Assembly: GCA_017440575.1 (NCBI GenBank)
Contig: JAFSGY010000014.1
Coordinates: 1 to 51,969, forward strand
Length of the DNA stretch: 51,969 nt
Source: Lachnospiraceae bacterium
GTDB taxonomy: Bacteria; Bacillota; Clostridia; Lachnospirales; Lachnospiraceae
Reading direction: 5' to 3'
Position 1 is the first letter of the stretch; each line of letters starts with the position of its first letter. The notes beneath the pieces are model-generated. The model made no database searches, was not told the DNA's origin, and was given only the letters and a program-made list of their open reading frames with translations. The position numbers and the translations under genes were made by a program. Below, piece by piece: positions 1 to 51,969 of the stretch.

Positions 1-50
1 AATAGTGCAGTCCAAACCAAAAAACAAAAAACTTCATAAACAACGTCATG

Positions 51-66
51 GCGAAGCCCCCTTCGC
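51..66 (+). terminator. Possible small intrinsic terminator
   Basis: A six-base-pair stem (GCGAAG / CTTCGC) with a CCCC loop is followed on the plus strand by TCTTTT. It could end a plus-strand gene outside the window. The stem is short, so support is weak. Nothing else gene-like is visible in 1-142. Confidence 0.35.
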
Positions 67-142
67 TCTTTTGTCATGTCATTTTTCATTTCCTGCTTAT
101 TATACATCATATCTGACTTTTTGAGAACTTTCCTATAAAGTT

Positions 143-228
143 AAAAAGTGCAAGCTCAGCAGCTTGCACTCAAAGAATTTACTTCGTAAATTCTTTATTA
201 ACTACCACTAAATTACAGCAATTTCCTA
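143..228. repeat. Two-hairpin structured repeat, copy A
   Basis: The element has a 9-bp stem (148-156 / 161-169) with loop CAGC, then an 11-bp stem (172-182 / 186-196), then a 23-nt unpaired core at 206-228. A second copy lies at 34441-34526. The core matches it at 21 of 23 positions, the first loop is CAGC in both, and the stems differ in sequence but still pair. That pattern of preserved pairing suggests a structured RNA or a REP-like element rather than chance. Both copies lie just beyond the terminator of a short minus-strand gene. Function is unknown. Confidence 0.75.
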
Positions 229-237
229 TTATCTAAA

Positions 238-272
238 AAAGTCTTTATCATAGCTTAAATGATAAAGACTTT
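238..272 (-). terminator. Intrinsic terminator after the 61-aa peptide gene
   Basis: A perfect 14-bp stem (238-251 / 259-272) is followed on the minus strand by a run of T residues. It lies 15 nt after the stop of the peptide gene and closes that transcription unit, so the peptide is not co-transcribed with anything further left. Confidence 0.85.
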
Positions 273-287
273 AATGTATCTACATGA

Positions 288-473
288 TTAGCTTAACTCG
301 TTAGTTGTTGAACCATTCTGATTTTCCTGCTGATGACCTGTTAAAGGACCATGATTGTTATCATTTCCACATAAGCAATCTCCAAAGATTCCTTCATACA
401 TTGCTGGGAATAATCCGTTTGCTGTTTCATTGATGTTAAGTTCTACAACTTCTGCTGCGTTCCACTTCTTCAT
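288..473 (-). CDS. 61-aa peptide with RiPP/lasso-like leader
   Basis: The small protein starts at an ATG preceded by GGAGGAAG; the longer frame with a TTG start uses that Shine-Dalgarno as codons and is rejected. Its N-terminus has Trp4, Ala7, Leu12, Asn13, Ile14, Thr17 and Gly20. This spacing matches the leader of paeninodin-type lasso peptides (Y/W-x2-P-x4-L-D-V-x2-T). After Thr17 comes NGLFPAMYEG, which places Glu27 at core position 9 (core starting at Asn19) or 8 (core starting at Gly20), where lasso rings close. The rest is hydrophilic, with a CLC motif and a Leu-Ser end, and the roughly 42-residue core is long for a lasso peptide. It has its own promoter and terminator. No lasso cyclase, protease or RRE gene is in the window. 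It could instead be an unmodified peptide. Confidence 0.7.
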   Translation of the reverse strand: MKKWNAAEVVELNINETANGLFPAMYEGIFGDCLCGNDNNHGPLTGHQQENQNGSTTNELS

Positions 474-518
474 TTTTGCTTCCTCCAATTAATACTTATA
501 TCCTCTTGAGATATTGAT

Positions 519-547
519 AGCATACACCTTTATGGGGTGATAGGCAA
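519..547 (-). promoter_or_regulatory. Sigma-A-type promoter for the 61-aa peptide
   Basis: Read on the minus strand, TTGCCT (plus 542-547) and TATGCT (plus 519-524) are separated by 17 nt, 46 nt before the ATG at 473. This suggests the peptide can be transcribed independently of the fic gene upstream. Confidence 0.55.
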
Positions 548-573
548 CAAATCTAACAGAATTGATAGAATGT

Positions 574-1674
574 TTAAGATAACATTTTCATTATCTTTTT
601 TTCATTTGCCTTTGAAAAATCACTTAATTGATAGGAACGTACTCTTGTCTTTACAATGATTGGAAATAAAAATCCGTTATTTGATAGCTTTGCACATCGA
701 TTAATAATTGTTTTATTTGTAACTCCAAGAAGTTTACTTACATCTATTGGCGTAAACTCGTACAGTCGTTTTTTTAATAAATACACTAAAAACTCTTTTT
801 CCTTACCGTTCAGATGTGACAAACTATCTGCAAGACTATCTGTTTCTGATGTTTGAGATATCTCATATACTTTTCGCGAATACAACTCCATCATTCTCAA
901 AAAATAATTCACCCATATTTCCGGATGTGGTGGATTATCTCTTCCTGAATAATACAAAGCAGGAAGTCCCATTTGTAACGAATCATAATATTCGTCTGAA
1001 TCATATGCAAAGTATTCTTCCAATGAACCAATACCATTAAATCCATAACCGTAATAATCAAGAATATATCCTGACATTAATCTTGCTGTTCTACCATTTC
1101 CATCTTCAAATGGATGAATTGTGACTAATTGATAATGTACAACTGCAGCAATAATCAATGGATGGTCATCTGTAGTATTAACGTAATCCACTAACTCATC
1201 TAATAATTCGGGAATATCTATATATTCCGGCGGAATATAATCAGGAATACCGCTTTCAGAATCATATACAGCAAATAACATTCCGGGAGGCATTGGTCCT
1301 CTAAGTCCTATTTTTTCCTTCGATGCACCTTTTTCGACCAAAGCTTGTATTTCCAGAATCAATTTCTTTGAAAAAGGTTCTTTGTGCTTTAGTTTCTCTT
1401 CCAATACTTCAAGAGCAAGAAAATAATTACGCACTTCTTGTTCTGGTTTCAAAAAATGTCTGTGTTCATCTTTTTCAATTGCTTCATTTGCCTGAACTTC
1501 CGTAAGTGGATTTCCTTCAATCTTATTTGATGCATAGGAACTTTTTTTCTTTGAATTCTTTCTCAACTTATTCCTGGTAACTGCTGGTAATTCGATGGTA
1601 CTAAGTGAAAATCGATTTTCATCTATAATGGAAATTCTCTTTAATATTTCGTTTGTAAGTGTAACTTTTATCAT
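574..1674 (-). CDS. Fic family protein (class II, AMPylation-type)
   Basis: This is a 366-aa Fic-domain protein. The catalytic loop HPFEDGNGR (187-195) matches the HxFx(D/E)GNGRxxR consensus, so the enzyme should transfer AMP or another nucleotide moiety to a hydroxyl group of a target protein. Residues 49-54 read SNKIEG, fitting the (S/T)xxxE(G/N) inhibitory helix upstream of the Fic core, which defines class II Fic proteins that obstruct their own ATP site. The C-terminal ~70 residues look like a winged helix-turn-helix. The start is the ATG at 1674, directly after GGAGGTGA; an in-frame ATG 19 codons upstream has no good ribosome binding site. The target is unknown. No separate antitoxin is seen, as expected for class II. 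The 61-aa peptide gene follows on the same strand. Confidence 0.88.
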   Translation of the reverse strand: MIKVTLTNEILKRISIIDENRFSLSTIELPAVTRNKLRKNSKKKSSYASNKIEGNPLTEVQANEAIEKDEHRHFLKPEQEVRNYFLALEVLEEKLKHKEPFSKKLILEIQALVEKGASKEKIGLRGPMPPGMLFAVYDSESGIPDYIPPEYIDIPELLDELVDYVNTTDDHPLIIAAVVHYQLVTIHPFEDGNGRTARLMSGYILDYYGYGFNGIGSLEEYFAYDSDEYYDSLQMGLPALYYSGRDNPPHPEIWVNYFLRMMELYSRKVYEISQTSETDSLADSLSHLNGKEKEFLVYLLKKRLYEFTPIDVSKLLGVTNKTIINRCAKLSNNGFLFPIIVKTRVRSYQLSDFSKANEKKIMKMLS

Positions 1675-1787
1675 TCTGTCACCTCCACATACTATGCTAA
1701 TAGTATAACGATTCCACTGATTTTTTTCCATTATTTTTTCACTATTTTTTCACTATTTTTCACAAATTATTCTACCAGATAGTACCT

Positions 1788-3860
1788 CTATTTCCTTCTC
1801 CTATTCGCTACCAATGCAGCAAACATAGCAAAGATACCACTAAAACCAACGGGTAATGCTCCTGTTGCCACATCTCCGGTTTTGGGCACATCATCCAATG
1901 GAACCGGCTGCTCCGGAATATCAATCAATGGTGTTGGTTCATCCGGGATATCTGTCAATGGTGTTGGTTCCTCTGGAATACTTGTTAACGGTGTTGGCTC
2001 TTCTGGGATATTCGTTACTGAAGCTGATGTCGGTTCTGGATTCGGTTCTGGTGTTGGCTCTGGTTCTGGCGTTGGTTCTGGATCCGGCATTGACTCTGGT
2101 TCTGACGTTGGTTCTGGATCTGGCGTCGCTGCTGCAATACACAGATATCCATCTAAGTGATAATATCCACCCTCATACTTAAAAGTATATCCCTTAAAAT
2201 ATGTGCTTCCTTCCGTTGTCATCCATTCTGGATACTCCTGATTCTCTGCTGTCTTTACAAAACATCTCGCCGGATCAATCTGCTGTGTTTCTACATTAAA
2301 TGCCCAATAAATCTCTGGCATTGTAGCATCTTGCTTTTCACCACTTACAGCCACTCCCAAACCATGGCGTAAGTATTTAATCAAATTACCATTTTCATCC
2401 TTACGGTCATGCATTGAATCTACATAAGCACGAAATACTTCATATGGAACTGTAACACCTTGTGGACCTGCTGTTACTTCGACAAATTCTTTTTTATCCT
2501 GCGACTCAACACTGCTGTCTGTCTCATCAAATCCTTGTCCATTTCCATATCCGATATCTGTATCACTATCTAACGATAACTGCCCATAGACTCTTGTTGT
2601 TATTTCTTCTTTATTTGCCTTAAGCAATGCATTGGCCCAATTAACATAGCTTTGTGTCTCATACTTTTGCTGTTGTATCTCGCTTAAATCATTCTTTGCA
2701 TTCTCTAATGCCTTTACTTTCTTTTCCAATTCTTTCTTAAAAGAAGTCAAGTCCGGCTTTGTTATTAACGCTTCCACTAAAAGCTCCTGCAATTCATTTT
2801 TTGCATCCTGATACTTCTCAGCTGCCTGATTTTCTGCTAATTCTGTTACCTTCTCAACAGTCTCCTTTGCTTCTCCTACTGCAATCTGTGCTACTTCGCT
2901 TGCCTGTTTACTCGCTTCTACTGTCGCTTTCGCATCTTGCACTGCTTCAAACTGTTGTTGTATATTACTCTCCTGCAATTCATCCTGCTTATCCTGAGTC
3001 AGTTCTTGTTTCTCATACTCTGGTATTTCACCATTATATTCCATCAAGTCATAACCATATTCTTTTGCATAAGCATTATACTTCTTTACTTCCTCTATGA
3101 ACTTATTTTCTGCTTTGGTGTATGCTTGTCCTGCCTGCCAAGCTGCATAATATACGTTAGATGCCGCTTGTTTTGCTGCTTTGACATATTGTTCTACTTC
3201 TTCTGAACTGGCATCCTGTTCTAAAGCATACTCTAGTTCTTTTTTTACTTTTTCTGTAATAGTAGTTTGCTTTTCCACATAATCCTGCATGGTTACATTC
3301 TGTACTGTTCCATCTGCATCTTTCTTTGTACCTACAATAAGTTTGTACTCTTCTTCACCATTCTCTGTCTCTACTACAAGCACTGTATCAGAAACCTGCA
3401 CTTCTAGTTCATCTATCTCTTCCTGAATTTGCTCTATCGTGTTATCCTGTTGTCCTATATCTTCTGTACTATTGTTTTGAATGTCTACACTTACCACAAC
3501 ATCATTACCTATATTGCTTTCTACATTATCTATTATTTCCTCACTGAACCCCTGCATTTCAGAATCGATATTGTCCTCACTGATATCTTTTGCTTCTGAA
3601 TCTTCATCGCCTTCCGCAATATCTTCCATTTCAAAGTCTACATCATTCTCTTTTTTTTCTTCTGAGCTTGCACCTGCTTCTACTATTTGCTCTACTTCAT
3701 CCTTTTCCTCGTTTTCATTATCATACTCTATGATAGTCGCAAATTCCTCTGTCTCTTCCTCCTCAGCCAATACCGGCAATGCAACAGATGTAACTACCAT
3801 AAACGCCATTGCTAATGAAATAGCACTTTTTACAATACCCTTTAGTACCTTTCTCTTCAT
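1788..3860 (-). CDS. Sortase-anchored coiled-coil surface protein (VPKTG)
   Basis: This 690-aa secreted protein begins with a signal peptide (MKRKVLKG, hydrophobic core, cleavage near VLAEEE). A very acidic Glu/Asp-rich region follows, then a long Ala/Glu/Lys/Gln-rich segment with heptad character (about residues 170-440) suggesting coiled coils. A folded stretch rich in aromatic residues precedes a Pro/Glu/Thr wall-spanning region. The C-terminus has VPKTG, a hydrophobic segment and RRRK, a cell-wall sorting signal. The sortase B gene at 48638 is a candidate anchor enzyme, but this is not shown. The start at 3860 is preceded by AGGTAGGGG; a longer frame starting at 3935 would overlap the promoter. 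I do not recognise a catalytic domain, so its role (adhesin or spacer) is open. Confidence 0.75.
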   Translation of the reverse strand: MKRKVLKGIVKSAISLAMAFMVVTSVALPVLAEEEETEEFATIIEYDNENEEKDEVEQIVEAGASSEEKKENDVDFEMEDIAEGDEDSEAKDISEDNIDSEMQGFSEEIIDNVESNIGNDVVVSVDIQNNSTEDIGQQDNTIEQIQEEIDELEVQVSDTVLVVETENGEEEYKLIVGTKKDADGTVQNVTMQDYVEKQTTITEKVKKELEYALEQDASSEEVEQYVKAAKQAASNVYYAAWQAGQAYTKAENKFIEEVKKYNAYAKEYGYDLMEYNGEIPEYEKQELTQDKQDELQESNIQQQFEAVQDAKATVEASKQASEVAQIAVGEAKETVEKVTELAENQAAEKYQDAKNELQELLVEALITKPDLTSFKKELEKKVKALENAKNDLSEIQQQKYETQSYVNWANALLKANKEEITTRVYGQLSLDSDTDIGYGNGQGFDETDSSVESQDKKEFVEVTAGPQGVTVPYEVFRAYVDSMHDRKDENGNLIKYLRHGLGVAVSGEKQDATMPEIYWAFNVETQQIDPARCFVKTAENQEYPEWMTTEGSTYFKGYTFKYEGGYYHLDGYLCIAAATPDPEPTSEPESMPDPEPTPEPEPTPEPNPEPTSASVTNIPEEPTPLTSIPEEPTPLTDIPDEPTPLIDIPEQPVPLDDVPKTGDVATGALPVGFSGIFAMFAALVANRRRK
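1890..2012 (-). repeat. Tandem 10-residue repeats ending at the sorting motif
   Basis: Four units of the pattern IP(E/D)(E/Q)P(T/V)PL(T/I/D)(S/D) occur in tandem just before VPKTG. Each spans 30 nt. The sorting motif falls in register as a fifth unit (VPKTG in place of IPEEP). A less regular Pro-Glu repeat precedes them to about 2125. Confidence 0.8.
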
Positions 3861-3905
3861 ATAACCCCTACCTTTACATAAAATTAAATATTTATACCCA
3901 AATAC

Positions 3906-3935
3906 AGTATATATTGAATAATTTATATATTTCAA
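3906..3935 (-). promoter_or_regulatory. Promoter of the surface protein gene
   Basis: On the minus strand TTGAAA (plus 3930-3935) and TATACT (plus 3906-3911) are spaced by 18 nt, 46 nt before the start codon at 3860. Confidence 0.5.
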
Positions 3936-4048
3936 TCATTTTCGAATAATAATACAAATTTTATGTAAACTTCACAAAAATAGCAGGAAATATTTATATA
4001 ATAGAATAGTAGATTAGTCTTATCTTTGTAACATATGATAGCTTATCC

Positions 4049-4088
4049 CAATTAATAAATCTAACAAAAATGTTAGATTTATTAATTG
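4049..4088. other. Perfect 18-bp inverted repeat
   Basis: Arms 4049-4066 and 4071-4088 are perfectly complementary around an AAAA loop. The hairpin is AT-rich and has no clean poly-T tail on either strand, so it is not a classical terminator. It lies between the surface protein promoter and a 29-aa ORF, and could be a transcript hairpin or an operator. Confidence 0.7.
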
Positions 4089-4141
4089 TTTTACATAATA
4101 TGGTATCATTGTTTTATATTTTACTAAAAGCTAAAAATAAA

Positions 4142-4231
4142 ATGAAACAATGGAAAGAACCATTATCAGTGAGTCTTGATTTCACTAAAACAGAGACCGA
4201 AATTGAAAAGGATTTTTCAGGTAACAAATAA
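4142..4231 (+). CDS. Possible 29-aa leader-like peptide
   Basis: An open frame encodes 29 residues beginning MKQWKEPLSV and ending FSGNK. It has Trp4, Pro7, Leu12, Asp13, Phe14 and Thr17, the same positions as the 61-aa peptide at 288-473, and it fits the lasso/RiPP leader spacing with the canonical Pro. The part after Thr17 is only 12 residues and lacks an acid at positions 7-9 of a core, so it is not a good lasso core. There is no convincing Shine-Dalgarno sequence upstream (only AAAAG), which lowers confidence. It may be a remnant of a precursor gene. It stands alone between a hairpin and the terminator at 4294. Confidence 0.35.
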   Translation: MKQWKEPLSVSLDFTKTETEIEKDFSGNK

Positions 4232-4293
4232 TGCATATCTACAAAACTCAAGGCTATGTAAGTTATTGAGATTTAGATCATTTATCATATAAA

Positions 4294-4330
4294 AAACGAC
4301 TAGTTAGGTTTTTCCTGTAACTAGTCGTTT
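4294..4330. terminator. Terminator at the end of the exopolysaccharide operon
   Basis: A perfect 13-bp stem (4294-4306 / 4318-4330) has T-rich sequence on the outer side of both arms, so it can act in both directions. It lies 66 nt after the last gene of the polysaccharide operon and also closes the 29-aa ORF region. Confidence 0.8.
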
Positions 4331-4396
4331 CACTCCGTATTTTAGTTCTATTACAATTCAATATTACCTTTTGTAAATAAATCCTTCTAGCAATTT

Positions 4397-5362
4397 TTAA
4401 TTCACTTTTAAATATTTTCTTACATTCTGTTCTTTAAGCAAATTATATACCATCGGAACATGCCTTGCTAACCAATGAGATTTATTCCTGCTACCATATT
4501 TGTCATAAAGTTTCGCAAAGGCTTTCATACTCTCGATGTTAACATATTCACTTGAAATTCCATTCAATTTTCTTTCCATTCTTGTGGTCAGTATATAGCT
4601 CATAACATATTCATTATATTTCTGAGAAAAGTCTTTACCCTCATGTCTTGAAAAAAATTCTATATTATGCTCCATTGCTTCTATATGTTCTAAGAAAATA
4701 CTTGGATTACTATGCATTATACTATTTTGCCGCATCCTATAATAGTATAGCTTATCTGCTATTACAGCACGTTTTGAAAGATATCTGCTCATTTCAGCAC
4801 AAAACATAACATCTTCCAACCGTTTTCCTTTTTGAAATCGTATATTATCCAAAAAGTTTCTCTTATACAGTGATCTCCACACATAATGCATAAAATTATA
4901 ATCAGTAAAATTATTCAGATATTGCTCGCGATTTTCCACTTTAACAAAAGTGTATCCATTTTGATTAAGAACTGTATCCTCAACCATCTCACCATCAATA
5001 TAAGATGTATAACTACAGCTAGCCATATCCGCTTTATTATCCTCTAACGCACATAATAGATATTCATACATTTTAGGATGAATAAAATCATCCGAGTCTA
5101 CGAATCCAATATACTTCCCCTGAGCTATATCCAAGCCTGTATTTCTAGCATCAGATAGGCCTCCATTCTCCTTATGTATCACTCTAATTCTTGAGTCTTT
5201 CTTTCCCCATTCATCGCATATTTCTCCACTCCTATCCGTTGAACCATCATTTATTAATATTATCTCTAAATCAGCATATGACTGATTTACCACACTATGG
5301 ATACATTGAGACAAATACGATTCAACATTATATACAGGAATAATTACACTTATTTTATCCAT
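4397..5362 (-). CDS. GT2 family glycosyltransferase
   Basis: This 321-aa GT-A fold transferase has the classical N-terminus with SVIIPVYN near residue 5, then INDGSTD, ENGGLSDARN and the metal-binding FVDSDD. It should add one sugar from a nucleotide-sugar donor to the lipid-linked repeat unit on the inner membrane face. The sugar cannot be read from sequence. It is the last gene of the operon, 14 nt after the TagF-like gene. Its Shine-Dalgarno (AGAAGG) lies very close to the ATG, but the conserved MDKISVI start supports the call. Confidence 0.9.
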   Translation of the reverse strand: MDKISVIIPVYNVESYLSQCIHSVVNQSYADLEIILINDGSTDRSGEICDEWGKKDSRIRVIHKENGGLSDARNTGLDIAQGKYIGFVDSDDFIHPKMYEYLLCALEDNKADMASCSYTSYIDGEMVEDTVLNQNGYTFVKVENREQYLNNFTDYNFMHYVWRSLYKRNFLDNIRFQKGKRLEDVMFCAEMSRYLSKRAVIADKLYYYRMRQNSIMHSNPSIFLEHIEAMEHNIEFFSRHEGKDFSQKYNEYVMSYILTTRMERKLNGISSEYVNIESMKAFAKLYDKYGSRNKSHWLARHVPMVYNLLKEQNVRKYLKVN

Positions 5363-5376
5363 ATCCTTCTATGCAG

Positions 5377-6495
5377 TTATTCACTAACTACATATCTCCT
5401 TCCCAGTAACTCCACTATTTTCTCATATACACGTTCTGAATTATTTTGATCATGATATGCAAAAAACTTATCGATTCTTTCCACATATTCAGACTTTATC
5501 GCACACTTTGCTTCAACATAAGAAATAATCAATTCTCTAAGCTCATCATGTTTCTCCACGACTTCACCGAAACCATCTCGTCTATAATCAAAATATCCTT
5601 TTGTACAATTATGCTTACCTTGCCAAAACACATCTTCGTCAAACTGATAGTATATAACAGGTTTTCTTAATATAGCAAAATCAAATGCTATAGATGAATA
5701 GTCTGTTACCAATAAATCACTTTGTGCAAAAATTTCCGTATAGCTTGTATCCCATACCTCTACTTTTTCATTCATAACAAAAACGTCTTTATATCTTCCC
5801 ATTTCCGGATGCAATTTAAAACATAACTTATATCCATAATTTTCCAATATGTCTATTAATTCCGAGTCATTCAATAACGTATTATATATTTTAAAGTACA
5901 AGCTCTCTTTAAACATATCTATATCCATATCTAGTAAATACTTACGCCATGTTAAAGATATTGTTATTTTCTTACTAGGCTTACTATATAATAGATCATG
6001 TCTCGGTAATCCTGTTAGCCAAACTTTTTTTTCCTGAATAATATATGATTCTCCTTCAAATGATTTTTTCTCATCAGCTGATGATGTAATCATATAAAAA
6101 TTGTTATGGCATACTTCATTTAAAAAACTTGATAAATCTGTTCCCGCTACCCCATGCTGTAAAAAAATCTGATAGGTTTCCTCATGATTTTCCATATGTA
6201 AGGTCTGTGAACTGATATGTGCGTCTACAACACATAACATAAATTTATAAAGAAGCGAGCCATAATCTACTACTTTTCCTATAGAACATATTCTGTCATA
6301 ATCTTTAGAGGCTTTTGAAATAGCAAAATAGGATTTTACCGGTTTATTCTGAATATACTTGAAAAAAGCCTCCCCATTATCACCTGCAAACATTTCTCTG
6401 TCACTTACCAACCATACATTCTTTCCCCAAAAAAGACGTCCTATTTTTCTAATTATCAAAAACAACTGTTTTTTTAACTTTATTTTAACTGTCAT
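5377..6495 (-). CDS. TagF-like CDP-glycerol glycerophosphotransferase
   Basis: This 372-aa protein shows the motifs of the TagB/TagF family: IFLQHG, a GLPRHD element, LTWRKY, TDYSSIAFDF and PVIYYQFD. These enzymes transfer glycerol phosphate or ribitol phosphate from a CDP-polyol to a glycan or to a growing teichoic-acid chain. It is shorter than full TagF polymerases and lacks the large N-terminal region, so adding a single polyol phosphate as decoration is more likely than making a long chain. No tagD/tarI/tarJ-type donor gene is in the operon, so the donor must come from elsewhere. The start follows AGGGAGT. It lies 29 nt after the GH5 gene. Confidence 0.88.
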   Translation of the reverse strand: MTVKIKLKKQLFLIIRKIGRLFWGKNVWLVSDREMFAGDNGEAFFKYIQNKPVKSYFAISKASKDYDRICSIGKVVDYGSLLYKFMLCVVDAHISSQTLHMENHEETYQIFLQHGVAGTDLSSFLNEVCHNNFYMITSSADEKKSFEGESYIIQEKKVWLTGLPRHDLLYSKPSKKITISLTWRKYLLDMDIDMFKESLYFKIYNTLLNDSELIDILENYGYKLCFKLHPEMGRYKDVFVMNEKVEVWDTSYTEIFAQSDLLVTDYSSIAFDFAILRKPVIYYQFDEDVFWQGKHNCTKGYFDYRRDGFGEVVEKHDELRELIISYVEAKCAIKSEYVERIDKFFAYHDQNNSERVYEKIVELLGRRYVVSE

Positions 6496-6524
6496 ACTCC
6501 CTATCCTTTCAGATGCCTATTTTG

Positions 6525-8858
6525 TTACTTTTTAACCACACTCATAGAAACTGTGTCTTTCATATCAAAAAGACTAATATTTAATTCCAAATCCCCTTGC
6601 ATTAAGTATACTCCATACTGTTCCAAGGTAAGTGACCGTGTAGGACTATTCATAGATACCCGCATAAATGAAGCATTTTTCGGAACTTCTGCCATATACT
6701 CTGTACTTTGCAATTCTTTTCCACTAATATAATTCCCAGCAGCATCATAAAATACCACTCGCTGTAGCCATATATCAGAAGCTTCATTTCTCCTTTTCAA
6801 ATATAACAAACATTTTTTTCCAGCAGGAATTGGTATTGAACCGCCTAGATAATTTGTTGTTAATGTTCCCCAATACTTCTCTTCGATAGCCCCCGTCTTC
6901 AAATTTGGCATTCTTAATACGAATTGTGTCAGTTGGTTCAACACAATATCACCTTGTGTCTGATATGCAATACCATTTGCCCCATCCATCAGTGCCTGAA
7001 TCATCGTTGTATTTGATTTTGCATAGTCTCTTCTATCAATAATGGCATAATTAGACCCATTATCCCACCAGATACATTTGATACCATGTGCCGCTGCTCT
7101 GGCAACAAAATTCGATGCCTGTATACTTCTGAATTCTGGTAATGGATATGAATTCGCAGTTCCGCATTCACCAATCACTAACGGTGCACCAATTCTCATA
7201 GAAAAGTTCTCTAAATTCTCATATGTCGGTTCAATATTCTGCTGAAAAACTTTTGTATACATATGTACTTGTACTACAATTCGATTTTCAGCACTGTCTA
7301 TTGGCATTCTAAATGCACTTAATATATCTGTACCTGTGCCATCCAGCAATGTCGGCACCATAAGAATACGCTTTTCATTGTTTCCCCCCGTGATTCTTAC
7401 CGTATCAATAAATGTCTGATTCATCAGATTCATCTGCTCTGCTGACAAATCACTATAATTCCAGCTTTTTTCAATATTATCAACCTCATTAAATGATTCA
7501 AATATCAGATGTTCATCATAATCTTTAAAATATAATGCTACATCTGTCCAAAGGCTATTAACATCTGCCAGAATCTTTTGCATATTTTCATCAGTTGTCC
7601 CAGCATAAAAAATCGGCTGATCATGGTGGGAATTCAGAATGACATACATGTCATTTACGATTGCATAATCAACCACTTCTTTCACTCTTTCAAGCCATTG
7701 CGCTCCAACATGCAATTTACCATTCTCATCGACCCCTGTATTATAATACCAACTAACCGGAATACGAATCGTGTTAAATCCACATGATGCAACATAATCT
7801 ATTAAATCCTTTGTTACATACGGATTTCCCCAATTCATCTCCTGCTTTAGATTAGCATCAAAACCACGACTTTTCTTATCACTTTTCGAATCAAAGGAAT
7901 TACCAAGATTCCAACCAACATTCATTTTTTCGATAAAATCCTCTGCACTCAGTTCATCCATCTTATCTTTTATATAGTAACTAATATATGGTTTTAAACC
8001 AAATTCAGAATAGCCTGCTATCAATGCCTTATATTCATCGTAAGTAAAACTTGTTCTCTTGTCATTAGTATACACAGATATTGCTATTTTTTCAGTATTG
8101 TCTTTTTTCTTCCATTTTTGGCCGCTATGTAAATCACTATTAGCAATCACTTTTCCATTGGCATCCATCTCAATAATATTCATTTTGAGGTATCCACCCG
8201 GAAGTCTGACCACATATTGACTGCTGTTTACTATGCAATAAGCGTTGAAAGCTATTTGATTCGTGTCGAATACATATTCTCCGGTTTGATATGAAAATAA
8301 CCCTCGATTCCAATTATCAACTTTAGAAAAATTTGCATTTTCTATATTAACTGTATTCACTTCCACTTTGGGTACTTTATCAGAATCTGTAAATTCAATC
8401 TGTAAACCATTTTCAAGTAGCTGTAAAAAATCTACTCCCCATTTTGTACTGCTTACTGTTATGTTTATATATGTTGTATTACTTTGAGGAGTAAATTTAG
8501 ATCCATTTCTAAGCTTATCCGTATGTTTAACCCACCTACCATTACTATCGTATTCCGAAATAGTAATCTCTATTTGGGAGCTATTAATATAAATATAATA
8601 GGAAGGTTTCGTTACCTGATAGAAATATGCTGAACAAAACCCACTTCCTTCTTCATAACTTCCGCCCCAGCTCTTGTACCATCCTTTTTTATAGTTTTGC
8701 GGATTACAAAGATTTTCCTTTGTCAATTCTAAAGACTGTATTGGTGCAGCCTTTATCTCTAAGCTGCATTCAAAACACACTACGCTTATTAACCATACAG
8801 TAAATAGTATAATAATACCCTTTATTAATCGTGTTCTCAAAGCTGTCTCCCTTTTCAT
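6525..8858 (-). CDS. Secreted GH5 family endoglycanase with accessory modules
   Basis: This 777-aa protein has an N-terminal signal segment (hydrophobic residues 12-29, possible cleavage at IKA-AP). Two related beta-rich modules (about 45-155 and 170-295) precede a GH5 catalytic domain (about 305-630), and a third similar module ends the protein. GH5 features include MNVGWNLGNS, IRIPVSW, LNSHHD, the acid/base Glu458 in FNEVD, VHMYT, the nucleophile Glu564 in GECG, and WWDNG. It should cleave internal beta-1,4 linkages (glucan, mannan or related). It sits inside the polysaccharide operon 6 nt after the preceding gene, so its natural substrate may be the polymer made here, in release or length control. 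The ATG has a weak Shine-Dalgarno; a TTG six codons later behind GGGAG is an alternative start. Confidence 0.88.
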   Translation of the reverse strand: MKRETALRTRLIKGIIILFTVWLISVVCFECSLEIKAAPIQSLELTKENLCNPQNYKKGWYKSWGGSYEEGSGFCSAYFYQVTKPSYYIYINSSQIEITISEYDSNGRWVKHTDKLRNGSKFTPQSNTTYINITVSSTKWGVDFLQLLENGLQIEFTDSDKVPKVEVNTVNIENANFSKVDNWNRGLFSYQTGEYVFDTNQIAFNAYCIVNSSQYVVRLPGGYLKMNIIEMDANGKVIANSDLHSGQKWKKKDNTEKIAISVYTNDKRTSFTYDEYKALIAGYSEFGLKPYISYYIKDKMDELSAEDFIEKMNVGWNLGNSFDSKSDKKSRGFDANLKQEMNWGNPYVTKDLIDYVASCGFNTIRIPVSWYYNTGVDENGKLHVGAQWLERVKEVVDYAIVNDMYVILNSHHDQPIFYAGTTDENMQKILADVNSLWTDVALYFKDYDEHLIFESFNEVDNIEKSWNYSDLSAEQMNLMNQTFIDTVRITGGNNEKRILMVPTLLDGTGTDILSAFRMPIDSAENRIVVQVHMYTKVFQQNIEPTYENLENFSMRIGAPLVIGECGTANSYPLPEFRSIQASNFVARAAAHGIKCIWWDNGSNYAIIDRRDYAKSNTTMIQALMDGANGIAYQTQGDIVLNQLTQFVLRMPNLKTGAIEEKYWGTLTTNYLGGSIPIPAGKKCLLYLKRRNEASDIWLQRVVFYDAAGNYISGKELQSTEYMAEVPKNASFMRVSMNSPTRSLTLEQYGVYLMQGDLELNISLFDMKDTVSMSVVKK

Positions 8859-8864
8859 TCTAGC

Positions 8865-10910
8865 CTATTTTGCATTGTCTTTAATTACCGTTTTCAATTC
8901 ACAAAAACATTCCATTTTTTGATAAATACAATCTTTATTTTCAAATGCAATTCCACTTTTTATCAATTCTTCTGCTTCTATTAATGTATTTGCATACCAA
9001 ATATACTTGCACTGACTAAAGGTTTCAAACGTTGCCTTAACTTTATGATGATTATTTCCAAGTACAACACATGGCGTCCCTGTAATAATAGAAAAAATCA
9101 TTCCATGTAATCGATCTGTCACTACAAGCTTATGTTTTGCAAAATGTCTCCATTTCTGCTCTAATATCATTTCACGCTCATTCGGACTTATATCTCTTCC
9201 CATACAAGTATCTGAAATGCTTAATTGTTCCGTAAGACCTTCGCATATCAATTGTAATCGTTTCTTATCTTCCATTTTCAAGGCACTTTCGCCATCTGAG
9301 CGCAGACATAACAAAATACCTTCTCGCTTTTCTGTTTCCAACATAGTCTTATCGAGGTATGAAACAATATCATTCATTCTAATAATATTAGCTTGAAATG
9401 TTTCTTTTAACTTTTCATAGGAATAGGCATCTCTTGCACAGATTGTTAGATTCCGACATTTATTATATATATCCTGGCATTTCTTTTTAGCTGTCTTACC
9501 TTCTTCATCATCAGAAAAATAAATTGTTTGTGGAAAAACAATAATCTTTTGATTTTGAAAATTAGACATTATTTTCATTCGAAAAGCATCTGCGAAAGGA
9601 TATAAGTTTCCCAAATTACCCCCACCTTGACAAAAAATAATATCATTTTCTCCAATCTCATTCTTTAATTGATATACAGCATCCACCGTATCCCATCCAT
9701 CAATAACATATAATTGATATTTGGGATTCTTTTCTACAAAATCTTCCAGAAAAACTTTTTGTGCATAAGCAATCGCATGATCTCCCATATTATCAAAGCA
9801 TGGCAATTCAAACAGAATTAACCTGATTTCCTTTTCTTCATCTAACTTAAAATCATATTTTTTCTGTACTCCGATTCCATATCTTCTTATTGCACCTTTG
9901 GTCTTTTTTATTACTCCATTTATCTTTTTTGCATGCTTTTTCGTAGCAAAGTATCCTCTTATTACCGCTTCTGAGCTAATATATACTTGATATATTTTTT
10001 TATTTTTATTAGATAAATATGGATTATCTAATATCTTTTTCTCTAAACTCTTGAGTATATCTACGACCCATTCTCTATTTTCTATCTTCTGAAGCTTTAT
10101 TCCAAAATGTATATAGTCATATAAATAAGGAACCATCTCTGCCAAACACAAATCAGCTAAGTATTCTTCTCCATTTTTTACAAAAAAGTCATATCTTTCC
10201 TTTTTAGATACTGCTATCTGATAACAGTTTTTATGCCACTTTTCATCCGTCTGTCTTCCTGAAATGCTATCCTCTCTAATCTGATAGTAATATAAATATT
10301 CCGGAATTCTGCATAACCTATCTGCCTTATAGAATAATAAATACGTAGTCGCTATGTCCTCATAATTACGACCTTCCGGATATCGTACCCCTTCAAAGAG
10401 CTCTGCTTTATACAACTTATCCCATGCATAGTTCTTCATTCCTTTATCCTGCACAAGAATCGATAAGGCTTCTCCTCTATCAAATATCTCTTCTTCGTCA
10501 ATGATATAATCTTCGATCATCAATTTATCTACTCGTTCTGTATAATGACAACAAATTGATATCTGTGCTTCATTACGTTTACAGGCTTCATAGAGCTTTT
10601 CAAACATCTTCGGATGAATATAGTCATCACTGTCAACAAACCCTATATATGCACCTGAAGCAACATCTAATGCAGCATTTCTTGCACTGGATAATCCCCC
10701 ATTCTTCTTATGAATAACTTTTACTCTTTCATCCTTAGTCGCATACTCGTCACACATCTCTCCACTACGGTCTGTTGCCCCGTCATCGACTAGAATAATC
10801 TCCAGATTCTGGTATGTTTGAGTCAATATGGAATCTATACAACGTTCTAAATAAGCTTCTACATTATATACAGGTACAATAACCGAAATACACTCTCGCC
10901 CGTCTCTCAT
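8865..10910 (-). CDS. GT2 glycosyltransferase fused to polysaccharide pyruvyltransferase
   Basis: This 681-aa protein joins two enzymes. Residues 1-240 form a GT2 transferase with ISVIVPVYN, VDDGATD, NGGLSSARN and FVDSDD. Residues about 360-660 match the polysaccharide pyruvyltransferase family (CsaB/WcaK/EpsO-like), with FDNMGDHAIA, CQGGGNLGN, VFPQTIYF, a DRLHGM motif near the end and TPCVVLGNNHHK. The second half should attach a ketal-linked pyruvate from phosphoenolpyruvate to a sugar of the repeat unit, giving an acidic polymer. In many operons these are separate genes. The fusion suggests that the sugar is added and pyruvylated in sequence by one protein. Neighbours are the flippase upstream (15 nt) and GH5 downstream (6 nt). 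Confidence 0.88.
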   Translation of the reverse strand: MRDGRECISVIVPVYNVEAYLERCIDSILTQTYQNLEIILVDDGATDRSGEMCDEYATKDERVKVIHKKNGGLSSARNAALDVASGAYIGFVDSDDYIHPKMFEKLYEACKRNEAQISICCHYTERVDKLMIEDYIIDEEEIFDRGEALSILVQDKGMKNYAWDKLYKAELFEGVRYPEGRNYEDIATTYLLFYKADRLCRIPEYLYYYQIREDSISGRQTDEKWHKNCYQIAVSKKERYDFFVKNGEEYLADLCLAEMVPYLYDYIHFGIKLQKIENREWVVDILKSLEKKILDNPYLSNKNKKIYQVYISSEAVIRGYFATKKHAKKINGVIKKTKGAIRRYGIGVQKKYDFKLDEEKEIRLILFELPCFDNMGDHAIAYAQKVFLEDFVEKNPKYQLYVIDGWDTVDAVYQLKNEIGENDIIFCQGGGNLGNLYPFADAFRMKIMSNFQNQKIIVFPQTIYFSDDEEGKTAKKKCQDIYNKCRNLTICARDAYSYEKLKETFQANIIRMNDIVSYLDKTMLETEKREGILLCLRSDGESALKMEDKKRLQLICEGLTEQLSISDTCMGRDISPNEREMILEQKWRHFAKHKLVVTDRLHGMIFSIITGTPCVVLGNNHHKVKATFETFSQCKYIWYANTLIEAEELIKSGIAFENKDCIYQKMECFCELKTVIKDNAK

Positions 10911-10925
10911 GAACCTTTTTCCTCT

Positions 10926-12452
10926 TTACTTCTTTCCTATTATACTTTTTGCTTTCTTAATAATGATTTGGAATCCTTCTGTTCGACAGTATGCTATCAT
11001 AAATATCACAACCGCCAAAATCCCCGTAATCAACATCTTCAGTATTATCATACTCCAACTATCTACCTTCAATTTCGACGTAATAGCTGTTATCAGGGCT
11101 ATAGAACCGCCAACTAACAATACATTTACTAATATTGATTTGTAATATCCTGCCGCACTACTGTTAAAATATTCTTTAAACAATAATTTAGGTTCATACC
11201 AGAAGTAAGTACTTACTCTGGCAATTGCTGATGCGAAGATAATTCCGGCTACCCCCATAATATTTCCTAAAACAATAGACAGTACTACATTTAATATCGC
11301 TGCAATCAACATAACATATTTTGTCTTCATATATAATCCAGTCGCATCACGATATATCCAAAGAGGTTGCAAAACACATGAAAAATATGTATTTAATGTA
11401 ATCGCTATAACTGTAAGCGATGACAGCGCAAATTCTTTACTAAACCATACTGTAATAACATCATTCGCCATCACACCAAATCCAGTTGTAATAATTCCGC
11501 AAAAGATAAAGCTGGCTGACTGCATAGCTTGAAATATCTGTAATCGTTTTTCTGGCTTATCCTTTGCTATTACATTACCAATACTTGCTGTTAAGGCTGA
11601 AAACACTATCTGTTCTACTAACAATAGCTTATTACTAAGCATTAAGTAATTAGAATACAATCCAACCATTGCCGTTCCTACAATTACGGAAATAATAATA
11701 TTATCCGTTGCAGAAAATAGTGTAGTACTTAACTTGTATAAAAAAACAGACTTCATATTACTGAATATACTCTGTTCAACCTCTTTATCCACTTTACCGA
11801 TTTTATTCTTATCCATAATGTATGGATAATCCTGCTCTGTTTTCTTGGAAGCCACAAAATTATTTAACAGCTGTGTTGACAATCCGATTGCAAGATAAGC
11901 AATATAATTTTCCGCAACAATCAAAATCACAATCTGGGCAACTGTTTTTAACGTAGTTGTCCACATACGTATTCTTACAAGCTTGTAGTCCTTTTGATCT
12001 GCCGTCATCAATGTCGTTTTATATACAAATAAATATGACAGCACAACATTGGCAAGTGAAAACAAATAATATATCTCTAAATTCGGAATCTCCTGTTCAG
12101 TCTTCACTAAATAGCGTAAAAACGGTACACATGCTAATCCACACACAGTTACTACAATCGCTATAACATTATAAACTCGCTTATAAAAATGAATAAGCGA
12201 AGCAATTCTATATTCATCATGCTCCGCAAGTGGTTTATAAAAACTATAAGCCATTGCTGTCCCAAAGCCTAAATCGGCCATGGCCAGCAATGACAAAACA
12301 TCTGTAAAAATGCCATTTAAGCCCAGATACTCCGTTCCCAATGTCTGTACGAATACAGTTCTTGAAACAAAGCTTAAAACGAGAGTTAACGCCTGATATA
12401 AAAAACCTGTAATCATATTTTGTGCCGACTTTTTCGCGCGTCCTTCACCCAT
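10926..12452 (-). CDS. Wzx-type oligosaccharide flippase
   Basis: This 508-aa polytopic membrane protein has about 12-14 hydrophobic helices and belongs to the polysaccharide transporter branch of the MOP superfamily. The N-terminus contains QNMITGFLYQ and a TVFVQTLGTEYLGLNG stretch typical of these flippases. It should move the undecaprenyl-linked repeat unit across the membrane, so that the Wzy-like protein (19288-20661) can polymerise it outside. Full length for the family. The start follows GGGAGAGAAAG. It lies 17 nt after the nucleotidyltransferase gene. Confidence 0.9.
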   Translation of the reverse strand: MGEGRAKKSAQNMITGFLYQALTLVLSFVSRTVFVQTLGTEYLGLNGIFTDVLSLLAMADLGFGTAMAYSFYKPLAEHDEYRIASLIHFYKRVYNVIAIVVTVCGLACVPFLRYLVKTEQEIPNLEIYYLFSLANVVLSYLFVYKTTLMTADQKDYKLVRIRMWTTTLKTVAQIVILIVAENYIAYLAIGLSTQLLNNFVASKKTEQDYPYIMDKNKIGKVDKEVEQSIFSNMKSVFLYKLSTTLFSATDNIIISVIVGTAMVGLYSNYLMLSNKLLLVEQIVFSALTASIGNVIAKDKPEKRLQIFQAMQSASFIFCGIITTGFGVMANDVITVWFSKEFALSSLTVIAITLNTYFSCVLQPLWIYRDATGLYMKTKYVMLIAAILNVVLSIVLGNIMGVAGIIFASAIARVSTYFWYEPKLLFKEYFNSSAAGYYKSILVNVLLVGGSIALITAITSKLKVDSWSMIILKMLITGILAVVIFMIAYCRTEGFQIIIKKAKSIIGKK

Positions 12453-12469
12453 TCTATTCTTTCTCTCCC

Positions 12470-13684
12470 TTATTTTGCAAAATCTAAATTTAATTCATTG
12501 TAAATTGCTGTCATAATCTGATATCTCTTATCATCTCCCAAAACCTTAGTTCGCTCTAGAGATTCCTTATTTGAAATACCATGAATTCCTCTGCAAACCC
12601 ATGCAACAGGCAATAACCAACTGTTTTTTTCAAGCCATGGATAGTATTCCTTCATATACTCCAACGCTGGAAAATAATATTTATATTTCTTATTTCCTAT
12701 ACTTTCCTGCCTATTTCTATTCTGCTTAGCAACTTGTGCCCATACTCCATTTTCACATTTCCCATATATGCCACAATTAAGCATATAATGAAATAACTGA
12801 TTGTAAAATTCTGTGCTTTGTTCCTTTTTTAGCCATATATTTGCAAGCCTTACTACATGATATTCAAAATCTGACAGACCACATTTTTTCAGTTCTTTAT
12901 CAATGATTTCTCTGTTCATTTCATCCTGACATTTATCTAAATATACATAAATATCTACCAGATTTCGAATTCCACAACCATTTTCATAGAAGTGCTTCGC
13001 CATATGTGAAATCATATATACATAAAAATCCTCCTTTGAAAACTCATATGTATACTTACACCCTTCTTTCAAAATTGCTCTAAACTGATCCTTATAATAT
13101 AAATACTGTTCTCTGTCTACTGTCTGCTCATACAATGACCAATGCATTTCACATATTAAAAATGGACTTTTCCGAAATATCACGTGATGCTTAATAGCCT
13201 GTACTTTATCGAATCCCTTCTGTTGCATAATATTCTCTGCTTCTGTGAAGTCCGTTTCATATATCATAATATCCACATCGCTCATTTCACGCATTTCAGG
13301 TCTTGGATAAATAAACTTCATCACAGAGCCTTTTAATACCTGATTACGTATTCCAGCTCTTTCAAATGCTTCTTGTAACTCCTTGGCAGCCTGTACCTGT
13401 GCCAAAGTTTTCATTGTACTTCTAATGAGATATGGTTTTATTCGTGCTATAACCTCTCCCGGAAGATCTAGCTTTATTAAAGCAGCTAAAATAATATATT
13501 GCATCTGACTTTCATTAGCTATTCTTACAAGTTCTTCTATATCTATTCCTTCCGGAATTGATTCTGGCGTTCTATTCTCAAACTGCGATAATATCAGTTC
13601 TGCCAAATAATCCATAATCTTAGGTTTCCATTCAAAATGGTCGAACAGAGTGTTGCTCTTATTCTTCTGTTCTTTCATTTTCAT
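12470..13684 (-). CDS. NTP_transf_5-type nucleotidyltransferase family protein
   Basis: This 404-aa protein resembles the uncharacterised nucleotidyltransferase family PF14907. The signature is residues near VLKGSVMKFIYP followed by MSDVDIMIYE, where the two Asp in DVDI act as metal ligands in the DNA polymerase beta-like fold. CEMHWSLYE and an HMAKHFYENG helix follow. The family is frequent in surface polysaccharide loci, but the substrate is unknown; transfer of a nucleotide or phosphate group to a sugar or protein is possible. The start overlaps the last 26 nt of the CotH gene and uses the Shine-Dalgarno AAGGA inside it, so the two are translationally coupled. An ATG two codons later is an alternative. 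Confidence 0.8.
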   Translation of the reverse strand: MKMKEQKNKSNTLFDHFEWKPKIMDYLAELILSQFENRTPESIPEGIDIEELVRIANESQMQYIILAALIKLDLPGEVIARIKPYLIRSTMKTLAQVQAAKELQEAFERAGIRNQVLKGSVMKFIYPRPEMREMSDVDIMIYETDFTEAENIMQQKGFDKVQAIKHHVIFRKSPFLICEMHWSLYEQTVDREQYLYYKDQFRAILKEGCKYTYEFSKEDFYVYMISHMAKHFYENGCGIRNLVDIYVYLDKCQDEMNREIIDKELKKCGLSDFEYHVVRLANIWLKKEQSTEFYNQLFHYMLNCGIYGKCENGVWAQVAKQNRNRQESIGNKKYKYYFPALEYMKEYYPWLEKNSWLLPVAWVCRGIHGISNKESLERTKVLGDDKRYQIMTAIYNELNLDFAK

Positions 13685-15836
13685 CTATTATTCCTTCCGA
13701 CTCTTCTAACGAATTTATCCGTACTTCTGGTGTATACTCTTCCCACATATCAATTACTTCATCAATATTTTCTGTATAATACAATATATATTCTGGTCGT
13801 TCCGCATAAAACTCCAAAATCACATTCTTACTTAATTCATAAAAGTTTGATGATGGATAACCATAAAAGCGTTCGTAACTGCTTGTCGCCATCTTTTCAA
13901 TAGAATCAGCAATCTCTTCAAGCGTAGTTTCTACTACATCATAAGCAAACACTTCCTCTGCCATCTTGTTCATTGTGTTTTGAAGCTGAGCCTTAAATTC
14001 ATCATTTCTGATTAGCGAACGAATTAACATATCTTCTCTGACTTCCTGCATTAAATATGTATTAATACTGCTGGTTGCCATGCCTTTCGCACTAGATGTA
14101 TTCATGGAGTTATCAAGCTTACCCACAATCCATCTCCATCTACCATCTGCATATTCATTTTCACCAACTGTTGCAGTTTTCCATGCATAAGTTTCATCTA
14201 TACCATAATCTGCATTCGAAATGAACATATTTACACAGAAATAATCCAAATAGCTTTGAATATCCATCATACTTTTTAATTGCTCATAGTTCGTATCAAG
14301 GCTCATATCTCTTGTTGATGCAAACTGCAATAATTGAGTATAGGAATCTCTATATCCATACTCCTCTACCACTTCATCCTTAGCTACAATCACATGTTCA
14401 TCCGTAATTCCATAATGACGTGAAAAATATAATTCATCCATTGGTGCTCGTAACGTATATCCTCCCCAATATTCCCCATTAATAAATAACGTACAAGGAA
14501 TCATATCAACATATCCTACAGCAGTATTCTTAATAAGTTCATTCACCAGATACTCTCTAGCCTTACTATCATTATCACGCTTATTCGCTTGAATCTTTAG
14601 GCTATTACTTACATCATCAAAATAGCGATACAAGGTCGAGCCCTTCCATGCCCCATTTTCTATACCAATGGCTTGAAAACCTTTCTGTGGTGTACTCATA
14701 CTATAATCTCGTAACATAGATAAATTAATTTTTCCAGCATAGCTCTTATCTTTATTATTTTCGAAAAATTCTATATGTGCATCCTTTTCCCAATTCATAA
14801 GATAATTCGCATTAAATGTATCCCCTATTCCTAATGCTAAATCTTCCTCGTAATACTTACCTTGGATGTACATACCTTCAAAATAATCAAACAAATTATC
14901 TGGATCTGTCGTTAAAGAAATAACCGGCAGATTTATCATATTACTATTATTTCCAATCCCTATAAAATAAGATTCTGTGCACTCCTCTACAACTTCTCCT
15001 TTTGCATTCACGGCAATTGCTCTCACTACGGTTCCCATCGATATTCTAGAAGGTTTATAACCATTATTTACAATTCCCGCATATGTATAATTAGAACCAC
15101 TACGATTTTCAATCCTAATTGTATTCTCATATTTTTGTGATTCAGTTGTTGGATCCGAACCATCTAATGTATAATAAACTTCTGTTCCTTTTGGAACATT
15201 CATTTCAAGTGAAATGGCTCCTGCATAAAATCCACCTGGCACAGAAAACGTTAATGCATCTTTGGGAATTACACTATCCTTTACATTAATCTCATCTTTT
15301 GAAGGCTCAAGATAAGACACCTGCAAGGAACCACTTTCTGAATAGCCATAGCTTTCTCCACTTAATAATTGTGGCACTATCATGGTACTTACTTGATTAT
15401 CATCCTTATCTCTTAAAGAAAATACATTATTTCGCTCTGTACCCAATGTAGACTCTGTTTCAAAAACATATACACTTTCAGACTCTATACTTGCATCTGC
15501 AGGAATTTCGCCAACTTTTTCTCCATTAATATATAGACTCATTCCTCCAAGATTAATTTGCATATTACCAGCGTTATATAGTTCAATCCAGCCTTCCTGA
15601 TTTACTTCATTTATTACAATTCGTGATAAATCCTCTTTCTTATTCAGATTTTCCGAAGTAATTTCTCCACTCTGCTCTATACTTGTCTGAATCTCATTAA
15701 GCTGCTGTTGCTCTATCTGCTCGGCCTCTTTTGATTTTTGCAAGATAAAAAATAAAGCCAACAATGCTACCAGACACAACACAATAATTACTATATCCTT
15801 AACTGAAAAACTTTTTCTTCCTTGACCTCTCTCCAT
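13659..15836 (-). CDS. CotH-family kinase with lamin-tail and chitobiase-like domains
   Basis: This 725-aa protein is membrane-anchored by an N-terminal helix (about 14-33) with the rest outside. Residues 70-150 resemble a lamin-tail domain (IVINEVN, WIELYNAG, LGGMSLYING). Residues 195-295 resemble a chitobiase/beta-hexosaminidase C-terminal-like domain (YYTLDGSDPT). The CotH domain (about 300-610) includes MLRDYSMSTPQKGF, LVNELI, LFINGEYWGGY, FISNADYG and WRWIVGKLDN. CotH proteins are atypical kinases, first known from spore coats, that phosphorylate proteins. The usual DxDN-like motif reads KLDN here, so activity is uncertain. It sits between vanZ and the nucleotidyltransferase in the polysaccharide operon, so it may modify a cell-surface protein or polymer-linked factor. 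Confidence 0.85.
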   Translation of the reverse strand: MERGQGRKSFSVKDIVIIVLCLVALLALFFILQKSKEAEQIEQQQLNEIQTSIEQSGEITSENLNKKEDLSRIVINEVNQEGWIELYNAGNMQINLGGMSLYINGEKVGEIPADASIESESVYVFETESTLGTERNNVFSLRDKDDNQVSTMIVPQLLSGESYGYSESGSLQVSYLEPSKDEINVKDSVIPKDALTFSVPGGFYAGAISLEMNVPKGTEVYYTLDGSDPTTESQKYENTIRIENRSGSNYTYAGIVNNGYKPSRISMGTVVRAIAVNAKGEVVEECTESYFIGIGNNSNMINLPVISLTTDPDNLFDYFEGMYIQGKYYEEDLALGIGDTFNANYLMNWEKDAHIEFFENNKDKSYAGKINLSMLRDYSMSTPQKGFQAIGIENGAWKGSTLYRYFDDVSNSLKIQANKRDNDSKAREYLVNELIKNTAVGYVDMIPCTLFINGEYWGGYTLRAPMDELYFSRHYGITDEHVIVAKDEVVEEYGYRDSYTQLLQFASTRDMSLDTNYEQLKSMMDIQSYLDYFCVNMFISNADYGIDETYAWKTATVGENEYADGRWRWIVGKLDNSMNTSSAKGMATSSINTYLMQEVREDMLIRSLIRNDEFKAQLQNTMNKMAEEVFAYDVVETTLEEIADSIEKMATSSYERFYGYPSSNFYELSKNVILEFYAERPEYILYYTENIDEVIDMWEEYTPEVRINSLEESEGIIDENERTEE

Positions 15837-15842
15837 ATTTCT

Positions 15843-16430
15843 TTATCCTCTCTCATTTACTCTTACTTTTTTCAAAAAAATAAGAACACATGACAAAATA
15901 CCACCTATAACACCACCGATTACATTTGTCACAAAATCCGCTACTTCAAAGTATCCTCTTCCTGTTAATAACTGAGTTATCTCTATTACAAAGCTCGTCA
16001 AAAAGCAGTAGCAGGTAACCATAACCATTCTATGAAGTACACTATCCTTACATCTATAGAGTCCCCATAATAGTCCCCATGGAACAAAGAACAATACATT
16101 CAGCAACGAATAGAAAAACTGTTGCTTACTATATATTCCACTTGATGAAAAACCAAAATCCAAAGATGTATACATAATCGTCCTACTTCCAGCCGCGCGC
16201 CTCAGCAATGTAATTTGTGCTCCAAAGCATACATATCCTACGATCAAAAAATACCAGATTTCTTTTTTCCACGAATAAGCTTTTCCTGTAATTCTTGACG
16301 AAATCATAAAAATTAAATGAACAATAATAATCCCAATCAGCCACGTAATTAGTAATTCCTGATATGAAATTCCTCTGCTCTGTTGACGTATATATGTAAT
16401 AATATACGAGAAAAACTCACTCGCACTCAT
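15843..16430 (-). CDS. VanZ-like membrane protein
   Basis: This 195-aa protein has five or so hydrophobic helices and the VanZ-family pattern, including FVIEITQLLTGRGYFEVADF and TNVIGGVIGG. VanZ proteins are linked to teicoplanin resistance, but most homologues sit in envelope or polysaccharide loci and have no proven chemistry. The start follows TAGGAGATACT. It is 8 nt after the GT32 gene and 6 nt before CotH, well inside the operon, which favours an envelope role over antibiotic resistance. Confidence 0.85.
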   Translation of the reverse strand: MSASEFFSYIITYIRQQSRGISYQELLITWLIGIIIVHLIFMISSRITGKAYSWKKEIWYFLIVGYVCFGAQITLLRRAAGSRTIMYTSLDFGFSSSGIYSKQQFFYSLLNVLFFVPWGLLWGLYRCKDSVLHRMVMVTCYCFLTSFVIEITQLLTGRGYFEVADFVTNVIGGVIGGILSCVLIFLKKVRVNERG

Positions 16431-16438
16431 AGTATCTC

Positions 16439-17293
16439 CTATAGCTCCGGTAATTCCGTATGATTCTTCTGCGCCAGATAATAAGGATAGAACGGAATAT
16501 CCTTCTTCATTTCCTTATATCTTCTCTTTCTTACTATAATCTGCACAATATCAAATAACTTCTGATTTTTATGTATTAACGCTTTGATTCTTCCCTTTAA
16601 TGTCTTGGATGTATCTGCCTTCATTCTCCATTCTCCGGCACATAGATGTACTGCATAATGCTTACCTGTGAGTGTGCCGATTTCGAAATACTCTTTCGGG
16701 AAAATAACAAAATCCTTCATATCCTGAAACTTATTATTCAAAATAAACTGAGGGTAATTTTTCAAAATATGATAGGTATAATAATAGTTACTTGTTGCAT
16801 ATCCATCTACAATCAGCTTATCATTCTTCCATTCAAATACTTTACCACTTGCATTCTTTCCAAATTCTGTCTTATCATACATATCCATCAATGCTTTAAT
16901 TAATGAATTCCCTTTCTGTGCACCAATAATCGCAGAACCTACAGAACAGTCAAAAATAAAATTAATAAATGCAGGATATTTTAATAGACTATCAAAAGAT
17001 TTACATACCTTTACATCCGTATCCAGATAGATTCCACCATATTCGTAGACTGCCTTCAATCTATAATAGTCTCCAATAAATCCTAACTGCTTCTCTGCAT
17101 ACGTTCTTCTTACAAACTCATTCTCATCAAAGCTACAGTTCGATTCATCCCATCTGATTACCTGATATCCTTCTAACTTTGACCATGAGTCTATACAATC
17201 CTGTAAGTCCTTTGGAATCGGCTTCCCTCCAAACCAACAATAATGTATAATCTTAGGTATTTTATTTTCTGTTACATTCTGCAATTCACTCAT
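16439..17293 (-). CDS. GT32-like capsular glycosyltransferase
   Basis: This 284-aa protein starts IPKIIHYCWFGGKPIP and continues with YGGIYLDTDVKV, the DxD sugar-nucleotide-binding motif of the OCH1/GT32 (Gly_transf_sug) family. VIRWDESN and GFIGDYYRL, between them, are also typical. It should transfer a hexose or similar sugar in the cytoplasm during repeat-unit assembly. The start follows TAGGAGAAGAG. The preceding gene is a second GT32-like transferase 9 nt upstream; they share little sequence beyond the family fold, so they are not a recent duplication. Confidence 0.88.
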   Translation of the reverse strand: MSELQNVTENKIPKIIHYCWFGGKPIPKDLQDCIDSWSKLEGYQVIRWDESNCSFDENEFVRRTYAEKQLGFIGDYYRLKAVYEYGGIYLDTDVKVCKSFDSLLKYPAFINFIFDCSVGSAIIGAQKGNSLIKALMDMYDKTEFGKNASGKVFEWKNDKLIVDGYATSNYYYTYHILKNYPQFILNNKFQDMKDFVIFPKEYFEIGTLTGKHYAVHLCAGEWRMKADTSKTLKGRIKALIHKNQKLFDIVQIIVRKRRYKEMKKDIPFYPYYLAQKNHTELPEL

Positions 17294-17302
17294 TCTCTTC
17301 TC

Positions 17303-18253
17303 CTAATACTTACCCTGCTTAATCACTACGTCATAGAAATTTCCATCCACTGCAAGCTTTTCCTCTTCAAATCTTGTACTTAGCTTATGAAATCCTGTAG
17401 ACTGTTTTAACAATTTATACTTATCCTCATGATACTCATCATATATATATGTAGCCAATACATGTGCATCTACCTGACTGACAATTGGCATCTTTTCATA
17501 TTCTTCCTTATAATGCTCTATTGCCATTGTCAGGAAAAGATGTGTTATGAAATAATCAATTGCCCTATCCCTGTCTCTCCAATAGCTATAAAGCAACTCT
17601 CTTAACAAACAAAGAATATTATTATTGGTACAACTATGGATAAACCAATTGTTCAAAGTCATTATCTCCGGATTAAAACCAAAATAGTAGAAGCTGTACA
17701 TAAACAATGGTTCTTTATCATAAAACTCTACTGCTGATGCATCTGTACACAATACCGTCGCATCTATCCAATATCCACCATACTTTATCAGCAATTCTAA
17801 TCGCACTAAATCTGTAAAATGTGCATTTCCAATAATGCCCTTTTTCCACTTATCCAATATATAGTCCGGCATCTCTACATAGTCTGTAATATTATTTTCA
17901 TCTAGCAAAACAATCCTTTTATCCGGGATATTTTTCTGAATAGACTCTAAACATCTCTTTACCAGAAGGGGCGCATGTTCAAATCCCTGTAACCAACACA
18001 TCCAAATAGTATCTGAATGGTTTTCTTTTTCTTTCTGTTCCCATACAGGATTTGCAACACACTTTGTGAAATACTTCTTTTTTAGCATCTTATAATATAG
18101 CATTCTATGTTTTTGCGCTATCATGACATTATATAAAAAAGCTAACGTTTCATCTTTATACTTCGTTTTCATCATAACGTTATCGTATATCGATCCTAAT
18201 AACATACGATCTTCTATCTTATACTTTATTGCTTCAAGCGAAAACTTACCCAT
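17303..18253 (-). CDS. Capsular polysaccharide synthesis protein (GT32-like)
   Basis: This 316-aa transferase resembles the capsular polysaccharide synthesis family (Caps_synth, PF05704). It has IWMCWLQG, a lysine-rich region near KRCLESIQKN, TDLVRLELL, and KYGGYWIDATV, where the usual DxD is reduced to WIDAT. That form is common in the family. Its ATG overlaps the last 8 nt of the upstream GT2 gene (ATGGGTAA), showing translational coupling. The sugar and linkage cannot be deduced. Confidence 0.85.
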   Translation of the reverse strand: MGKFSLEAIKYKIEDRMLLGSIYDNVMMKTKYKDETLAFLYNVMIAQKHRMLYYKMLKKKYFTKCVANPVWEQKEKENHSDTIWMCWLQGFEHAPLLVKRCLESIQKNIPDKRIVLLDENNITDYVEMPDYILDKWKKGIIGNAHFTDLVRLELLIKYGGYWIDATVLCTDASAVEFYDKEPLFMYSFYYFGFNPEIMTLNNWFIHSCTNNNILCLLRELLYSYWRDRDRAIDYFITHLFLTMAIEHYKEEYEKMPIVSQVDAHVLATYIYDEYHEDKYKLLKQSTGFHKLSTRFEEEKLAVDGNFYDVVIKQGKY

Positions 18254-19262
18254 TTTTTCTTTGTACCCATCCTAACATATAGTAAAAGAGGCATATTGTT
18301 TTGCACATACGCTTCTGAATCAGCATTCGTATAATTTTCTTTCTGCCTTTTAGCTCTGCATTCTTTATCGCACTCTGTAACTTATCAGAATCAACAATTT
18401 TCTGTATCAACGCATACTTCTGCTGATTATTTAATTGTTCTCTACAGCTGATTTGCTTTAAATGTGTATACACATGTGTAACATATAATAAATCAAATCT
18501 CTTAATCTGCTCCGCGTTATCCTCATATTTACTACAATATTCCATAGCATTATCATGGAACTGTGTGACACACTCAAAAAAAGTATCATAGAACCTTGTA
18601 ATCAAGCTTCCTGATGACCTAACAAAGTACTTATAATATAACTTATTATTTACAACCACCTTCTGAGCGATATTTAATAAAGATGCTGCAAATATAATAT
18701 CCTCATAAATAGGATATCTCTTATCAAACCATAAATTGTTCCTCTCCAACAATTCTTTACGAATCATTTTATTCCAAGGCGCATTAAATACTTCATGCTC
18801 AATCGTATGTACTAAAAAATCATGAAAATATTCTTCGGCATTTCCTACAAACGAACTCCTTAATTCATTTGGTATCAGTTCCTGCTTATCCACATCGTAA
18901 TACCAAAAGCCAAACATAACCACATCTGCCTGATTAGCCTCTGCCAGCTTCACATTATCTTCAATTACCGTTGGCTCTACTGCATCATCTACATCAAAAA
19001 ACCAGACATATTTTCCTGTAGCATTACGTATACCCAGATTTCGTGCAGAACTTAATCCTCCATTTTCCTGATGGCATACCTTAATTCTATCATCTTCTTT
19101 TGCATAATCATCACACATTTGGCCTGAACAGTCTTTACTTCCATCATCAACAAGAATTATTTCAATATTCTCATATGTTTGTTTTTTCATGCATTTCATA
19201 CAATCATCTATGTATTTTTCACCATTATACACAGGTATAATAATGCTTACCTTTGGTTCCAT
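18246..19262 (-). CDS. GT2 family glycosyltransferase
   Basis: This 338-aa GT2 enzyme has VSIIIPVYNG, LVDDGSKD, ENGGLSSARN and WFFDVDDAV at the metal site (DVDD rather than DSDD). The C-terminal ~100 residues are basic and rich in aromatic residues, likely membrane-associated. It adds one sugar to the lipid-linked repeat unit. It overlaps the next gene by 8 nt and follows the polymerase gene by 25 nt. Confidence 0.9.
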   Translation of the reverse strand: MEPKVSIIIPVYNGEKYIDDCMKCMKKQTYENIEIILVDDGSKDCSGQMCDDYAKEDDRIKVCHQENGGLSSARNLGIRNATGKYVWFFDVDDAVEPTVIEDNVKLAEANQADVVMFGFWYYDVDKQELIPNELRSSFVGNAEEYFHDFLVHTIEHEVFNAPWNKMIRKELLERNNLWFDKRYPIYEDIIFAASLLNIAQKVVVNNKLYYKYFVRSSGSLITRFYDTFFECVTQFHDNAMEYCSKYEDNAEQIKRFDLLYVTHVYTHLKQISCREQLNNQQKYALIQKIVDSDKLQSAIKNAELKGRKKIIRMLIQKRMCKTICLFYYMLGWVQRKNG

Positions 19263-19287
19263 CTGATACTCCTCGTTTTCAATACAA

Positions 19288-20661
19288 TTACATCCATCTT
19301 GAAGATGCCTTTTTTATATATTTCGATGCTTTCTTTGGTGTTACCTCACTAGATTTATCCTTTCTCTCCAGACAAAGTAAAATAGCAATCAATATATATA
19401 GATACTTTAATGTCTGCAAAGAATCAACCCACAATAAATTAATCAAATAACAAATACTTCCTATCAATAATATCTTATAAACTGCATCCTTTCTTTTCAT
19501 ACACTTTTTTATCATATTAAATAGATAAAATAACAGAAAGAATGCATACGTCACTAACCCCGGATATGCATATCGAACATACTCAGCTATATAAAAATTA
19601 TCAACTGACTTAATATAAGAACCATTTACCTCTGAACTAAAAGTACGTTTTCTTCCTAATCCCAAAAATGGATTCAACCAATCCACTGTAAATATATATA
19701 TCAGCTGATCTCGATAATTTGAGCTACTTCCCAACGCCTCTAAATTACCACCAAACAACAATGAATACTCCGTCCCAAATACCGAATCAATAATACTCGC
19801 AAACTGCAATAATATGTATTGAGCTAAGCCCGTATTATAACCAACCACCAAAAAGCCACCTAAAGCCACTACTGATACAGACAAGAGCAACACACATTTC
19901 TTCTTCTTTTCTTTGGATGACAATAAAAATATCAGAGCTGCTTCTATAATAAATACACTTAACGTAGAACGTGATCCTGTTAAAAATACATTAGCCGCTA
20001 ACAACAAAAACAAAAATGGTCTTCTCAGCAAATCTATCTCATTTTTCTGATAATCCAGACAAGCAATTGGCGTAACTGCAATAAGTAATAAACCATATCC
20101 CAACGAATGAACACAAGGTCCCATAATTCGATAATTTCCGGAACGAATGAACTGTCCTGTATATAATCCCTTTATCGTTTCCAGATAAGAAAACAGAGAT
20201 CTTCCAATCGCATATTCGATAATTCCCTGAATAGCTAGAATATAAATAAATATTAATAGCCATTTTAATGTTCTCTCTACCCCAACATAATCACGAATAA
20301 CATAGATTAATAGGTATAGCGAGAAAATCTCAATAAAAGGATTCAAAAAAGCATTGATATCTGCTCTTAATACCATCGTATAAGAAATAACAATCAAATA
20401 CGGTATTAATACCAACGTCAGCTTCGAATGAAGTATTAAGTCAGCAAATGCACTCTTACGCTTATCATCATAAATAATCATGAACACAAGTGCTACAATC
20501 ATCATTCGTAACAGCGTAAAATCAAATACCGGTGTTGGCAGTCCAAAATACTGCGGCATGACAAATAATGAAAACAGAAAGGCTACCGAAACCCAGTAAA
20601 AGGCCTTCTCTTCTCTGGCAGGCTTGATATATTTACTTGTTTTTCTTTGTCCTCCCTGCAT
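19288..20661 (-). CDS. Wzy-like polysaccharide polymerase / O-antigen ligase family
   Basis: This 457-aa integral membrane protein has about 10-12 hydrophobic helices and one larger extracellular loop (about 285-345) containing LGLGRKRTFS. This topology is typical of the Wzy polymerase/O-antigen ligase family. In this operon, with Wzx and a Wzz-kinase fusion, a polymerase joining repeat units on the outer membrane face is the best reading. Sequence conservation in this family is low, so the call rests on topology and context. The start follows GAGGAGAGCAGAAGG. Confidence 0.85.
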   Translation of the reverse strand: MQGGQRKTSKYIKPAREEKAFYWVSVAFLFSLFVMPQYFGLPTPVFDFTLLRMMIVALVFMIIYDDKRKSAFADLILHSKLTLVLIPYLIVISYTMVLRADINAFLNPFIEIFSLYLLIYVIRDYVGVERTLKWLLIFIYILAIQGIIEYAIGRSLFSYLETIKGLYTGQFIRSGNYRIMGPCVHSLGYGLLLIAVTPIACLDYQKNEIDLLRRPFLFLLLAANVFLTGSRSTLSVFIIEAALIFLLSSKEKKKKCVLLLSVSVVALGGFLVVGYNTGLAQYILLQFASIIDSVFGTEYSLLFGGNLEALGSSSNYRDQLIYIFTVDWLNPFLGLGRKRTFSSEVNGSYIKSVDNFYIAEYVRYAYPGLVTYAFFLLFYLFNMIKKCMKRKDAVYKILLIGSICYLINLLWVDSLQTLKYLYILIAILLCLERKDKSSEVTPKKASKYIKKASSRWM

Positions 20662-20675
20662 CCTTCTGCTCTCCT

Positions 20676-21605
20676 CTAATTCTTCACTGCCATCATAAGT
20701 TCTACCGGAATGGCACGTTTCTTATGATAACAATCACGATAGCTTAACACTAACGGTATCGTATTGAATAGTTTCTTTTCCTGCAACAGCCCCATGCGAA
20801 GCTTCGTTGCCTTAATATTTCTCTCTAATAAATGTATTCTGTCATGTTCTGCATGGGTTTCCTGCAAATACTTTAATGTTGCTTCATGACTTGCCAGCAA
20901 ATCCACCAGATACTTGATTCTCTTATTGATGTCTCGAACCTTACGCATGGTTACATTATTAGAATGTAATCGTCTGCGAAGTGTATAGGAATGGTACATA
21001 TATAAACCATCCATACAAAGTGCCAGCTTCCATACAAACTCATCGTGTGCCCAGCCGCCATACCAGTATGGTAATACCTGTTCAAAGAAATCTCTTCTTA
21101 CACACATCGTACAGCCCTGACATCCGATAAATACATTCTCAGCATCAAATGCCTTCTTCTCTAATGTCTCATCATTTCGAATCATCTTCTGTTCCCACTC
21201 CGGCACAGAAGGCGCATCCTCGGAACTGACAAAGGAATCGAATTCTGAACCTAACAGTTTGATATCCGCATTCTCCTTCATGAGCTTCATCATGCGCTCT
21301 ACTCTGTCCTCTATCCAGATATCATCCTGATCACAGAAGAAGATAAAGTCTCCTGTCGTCTGTCTAGCCGCCTTCATAAAGTTGGATGCATAGCCCAGAT
21401 TCTCAGGGTTTACTTCAATTGACCAGCTGTTCTCTAATCCATGTTTCTGTATATATTCCTGCACTACCTGAACGGTATTGTCTGAGGATCTGTCATCACA
21501 GATTCTGACCTCATCAATCCCCATTGTCTGAGTTCTGATAGACTCCAGCTGTTCTACTACGAACTCAGCACCATTATAGGTAGCCATTGCTACTGATAGC
21601 TTCAT
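20676..21605 (-). CDS. GT2 glycosyltransferase, rhamnosyltransferase-like
   Basis: This 309-aa enzyme has LSVAMATYNG, ICDDRSSDNT, NLGYASNFM and FFCDQDDIW, the pattern seen in rhamnosyltransferase-like GT2 enzymes (CDQDD motif). HDEFVWKLAL and a basic C-terminal helix follow. A deoxyhexose such as rhamnose is a reasonable donor, by family resemblance only; no dTDP-rhamnose synthesis genes lie in the window. It is 14 nt upstream of the polymerase gene. Confidence 0.88.
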   Translation of the reverse strand: MKLSVAMATYNGAEFVVEQLESIRTQTMGIDEVRICDDRSSDNTVQVVQEYIQKHGLENSWSIEVNPENLGYASNFMKAARQTTGDFIFFCDQDDIWIEDRVERMMKLMKENADIKLLGSEFDSFVSSEDAPSVPEWEQKMIRNDETLEKKAFDAENVFIGCQGCTMCVRRDFFEQVLPYWYGGWAHDEFVWKLALCMDGLYMYHSYTLRRRLHSNNVTMRKVRDINKRIKYLVDLLASHEATLKYLQETHAEHDRIHLLERNIKATKLRMGLLQEKKLFNTIPLVLSYRDCYHKKRAIPVELMMAVKN

Positions 21606-21609
21606 TTCC

Positions 21610-22584
21610 TTAACCTTTCATTACTCGCCCAAGTATTCTGCCCAGATACTTGCTGTTCCATCGATTTACATTTTTGATATAAAGCCCTATTTTTCCACTA
21701 AAATATGGATTCTGCTTATACCATGGAAAATATCTGTTAATAAATGCAAAAGACTTGTCTAATAATTCATTTTCCAGCTTCTTATCTGTTACTCTGCCGA
21801 TTCTGCTTAACGAACTGCATAAAACGATTTTCACACAGAAATATTCCAACTCTTGTATATATTCTTCATAAAAACCATGCTTTTTATAGAATTCCAAGAT
21901 ATTCTCCAACACTGGAAATATATTTCCTACCTTCTGGCTCTTATTTGCATTCATGGTAGAATTACCACGAAGGAAATAATATACCAGCTGCTCATCCAGG
22001 TATGCCGCACTCTTTACATGAGGTATTGTCTTAATATAGAATGCTGTATCTTCATAGATGAGTCCCTCTGGAAAATAAACATCCGGCTGCATTAAGACTT
22101 CTCTTCGATACAGCTTATTCCATGGCGATACCTGCGGGTCTATCAGCATGTCATGCTGATTTTTATATTCTCTTACTCTTCCTCTTGGCTGTAATACTTT
22201 CGGCTCTCCATCTGTTTCCATCAAATAATGAAAATAGCACTCTACCATATCACAATTCTTCTGTTTTGCAAGAGAATACATTTTCTCAAACATAGTTACA
22301 TCCACATAGTCGTCCGAGTCAGCAAAGCCTATGTATTCACCAGTACTTTCCTTGATTCCCAGATTTCTGGCTGTAGCCTGTCCACCATTTTCTTTTGAAA
22401 TGACACGAATTATCTCATATTTTGCAGCATACTCCTGTAGAATATCTAAAGAGCCATCTGTAGAACCATCATTTACTGCTATGATTTCTATATCCTTCAA
22501 TGTCTGATTTACCAGTGCATCCAGACAATGTCTTAAATACTTCTGTGTATTATACACCGGCATTATGATACTTACCTTAGGCAC
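21610..22584 (-). CDS. GT2 family glycosyltransferase
   Basis: This 324-aa GT2 enzyme shows VSIIMPVYN, VNDGSTDGS, ENGGQATARN and FADSDDYVD. It starts with GTG at 22584 behind GGAGGAGCG; no ATG fits as well. It is separated by 4 nt from the following GT2 gene and by 17 nt from the Wzz-kinase gene. It adds one residue of the repeat unit; specificity is unknown. Confidence 0.9.
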   Translation of the reverse strand: MPKVSIIMPVYNTQKYLRHCLDALVNQTLKDIEIIAVNDGSTDGSLDILQEYAAKYEIIRVISKENGGQATARNLGIKESTGEYIGFADSDDYVDVTMFEKMYSLAKQKNCDMVECYFHYLMETDGEPKVLQPRGRVREYKNQHDMLIDPQVSPWNKLYRREVLMQPDVYFPEGLIYEDTAFYIKTIPHVKSAAYLDEQLVYYFLRGNSTMNANKSQKVGNIFPVLENILEFYKKHGFYEEYIQELEYFCVKIVLCSSLSRIGRVTDKKLENELLDKSFAFINRYFPWYKQNPYFSGKIGLYIKNVNRWNSKYLGRILGRVMKG

Positions 22585-22601
22585 TTTCGCTCCTCCAAGC
22601 C

Positions 22602-23999
22602 TTATTTATTCTGCTTATACTCTTTTCCGTACTTCTTATAGTTATAATCCTGCGACTTTGCAGAGATGCCGTTATAGATAAATCCACAAATCTCTGCATC
22701 TACTTCTTCCAATCTGCGCACAATCATCTCTTCTCTCTCAAAACGTGTTAAGAACTCACGTACTATGAGAATATATGATGTCACTTCACGTGCAACCGCT
22801 AATGCATCGGACACAATTCCTAATGCTGGCAAATCAATAAAGATAACGTCATATTCCTTCTTGTATTCCTTTAATAAATCAAACCATTTATCGCAAGCTA
22901 GGAGCTCGGCAGAATTCTCAGGGAGCTCTCCTGCAAGGAGCACATCTAAATTGTCCTTCTGCTGAATCATGTTAGCTTTCTCTGTTTTTCCTGATAAATA
23001 TTCAGCTAATCCACTCTTATTCTTCTGTTTTTTATTATCAGATATCATCTGTGCCATTTTACTATGACGCAAATCCGCATCTATCAGTAAAACCTTCTTG
23101 CCAAGGTTAGAAAATGCAATAGCAAGATTTAATGCATTTACAGTCTTTCCTTCGTCACAATCTGCACTGGTAATCGCATAAACCGGACACTTTTCTTCTT
23201 TGTTAGCTAACAACAGCTTTACTCGAATATCGCTATATGCTTCTTTGAATTCAAAGGTACTGTTTGTGCCAAGAACCACATCTGATTTTTCTTTCTTTTT
23301 TGTAATTAACTGTGGTACTGTTCCCAGTACTGGAATCGTGAAAAGCTCTTCAAGCTCATAGATTCTTCTGATTGTGGTATCTAGTAAACCTCTAATTAAA
23401 GCCCATGCTGCTACTAGGATAAAGCCAACTGCTGCTCCCAAAATAATGTACATAGTAACACTTGTGGAAGAGTAAGGTACCGTTGGTAACTCTGCCTCAT
23501 CCAATACTTCAATACCACCAGACTTAACAATACTGATAATCTCTGCCGGAGCAAGATCACCGATTGCATTCGCAATCGTCATGGCATTTACCGGGTTACC
23601 GTCTACTACATTTACCTTAAATACTGCTGTATTTGCAACCGAAGATGCCTTAATTCTTCTCTGTAATGCCAGCACAGAATACTCTTCTAAGCCTGTATAT
23701 TCTCTTACTTTATTCAAAAAAGTTGCACTATTCAAAATCTGCATGTAGCTTGCTAACAAACTATTTGCTTGAGAAATATCAGAACTGCTCAGATTAACAC
23801 CTGTATCTGTCACATAGTCAGGCTTACTATATACATAGAACGAAATCTGCGCCTGATAAGTCGAGGTCTGTGATACGGATGCATAGGCTCCTCCTGCCAC
23901 CCCACCGATTAAAGCTGCTAGTATCATATATAACAGCTTTGACTTGATAATCCATATTAACTTTTCCAAATGAAAATTGTTGATAATTGTTTTAAACAT
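22602..23999 (-). CDS. Chain-length determinant fused to tyrosine kinase (Wzz-Wzc / CpsCD-like)
   Basis: This 465-aa protein joins the two parts that many Firmicutes encode separately (CpsC/CpsD, CapA/CapB). Residues 1-205 form a Wzz domain with a membrane helix at each end (about 20-40 and 182-204) and a LPTVPYSS Pro-rich motif before the second. Residues 250-460 form a bacterial tyrosine kinase with a Walker A loop (CDEGKT, Lys285), Walker A' (LLIDADLR) and Walker B (VIFIDLP, Asp389). The C-terminal tail has Tyr452, Tyr454, Tyr457 and Tyr461 as likely autophosphorylation sites. It controls polymer length and export. A separate phosphotyrosine phosphatase is not seen in the window. Confidence 0.9.
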   Translation of the reverse strand: MFKTIINNFHLEKLIWIIKSKLLYMILAALIGGVAGGAYASVSQTSTYQAQISFYVYSKPDYVTDTGVNLSSSDISQANSLLASYMQILNSATFLNKVREYTGLEEYSVLALQRRIKASSVANTAVFKVNVVDGNPVNAMTIANAIGDLAPAEIISIVKSGGIEVLDEAELPTVPYSSTSVTMYIILGAAVGFILVAAWALIRGLLDTTIRRIYELEELFTIPVLGTVPQLITKKKEKSDVVLGTNSTFEFKEAYSDIRVKLLLANKEEKCPVYAITSADCDEGKTVNALNLAIAFSNLGKKVLLIDADLRHSKMAQMISDNKKQKNKSGLAEYLSGKTEKANMIQQKDNLDVLLAGELPENSAELLACDKWFDLLKEYKKEYDVIFIDLPALGIVSDALAVAREVTSYILIVREFLTRFEREEMIVRRLEEVDAEICGFIYNGISAKSQDYNYKKYGKEYKQNK

Positions 24000-24012
24000 T
24001 GTTTTCCCTCTC

Positions 24013-24492
24013 CTAATTCTTCTTTAGAAACTCACTAATTATCTCCACTATCTTCTCTCGCTGTGAAACATAGGTTGCAAATGGAAATGTCTTACATTTA
24101 TCTAGTAGCTCCAATAAATCATCCTCTTCATTGCAGCTCAAAACATATTTTTTCTTAGAAAAAGCATATGCGATTTCCGTCTGATGGTCATCGATATGCT
24201 CTCTATACTTTGCCAGCCTTGGATATACGATAACCGGTTTTTTGGCATTTAGTGCACTGATAATGGAACCAACTCCACTATGTGAGATAACCACATCTGC
24301 CTTTTGAATCATAGCATCGAATTCCTCCTTATTCAGGAACTCGACGTACTCATACCGTTTGGGCAAATAATCCGAATAACCTATCTGAGCGATAATCTTA
24401 TCCTTGATTACTCCCTGTTCTACGTACTGATCCAGTGTTTTCAGCAATCTATTCAATTGAAATTTCTGTGTTCCTAATATCACAAAAATCAT
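24013..24492 (-). CDS. PssE/EpsF-like glycosyltransferase catalytic subunit
   Basis: This 159-aa protein resembles the Alg13/PssE C-terminal half of a two-subunit GT28-type transferase. Features are MIFVILGTQKFQ at the start, VVISHSGVGSIISAL and KPVIVYPRL, which form the UDP-sugar-binding fold. With the PssD-like partner encoded just upstream it should add the second sugar (often galactose or glucuronic acid) to undecaprenyl-PP-sugar. The start is the ATG at 24492 behind GGGAGAGACGAGAG; a longer frame would overlap the upstream gene and adds non-conserved residues. Confidence 0.88.
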   Translation of the reverse strand: MIFVILGTQKFQLNRLLKTLDQYVEQGVIKDKIIAQIGYSDYLPKRYEYVEFLNKEEFDAMIQKADVVISHSGVGSIISALNAKKPVIVYPRLAKYREHIDDHQTEIAYAFSKKKYVLSCNEEDDLLELLDKCKTFPFATYVSQREKIVEIISEFLKKN

Positions 24493-24515
24493 CTCTCTCG
24501 TCTCTCCCGATACTA

Positions 24516-24977
24516 CTAGAAGATACCGCCTCCGTAAATCGCATTTGGTACAAACTGTAGCAATTCTTCCCATTGTACTATGTACAAATCAGCAACCTTC
24601 TTCATTAGCTTCCCTGTCAGTGAACTACCGTCCACACGGGCAAAGGATTCAATGAAAATAACTTTCTTCTTCATCATTCTGCCTATTACACATATTGGAA
24701 ATGTAGCCAATGCCCCTGTCGAAATAATGCAATCCGGTTGTTCCTCCCGCATAATTCGCACTGACTCAATAAATAATTTTATAAAATGTGATAAAAACCC
24801 CTTTTCTTTACGATTAATCTGTTTTACATAATATACTCTCTCGCAAAAATCAAGCTCACTAAAGCTTCCACGCTCAGTAAACAGAAAACAATCATACGCA
24901 TCCCTAATTTCTTTCAGGCGGGATATCTCCTCCAAATGTCCCCCTGATGATGCGGCAAAACATATCTTTTGTATCAT
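24516..24977 (-). CDS. PssD/EpsE-like glycosyltransferase membrane subunit
   Basis: This 153-aa protein resembles Alg14/PssD: FAASSGGHLEEI at the N-terminus, LFTERG, PDCIISTGALATFP and VIFIESFARVD, ending YIVQWEEL and a short tail. These proteins anchor and activate the PssE subunit encoded 23 nt downstream. The start is the ATG at 24977 after GGGGTGGA. It is the first visible gene of the operon; the expected initiating sugar-phosphate transferase does not precede it here. Confidence 0.88.
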   Translation of the reverse strand: MIQKICFAASSGGHLEEISRLKEIRDAYDCFLFTERGSFSELDFCERVYYVKQINRKEKGFLSHFIKLFIESVRIMREEQPDCIISTGALATFPICVIGRMMKKKVIFIESFARVDGSSLTGKLMKKVADLYIVQWEELLQFVPNAIYGGGIF

Positions 24978-25042
24978 TTTTCCACCCCATACATAATACA
25001 ACTAAAAACTTAACTCTCCCATGTGTATCTATTATCCTATTC

Positions 25043-25070
25043 ATAATACACTTTACTCAGTGTAGCACAA
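25043..25070 (-). promoter_or_regulatory. Candidate promoter of the exopolysaccharide operon
   Basis: On the minus strand TTGTGC (plus 25065-25070) and TATTAT (plus 25043-25048) are 16 nt apart, 66 nt before the first operon gene. The intergenic stretch 24978-25257 also holds TATAAT (25217-25222) on the plus strand for the divergent GGDEF-like gene, with a poor -35 element. No riboswitch-like structure was recognised. Confidence 0.4.
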
Positions 25071-25257
25071 ATAGTACTATCGTACAATTAAATATTTTTA
25101 CAAAATTTCGTTTTATTTTGGTATTTTTCACTAGTTTACATAACTTACTGTTCAGTTTTCTGTTATTTTAGCACACTTTTTTCGCTCAATGTATTTCTTT
25201 TTCTCTTTAAATCTTATATAATTAAGCCATGAACACATTATAAAGTGAGGATTAAAT

Positions 25258-25968
25258 ATGAAGAAGTATTCACCCAAAAGTCATTTTTTCAAAATTACTA
25301 AAATCATACAGACAGGAATTATCTTTGCCACACTAATTGTATTTATCTTTTTTATTTTACTGAATTCAGATTTTCGTATGGCTCTGTTTCGAAGTCCACT
25401 TGCTATTTTTTCCACGATGTTATTGTGGACTTTCTTTCTAGCCAACGTTGTTTTTATTGTTTTAGACTTTCGTATTTTTTATAAAGATTTGAAAGCAAGT
25501 GATGAAATACAGCGTGCAGCTTATCTTGATGATTTGACCGGAATGCCAAACCGCTTCAGCTGTGACCTTGTCTTCCAGATGTATGCGGAGCCCGAAAAGA
25601 TACAGCATGTCGGTTGTGCCTTGATCGAGATTGATAATCTGGTTTCCACCAATGAGCAATTTGGTCGTGAAGCCGGTAATCAGATTATTATTGATTTCAG
25701 TAATATTCTTGAGGAAATTGGTAGTGATTATGGATTTGTCGGCAGAAATGGTGGTAATGAGTTTTTATTAGTAATTGAACAAGGATCCTCTCAACTTATG
25801 GAATCCTTTTTTGATCAATTGAAAAACAGATTAAAACGCTACAACGCTCTTGAATTGAATAAGCCAATTGAAATCTACTATAAATATGTATTGAATGACG
25901 AATTGCATGCTACCCGATTCTCTACTATCATAACAGAAGTATATAAAAAGCTACATCATAAAGAATAG
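25258..25968 (+). CDS. Membrane protein with degenerate GGDEF domain
   Basis: This 236-aa protein has two membrane helices (about 17-36 and 48-70) and a C-terminal GGDEF-fold domain. The domain keeps DDLTGMPNR and GREAGNQIIIDF, but the signature reads GGNEF instead of GGDEF and the metal-site segment reads EIDNL. Loss of these acidic residues suggests it does not make cyclic di-GMP; it may be a sensor or interaction partner. It starts after GTGAGG and is divergent from the polysaccharide operon, 280 nt from its first gene, so a link to that operon is plausible but only inferred. A bidirectional terminator follows. Confidence 0.85.
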   Translation: MKKYSPKSHFFKITKIIQTGIIFATLIVFIFFILLNSDFRMALFRSPLAIFSTMLLWTFFLANVVFIVLDFRIFYKDLKASDEIQRAAYLDDLTGMPNRFSCDLVFQMYAEPEKIQHVGCALIEIDNLVSTNEQFGREAGNQIIIDFSNILEEIGSDYGFVGRNGGNEFLLVIEQGSSQLMESFFDQLKNRLKRYNALELNKPIEIYYKYVLNDELHATRFSTIITEVYKKLHHKE

Positions 25969-25983
25969 TTAAATCTTCAAACA

Positions 25984-26023
25984 AAAATGGATGTTTCTCT
26001 ACCTTACGAGAAACATCCATTTT
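25984..26023. terminator. Bidirectional terminator between GGDEF-like gene and lacI
   Basis: A perfect 16-bp stem (25984-25999 / 26008-26023) with an 8-nt loop carries A-rich and T-rich flanks. It serves the plus-strand GGDEF-like gene and the minus-strand lacI that ends at 26032. Confidence 0.88.
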
Positions 26024-26031
26024 CTTATTCT

Positions 26032-27066
26032 TTACCCTATCTCTTTTGTCGACTCTCTCACCAATAACTCACCATCATAGGTAATATGCTGATGGTCTTT
26101 TTTTCCTGCAATAATGTCAAATAACAGCTTCACAGTATCCTTCGCCATCTCTTCCACTGGCTGACGGATTGTTGTAAGACTAGGTGAAATATAACCGGAT
26201 ACATCGATACCGTCATATCCTGCTACAGATACATCCTCCGGCACACGTAAGCCCGACTCTAACAGAGCGCGAATCGCACCTATTGCAAGTGCATCCGCTA
26301 CTGCATACACAGCAGTGAACTCTTCTCCTGATTCAATCAGCTTCTTCGTTGTCAGATAACCGTTCTCCATGGAGAAATGACCGATATCATCACTAGTCTG
26401 AAATACCAACTTAGGATTGATTGCAATATTATGTGCCTGCAAGGACTCAAAATAACCTTCCAAACGAAGCTTACCAATACTTTCCTCATCAGCCTCTGCA
26501 ACAACCATAGCAATCTTCTCGTGCCCCAGTCCAATTAGATAGTCAACCATTCTAGCACTTTCCTTGCGGTCATCTACACCAATGTTGGAATACTGATTCT
26601 TACTAATATTTTCCGGAATAGAACCAGCCGTACTGAATACGAAAGGAACATTCAGCTTGCGCAGCTTTTCATCTGAATGCGAGAATAGACCACCAAGGAA
26701 GATAATTCCTCTTAATCTCTTCTCCTTTACTACCTTTAATGCCGCATCCACTTCATCCTCATCCGTTTCAATATGGGATAATTCCATAGAATAATGTTTT
26801 TTCTTGCATTCCTTCTCAATTACCTTAATCATATTCGCGAAGAATGGATTCGAAATACCCTTTACTAATACAGCAATTGCCTTTGCGTCCACTCTTTTGA
26901 GATTACGCGCACTGTTATTCGGCACATATCCGTATTCCTTAATGGTATTCATGATTTTTTCTTTTGTCTCTGGATTGATATCCGGATGATTGTTGATTGC
27001 TCTGGACACAGTACTTACTCCGACTCCGCAGATTTTTGCTATGTCCTTTATCGTTGGCTCAAACAC
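26032..27066 (-). CDS. LacI family regulator of the maltodextrin operon
   Basis: This 344-aa repressor has an N-terminal helix-turn-helix (TIKDIAKICGVGVSTVSRA) and a periplasmic-binding-like effector domain ending with TTIRQPVEEMA. It is the last gene of the malEFG-malQ operon, 43 nt after malQ, so it probably senses a maltodextrin and controls the operon. I place the start at the GTG at 27066, behind AGAGGTG; the GTG three codons earlier overlaps that Shine-Dalgarno. Candidate operators with AACGTT cores lie before malE (31964-32000). Confidence 0.9.
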   Translation of the reverse strand: MFEPTIKDIAKICGVGVSTVSRAINNHPDINPETKEKIMNTIKEYGYVPNNSARNLKRVDAKAIAVLVKGISNPFFANMIKVIEKECKKKHYSMELSHIETDEDEVDAALKVVKEKRLRGIIFLGGLFSHSDEKLRKLNVPFVFSTAGSIPENISKNQYSNIGVDDRKESARMVDYLIGLGHEKIAMVVAEADEESIGKLRLEGYFESLQAHNIAINPKLVFQTSDDIGHFSMENGYLTTKKLIESGEEFTAVYAVADALAIGAIRALLESGLRVPEDVSVAGYDGIDVSGYISPSLTTIRQPVEEMAKDTVKLLFDIIAGKKDHQHITYDGELLVRESTKEIG

Positions 27067-27109
27067 TCGGTTCACCTCTGTCTTAATTTGTAGTCACGTT
27101 TATTATAAT

Positions 27110-28605
27110 CTATTTTTTCTTCTTTGTTCGAACAATTCTGCCGAAAATCTGTGCTAATTCGAGCATTCTTGCAGACAATTCCGGTGTGCATGCATCTGCT
27201 GCCACTCTCCACTCCCAGTTTCCACCGAGTGTAGATGGTGTATTGATTCTGGCTTCACTTCCAAGCTCCAGATAATCCTGCAATGGGATAATCGCTGTAT
27301 CAGAAACACTTGCAAGTGCCATACGTACCAGATTGCTACAGATATCACTTGTTCTCTTTACACCGATATATTTCTTTGCAAATGCCAGATCCTTTCTGCC
27401 TAATGCAGCAATCCAGCCATTTACAGTATCGTTATCATGCGTTCCGGTATAAACAACACTATTCGTTGTATAGTTATGTGGAAGATAGTCACTCTCTTCT
27501 CTTGGATCGAAAGCAAACTGTAAAATCTTCATTCCTGGATATCCTGTCTTCTTAACCAGCTTCAATACGCTAGGTGTCAAGAATCCTAAGTCTTCTGCGA
27601 TAACCGGACGGTTTCCTAGCACCTTCTTCACGGCATCAAATAATGCATATCCTGGTCCCTTTTCCCAGCGTCCAAACTCTGCTGTTTCGTCACCGTAAGG
27701 AATTGCCCAATATTCATCAAAGCCTCTGAAATGGTCAATTCTTACTACATCATATATTTTAAAACAATATGCCAGTCTACGAATCCACCATGCAAATCCA
27801 GTCTGCTCATGATAATCCCATCTATATAGAGGATTGCCCCATAACTGGCCTGTTGCAGAAAATGCATCTGGCGGACAACCTGCTACTGCTGTCGGAATAT
27901 TTTCTTCATCTAACTGGAAAAGCTCTGGATTTGCCCATGTATCTGAACTGTCAAACGCTACATAAATAGGAATATCTCCTACAATCTCAACACCCTTTTT
28001 ATTCGCATAAGCCTTTAACTCTGCCCACTGTGTTGCAAAGAGATACTGCTGATAGCTATAGAAATTGATGTCATCCTCCAGTTCTTTCTCATAACGAGCC
28101 ATAGCTTCCGGCTTGCGGAGTCTGATGTCCTCATCCCACTCGATCCATGCGATTCCCTCTTTGGAATCCTTGATTGCCATATACATGGCATAATCCTTAA
28201 GCCACTCCTTATTTTCTTCTACAAAGCTCTGATATTCTTCCTTATTAACAATATCAGCTCTGTCAAAGCCATTCTAAGCAGCTTAAATCTTGTATTATAG
28301 ATTTTCTCATAATTTACATATTCAGGGTCATCTCCATAATCGCAGTCTTCACATTCCTGCTCTGTTAAAAGCCCTTCCTCAATTAACTTATCCAGACTAA
28401 TATAGTATGGATTGCCTGCAAATGTTGAAAATGACTGATATGGGGAATCTCCATATCCTGTTGGACCAAGTGGAAGAATCTGCCATAATGACTGGCCTCC
28501 TGCTGCCAAGAAATCTACAAAATCGTATGCCTCCTTTGAAAAGCCACCGATTCCGAATCTTGACGGCAGACTTGATATTGGCATCAAAACACCACATTTT
28601 CTCAT
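27110..28605 (-). pseudogene. malQ: malQ, 4-alpha-glucanotransferase, with a one-base frameshift
   Basis: Two adjacent frames together give one MalQ (GH77). The first (28219-28605) holds ISSLPSRFGIGG, SPYQSFSTFAGNPYY and ends at RFKLLRMA. The second (27110 to about 28260) continues with EWDEDIRLR, RIDHFRGF (nucleophile Asp), VIAEDLGF (Glu) and GTHDNDT. The break lies at an AAA run at plus 28265-28267: adding one A restores an open frame of 498 residues. The enzyme should disproportionate maltodextrins. The cause may be a recent mutation, slippage in the homopolymer or a sequencing error; flanking genes and all catalytic motifs look intact, which favours an error or a very recent change. Confidence 0.88.
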
Positions 28606-28628
28606 AATTTTTCTCTCCTTTAAATGTT

Positions 28629-29471
28629 TTATCCCTTTACCGCACCGGCAACAACACCTTCAATAATGTGCTTCTGACATGCAATATAGAAGATTACGAT
28701 TGGAATAATCGCAAGTACAATCATAGCCATCATTGCACCCATGTCAATCGCACCGTATCCACCCTTGAGATACTGAATCGCGATAGGAATTGTCTTATAT
28801 TTTTTAATATCTAAAACTAAATAAGGCAACAAATAATCGTTCCATACCCACATAGCCTCTAAGATAGCTACCGAAATAGCAGTCGGCTTCATAACCGGGA
28901 ATACAATCTTAAAATATGTCTGTAACGGATTGCATCCATCAATCATGGCTGACTCTTCGATCTCGAGCGGAATCGATTTCACAAAACCGCAGAACATGAA
29001 TACTGCGAGTCCTGCCCCAAATCCAAGATATACAATAATAATGCCAACAGGATTGCCCAATTTAAGTATATCAGCGATTTTAGATAAAGTAAACATTACC
29101 ATCTGAAAAGGTACAATCATTGAGAATGCAAACAAATAATACATACCTGTTGTAATCGCACTTTTTACTCTGGTAATATACCATGCACACATGGAAGTGC
29201 ACAGAATAATTACAAATACAGAACCTACTGTTATAAATAAAGAATATCCGAATGCTCTCGGAAATTCTATTTTTTCAATACCATTGATATAATTTTCCAA
29301 TCCAACGAAAGACTTTGCATCCGGAAGCTGGAATGGTCTGTTGCTGATAAATATTTTTCTCTTGAAGGAATTAAAAATAACTATGATAATTGGCATAACA
29401 TAAGCAATTGATAATAAGGAAAAGAATAAGGTCAATGCCCAGCCATGCTTTGCTTTTCTTACATTTGTCAT
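28629..29471 (-). CDS. MalG-like ABC transporter permease
   Basis: This 280-aa permease has six hydrophobic helices and the EAA loop (EIEESAMIDGCNPLQTYF) that binds the ATPase subunit. It is the second permease of a carbohydrate importer of the CUT1 group. Its ATG overlaps the stop codon of the upstream permease by one base (TAATG). It ends 23 nt before malQ. Substrate is inferred as maltose/maltodextrin from malQ and the LacI regulator next to it. Confidence 0.9.
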   Translation of the reverse strand: MTNVRKAKHGWALTLFFSLLSIAYVMPIIIVIFNSFKRKIFISNRPFQLPDAKSFVGLENYINGIEKIEFPRAFGYSLFITVGSVFVIILCTSMCAWYITRVKSAITTGMYYLFAFSMIVPFQMVMFTLSKIADILKLGNPVGIIIVYLGFGAGLAVFMFCGFVKSIPLEIEESAMIDGCNPLQTYFKIVFPVMKPTAISVAILEAMWVWNDYLLPYLVLDIKKYKTIPIAIQYLKGGYGAIDMGAMMAMIVLAIIPIVIFYIACQKHIIEGVVAGAVKG

Positions 29472-30313
29472 TATGCCTGCACCTCCTTACTTCTTGTCAG
29501 TCTAAGCTGCACGATAGCAATCAGTGCTACGGCAAGGAAGAAGATTACTGCCTTTGCCTGACCTACACCTTCCCAACCTGTTCTTCCGTAGAAGGTATTG
29601 TAAATATTGAGTGCCAACATCTCTGATTTATTAGATGGTTCTCCTGCTGTCAATGCCAAGTTCTGGTCGTATAACTTGAAAGAATTGGTCAATGTCAGGA
29701 AGGAGCATATCGTAATAGACGGCATAACCATTGGAAGGGTTACGTGTCTTAATAATTGTCTATTGTTAGCGCCGTCAATCTTGGCTGCTTCGATTAATTC
29801 GCCCGGAATATTCTGAATACCTGCAATATAGATAATCATCATATATCCTATCTGCTGCCAGTTCATCAGTATAATGAGTCCCCAGAAGCCATATGCAGAG
29901 CTGTATGTAAGTGTTCTGTCAAAGTTAAGCAGAATGCCGTTTAAAATCAACTGCCAGATATAACCAAGGATGATACCACCGATTAAGTTTGGCATGAAAA
30001 ATACGGTTCTGAAAATGTTTGTTCCCTTGATGCCTTTTGTCAGCAGCATAGCTACTGCAAAAGCAAGAATATTAATCGTTAAAACAGACACTACGGTAAA
30101 CAGGGAAGTATACCACAGTGCATGAATAAAGGTTTCATCTCCCCAGATTCTAATATAATTCTTCAATCCGACAAAGGTTGCATCCGTTACTGTTGTAAAT
30201 TCGCAGAAAGACAGATATACACCAAGAATAAATGGAAGTATAAAGCCTATAGAAAATGCTGCAAATGTTGGCAATGCAAATATCGGAAAATATCTCTTAA
30301 TCGCTTTTTCCAT
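29471..30313 (-). CDS. MalF-like ABC transporter permease
   Basis: This 280-aa CUT1 permease has six helices and an EAA loop (ELIEAAKIDGANNRQLL). It pairs with the permease encoded directly downstream. It starts after GGAGAGTTGAG. It lacks the long periplasmic loop of E. coli MalF, as usual in Gram-positive relatives. No ATPase gene is adjacent, so a shared MsmK-like ATPase must be encoded elsewhere. Confidence 0.9.
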   Translation of the reverse strand: MEKAIKRYFPIFALPTFAAFSIGFILPFILGVYLSFCEFTTVTDATFVGLKNYIRIWGDETFIHALWYTSLFTVVSVLTINILAFAVAMLLTKGIKGTNIFRTVFFMPNLIGGIILGYIWQLILNGILLNFDRTLTYSSAYGFWGLIILMNWQQIGYMMIIYIAGIQNIPGELIEAAKIDGANNRQLLRHVTLPMVMPSITICSFLTLTNSFKLYDQNLALTAGEPSNKSEMLALNIYNTFYGRTGWEGVGQAKAVIFFLAVALIAIVQLRLTRSKEVQA

Positions 30314-30409
30314 CTCAACTCTCCTCTTTTAAAACGGGTGGACAGATAGCTTTACTGCCCACCCTTACCTATTACCTTCTCTTAACTTGAATCCCCTGCA
30401 ATAAATAAA

Positions 30410-31825
30410 TTAGTTATTTGCTGCAGTGTACTCTGTAGCCCATCCATCAACGAATGCTGTCTGAACTGCATCCCATTCGCCTGTTCCCTGAGCATACTCT
30501 AATAATGCACTACCAACACCATTCTTCCATTCTTCAGATGGCATGGTTGTAAATGTCCAGGCTACTGGTTTCTTACCATTTGCAACATAATCATTCGCAA
30601 TGTTGATTAATGGGTTGCTTGCCGGATAATTGTCAAATGCCTTGAATGGGCATACAAATCCCATTTCATTGGAAAGTGATGTACATCCAGCTTCAGATGT
30701 TACTACCCACTTCATGAAATCAAGAGTTGCCTGAATATCTTCTTCTGCTGCGTTCTTATTTACACACCAGTAATTCTCACTACCTGTACAAAGTCCCTGA
30801 TTCTCTTCACCTTCTGCACCGATATAAATTGGAAGCATTCCAAGAGACTCATCAGCCATACCATTTGCACTTAAATCACCATATGCCCATGTACCATTCT
30901 GATAGAATACTGCTTCACCAAGAGCGAACTCTGCTGTAGCATCTTCACCAGTCTTGCTTGATAATACAGTTGGTGCACATGTAGCATCTGTAATATACAG
31001 ATCCCAGATTGCCTTATAATTATCTAAGTATGTACCCTTGATTGCATCTGTTGCACCGATTCCATCTGCCTGATATTCATAGTAGATTGGAAGGTTTGCA
31101 AGATGAGTCTTGAATCTCCAGTCAGAGCTTGAATCCATACCTGCGGATGTGAATGCACCCTTAACTCCAAGGTCATCTGCATTTGCCTGAATGCTGTCTG
31201 CAACTGCCTTTAACTGTTCAAAGGAATTAATCTCTTCCACACTCTTAACGACTGAGTAATCTTTTCCAAAATATGTATTTAAAATATCTGCGTTATAAAT
31301 AATACCATATGTTTCAACAACGTATGCGATACCCTTAACTGCATCGCCTTCCTTTAATGCGAAGTCATCACTCTTTAACTCAGCATAAACATCAGAACCG
31401 GATAAGTCATAACAGTAATCACTCCATGTTGCAAGTCCTATAGGTCCGTTTACCTGAAATAAGGTAGGCGCATCTGTCTTAGCGATTTCTGACTTTAATG
31501 TAGATTCATAAGTACCGGATGCTGCTGTTTGAACTGCTACTTCAACACCTGTTTCTTCTGTATACTTTGCAGCTAAGGCCTCCCAAGCCTGTGCCTGCTC
31601 TGGCTTGAAGTTTAAGTAATATACCTTACCTGTTGCAGCTGCTTCTGTTGTATCAGCCTTTACCTCTGCTGCTGGAGCATCTTCCTTAACTTCTGTCTTT
31701 GCTTCTGTTGTAGTTGCCTGCTTCTCTTCTGTGGTAGTCTGAGCTGGCTCGCTGCTTCCACATCCTGCTAACATAGATGCTACCATTGTTGCACTAAGTA
31801 CTGCACTTAATAATTTCTTTTTCAT
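30410..31825 (-). CDS. Maltodextrin-type substrate-binding lipoprotein
   Basis: This 471-aa protein has a lipoprotein signal peptide with lipobox LAGC (Cys22), a Thr/Glu/Ala linker (about 25-68) and a family 1 extracellular solute-binding domain. AYGDLSANGM and the C-terminal GTGEWDAVQTAF are typical of sugar-binding proteins. It is the first gene of the transporter operon and delivers the sugar to MalF/MalG. The start at 31825 follows AGAGGT; an upstream in-frame ATG at 31909 lies among non-conserved residues and regulatory DNA. The gap of 96 nt to malF may hold a processing or attenuation site. Confidence 0.92.
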   Translation of the reverse strand: MKKKLLSAVLSATMVASMLAGCGSSEPAQTTTEEKQATTTEAKTEVKEDAPAAEVKADTTEAAATGKVYYLNFKPEQAQAWEALAAKYTEETGVEVAVQTAASGTYESTLKSEIAKTDAPTLFQVNGPIGLATWSDYCYDLSGSDVYAELKSDDFALKEGDAVKGIAYVVETYGIIYNADILNTYFGKDYSVVKSVEEINSFEQLKAVADSIQANADDLGVKGAFTSAGMDSSSDWRFKTHLANLPIYYEYQADGIGATDAIKGTYLDNYKAIWDLYITDATCAPTVLSSKTGEDATAEFALGEAVFYQNGTWAYGDLSANGMADESLGMLPIYIGAEGEENQGLCTGSENYWCVNKNAAEEDIQATLDFMKWVVTSEAGCTSLSNEMGFVCPFKAFDNYPASNPLINIANDYVANGKKPVAWTFTTMPSEEWKNGVGSALLEYAQGTGEWDAVQTAFVDGWATEYTAANN

Positions 31826-31963
31826 ACTTAAATACCTCTTTCCATATATATTTGTAACCCTGTTGATTTTATTTATGGAAACTTTCCAATACTCTATTGC
31901 CAGTTGCACATTCCCCTCTTACATCATCCCCTATTTTCCTTAAAGAATTCCTGTAACTCTTAC

Positions 31964-32000
31964 GGTAACGTTTTCGGCAACGATATCGGCAACGTTTCCA
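31964..32000. promoter_or_regulatory. Tandem LacI-type operators upstream of malE
   Basis: Two AACGTT cores (31967-31972 and 31991-31996) lie 24 bp apart in a near-palindromic block with CGATATCG between them. They are 139 bp upstream of the binding-protein gene. A further imperfect palindrome, TGGAAACTTTCCA, is at 31876-31888. Similar AACGTT operators precede glgP (46900) and the second lacI (48023). The spacing of about two helical turns fits cooperative LacI-family binding. The rest of 32001-32195 shows nothing gene-like. Confidence 0.75.
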
Positions 32001-32195
32001 ATCAACACAGTCATATTAGCATTATGTATACTGAATTGCAAGCCCTCAAATGCAAGTTTGTTAATTTTCGTGTTTTTTCGTTTCTGTTTTTGTGCATAAT
32101 CACAACAATTTTAAACAATTCTTAAATGCTATTTACTTCTTTTCTACTTTATGGTTCAATCATTGCATGCTATTTTTTAAGGAGGATTTATTACA

Positions 32196-32954
32196 TTGGC
32201 CGAACGTAATCGGCTTCAAGAACAAATTGATACTATCCAAACACAATTAGAAAAATATCCAAAGGGGAAATTGATATGTGCTAAGAACGGTAACCATTCT
32301 AAATGGTATCTAAGTGATACACATACTCATTCCTATCTTTCTAAAACAGAAAGACAACTAGCTGAACAATTAGCCGGAAAAAAGTATTTATCTCATCTAC
32401 AACATGATTTGCAACAGGAACTAAAAGCAATCGATTTTTATCTTCGCCACCATAACTCAAATACTCCTCGCTCTGAAAAGCTATTTCAAATCCCTGAGTA
32501 TAATGAACTTCTTTCTTCATTTTTTACTCCGTGGTCTCAAGAACTTATTTCTTGGACGCAATCCCTTTATAAACGGAGCGAGAAATTTCCAGAACAATTA
32601 ATACATAAAACGTATTCTGGAAACTTTGTCAGATCAAAATCAGAAGCTATTATTGATATGTTTTTATATACTCACAAAATACCCTTTCGATATGAGTGTG
32701 CCTTACAATTAGGTGACATTACACTTTTCCCTGACTTTACAATAATGCATCCAAAAACTGGAGAATTATTTTATTGGGAGCATTTTGGAATGATGGACGA
32801 CTCAAACTATTGCAAAAATACGCATTCCAAACTTCAACTGTATACCTCTCACGGAATCATTCCTTCCATTCATCTAATCACTACTTATGAAACAAAGAGA
32901 CACCCCCTCAGTTCCACCTTAGTCAAAATACTTATCGAACACTATTTTACTTAG
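32196..32954 (+). CDS. PD-(D/E)XK-like nuclease domain protein
   Basis: This 252-aa protein begins with a coiled-coil-like region and has in its C-terminal half VRSKSEAIIDMF, FRYECAL, LFPDFTIMHP and FYWEHFGMM. That spacing (Glu, then PDF, then x-E-x of WEH) resembles PD-(D/E)XK nucleases, in the type fused to helicases or found alone in Clostridia. The start codon is TTG at 32196 after AAGGAGGA, and no ATG fits. It is divergent from the malE gene and has no partner methyltransferase or helicase. Its role is unknown; DNA repair, defence or a leftover of a mobile gene are possible. Confidence 0.7.
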   Translation: MAERNRLQEQIDTIQTQLEKYPKGKLICAKNGNHSKWYLSDTHTHSYLSKTERQLAEQLAGKKYLSHLQHDLQQELKAIDFYLRHHNSNTPRSEKLFQIPEYNELLSSFFTPWSQELISWTQSLYKRSEKFPEQLIHKTYSGNFVRSKSEAIIDMFLYTHKIPFRYECALQLGDITLFPDFTIMHPKTGELFYWEHFGMMDDSNYCKNTHSKLQLYTSHGIIPSIHLITTYETKRHPLSSTLVKILIEHYFT

Positions 32955-33143
32955 AATATAATTCTATAATATAATTTCGTTTCCTTATTCTAAACACTTA
33001 ATAGTCTTGGGTACATAGGTTTAAATCTAAGTCACATACCCTAAATCAACCAAAATCATAAATCTAACATCTATTTGGGTATATTGTAAATTATTTATTA
33101 CATGTACCCATATCTATCCATTAGAATAGAATGCCTCAAACAT

Positions 33144-33201
33144 AATGATACAGAGTTACCAGAAGTGATATTCTCTCACTTTCCAGCAACTCTGTATCAT
33201 T
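33144..33201. other. Long hairpin after the ugd stop codon
   Basis: A perfect 14-bp outer stem (33144-33157 / 33188-33201) encloses a second inner stem (AAGTGA / TCACTT). It begins at the stop codon of the dehydrogenase gene. No poly-T tract follows on the minus strand, so it may stabilise the 3' end or terminate weakly. The stretch 32955-33143 holds nothing else recognised. Confidence 0.6.
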
Positions 33202-34366
33202 AATCCCTACTATAAATATCTCTTGTATAAACCTTATCCTCTACATCTGCTAATTCATCTGTCATGCGATTTACAACTATAACATCTGCAACCTTTTTAA
33301 ACTCATCCAAGTCACGTACTACACGAGAATTGAAGAAATTGTCTTCCTTCAAGGATGGCTCATATACTACCACTTCGATTCCTTTTGCCTTGATTCTCTT
33401 CATAATTCCCTGTATAGAAGACTGACGGAAATTATCAGAATCCGTCTTCATTGTAAGACGATAGATTCCTACTACCTTAGGTTTCCTTGTAAGAATCATA
33501 TCAGCGATATGATCTTTTCTGGTTCTGTTAGCATCTACAATTGCTCCGATAATGTTGTTCGGTACATCCTCATAATTTGCACGAAGCTGTTTTGTATCCT
33601 TTGGAAGACAATATCCACCGTATCCAAAGGAAGGATTATTATAATGGTTACCGATTCTCGGATCAAGGCATACCCCTTCAATAATCTGCTTGGTATTCAG
33701 ACCTCTAACCTCTGCATAAGTATCAAGCTCATTAAAATAAGCAACTCGAAGCGCTAAATAGGTATTCGCAAAAAGCTTAATAGCTTCTGCTTCTGTCTCA
33801 TTTGTAAACAATGTAGGAATATCTTCCTTAATAGCACCTTCCTTTAATAAATCAGCAAAAACCTCTGCTCGTTTAGACTGCTCTCCTACAATAATTCTGG
33901 AAGGATACAGATTATCATATAATGCCCTTCCTTCTCTTAAAAACTCTGGTGAGAAAATAATATTGTCAATGCCATACTTCTCTTTAATAGACTTTGTATA
34001 TCCAACCGGAATCGTTGATTTAATAATCATAACCGCATTCGGGTTCACTTCTAAAACCATTTCAATTACTTTTTCAATAGAACTTGTATCAAAATAGTTC
34101 TTATCCGGGTCATAATTGGTCGGTGTTGCAATGATAATATATTCCGCATCCCTGTATGCACTTGCTCCATCTATCGTTGCTGTTAAGTTCAACTCCTTGG
34201 TTGCCAGATACTCCTCAATCTCATTATCGATGATTGGAGATTTTCTATTATTAATCATGTCTGCCTTTTCCTGAAATACATCCACAGCCGTTACTTCGTG
34301 ATGCTGTGCCAATAAAATGGCATTGGATAAGCCTACATATCCGATTCCTGCGACAGCAATTTTCAT
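33200..34366 (-). CDS. ugd: UDP-glucose 6-dehydrogenase
   Basis: This 388-aa enzyme has the NAD-binding GIGYVG (7-12), the FSPEFLREG segment and the catalytic cysteine Cys253 in [10 protein letters not shown]. It oxidises UDP-glucose (or a related UDP-hexose) to UDP-glucuronate using NAD+, a donor for acidic surface polysaccharides. The length is usual. The start follows AAGGAGGACATAAG, and an extended -10 (TGTTATACT, plus 34400-34408) lies upstream. It stands alone 8 kb from the polysaccharide operon but probably supplies it. Confidence 0.93.
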
Positions 34367-34440
34367 ATCTTATGTCCTCCTTAGCATTACACTTTTTTCA
34401 GTATAACACTTTCCATGCAATTTGAACACCACTTAACCAA

Positions 34441-34526
34441 AAATAGTGCGTGCCAGCGCATGCACTTTGGCAAGAATTTCGTCAGAAATTCTTGTCTAAT
34501 TCTCACTACATTACAGCGATTTCCTA
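34441..34526. repeat. Two-hairpin structured repeat, copy B
   Basis: First stem 34446-34453 / 34458-34465 with loop CAGC; second stem 34472-34480 / 34485-34493; then the 23-nt core at 34504-34526. It matches copy A at 143-228 in order, loop and core while the stem sequences differ but pair. It lies just past the terminator of the flagellin-like gene and upstream of the ugd promoter. Confidence 0.75.
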
Positions 34527-34535
34527 GATATCAAC

Positions 34536-34566
34536 AAACCGCCTAGTCGACTTAACTAAGCGGTTT
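34536..34566 (-). terminator. Terminator after the flagellin-like gene
   Basis: A 12-bp stem with two G-T pairs (34536-34547 / 34555-34566) lies 13 nt after the stop codon of the 110-aa gene. Its T tail is weak, so confidence is moderate. Confidence 0.55.
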
Positions 34567-34578
34567 CCAAATCTCTTA

Positions 34579-34911
34579 TTATGTAAGTTCTGTTACCATT
34601 GCCGGTGTCTGGTTTGCCTGAGCCAATACGGACTCATTAGCATTGGCAAGAATATTACGATTTGCTTGCGCAATCATCTGTTCTGCCTGTTGTACATCAT
34701 ATACATTATTCTGTGATACCAGCAAATTCTCCAAGGCACACTGCAATTCCTCATCTGTTAATACTGTTCTTCCATTCTGTTCTGTTGAAAGAGATACCTC
34801 TACTGCCTTCTCCTGCACATCAGCCTTCTCTTTTTTCATTGCAGCTTTATTATCTGATACATAAGCTGCGCCAATTTGTTTGTTAACATCCATGTTTGTC
34901 GTAATCTTCAT
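34579..34911 (-). CDS. Small flagellin-C-terminus-like protein
   Basis: This 110-aa protein begins MKITTNMDVNKQIG, has a charged middle, and ends with a helix reading QANRNILANANES, VLAQANQTP. That end closely resembles the conserved D0 C-terminal helix of flagellins (NILSQA..MLAQANQ.P). The N-terminal D0 and D1 domains of flagellin are missing. It could bind flagellar hook-associated or chaperone proteins in place of flagellin, or be a flagellin remnant with a regular promoter and start (GGGGAAGCAT before ATG). An inverted repeat (34943-34950 / 34962-34969) sits in its 5' region. Function is inferred only by similarity. Region 34970-35250 shows nothing else recognised. Confidence 0.6.
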   Translation of the reverse strand: MKITTNMDVNKQIGAAYVSDNKAAMKKEKADVQEKAVEVSLSTEQNGRTVLTDEELQCALENLLVSQNNVYDVQQAEQMIAQANRNILANANESVLAQANQTPAMVTELT

Positions 34912-35252
34912 ATGCTTCCCCTTTTCATTCCATTGTTAAAGAGTAACTATCTAATTCCTTCATAGTTACACTAAAGTGACATAGTTAATTTGCAAATTTT
35001 ATTTACATAATCACTATATGATAAGATTACGTTTTTTTTTGCAAGTTGTCAATACTATTTTATGTATTTTCTGACTTTTTAGAGCAATTTTTTCTATTAT
35101 ACATACCATTTAACGCCTTTTATTTTGTTTCATTTGAAAATAATGCCATTCTAAACTGTTGTGATTATGCACATAAGATTCCAGTTCTTACCTCTTTTTT
35201 CAGTTGAATTGATGAAAAAGGTTTTTATGCTATAAAAAAAATTCGAGTATTC

Positions 35253-35280
35253 TTGACAATTGTCGATTTCGTTGTAAAAT
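35253..35280 (+). promoter_or_regulatory. Promoter of the HPr-like gene
   Basis: A consensus TTGACA (35253-35258) and TAAAAT (35275-35280) are 16 nt apart, 39 nt before the start codon. The palindrome GACAATTGTC overlaps the -35 box and may be an operator. Confidence 0.7.
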
Positions 35281-35319
35281 TAATTATGCTTTTGGTTGTT
35301 TAGAACATGGAGGGAAGAC

Positions 35320-35571
35320 ATGTTAGTTAAAAATGTTATTGTTGGAGATTTAGATCGTAAATATGATCATCCACTTGCAGAAATCGTAAATATTGCAAGC
35401 CAGTGTGAATCACACATTACACTTGAATATGAAAATTATCATATCAATGCAAAAAGTATTATGGGTATCATTGCTTTCAATCCTACAGCCGGAATGGATG
35501 TTGCGATTAGAGCAGACGGCAGCGACGAAGAAACAGCTGTTGAACAGTTAGAAACATTCTTAAAGTGTTAG
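35320..35571 (+). CDS. Crh-like HPr paralogue lacking His15
   Basis: This 83-aa protein aligns with HPr along its whole length. In HPr numbering the phosphotransfer residue His15 is Tyr and Arg17 is His, so it should not carry phosphate in sugar transport by the PTS. The regulatory site KSIMG with Ser46 is kept. This combination is that of Crh, which only gets Ser46 phosphorylated by HPr kinase and then helps CcpA-like regulators in carbon catabolite control. The start is the ATG at 35320 after GGAGGGAAG; an in-frame ATG eight codons earlier has no Shine-Dalgarno. It is a single-gene unit with strong promoter and terminator. Confidence 0.82.
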   Translation: MLVKNVIVGDLDRKYDHPLAEIVNIASQCESHITLEYENYHINAKSIMGIIAFNPTAGMDVAIRADGSDEETAVEQLETFLKC

Positions 35572-35577
35572 TAGCAA

Positions 35578-35605
35578 AAAGCTCAGGACTTAAGTCCTGA
35601 GCTTT
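35578..35605. terminator. Bidirectional terminator after the HPr-like gene
   Basis: A perfect 28-nt palindrome centred on CTTAAG, with A-rich and T-rich flanks, lies 6 nt after the HPr-like stop and 20 nt from the end of the convergent M20 gene. Confidence 0.85.
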
Positions 35606-35624
35606 ATTTATTCCCTGATTCTAC

Positions 35625-37058
35625 TTAACTTTTCCTTATTATCATCTTATAGAAGTCGACTCCCTTCGGAAGCACTCCCTGATAGATATTTTCATTCAGT
35701 CCATGAATACTCGCATATTGTTGACTGTCTATGTATAATGGTGCAAAACGGATACAATTCTCACTAACCTCTTTATAATACTTTGCATCCGTTCCTCCTG
35801 TCATAACATAGGGGCTAATTCCCACACCCGGATATACTTCTGTTGCCACTTTCTCGATTAACTGAAATGCATCTCCCTTATAATCCACAATCGGGCAAGG
35901 CGCATCTTGATAGATAACCTCTGTCTCAATATCATATTTCCTAGCCAGCTCTGTTACCAGTCGTATACTTTCCTCATTATCCTGATGATGAATAAATCGC
36001 ATATTTCCAGTAATATATGCCTCCTGTGGAAGTACATTTAAGCCATCTGCTCCCTTTGCCATAGTAAAGGCAAGCGTGGTGCGAATCATTGCGCCTCCTG
36101 CTGAACTAATCGTTGGCAGCAGCTTCACAAGGATTGGCTCAAACAACCACATATTTGCAAAAATCAACTTCATTCCAAAATCCATATTTGGTGCCATGCG
36201 ACGAAACATTTCTCTTACCGTTGGTGTGAACTGCGCCTTGAATGGATTATGCTTCTCCACTTCCAGCATAAACTTTGCCAAGCGTACCAGTGGCGTATTC
36301 TTCTTTGGTGCACTTGCATGACCACCACTTCCCTTCGCAATGAACTTCACATCTCCATAGCCCTTTTCTACCACGCCGACCATGCCATAGATGCCCTTTA
36401 CCCCAGCTACTGGTTCTTCAATAATCATGCCGCCTTCATCTAGAAGCAGTGCTAAATGAACTCCATTCTTCTTCAAATATTCCACAGTCAAAGGTGCACC
36501 ATTACCACTCCACTCTTCGGTACAGCTACTAGCAATATAAACATCACATTCCGGTCGAAAGCCTTCTGCAATCAGTTCCTCCACCGCTGTAAAAATGCAA
36601 AACAGACTACCCTTGGTATCCACAGTGCCACGTCCCCAGACTCTTCCTGTTTCGTCAATATCTCCACGAAAAGGCTCATGTTCCCATTCTCCTCCAGCCT
36701 CAACCACATCCTGATGACTCATCAGAAGAATCGGCTCATGCTTACCACTTCCACTCCATTTGAATAAAAGACTTCCGTCAAACACATGCTTCTCGCACGT
36801 TTCATGCACTTTGGGAAACAATTCCTCCAGCGTTTCATGAAACCTATAGAACTTCTCTCTTTCCGGTTCATATCTGCTAGAAATCGTTTCCTGCTGAATC
36901 ATCTTTGCAAGGCGCTTTCCATAGCTCTCTGCTCTTTCTCCTGTTTCAGGCTCCAGCTTAATCGTCTTGGCAGCGGTTGGCTTTAACATCACAGCTCTGC
37001 CTACTACGATAAACACCAGCACTACCAACACCAGTAGTACAATCCACAAAATAACCAT
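35625..37058 (-). CDS. M20 family metallopeptidase, membrane-anchored
   Basis: This 477-aa protein has an N-terminal membrane helix (about 2-22) and an M20 zinc peptidase domain: MSHQDVV (zinc His), GRGTVDTKG (bridging Asp), CTEEWSG (catalytic Glu pair), GGTDAKYY near the end. Its family includes carboxypeptidase-like dipeptidases and PM20D1-type N-acyl amino acid hydrolases. It leads downstream of two membrane proteins in the same operon (15 and 12 nt gaps), suggesting it cleaves a peptide or acyl-amino acid that they transport. The exact substrate is not known. Confidence 0.85.
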   Translation of the reverse strand: MVILWIVLLVLVVLVFIVVGRAVMLKPTAAKTIKLEPETGERAESYGKRLAKMIQQETISSRYEPEREKFYRFHETLEELFPKVHETCEKHVFDGSLLFKWSGSGKHEPILLMSHQDVVEAGGEWEHEPFRGDIDETGRVWGRGTVDTKGSLFCIFTAVEELIAEGFRPECDVYIASSCTEEWSGNGAPLTVEYLKKNGVHLALLLDEGGMIIEEPVAGVKGIYGMVGVVEKGYGDVKFIAKGSGGHASAPKKNTPLVRLAKFMLEVEKHNPFKAQFTPTVREMFRRMAPNMDFGMKLIFANMWLFEPILVKLLPTISSAGGAMIRTTLAFTMAKGADGLNVLPQEAYITGNMRFIHHQDNEESIRLVTELARKYDIETEVIYQDAPCPIVDYKGDAFQLIEKVATEVYPGVGISPYVMTGGTDAKYYKEVSENCIRFAPLYIDSQQYASIHGLNENIYQGVLPKGVDFYKMIIRKS

Positions 37059-37073
37059 TTAGCTCCTCCTTGC

Positions 37074-37754
37074 CTATAACTTATCTTTGGTAAATAACAC
37101 ATATCCGATTGCCAACGCCAGACCACCACTAGGAAGTAACAGCAGGCTTGTCTGATTGATGGCTGCCGGAACAAAGATACATAATAATGCCATCAGCAAT
37201 AATGGAATACACGCAATCTTTGGACTCTTAGCAAAATACTTGAGTCCTAATGCACCGAATAGTGCAGGTACTACATTGTTAAATGCCGGAAGTAATGCCT
37301 CATTTTGTAATACAGGCTGCAACGGAACTAGTAAAATAACACCAACTACAATAACAAGGGTTGTTACAATCGCACTGGTTGCAACGCTAATCGTCGAAAT
37401 AATTTCATTCTCCGGGGTTCCTACTTCTGTTTCTGCAATATCTCTCGCATTCATGGCACACGGAATCTTCATATTCGTTACATTTCCCGTCAAAAAAGAG
37501 AGATAGCTTCCTCCCACTCCAAGCATTGGTGCATATACCAAAAATTCTACAATCGCAACGGGGATATAGATAATCCCTACCTTGGCAAAGCCACTTAAGA
37601 ATCCCGTACCACTTGGTGAAACATCATTCAGTATACCAATCATAAAAGGAACCGCTATCAATAAAAGAGAGGCGGCAATTAATGTGATTCTTCCGAGCCT
37701 ATGCAAACCATTATTAAATTCTTCAAAAAACTTTACTTTTTCCTGTTCATTCAT
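37074..37754 (-). CDS. Polytopic membrane protein of a peptidase-linked pair
   Basis: This 226-aa protein has five or six hydrophobic helices and a Gly-rich segment near GVGGSYLSFLTGN. A central soluble stretch reads ARDIAETEVGTPENEI. I do not recognise a named family for certain. Together with the next protein upstream it forms a two-component membrane pair next to an M20 peptidase, most like a transporter for the product or substrate of that enzyme. The gap to the peptidase gene is 15 nt. Confidence 0.7.
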   Translation of the reverse strand: MNEQEKVKFFEEFNNGLHRLGRITLIAASLLLIAVPFMIGILNDVSPSGTGFLSGFAKVGIIYIPVAIVEFLVYAPMLGVGGSYLSFLTGNVTNMKIPCAMNARDIAETEVGTPENEIISTISVATSAIVTTLVIVVGVILLVPLQPVLQNEALLPAFNNVVPALFGALGLKYFAKSPKIACIPLLLMALLCIFVPAAINQTSLLLLPSGGLALAIGYVLFTKDKL

Positions 37755-37766
37755 TGCTATGCCCCC

Positions 37767-38513
37767 TTATATCGCTACATTGATGACAACTGCTGCTGCC
37801 ATCGCAATCAACATACTTGCCGCCAGACTGAAATTCTCCAGAACCGCTTTACCCTTTTTCTGGATAAAATACTCAAATACCGCCATGCATGCAGCCGCAA
37901 TCAAGGCAACAAGCAAAGGCATTATATCATAGCCATCTCTTGGTATCGCTTTTCCTATATAAGAGCCAATATAAGCAGCACATAACCCAACAAACATCGC
38001 CGTTGTAGCATGCGCTCCAAATCCAGGCTTTCCACTCTTTTCCTTCTTAGGTGACTGTTGAAGCTTGCCCATATATTTTTTCAAGAAGAAAATACAGCAA
38101 AATACACCGCCGAGAATTCCAAAGGTCATAACCAACGCAATCGTCACAAAAGCTCCAATATTCAGTTCTTCTAGTCTAAGACCGCTTAACCCAACGCTCT
38201 GTGCTGCAATCTCTGCTACATTCAGCTCATACTGTAATGCACCAATTACCGACAATCTAAGCCATGAAAACGGAACACCAAGCGTACCGCTTAAAGCCAC
38301 TACACCTAATAAAATACTGATAGAAGGCAATAACGTAAAGGTGGCACTTGATACAATTGCCTTATTTAATATCTTTTTATCCATTCCTATCTTAATTCCT
38401 GCCCGGTAGCTCTTTACCAGAAACACCACACACATAATTGTTATAAAAGTTAAAACCAATGCCACAATTAAGAAAAAACTGCCTGCATTTACACTGCTTA
38501 AATAGCTTTCCAT
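37767..38513 (-). CDS. DUF5058-like membrane protein
   Basis: This 248-aa protein has about seven hydrophobic helices and resembles DUF5058 proteins, which are usually encoded next to M20 peptidases and a second small membrane protein. KSYRAGIKIGMDKK and LLPSISILLGVVALSGTLG are typical stretches. It is the first gene of the operon. The start is the ATG at 38513 after GGAGGG; an earlier in-frame ATG overlaps that Shine-Dalgarno. A small-molecule transporter role is inferred from context. Confidence 0.7.
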   Translation of the reverse strand: MESYLSSVNAGSFFLIVALVLTFITIMCVVFLVKSYRAGIKIGMDKKILNKAIVSSATFTLLPSISILLGVVALSGTLGVPFSWLRLSVIGALQYELNVAEIAAQSVGLSGLRLEELNIGAFVTIALVMTFGILGGVFCCIFFLKKYMGKLQQSPKKEKSGKPGFGAHATTAMFVGLCAAYIGSYIGKAIPRDGYDIMPLLVALIAAACMAVFEYFIQKKGKAVLENFSLAASMLIAMAAAVVINVAI

Positions 38514-38607
38514 GCTCATCCCTCCACATTTAAAATCATAATATAACAATATTTTATCAGACATTAATTGTCATTACAATTAATCGCATTGATATTCCTA
38601 CAAATCC

Positions 38608-38640
38608 AAAAAGGGCAGAGCGAAATTGCTCTACCCCTTT
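38608..38640 (-). terminator. Terminator after the mannanase gene
   Basis: A stem of AAAGGGGTAGAGC with GCTCTGCCCTTT (one mismatch) is followed on the minus strand by TTTTT. It lies 26 nt beyond the stop codon. Confidence 0.8.
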
Positions 38641-38665
38641 CATCCATTGTATATGCCTAAAATGA

Positions 38666-41600
38666 TTAATACAAAATCAGGCAGGATGCGTAGTCATCAA
38701 GTGAAATACATACGGTACCTATTTCACTTACTGTCTGCGCAGCCACGAACTCATAAGCATGAGTCTCTTCTACAAACTGATAAATATATGCTGTTTTTCC
38801 TATTCTTTCAGCGCCAAGTACTACATTCATATTTGCCTGTCTGGAGAAAGTATGTCTTGTCCTGCTAGAAATGAACATGGCATCAAAGCCCTCTCCAAAT
38901 TCTTTTGCTTCTCTCACATAGAGCTTAAGGTCAAGACTTCCATCTACCTCTGCCAGAATCTCATTGGTCAGTGTAATAACCTTTGTTCCCATAAAGATAT
39001 TATAATCAGCACCACTTACTGCCATCTTACGAACAGCCGTCGTTGGAAGTACAAGCTCTGTTACCTCAGAAGCATTGATATTTACAGTTAATCGTTCTGC
39101 TGTTGTACCCAACATATTTGCAAGAGGAACTCTGTTTGCTGTCAGTTCTGCGAGCTCATATGCTGCTGTTACCACATTTTCCCATCCACTTACTTTTTTA
39201 CCATTCACTCCTGTAAAAGTAGGGAATACTCTAGTATCTACAAAAGTTACAGTTGGTGTATTATCATCGTCATTATCATGCTTCTTAGATGATTCACTAT
39301 CATTACCTATAGAAGGATTATTCTCCGGCTTACTTTCTGGCTTTGTATCTGTTACAATTTCTACCTTGGCAGTGTCCAAGCCAGCAGAAACTGCAGTAAT
39401 GGAATCATAATAAATCGTACCGCTTACCATACCACTTTCATCTACTGCATCACTTCCTGCAATGGCATTTACCCATAAACCAAAGGATGTAATGCTGCCC
39501 TTATCCTCTACAAGTCCTCCTGCCGGATTTCCAGGGATATCTCTTGCTACAAACTCTGCAAACGGAATAGTTACTTTAACAGCCTTTGTTCCTGCTGCCG
39601 CATAATCCTCATTTAGGTTCATGTAATATTCATATACATTATTATTTGCAGTAATCTGAATAACCGTCTTCTGTAAATTACCATCCGGAATCGTCCAGAA
39701 GCTTAAAGCATCACAATCAGCCCAGCTTACTTCCTTAGAAATCGTAGCTCCTGCCCATCCGTCACTTGTTTCATTATAGGCAAATTTCATAGCATAATCG
39801 CCTTCATTTACCTGATTCTGTACAACAGAAAGTGTAATCGTACTACCTGTTGCCTTGTTAGTTGCCCAAGACTTGGTAAGCAACGAATCAATGCCAAAAT
39901 AATTCTCGAAGCCATCAATTTCATATGGGTCTTCTGCTGGAACGGGAATGTTAAAGGTTACCTTAATGTTATCAACTGTTTTACCATTCATCTGTAGCGT
40001 AATCGTTCCAACTGTCTCACCCATTTTAGCCAAAGTATCTTCATCTAATACTGCCGTAGCATATCCATTTGCATACTCAGCATCCAATGTACATGCTTCA
40101 TCAACACCCTTGCAAATGAATCTTACACTATCCTCTGTTGAAGTACCACTTACCTTCGCTGTCAGTGTTACAGTCTCTAATACTCTTGTTCCCGCAACTG
40201 GTGCAATCACATATCCATCCTGCTTCATTGCCGCCTCTGCCTGAATAGATACTGACTTCATCTGCTCTAATGCCTGTTTCTGATTTACTGCAAAGATGCT
40301 GTTATCCTGATTGAAGAAGCGGATAAAGTTATCCATCATCTCATGACCATGCTTTACTCCATCTTCATTTACAGACTTTACATATGGTGTATAGAAACCA
40401 TCCTTTTCACCAAAGTTAGCCCATACCAGATAATAAGATGCCTCACTTGACTTAACCACATCTAAAATTTCCTGATGCCAGTCTAATCTTGCATTATCCT
40501 GTTTTTTCAATGCTGTCTGATTATCCCCCTGTTGTACATCATGTCTTACACCAGTTTCTGTTACGGCAACCAGCTTATCATGCGCCTTAGCAAAGCTCTC
40601 AACAACAGATAACTCCTTGGTGAAATTTGTGATAAAAGCATCACTTTGTGTCGGATTGTCATGATACATATCAAAGCCAACCATATCAACGTATCCGTCA
40701 CCCGGATAACGCTCTGCATATTCTTCTACATTTGCTGCCTCTGCTCCCGGTCCATAGACATAGAGTAAGTTATGTACGTCTTTTTCATCACGTAAATACT
40801 CTACCGTATACTTAAATACACTCTTATAGGTCTGTGCATCGCAAAAGGCTGCTCCCCACCAGAACCAGCTGCCGGTATTCTCATGGAATGGTCTGAATAA
40901 AATAGCACCATCTACCTGTTTCGCATAATCAGCCACCATATCAAGATATGCTGTAAACGCTGCGTTGTATGCTCCACCCGGAAGAATCTGATTCATAACA
41001 TCTCCGGTAAGAACACCCGGTGTATATCCACTAAAATTATACCCTGCATAGCTTGGAGCTCCATTTTGAGTATTAACCTTTTCTACCACTGAAAAATTCG
41101 GTGTATGAAGGGAAAGTGTCATAATAGCACCATTTCTGATATTATAGTTGGTCAATGCCGCTGCTGCGATTACATTCTGTTCCATCGTTGTCTGTGCATT
41201 GGCAATCTTTGCTGCCACACTACTGTATGCGCTATCAAGCTCTTTCATTTCATTCAGGTATCGCTCCGCAGAATACTCGTTACCAACAAGTGAAAGGCCA
41301 TCCAGACCTATGATACCAGTATAAGAACCAACCAAATCCATTGTATCGGAGCAGGAAAGATTCGCATTACCTGCTTTATGGCTGGTATTGTTCTGCTGTC
41401 CAAAGATTACGCTATTGGTTTTTCCAACCGCCTGCAAATACGCATATACCTGCTTTACACTGTCAGTTGCCTGTGCATCTACTAACGTAATGTTCTGCGA
41501 AATTGCAGCACTTCCTGCACCTGTAGTAAGGGTTGTTCCCTCTACTGACACTTGCATATCCTGCCCTGTCACTTCTTCCGTTGCATCTACAAAAATATCT

Positions 41601-42988
41601 TTTACCTCTTCCTGCTTTTCAGCGATTAAGGTTACATTGTCCAAATACACAACTCCCTGATAATCCGTTTCACTTCCGATTACACCGATGGTAATACCAT
41701 TTATGATATCTGTTGTATCAAAAGTCAACGAAACTTCTACTTTTTTCAGATTGCCATCATATTCCTGTGCGTTATCAACACTGATACTCGTATTCGTATC
41801 TATTCCGCTGTTGGAAAACAGCTTAGTTTTAAAGCATCCCATTTTCAATTCTGATGAATCATAGATAAAATCAAAGGTCAGCTTATTCGCTCCCTCTGCT
41901 GTGAAATCATCACCCCAGAACGAGGACTTAATCTCACTCCATGTGGAAGCTGCATCCTTGGAATAGTCTACATTCATGGCAAGAGCCTGATACTGCTCAT
42001 TCCATTCAGTACTATTATCTCCCTGATTATCCCATGTGCCATCATAATACCAGCCATCGATTCCCTCAGCGAAATCCCACTGATATATCGCATTCTCTAC
42101 TACCTTACCAGGTTCCTCTGCCTTCTTCTCACCATCCTTTAAAACGACATTTGCATAATAAATATCGCCTTCAAAATTGCAATTCCAGCCTGCCAGCTTC
42201 ACGGTAAATTCAGCAAGATAATCTTCTGTAATCTCATCTCCAAAGGTGAAGGAAACGTTTGCTTTCTTATACAGCTTTCCATCAATTTCAACCATATCTG
42301 TAAGATTCGCTGCCGTAAACTCCGGAATCGATGAATTCTCTCTCCATGTCCAGTTATCACCCAATCTGGCTATACCCTGAACTTTTATTACACCATTATA
42401 CTCTGCCACTTCTTCCGGTATATACATATCAAAAGATACGGTTGCTCCGCTATTTAAAACATTTTCACTTTTCAGTCCCAGATGATTTTCACCCTGATCA
42501 CTCCAAGAGCTGTTACAGTCAAACTTCAGTTCCCTTCCATAGAACTGTGTTAAGGTTACACTCTCTGATGCAAGTCCAAACAGCGCTACTTCTTCCTCTA
42601 CAATCTCGGTTGTTTCCTCTTGTGTTGTTTCTTCTGTCGTTTCCTCTTCGGTGGCTTCCTCTTGCGTAGTTCCTTCTTCTACTGATTCTTCCTCTGTTGC
42701 TTTTTCTGTTGTACTAGCTTCCCTTTCCTCCTCTGAGGATACTTCGGTACTTGATTCTTCAGACTCTTCCTCTGACTGTACTTCCGTTGTCTTTGTTTCA
42801 GTTCCTTCCTCTGACTGTACTTCTGTTGACATTGCTTCGGTTTCATCCTCTGACTGTACCTCGGTACTCATCTCATCTCCCTGTAATGTTTCCGCATACA
42901 CGATATTTCCAGCCATATTACATGGGGAAAGCGCTAAAATCCCAGCCATACTAAGCGAAAACAGCTTTGCAACCCTTCTTCTCTTCAC
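38666..42988 (-). CDS. Secreted multidomain GH26 beta-mannanase
   Basis: This 1440-aa enzyme has a signal peptide (cleavage near VYAET), an acidic Thr/Glu/Ser-rich linker (38-132), two beta-sandwich carbohydrate-binding-like modules (about 140-285 and 300-457, CBM27/CBM23-like in character), and a GH26 domain (about 505-895). The catalytic acid/base is Glu703 in RPFHENTG and the nucleophile Glu811 in TETG, as in beta-1,4-mannanases. An Ig-like module, a further binding module (about 1000-1215), a Ser/Asp-rich linker and a C-terminal domain follow. It should cut mannan or galactomannan outside the cell. No LPXTG-type signal is visible, so anchoring is unclear. The start is GTG behind GGGAGGTA. 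Confidence 0.9.
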   Translation of the reverse strand: MKRRRVAKLFSLSMAGILALSPCNMAGNIVYAETLQGDEMSTEVQSEDETEAMSTEVQSEEGTETKTTEVQSEEESEESSTEVSSEEEREASTTEKATEEESVEEGTTQEEATEEETTEETTQEETTEIVEEEVALFGLASESVTLTQFYGRELKFDCNSSWSDQGENHLGLKSENVLNSGATVSFDMYIPEEVAEYNGVIKVQGIARLGDNWTWRENSSIPEFTAANLTDMVEIDGKLYKKANVSFTFGDEITEDYLAEFTVKLAGWNCNFEGDIYYANVVLKDGEKKAEEPGKVVENAIYQWDFAEGIDGWYYDGTWDNQGDNSTEWNEQYQALAMNVDYSKDAASTWSEIKSSFWGDDFTAEGANKLTFDFIYDSSELKMGCFKTKLFSNSGIDTNTSISVDNAQEYDGNLKKVEVSLTFDTTDIINGITIGVIGSETDYQGVVYLDNVTLIAEKQEEVKDIFVDATEEVTGQDMQVSVEGTTLTTGAGSAAISQNITLVDAQATDSVKQVYAYLQAVGKTNSVIFGQQNNTSHKAGNANLSCSDTMDLVGSYTGIIGLDGLSLVGNEYSAERYLNEMKELDSAYSSVAAKIANAQTTMEQNVIAAAALTNYNIRNGAIMTLSLHTPNFSVVEKVNTQNGAPSYAGYNFSGYTPGVLTGDVMNQILPGGAYNAAFTAYLDMVADYAKQVDGAILFRPFHENTGSWFWWGAAFCDAQTYKSVFKYTVEYLRDEKDVHNLLYVYGPGAEAANVEEYAERYPGDGYVDMVGFDMYHDNPTQSDAFITNFTKELSVVESFAKAHDKLVAVTETGVRHDVQQGDNQTALKKQDNARLDWHQEILDVVKSSEASYYLVWANFGEKDGFYTPYVKSVNEDGVKHGHEMMDNFIRFFNQDNSIFAVNQKQALEQMKSVSIQAEAAMKQDGYVIAPVAGTRVLETVTLTAKVSGTSTEDSVRFICKGVDEACTLDAEYANGYATAVLDEDTLAKMGETVGTITLQMNGKTVDNIKVTFNIPVPAEDPYEIDGFENYFGIDSLLTKSWATNKATGSTITLSVVQNQVNEGDYAMKFAYNETSDGWAGATISKEVSWADCDALSFWTIPDGNLQKTVIQITANNNVYEYYMNLNEDYAAAGTKAVKVTIPFAEFVARDIPGNPAGGLVEDKGSITSFGLWVNAIAGSDAVDESGMVSGTIYYDSITAVSAGLDTAKVEIVTDTKPESKPENNPSIGNDSESSKKHDNDDDNTPTVTFVDTRVFPTFTGVNGKKVSGWENVVTAAYELAELTANRVPLANMLGTTAERLTVNINASEVTELVLPTTAVRKMAVSGADYNIFMGTKVITLTNEILAEVDGSLDLKLYVREAKEFGEGFDAMFISSRTRHTFSRQANMNVVLGAERIGKTAYIYQFVEETHAYEFVAAQTVSEIGTVCISLDDYASCLILY
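42593..42877 (-). repeat. Degenerate STEVQSEE-type repeats in the mannanase linker
   Basis: The linker contains recurring STEVQSE(D/E)-like units followed by Thr/Glu-rich TTEE units. DNA copies differ at third positions, so the array is an old or selected repeat rather than a recent expansion. It probably extends the enzyme away from the wall. Confidence 0.75.
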
Positions 42989-43103
42989 GTTTTTACCTCC
43001 CTACGTGTCATCTTAATCCATTTGTGCAAACAGATAATGCATTTTAAGTTATTTTAATCATTTTTAATGTATTTATTATCCTTTAATGCATTAGCTTAAT
43101 TTT

Positions 43104-43133
43104 ATTATATTAAACTTTATTTTTAGCCGTCAA
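43104..43133 (-). promoter_or_regulatory. Promoter of the mannanase gene with long leader
   Basis: On the minus strand TTGACG (plus 43128-43133) and TATAAT (plus 43104-43109) are 18 nt apart. The start codon is at 42988, so the 5' leader is about 110 nt and contains two TAATGCATT copies. No known riboswitch was recognised. Confidence 0.6.
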
Positions 43134-43227
43134 TAACCTAATTTAAAATATCCCTTTTGCACATTTTTTAACCAATTTAAGTTCAATATAGAATGTAATA
43201 CTAGTGATTTTCACCAAACAGAATACA

Positions 43228-43287
43228 AAAAAACCCCCTGTATCTTCTTATTTCACTTTGATTATAAGAAAATACAAAGGGGTTTTT
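43228..43287 (-). terminator. Terminator after the GNAT gene
   Basis: A long stem pairs the ends AAAACCCCC and GGGGTTTT and continues inward (TTCTTAT / ATAAGAA). It starts at the stop codon of the acetyltransferase gene and has T-rich outer sequence on the minus strand. Confidence 0.8.
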
Positions 43288-43841
43288 CATTTTTTACTTT
43301 TATGCAAATCCGGATATGGTATTATCTCCTCTGGTTCTTCGATATGTTCACCAATAAACTTCTCCATCCATATCATATCATACCATTTTCCCATCTTGAA
43401 ACCTGACTTATGAAAATGTGCAACCGTCTCATAACCTAACGTCTCATGAAACTTCTCACTCTCTGGATTCGGGTAAGCAATACAAGCACACAGATTACGG
43501 ACTCCCATCCCTTTCAGAGCCTCCTCCAGCTTCTGATAGAGCTGTTTTCCCAAGCCCTCTCCATGTCTGCCTTCCCTAACATAAATTGAGGTTTCAACCG
43601 ACCAATCATACGCTTTTCTGCTTTTAAAGGCTGATGCATAAGTATAACCTATGATTTCACCCTTCTCATCCACTGCAACCAAATACGGATACTTTTGCAA
43701 GGTATTAGAAACCCTGCCACGAAACTCCTCTTCTGTTGGTACTTCGTATTCAAAAGTAATAGCCGTTTTCTCTACATATGGCTTATATATTGCTAGTAAT
43801 GCCTTGGAATCCTCAAGTCTCGCATCTCGTATTGTAATCAT
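43287..43841 (-). CDS. GNAT acetyltransferase, phosphinothricin-acetyltransferase-like
   Basis: This 184-aa enzyme shows IRDARLED at the start, YVEKTAITFEYE, GYTYASAFKSRKAYDWSVE, the acetyl-CoA loop GRHGEGLGKQLY and ACIAYPNPES. This matches the Pat/YncA branch that acetylates methionine sulfone, sulfoximine or phosphinothricin-like amino acids. The true substrate is not known. It is the last of three co-directional genes, 17 nt after the 75-aa gene. Confidence 0.88.
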   Translation of the reverse strand: MITIRDARLEDSKALLAIYKPYVEKTAITFEYEVPTEEEFRGRVSNTLQKYPYLVAVDEKGEIIGYTYASAFKSRKAYDWSVETSIYVREGRHGEGLGKQLYQKLEEALKGMGVRNLCACIAYPNPESEKFHETLGYETVAHFHKSGFKMGKWYDMIWMEKFIGEHIEEPEEIIPYPDLHKSKK

Positions 43842-43858
43842 ACCGTCTCTCCCAACAT

Positions 43859-44086
43859 CTACTGCATATTTCTAATCTGCGCAAACAAATCTAAATCACT
43901 CTGCGTCAGCTTCATATTGGTATTGAACTCTTTTCCTTCAGGGCTGATTACCTTAACCTCAATAATCGTTCCATCTCCTATGGCTTCTCTTCCAACTGCC
44001 TGCATAAATGGCATAAACTTTGGATGATTTCGCGTAAAAGTATCCCACGCGCTTTTCATCTTCATTATACTTCCAAAATCAAACAT
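43859..44086 (-). CDS. Hypothetical 75-aa protein
   Basis: This small soluble protein starts MFDFGSIMKMKSAWDTF after GGAAAGGATAAAA. It has a hydrophobic-charged alternation (GTIIEVKVISPEGKEF) and ends QIRNMQ. I recognise no named family. A longer frame upstream overlaps the neighbouring gene and lacks a Shine-Dalgarno. It lies 22 nt after the 86-aa gene in a three-gene unit with the acetyltransferase. Confidence 0.75.
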   Translation of the reverse strand: MFDFGSIMKMKSAWDTFTRNHPKFMPFMQAVGREAIGDGTIIEVKVISPEGKEFNTNMKLTQSDLDLFAQIRNMQ

Positions 44087-44108
44087 TTTTATCCTTTCCG
44101 GCACTATC

Positions 44109-44369
44109 TTAAATAAGATACATAATCTTATTCTCGTCCATGCACTTTCCCTGCATGGCTGCTTTTGCCTCATCCTGTTGATAACGGTTTATGTAAAAAG
44201 AAAACTTCTTTTTACTTTCAAATAACCCTTTCTTCATATCTCTTACCTTGTCCACTTTAATCAGATAAGAAACACCGTGATTCAAAAATGCTTTCTCTAT
44301 TGTACCTTTTATTCCTTCATCATATGTTTCCACGAAAGCTATCTCACGTCCATGATTTTTTTCCGTCAT
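44109..44369 (-). CDS. Hypothetical 86-aa protein
   Basis: This small, charged protein contains HGREIAFVETYDEG and INRYQQDEAKAAMQG. I recognise no family. The start is the ATG at 44369 after GGAAGTGAAAG; an ATG six codons earlier lies within that Shine-Dalgarno region. It is the first gene of a unit with a 75-aa protein and a GNAT acetyltransferase. Function is unknown. Confidence 0.7.
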   Translation of the reverse strand: MTEKNHGREIAFVETYDEGIKGTIEKAFLNHGVSYLIKVDKVRDMKKGLFESKKKFSFYINRYQQDEAKAAMQGKCMDENKIMYLI

Positions 44370-44501
44370 CTCTTTCACTTCCTTCATAATGCTATGTTTA
44401 TAGTATAGACTGAATTTTCAGAAAAGTACAGTTGACATATTCACTAATTAATTTGCGCTAAAATGCAATTCCCATTGGTAAACTACGCAAAATAGTAGGA
44501 A

Positions 44502-44532
44502 ACAGCCACGCGGTTTCCTTCCGCGCGGCTGT
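44502..44532 (-). terminator. Terminator after glgP
   Basis: A GC-rich 12-bp stem (44502-44513 / 44521-44532, one G-T pair) lies 24 nt after the stop codon and is followed by TTTCC on the minus strand. Confidence 0.75.
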
Positions 44533-44555
44533 CCTTGAGTAACATTTATTTTATA

Positions 44556-46826
44556 TTATTTCAGTTTCCAGATATCTCTGTTATACTCAGCGATAGTTCT
44601 ATCGGATGAGAAGAATCCTGCCTTTGCCATATTGACAAGCATCATCTTCTTCCACTTAGCTTCATCCTTGTAATCTTCAAACATACGATCCTTTGTCTTG
44701 ATGTAATCTTCTAAGTCAAGCAATGTCATGAACCAGTCCTTATTAATTAATTCCTTATGAAGTCTGGTAAGTCTCTCTTCATTACCAACCTTAACAACTT
44801 CCTTGCTGATAATGAAATCAACTGCTTCCTTGATTACATTGCTCTTGTTGTAGAAGTCCTTAGAAACATAATCTGCCTTTACATAGTGCTCGATAACAGT
44901 TTCTGACTTCTCACCGAATACATAGATATTCTCGTCACCAACAAGCTCGTTAATTTCTACGTTAGCACCGTCACTTGTACCAAGTGTTACAGCACCGTTT
45001 AACATGAACTTCATGTTACCTGTACCGGATGCTTCCTTAGATGCTAAAGAGATCTGCTCAGAGATATCGCAAGCCGGGATAAGCTTCTCAGCGTAGCTTA
45101 CATTGTAGTTCTCTACCATAACAACCTTCATGTAATCCTTTACATCTGGGTCATTGTTCACGATTTCCTGTAAGCAAAGGAGTAAGTGAATAATGTCCTG
45201 TGCAATAATATAAGCTGGAGCTGCCTTTGCACCAAAAATGAATGTGATTGGTGTAGATGGCTTCTTGCCTGCCTTAATTTCAAGATACTTGTGAATGATG
45301 TAAAGAGCATTCATCTGCTGACGCTTATACTCATGAAGTCTCTTAATCTGAATATCATAGATGGATTCCGGATTGATTTCCTGTCCTTCCTTCTCCATGA
45401 TGTACTGAGCAAGCGCTACCTTCTTATTTTTCTTGATTGCCTTAATCTTAGTTAAAAATGCTTCATCATTCTTGAATGTCAGAAGCTTCTCTAATTCATC
45501 TGCATCCTTCTTCCAGCCATCGCCTATTGCTTCTGTAATAGCTGTAGCAAGCTCTCTGTTACAAGACATAAGCCATCTTCTGAATGTGATACCGTTTGTC
45601 TTGTTGTTGAACTTCTCTGGATAAATCTTATAAAAATGATTTAACTCTGTATCCTTTAAAATATCTGTATGAATTGCAGCAACACCATTTACAGAGAATC
45701 CGTAATGGATATCAATATGAGCCATATGAACTCGTAAATCCTTATCAATAATCTGAACCTTTGGATCATCATACTTAATAGCTGTTCTCTTATCTAACTC
45801 CCAAATAATAGGCATAAGCTGAGGAACAACCTTCTGTAAGTACTTGATTGGCCACTTCTCAAGTGCTTCTGCAAGGATTGTGTGGTTTGTATATGCACAA
45901 GTCTTGCTTACTACATCAATAGCTTCTTCCATCTCAAAGCCTTCTTCCTCTGTCAGGATTCTGATAAGCTCTGGAATAACCATAGTTGGATGGGTATCAT
46001 TAATCTGGATTACTGCATGCTCATACATCTTGTGAAGGTCATAACCGTTGTCCTTCATTTCTTTTAAGATAAGCTGCGCACCGTTACATACCATGAAATA
46101 CTGCTGATAGATACGAAGCATCTGTCCTGCTGCATCGGAATCATCAGGATACAAAAATAAAGTAAGGTTCTTATCTACATCGTTCTTATCAAAATCAATA
46201 CCATCTTCTACGATGCTCTCATCAATTGTCTCAATATCAAATAAATGAAGCTTGTTTACGCCCTGGTCATAACCAATTACATCAATATCGTATAATCTTG
46301 ACATAACTTTTTTCTTTCCAAAATATACAGGGAAAGAAATATCTGTCTTTGTCAGCCATGACTGATCTTCAATCCAGTCATTCTTTTCTGCTGTCTGCTG
46401 TCTATCCTTGAATACCTGCTTGAAAAGACCAAAGTGATAGTTCAGACCAATACCATCGCCAGGAAGTCCTAAAGTTGCGATAGAGTCTAAGAAACAAGCT
46501 GCAAGTCTTCCAAGACCACCGTTACCAAGAGATGGTTCTGGCTCAACTTCTTCAATCATGCTTAATTCCTTGCCCTCTTCCTTAAGAGCTGCTTCTAACT
46601 CTTCGTAGATTCCAAGGTTGATTAAGTTGTTTGATAATAACTTACCAATTAAGAACTCAGCAGAAATATAATATACCTTCTTGCTTCCCTTAATCTGTCC
46701 CTTACCTTCCATCATTTCCTTGGTCATAGTAAGAATTGCATAATAAAGCTTCTGATTATCAAGCTCCTTAATGCTCTGACCATACATTTTCTGTGCTACT
46801 GCTTCTAAATTTGTTTTTACGCTCAT
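44556..46826 (-). CDS. glgP: Glycogen/maltodextrin phosphorylase
   Basis: This 756-aa enzyme is a GT35 phosphorylase. It has [53 protein letters not shown] and the pyridoxal-phosphate region [15 protein letters not shown], followed by [10 protein letters not shown]. It releases glucose 1-phosphate from glycogen or long maltodextrins. It is slightly shorter than the 790-840-residue E. coli enzymes but has all core motifs. It has its own promoter with an embedded operator (46878-46913), suggesting control by one of the LacI proteins. The lacI gene upstream is in the same orientation but has separate control. Confidence 0.93.
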
Positions 46827-46877
46827 TGTAACTCTCCTTTGCGTTTATTAAATGAAATGTACATATCTTCTTCATTT

Positions 46878-46913
46878 ATATTATTACCAAATTTTTCTTT
46901 GGTAACGTTACCA
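46878..46913 (-). promoter_or_regulatory. glgP promoter with LacI-type operator
   Basis: On the minus strand TTACCA (plus 46900-46905) and TAATAT (plus 46878-46883) are 16 nt apart. The perfect palindrome TGGTAACGTTACCA (46900-46913) overlaps the -35 box, so a bound repressor would block RNA polymerase. Its AACGTT core matches the operators before malE and the second lacI. Confidence 0.75.
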
Positions 46914-46991
46914 TAACTTTGTTAATTTTTCGCCAAGATTAATACCTTAGCGAATCTCTTTCCTCTTTGTGTTCCTTTATACAAAAGGCTG

Positions 46992-47981
46992 TTACGATAT
47001 CACATCTTCGTATTTAATTCGTATTAACTGATGTGGCACAATCACTTCCTGCCCTTCGTGTCCCTCCATAAGCCTTGCCATCTCATCAACTGCTTCAGCT
47101 GCAAGATATTTGAAATCCTGTCTTACTGTATGCATCTGCTTTCCAGCATATCCCATCAGACTAATACCGTCAAAGCCACAAACAGGTCGGTAAATATCCA
47201 TATCTATCAATGCTTTCATGGCACCAATTGCCATCATATCTGATGCACAGATAATCGCATCTCTTTTCTTAGCATACTGCATCGTAATCTTTCTTGCTTC
47301 CAACTCACTGAAATTACCAACTCTAGTAAAGATTGTAAGTCCCAGCTCCTCTGCGAGCTGCTTCATTCCTTGCATTCGTTCCTCTGACACATAGCCATTT
47401 TTCTTACCAGATATGTATAGTATCTTTTTTGCTTTATTTTCCAGAATGAACTTTTTTGCAACATCATACTGAGCCTTGGTATTATCGATATGAATATTGG
47501 AGGTATGTACACCAACACCCGGCGCATCAATTAACACAACCTTGAATCTCTCACTCTTTATCAGTTTATGCAATGCCGTATCCTGCTTCGATAATCCACA
47601 GACAATCAATCCCTCTATACTCTGCGACTGAAAGTATCGGGTCATTTCTTCTACATCCATCTCCTGAATCATCGTGAAAAATACGGTAATGACATCCATG
47701 CCAAGCTCTTTTGCCCGATTAATGGCTCCCACAATATATTGCATAGGAATCTCATCTACGGTTTGTACATGTCTGTTTACGTCAAGCAATAAGGCTACTC
47801 TGCCTGTCTGCTTCGAGGAAAGCGCTGCTGCAATAGAATTAGGTACAAACCCCAGTTCCTGTATTGCCGCATTAACCTTCTTCTTCGTTTCTTCACTGAC
47901 ATTCGGATAATGATTGAGTACCTTGGATACCGTGGATATTGCTACTCCAGCATGCTTCGCCACGTCTTTAATTGATACCAC
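46992..47981 (-). CDS. LacI family transcriptional regulator
   Basis: This 329-aa regulator has the helix-turn-helix SIKDVAKHAGVAISTVSKVL and a sugar-binding effector domain with VCGFDGISLMGYAG. The start is the GTG at 47981 after AGTAGGAG. A longer frame to 48062 would read through two perfect operators (48023-48051) and is rejected. The gene is likely self-regulated and may control glgP downstream. It is about as similar to the malQ-linked LacI as family members usually are, so they are distinct paralogues. Confidence 0.9.
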   Translation of the reverse strand: MVSIKDVAKHAGVAISTVSKVLNHYPNVSEETKKKVNAAIQELGFVPNSIAAALSSKQTGRVALLLDVNRHVQTVDEIPMQYIVGAINRAKELGMDVITVFFTMIQEMDVEEMTRYFQSQSIEGLIVCGLSKQDTALHKLIKSERFKVVLIDAPGVGVHTSNIHIDNTKAQYDVAKKFILENKAKKILYISGKKNGYVSEERMQGMKQLAEELGLTIFTRVGNFSELEARKITMQYAKKRDAIICASDMMAIGAMKALIDMDIYRPVCGFDGISLMGYAGKQMHTVRQDFKYLAAEAVDEMARLMEGHEGQEVIVPHQLIRIKYEDVIS

Positions 47982-48015
47982 GTAATCTCCTACTTTCCAA
48001 AAACATTCCAGAAAG

Positions 48016-48051
48016 TTTATATCAGAAAACGTTTTCTGGAAAACGTTTTCC
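48016..48051 (-). promoter_or_regulatory. Autoregulated promoter of the second lacI with two operators
   Basis: Perfect palindromes CAGAAAACGTTTTCTG (48023-48038) and GGAAAACGTTTTCC (48038-48051) share the AACGTT core. On the minus strand TTTTCC (plus 48038-48043) and TATAAA (plus 48016-48021) are 16 nt apart, so the operators lie on the promoter core. Confidence 0.8.
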
Positions 48052-48064
48052 TTATCATACAATA

Positions 48065-48092
48065 AAAATAACGGTTTGTCTACCGTTATTTT
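48065..48092. terminator. Bidirectional terminator after cheY
   Basis: A perfect 10-bp stem (48065-48074 / 48083-48092) with an 8-nt loop has T-rich flanks on both strands. It lies 24 nt after the cheY stop codon and before the second lacI. Confidence 0.8.
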
Positions 48093-48116
48093 CTTTTTTT
48101 TTATATTTTATGAAAT

Positions 48117-48479
48117 TTACATCTTCATGACTCTGTCAACCGCCGCAATTAATCTATCTACTTCAAATGGTTTCACAATAAAATCTTTTGCTCCATTCTG
48201 AATTGCCTGTGCTACCATCGCCTGCTGTCCCATAGCAGAGCATATAATAACTTTAGCTGCCGGATCTAATTCCTTAATCCTTTTCAATGCTTCAACACCA
48301 TTCATCTCTGGCATAGTAATATCAAGTAAAACAACCTCCGGCTTTACTTCAATATATTTCTTAACTGCTTCGATTCCATCTCCCGCTTCACCTACTGCTT
48401 CATGACCGTTTTTCTCTAGCATCTGTTTTATTGTCATTCTCATAAATGATGCATCATCAACAATTAATACCTTCGCCAT
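48117..48479 (-). CDS. cheY: CheY-type single-domain response regulator
   Basis: This 120-aa receiver has the acidic pair Asp8/Asp9, the phospho-acceptor Asp53 in LLDITMPEMNG, Ser81 in CSAMGQQ and Lys103 in VKPF. The layout matches chemotaxis CheY, which carries the signal from CheA to the flagellar switch. It stands apart from any other chemotaxis genes here, with its own terminator, so it may be a second CheY or a regulator for another pathway. The stretch 48480-48637 shows only weak AT-rich promoter-like DNA. Confidence 0.9.
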   Translation of the reverse strand: MAKVLIVDDASFMRMTIKQMLEKNGHEAVGEAGDGIEAVKKYIEVKPEVVLLDITMPEMNGVEALKRIKELDPAAKVIICSAMGQQAMVAQAIQNGAKDFIVKPFEVDRLIAAVDRVMKM

Positions 48480-48637
48480 AGCGTCTACCGCCTTTCAAAT
48501 TATATTCTAATAAAATCCAAACATTTTCTCATTCTGCTATAATATTATCACACAATTCTGTTTTTTGGAAGTCTTAGTTTTGTTTTTTCTGTTATTTTAA
48601 CCATTTAATCATTACTGTACATTCATTCCCATACCCT

Positions 48638-49459
48638 TTATTCTACAATACGCTTACCTACCACAACCAAACGCCCATTTGTCGTATGGTATACACATGT
48701 AGACAAGGTAATAAACTCATCTCCGTACTGCGCAGTTACTCCTGTATCATATATACTCATTTTTTTGATATTGTTGTAGAAGTCATCAAATTCATCCTGA
48801 TTCTCTGCTTCAAAAAACTGATAATACTTAAATACCTTATCTTCTGGGGTATAGACCTTGGAACGAAATACTGCTATGACTTCATATTTGCGCTCTTCAG
48901 CTCTTGTATGAAACTCAATCTGTCTATGTTCTTTTAGAAATTCTTCCTCTTCGTAATCAACAAGCCCTGCAAACATGGCTCCAGACTTCATATTATGACC
49001 GTGAATAATCAAATTGTTTGAAGTCTTGGTAATATCAGAATCCGTATCAAGAATCAAAGTACCATTATTATCTTTTTCTTTGAAAAAATTACGATGCAGA
49101 TAATATTCCTCATCTTCCATAGTCTGCATGACCGGATAATCAATCTCTGTTCCGGGAATCTTGAGCCAGCCTATCATGTCCTCATTAGCTGCAAACAACC
49201 TTTGATATGATATCTTTACAGAATCTACTTCCTCTGCTTTTTCTGCCTGTATTCCATCTGTTTTTTCTGTCGGCTCCACTTCTACGGAATATTCCTTAAG
49301 CGCTTCAAATCTTACAATTGTTTTTTTATACGCTTCCTGATCCTTAATTGCCTTGTACTGCAAACAGCCATACACAATCATTAGAACAGCTCCAAGGCCA
49401 AACAGAATCAAATCCCATCGAATTCCTTTATTTCTATGATAATATGTTCTTCTGCCCAT
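48638..49459 (-). CDS. Class B sortase
   Basis: This 273-aa transpeptidase has an N-terminal membrane helix (about 15-32) and the sortase B domain: His155 in IIHGHNM, Cys255 in TLSTCVYHTTNG and Arg263 just after. It cuts surface proteins at a sorting motif and joins them to the cell wall or a pilus partner. It has no substrate gene next to it. The VPKTG protein at 1788-3860 is the only obvious sorting substrate in the window, so a link is possible. The start at 49459 follows AGGAAAG; the frame upstream lacks a ribosome site. Confidence 0.9.
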   Translation of the reverse strand: MGRRTYYHRNKGIRWDLILFGLGAVLMIVYGCLQYKAIKDQEAYKKTIVRFEALKEYSVEVEPTEKTDGIQAEKAEEVDSVKISYQRLFAANEDMIGWLKIPGTEIDYPVMQTMEDEEYYLHRNFFKEKDNNGTLILDTDSDITKTSNNLIIHGHNMKSGAMFAGLVDYEEEEFLKEHRQIEFHTRAEERKYEVIAVFRSKVYTPEDKVFKYYQFFEAENQDEFDDFYNNIKKMSIYDTGVTAQYGDEFITLSTCVYHTTNGRLVVVGKRIVE

Positions 49460-49475
49460 TTTCTTTCCTGAAATA

Positions 49476-49502
49476 CAAGGTGCCAAACACCTTGGCACCT
49501 TG
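49476..49502. other. GC-rich hairpin between glgX-like gene and sortase gene
   Basis: A perfect 9-bp stem (49476-49484 / 49494-49502) with a 9-nt loop separates the two genes. There is no T tail on the minus strand. It may attenuate transcription or be a copy of a dispersed palindrome. Confidence 0.55.
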
Positions 49503-49531
49503 CGTTACATCCTTTATAAAACTATTGTCTG

Positions 49532-51628
49532 TTAAAACTTCTCTACCCGTGCTATAATAACAGACCTTGGGCAAAGCGTCAACCAATCGATACCAGTCCA
49601 TCTGGTCAATGCCTGATAATCCGTTTCCGGTGTATGCTCGAATTCCGTATTCATAATCACACGCCATTTTCTTCCAAGCGGAAGGTTAGGAAGCTGTATA
49701 TTCACATCTTCCCAGAAAGCGTTAACACCAATATAGATAATATCATCCTCGGTATTTTCCGCATTTCTTCCTGCAAACATAATACCAATCGTTCTGGTAT
49801 CTGCGCTACAGCTACTATTCCATGCTGTCTTATTGTGAATACTTACCTCTGGGAATCCACATCCACTTGGACCCGAACGCCCACGTAAAATCGGATGCTG
49901 TCTTCTCAAATGAATCATAAATTTGCAGAACTCAAACATCTCAGGATATTTATCTTTTCTCGTCCAGTCTATCCATGAGATAATATTGTCCTGACAATAT
50001 GCATTGTTATTACCAAACTGTGTGTTACAGAACTCATCACCTGCAAGGAACATGGCAGACCCACGGCTACACATCAGCACAGCAAAGGCATTTTTCCGCA
50101 TACGGTTACGAAGCTTGAGAATCTCTGTATCTGTTACTTCGCCCTCATCACCACAGTTCCAGCTATTGTTATTGCTATCTCCATCTGTATTGTTCCAGCC
50201 ATTTTTCTCATTATGCTTGTAATTATAAGCATACATATCATATAGAGTAAATCCGTCATGACAATTAATGAAATTAACGGATGCATTCTCACCACGATTT
50301 TCAGGATTATACAAATCATAAGAACCTGTAATTCGATTAATTGCTGCCTGTGCCATTCCATAATCTCCTTTTAAGAAGCAGCGCATATCATCACGGTATC
50401 TTCCATTCCATTCTGCCCAGCGGTTCCATGATGGGAAGCTGCCTACCTGATAAAGTCCTCCCGCATCCCATGCCTCAGCAATCAGCTTCACCTTACCTAA
50501 TATCGGATCAAATGCCAGACTCTGTAGTAATGGCGGCTTACTCATTGGCGAACCGTCCTCGTTTCGTCCCATAATCGATGCAAGATCAAAACGAAAACCA
50601 TCCACTCGATACGAAATAACCCAATAACGCAGACAATCCAGAATGAACTGTTCTACAATCGGGTGATTACAATTCATAACATTACCACATCCACTGAAAT
50701 TATAATACTTTCCATCAGGAGTCAGCATATAATAAATGTTATTGTCAATTCCCTTAAAGGAGAAGCATGGTCCGAGCTCATTTCCTTCTGCTGTATGATT
50801 GAATACTACATCAAGAATGACCTCTATCTTATTTTTATGCAGCTCATTGATAAGCTCTCTTAATTCATTTCCTTCTCTATTATATTCCAAGGCTGATGTA
50901 TAGCTGGTATTTGGTGCAAAAAAGCATACGGTACTGTAGCCCCAGTAATTAAACAGCTCTTTTCCATCTACCACTCTGACATCTTCCATCTCATCAAATT
51001 CAAAAATCGGCATAAGCTCAACTGCATTTACACCAAGCTCTACCAGATATGGTATCTTTTCCTTGATTCCGGCAAAGGTTCCACGATGTGTCACATCGGA
51101 GGACTTATCCATAGTAAAGCCACGAACATGCATTTCATAGATAATCATGTCCTTTACCTGACGATTCGTCTGCTTTCCATTTCCCCAGTCATATCCATCA
51201 TCCACTACTCTTGCCTTATAAAATGGATCTTTTCCACTTTTTCTGCCCCATTCACTCTGACCTACAACTGCCTTTGCATAAGGGTCAAGAATATAATTAT
51301 TCTTATCAAATAACAATCCTTTCTTTGGATTGTACTCACCATCAAACTGATACGCATATTCGAATTCTGTCGGTACCAGACCATACACTATCATCGAATA
51401 GGTATTGCCAATTCGGTAGGACTCTGGAAACGGAATCACTGCATAAGGCTGCTTCTCTGTTCTGTGAAAAAGACACAGTGTACAAGAGGTTGCACCATAA
51501 GAATGTATGGTAAAGTTTATACCGCCATCCACAACACTTGCACCATTCGATAAATATAGTCCCGGTCTTACTGAAAAGCCATTTATCATATCCGTAGGCG
51601 CATAATACTTTGTCTTATCATAATTCAT
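49532..51628 (-). CDS. glgX: Glycogen debranching enzyme, GlgX/isoamylase type
   Basis: This 698-aa GH13 enzyme has an N-terminal CBM48-like beta domain (about 18-140), then the catalytic core: VFNHTAEG, the nucleophile Asp348 in GFRFDLAS, the acid/base Glu385 in IAEAWDAGG and the INCHDGF site. Such enzymes hydrolyse alpha-1,6 branches of glycogen or limit dextrin. It complements the phosphorylase encoded at 44556 and MalQ at 27110. The start is the ATG at 51628 after GGGAG; two upstream ATGs have no well-spaced Shine-Dalgarno. Pullulanase-type activity cannot be excluded. Confidence 0.9.
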   Translation of the reverse strand: MNYDKTKYYAPTDMINGFSVRPGLYLSNGASVVDGGINFTIHSYGATSCTLCLFHRTEKQPYAVIPFPESYRIGNTYSMIVYGLVPTEFEYAYQFDGEYNPKKGLLFDKNNYILDPYAKAVVGQSEWGRKSGKDPFYKARVVDDGYDWGNGKQTNRQVKDMIIYEMHVRGFTMDKSSDVTHRGTFAGIKEKIPYLVELGVNAVELMPIFEFDEMEDVRVVDGKELFNYWGYSTVCFFAPNTSYTSALEYNREGNELRELINELHKNKIEVILDVVFNHTAEGNELGPCFSFKGIDNNIYYMLTPDGKYYNFSGCGNVMNCNHPIVEQFILDCLRYWVISYRVDGFRFDLASIMGRNEDGSPMSKPPLLQSLAFDPILGKVKLIAEAWDAGGLYQVGSFPSWNRWAEWNGRYRDDMRCFLKGDYGMAQAAINRITGSYDLYNPENRGENASVNFINCHDGFTLYDMYAYNYKHNEKNGWNNTDGDSNNNSWNCGDEGEVTDTEILKLRNRMRKNAFAVLMCSRGSAMFLAGDEFCNTQFGNNNAYCQDNIISWIDWTRKDKYPEMFEFCKFMIHLRRQHPILRGRSGPSGCGFPEVSIHNKTAWNSSCSADTRTIGIMFAGRNAENTEDDIIYIGVNAFWEDVNIQLPNLPLGRKWRVIMNTEFEHTPETDYQALTRWTGIDWLTLCPRSVIIARVEKF

Positions 51629-51780
51629 AATAATCCACTCCCTTTTCATTCCCTTTTTGTCATTTCCCCCACCTGACCAAAAGGTACACTTATTATTAAT
51701 TTTACGATAAAATCGTTTTCCCAGCAAGATTATATCCATTTTGTGCTATTTTTAAGCATGATAGTGTTATCAGATTTATT

Positions 51781-51969
51781 CCTCAAATTCAAGTTTAGGT
51801 GAGTATAAGTTCAGGCTGTGAGCACTCCTTTTTTAGTCTGTGTACGGCGGATGAATATGCCTCAAATGCAAACCCGCTTGTTTGGTATTTCCTAAATGGA
51901 GCGTTCGGCATTTTTGATTGGTCCTGCTTTCCGAAAACTCGCACCTTCGGTGCTCAGACAGTTCTCCAA
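51781..51969. other. Non-coding repeat-like sequence at the right edge
   Basis: This 190-nt stretch has no gene with a ribosome site. It holds a GCACC-TTC-GGTGC hairpin (51941-51953) and an open frame from 51896 running off the edge (MERSAFLIGP...). It resembles multi-copy intergenic DNA that I recall from Lachnospiraceae genomes, so the frame is probably a by-product of a repeat. This recollection is unverified. Region 51629-51780 is AT-rich upstream DNA of glgX. Confidence 0.4.

Follow-up and report, generated by a model that had tools for sequence, protein, structure and literature searches.

In paeninodins, the closest described systems to the locus analysed here, the leader motif has an almost invariant Trp, capsule loci are often found close to the clusters, and PbaB1 (PDB entry 9x90) is a paeninodin-like RRE (excerpts of PMC13381572). 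An H/K/D/D-type motif is reported for kinases whose target is the C-terminal Ser of paeninodin-type precursors (excerpt of PMC9266682). Lasso precursors from the rumen have leaders of the form MKxWxxPxxxELxIxETAx, Gly1, Thr at −3 and, in most cases, a Ser near the C-terminus; they co-occur with HPr kinases, nucleotidyltransferases and sensor kinases, and the excerpted parts of PMC7533575 name their ring acid as Asp at positions 8–9, although the core of KH1P17, as we read Table 3 of that source, has Glu at 8 followed by Asp at 9. Linear polyphosphorylated peptides (LPPs) have an RRE, an HprK-like kinase and an MsbA-like exporter as well, but differ by YxxP leaders, a SipW-like peptidase and clusters described without a cyclase (excerpts of PMC13381572).

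Like paeninodin, pseudomycoidin and PbaA/PbaB1 (Paenibacillus alginolyticus), the present locus combines a Trp leader with a discrete PqqD-type RRE and a separate B2 protein. It further shares with paeninodins an Asn-synthase-like cyclase, an HprK-like kinase, a C-terminal Ser, an MsbA-like exporter and a nearby glycosyltransferase gene, and it resembles the rumen precursors in the features listed above except for the acid. It differs from paeninodins by Glu at predicted ring position 8 where those have Asp at 9, by a separate cyclase clade beside the canonical one in one cluster, by a CxC motif and two His kept in the tail of three orthologues and, in the peptide itself, by Ala for the Pro of WxxP. 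In our judgement the gene very probably encodes the precursor (A) of a class II lasso-type peptide related to paeninodins, made by the full route proposed below from a joined C43–IS–C26 neighbourhood. It is best read as a Glu8 subtype of these peptides whose cyclases form a clade apart from the Asp-type cyclase that the cluster also holds.

The peptide gene and its surroundings

The window, 51,969 nucleotides long, is the entire contig C43 of a Lachnospiraceae MAG (2.83 Mb, 122 contigs, 78% complete). On its minus strand, an ORF starts with the ATG at 473 and runs down to 288 (61 aa plus stop), with the translation MKKWNAAEVVELNINETANGLFPAMYEGIFGDCLCGNDNNHGPLTGHQQENQNGSTTNELS and a ribosome-binding site (GGAGG) 8 nt 5′ of the ATG (Table 1). 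The leader contains W4, A7, L12, I14 and T17, and the predicted core holds G1, E8, C14, C16 and a C-terminal Ser. All residues that the first-pass annotation had listed (Trp4, Ala7, Leu12, Asn13, Ile14, Thr17 and Glu27) are in place in the ORF translation, as is the CLC motif (Cys33-Leu-Cys35), and the paeninodin-type lasso leader that it proposed is supported by Thr17 at −3 from Gly20, with Trp4 present as well. The Pro of WxxP, which is Ala7 here, is present in the orthologues of genomes G096 and G150; some published precursors from the rumen, for example INlla14, have Ala there too (Table 3 of PMC7533575).

Table 1. Features of the peptide locus (window, contig C43) and of the lasso cluster on contig C26 of the same genome.
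Feature	Contig	Position	Strand	Remarks
IS91-like element end R1	C43	1–141	.	Contig breaks here; same sequence starts contig C63
Dispersed hairpin-bearing repeat copy	C43	143–242	.	Between peptide terminator and IS
Hairpin, 14 bp, then T run	C43	238–272	−	Directly 3′ of peptide gene; −15.3 kcal/mol
Precursor peptide gene	C43	288–473	−	61 aa; leader M1–N19, predicted core G20–S61; from ORF reading and homologues
Predicted core, 42 aa	C43	291–416	−	First 28 residues (G20–H47) near-invariant
Glu27 codon, proposed ring acid (Gly1–Glu8 isopeptide)	C43	393–395	−	E27 kept; position computed from ORF
Promoter-like TTGCCT – 17 nt – TATGCT	C43	519–547	−	TG before −10; weak by consensus; read by eye
Palindrome ATTCTATCA-N4-TGTTAGATT	C43	550–571	.	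18-bp core 552–569; 78 bp from ATG, 2 bp upstream of −35
MSGI cyclase	C26	157–2067	+	First gene of contig; no precursor beside it
PqqD/RRE	C26	2117–2398	−	PF05402 over cut-off
MSAI cyclase	C26	2587–4503		
HprK-like kinase 1	C26	4546–5490		
Precursor 1 (Asp9 type)	C26	5580–5762		
B2	C26	5898–6347		NF033537, 75.2 bits (cut-off 33)
ABC exporter, MsbA-like	C26	6372–8048		
HprK-like kinase 2	C26	8052–8948		
Histidine kinase and response regulator	C26	8957–10522	−	Named by reading the sequence

The gene had also been credited with its own promoter and terminator: a promoter-like element and a hairpin flank it, and neither came up in motif scans. The 9-of-12 promoter scan did not list the site at 547–519, and the terminator scan of the window returned, instead of the hairpin at 238–272, another one at 171–146, which we dropped as terminator of the peptide gene as it is part of a dispersed repeat. 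A layout like that of the promoter-like element also precedes the peptides of G150 and G361, and a similar hairpin stands at the equivalent place 3′ of the G096 peptide; we propose the hairpin as a putative terminator or attenuator. The dispersed repeat has 15 further partial matches in the genome (74–96% identical) and contains the hairpins AAAGAATTTACGAAGTAAATTCTTT and GTGCAAGC..GCTTGCAC.

On its 5′ side the peptide gene is neighboured by a Fic gene, a surface-protein-like gene and a glycosyltransferase gene, into which the window continues, unlike in G096 and G150, where kinase and ABC genes precede the peptide. Farther along, the window encodes a 1,440-aa protein with GH26, CBM27 and CBM11 matches (38666–42988), near which lie a glycogen-phosphorylase-like gene (44556–46826) and an alpha-amylase-family gene (49532–51739).

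Core residues and the assigned cyclases

Homologues were collected from 150 family genomes and from species-genome contigs. The closest orthologues are those of G096 (80% identity over 50 residues) and G150 (77% over 53), all others being more distant, and the peptide profile matched in 10 of 334 genera at E ≤ 0.01. Residues G20–H47 are identical in the window, G096 and G150 except for position 39, with the genomes spanning at least two genera, while the tail beyond H47 is variable apart from the last Ser. Core codons of the three genomes gave a pN of 0.02–0.05 against a pS of 0.41–0.82, and the leader a pN of 0.15–0.30; these codon comparisons indicate strong purifying selection on the core in all three.

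Ten precursors could be assigned to MSGI cyclases, that is, adjoin such a cyclase. Gly20, Glu27, Asn/Asp19 and the final Ser are present in all ten while the remaining core varies, a count to be read with the fact that alignment A1 (eight rows), which underlies the precursor profile that found loci L107 and L108, already had E27 and thus biased the profile towards it. The seven other precursors of the same loci, which are assigned to an MSAI cyclase or a fused kinase, have no Glu27 (0/7). Among 19 non-MSGI precursors (two Gly-rich ones not counted), 13 carry an Asp as core residue 8 or 9 behind a Gly and six misfit; some precursors that are not beside MSGI also end in Ser. With Gly20 as residue 1, a ring of eight (Glu8) would form here and one of nine (Asp9) in the sister type.

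These comparisons bear on three statements of the first-pass annotation. Its choice of Glu27 as ring acid is strengthened, with position 8 the likely one if Gly20 is residue 1. Loss of Glu27 in homologues, which it had named as a point against the proposal, is seen in the same-leader homologues at other cyclases and in none of the ten beside MSGI. As for the long hydrophilic tail and CLC, which were called unlike known lasso peptides, a long tail is usual in this group (predicted cores of 24–53 aa among the ten), and CLC is confined, among the ten, to the peptide of the window and its two closest orthologues.

Several of the loci hold further precursors. A fused protein of about 690 aa, composed of an HprK-like kinase and an NTP_transf_5 nucleotidyltransferase, is encoded at L066 (5421–7493) and L069 (8097–10142; domains scanned in the G096 copy), and beside it lies a third kind of precursor (L066 7556–7792, L069 7812–8045) with a lasso-type leader, a Gly-rich middle, a CRC-GGTSPC-HH tail and a final Ser; neither was seen on C26:1–20000. 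L009 has one MSGI cyclase and three Glu8-type precursors of different cores (3396–3834, 6226–6357), two in front of the cyclase and one behind it on the opposite strand.

In all seven loci outside our genome that hold a complete MSGI cyclase (L066, L069, L067, L107, L108, L009 and L072, all of them reached through the peptide), a Glu27-type precursor lies ~90–220 bp 5′ of it on the same strand; the order peptide-then-MSGI holds in G096, G150, G115, G361, G288, G152 and L009, and in G096 and G150 it is the orthologue of the window peptide that directly precedes the cyclase. Starting from the cyclase, a search of 397 family genomes found MSGI in six, namely our own, four among the seven loci and G045, where the gene is cut by its contig start. 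Precursor matches at E ≤ 2.6e-12 were obtained in five of the 397 sampled genomes, and a complete MSGI cyclase occurs in exactly these five; the next match is at 1.1e-7; the five genomes with weaker matches only are all without a complete MSGI cyclase (Fisher p 7e-11, with an E cut chosen after the list had been seen). A class-wide search for MSGI at E ≤ 1e-100 gave one genome in 391, our own.

In a tree of the cyclases, the MSGI proteins form a clade of eight rows (support 100/100) and the MSAI proteins one of 11 rows (100/98), with ~3.5 changes per column between the clade stems and 4.9 from MSGI to AsnB, distances that carry a long-branch warning. All eight MSGI proteins have Ser at the aligned Cys2 place, so that the glutaminase Cys2 is absent, and keep SGGLDS. 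The lasso cyclase model NF033535 is the best NCBIfam model for each of them at 155–196 bits, under its cut-off of 525; four MSAI proteins, at 181–241 bits, fall under that cut-off as well. A PDB search with the cyclase alignment returned six sequences (four asparagine synthetases, a hydroxyamidotransferase and beta-lactam synthetase) and no lasso cyclase. A comparison with plasmids gave 62 records, but among the matches listed identity was 24–29% over parts of the protein, which is uninformative, and we dropped them as a means of naming the MSGI cyclase.

It is unlikely that the RRE, the protease and the MSGI cyclase process the peptide into a different product, either an unthreaded macrolactam or a nine-residue ring between Asn19 and Glu27. 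Such a product would fit the deep clade of MSGI and its scores far under the lasso-cyclase cut-off, and Asn19 may serve as an alternative residue 1: Asn/Asp19 is kept in ten of ten precursors, and if the core began at this residue, Thr17 would stand at −2, where Thr is called conserved (excerpt of PMC10368454). However, all eight proteins still match NF033535 better than any other family, which speaks against a non-lasso product, and the Asn start is opposed both by the rumen precursors, which place Thr at −3 and Gly at +1 (PMC7533575, in part), and by three precursors of L111 with the same TANG junction, whose Asp at G+8 means that an Asn start would need ten-residue rings. A bolder proposal, which we rate as quite unlikely, is that MSGI represents a separate lineage of RiPP macrolactam synthetases rather than a branch within the known lasso cyclases, and that the almost invariant core GLFPAMYE-GIFGDCLCGNDxNHGPLTGH, with its CxC and two His, becomes a phosphorylated macrolactam that binds metal or forms an unusual CxC disulfide in its tail, co-regulated with the Asp9 lasso peptide and using common leader-recognition and export proteins. 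Neither GIFGDCLCG nor GLFPAMYE was found in the literature searched.

A probable contig break between peptide and cyclase

We return to the reading as a Glu8 lasso-type peptide and to the whereabouts of its enzymes. The first-pass annotation saw no cyclase or protease in the window, which is correct, and called the peptide an orphan. A lack of RiPP enzymes in every genome with the peptide, which it had named as another point against its proposal, does not hold: the same genome carries PqqD, B2 and Asn-synthase-like proteins on contig C26 (locus L065; domains by family scans; Table 1). Its RRE scored 66.6 bits with NF033536 (cut-off 80) and has 9x90 (PbaB1) as best PDB match (E 1.1e-8). The H, K, D and D columns are kept in 15 of 15 aligned kinases, both kinases of C26 included, which lie under the gathering score of Pfam Hpr_kinase_C. 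An enzyme search of seven genomes (our own, G096, G115, G066, G150, G151 and G152) found Asn_synthase in all seven, PqqD over cut-off in six (no match in G151) and B2 (PF13471) over cut-off in four (our own, G096, G115 and G066); B2 was absent or under cut-off in the MAGs G150, G151 (the genome of L009) and G152.

No cyclase is seen near the peptide probably because the contig ends 287 bp past it, breaking at an IS91-like element. Its end sequence R1 has a counterpart in the first 141 bp of C26 (R2), which recurs at the ends of C24 and C41. In G046, matches to both end sequences (78% identity across 140 bp, 84% across 88 bp) bound a 1.4-kb element present in two copies, one of which was scanned and encodes a transposase of the IS91 family (NF033538, 310 bits); G145 has a broken copy with both end sequences matched. 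The ends of C43 and C26 are oriented as synteny predicts. A direct overlap of C43:1–600 with C26:1–3000 gave no common 14-mer, as expected if an element separates the two. Both contig ends would thus be accounted for by one break, at a single element lying between a peptide and a cyclase that are adjacent in seven of seven relatives, and the orphan status of the peptide is most likely an assembly effect. The physical join C43–IS–C26 is one that we infer, its pairing resting on synteny, since R1 also leads to C63 and R2 to C24 and C41. Genome G199 of the same genus had no match to the peptide profile or the MSGI cyclase at the limits used and is therefore unusable for testing the join. As the contig break would explain the missing cyclase, the two possibilities raised at first, a substrate modified in trans and a novel family of small secreted peptides, are unneeded.

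At the junctions with R1, a T run of at least five lies beside the element end in seven of seven cases (C43, C63, L126, L127, L128, L129 and L130; window 141–147). In C43 and C63 (L075) it forms the end of a hairpin, so that the IS may target terminators, or else the T run may be part of the element itself.

We regard it as improbable that the peptide gene is a true orphan standing apart from the cluster, whether the C26 enzymes modify its product in trans or the peptide stays unmodified. In its favour, the Fic, surface-protein-like and glycosyltransferase genes on the 5′ side differ from the kinase and ABC genes of G096 and G150, the IS ends also join C63, C24 and C41, and lone precursors do exist: contig C29 of G096 encodes a same-leader peptide (L112 10033–10227, MKKWNTPDIAELNINETA) with a final Ser and with no lasso gene seen within ~10 kb on either side (20 kb read). 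Against it, the lone peptide and the precursor-less cyclase both sit at contig ends that match the two ends of one type of IS, in the orientation expected from synteny. The L112 peptide, which has no good palindrome (score 9/14), is a better candidate for a true orphan than that of the window.

An LPP or an unmodified small secreted peptide is very improbable, even though LPP clusters have an RRE, an HprK-like kinase and an MsbA-like exporter as in paeninodins and the tail is long and hydrophilic, since the leader carries Trp where LPP leaders have YxxP (both from excerpts of PMC13381572) and a cyclase gene follows the peptide in seven of seven relatives. A chance ORF, for which the shortness of the peptide and the lack of any Pfam or NCBIfam family at E up to 10 could be cited, is next to inconceivable given matches in ten of 334 genera, a core pN far below pS, the ribosome-binding site, the hairpin and the palindrome. 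A search against plasmids gave zero matches to the peptide.

An upstream palindrome and the proposed route

For the lasso-type precursor preferred here, the upstream region offers a further link to the C26 cluster. We compared 31 precursors, identified by a leader regular expression at 17 loci, with 213 control ORFs of at least 150 aa from the same loci. The motif TCTAWCA-N4-TGWTAGA (at least 12 of 14 positions) is present 63–103 bp before the ATG in 19 of the 31 precursors and in four of the 213 controls, a difference whose Fisher p of 1e-16 is overstated by the relatedness of the loci; 12 precursors are without a good palindrome, and two of the four control matches (L070 1562 and L009 3202) fall in a divergent promoter region that also serves a precursor. 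Our genome has four exact copies: one upstream of the window peptide, one upstream of precursor 1 on C26, one within an ORF (C21:13945) and one between the surface-protein-like and glycosyltransferase genes (window 4060). Whole-genome counts with at most one mismatch, given for the motif and its reversed pattern, were 6/6 in G000, 3/4 in G096 and 4/1 in G150. As the counts in G000 and G096 do not exceed the reversed control, the motif alone defines no regulon, and we dropped a genome-wide regulon on account of these counts and of the copy inside an ORF. We propose the palindrome at 550–571 as a candidate activator site, and the two-component system beside the C26 cluster would be its natural binder. 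The literature searched contained nothing on lasso peptides that joins two-component systems, Lachnospiraceae and an operator.

A long perfect palindrome surrounds TCTAACA-N4-TGTTAGA at window 4049–4088, between the surface-protein-like gene (start at 3935 or later) and the glycosyltransferase gene; it may be a terminator or a further regulator site.

From the sequences, gene content, synteny of relatives, common IS ends, conservation and common palindrome described above, a route can be predicted down to each enzyme step, the threading and the regulator. The promoter with its upstream palindrome, probably bound by the neighbouring two-component regulator, would drive expression of the peptide, whose leader (W4…T17) would dock in the PqqD/RRE protein. 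An HprK-like kinase would phosphorylate the C-terminal Ser, B2 would cut before Gly20, the MSGI-type cyclase would join Gly1 to the side chain of Glu8, and the MsbA-like ABC protein would export the product. Peptide and MSGI cyclase would be neighbours separated by an IS91-like element of ~1.4 kb, at which the assembly broke, and a single RRE, B2 and exporter would serve two precursor/cyclase pairs, the Asp9 pair on C26 and the Glu8 pair.

The case illustrates how the break of an assembly at an insertion element can leave a RiPP precursor looking like an "orphan", and the palindrome would be a cis-regulatory feature that ties lasso precursors together across contigs. The mining rule Gx7D, quoted in an excerpt of PMC13289728, could miss the Glu8 type. 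A Glu8 subtype that has a cyclase clade to itself and occurs in clusters which make an Asp-type peptide too is a testable proposal. Such clusters may be a natural setting in which to ask how a single RRE and a single protease work with two cyclases, a question akin to the leader discrimination treated in PMC13381572 (as excerpted).
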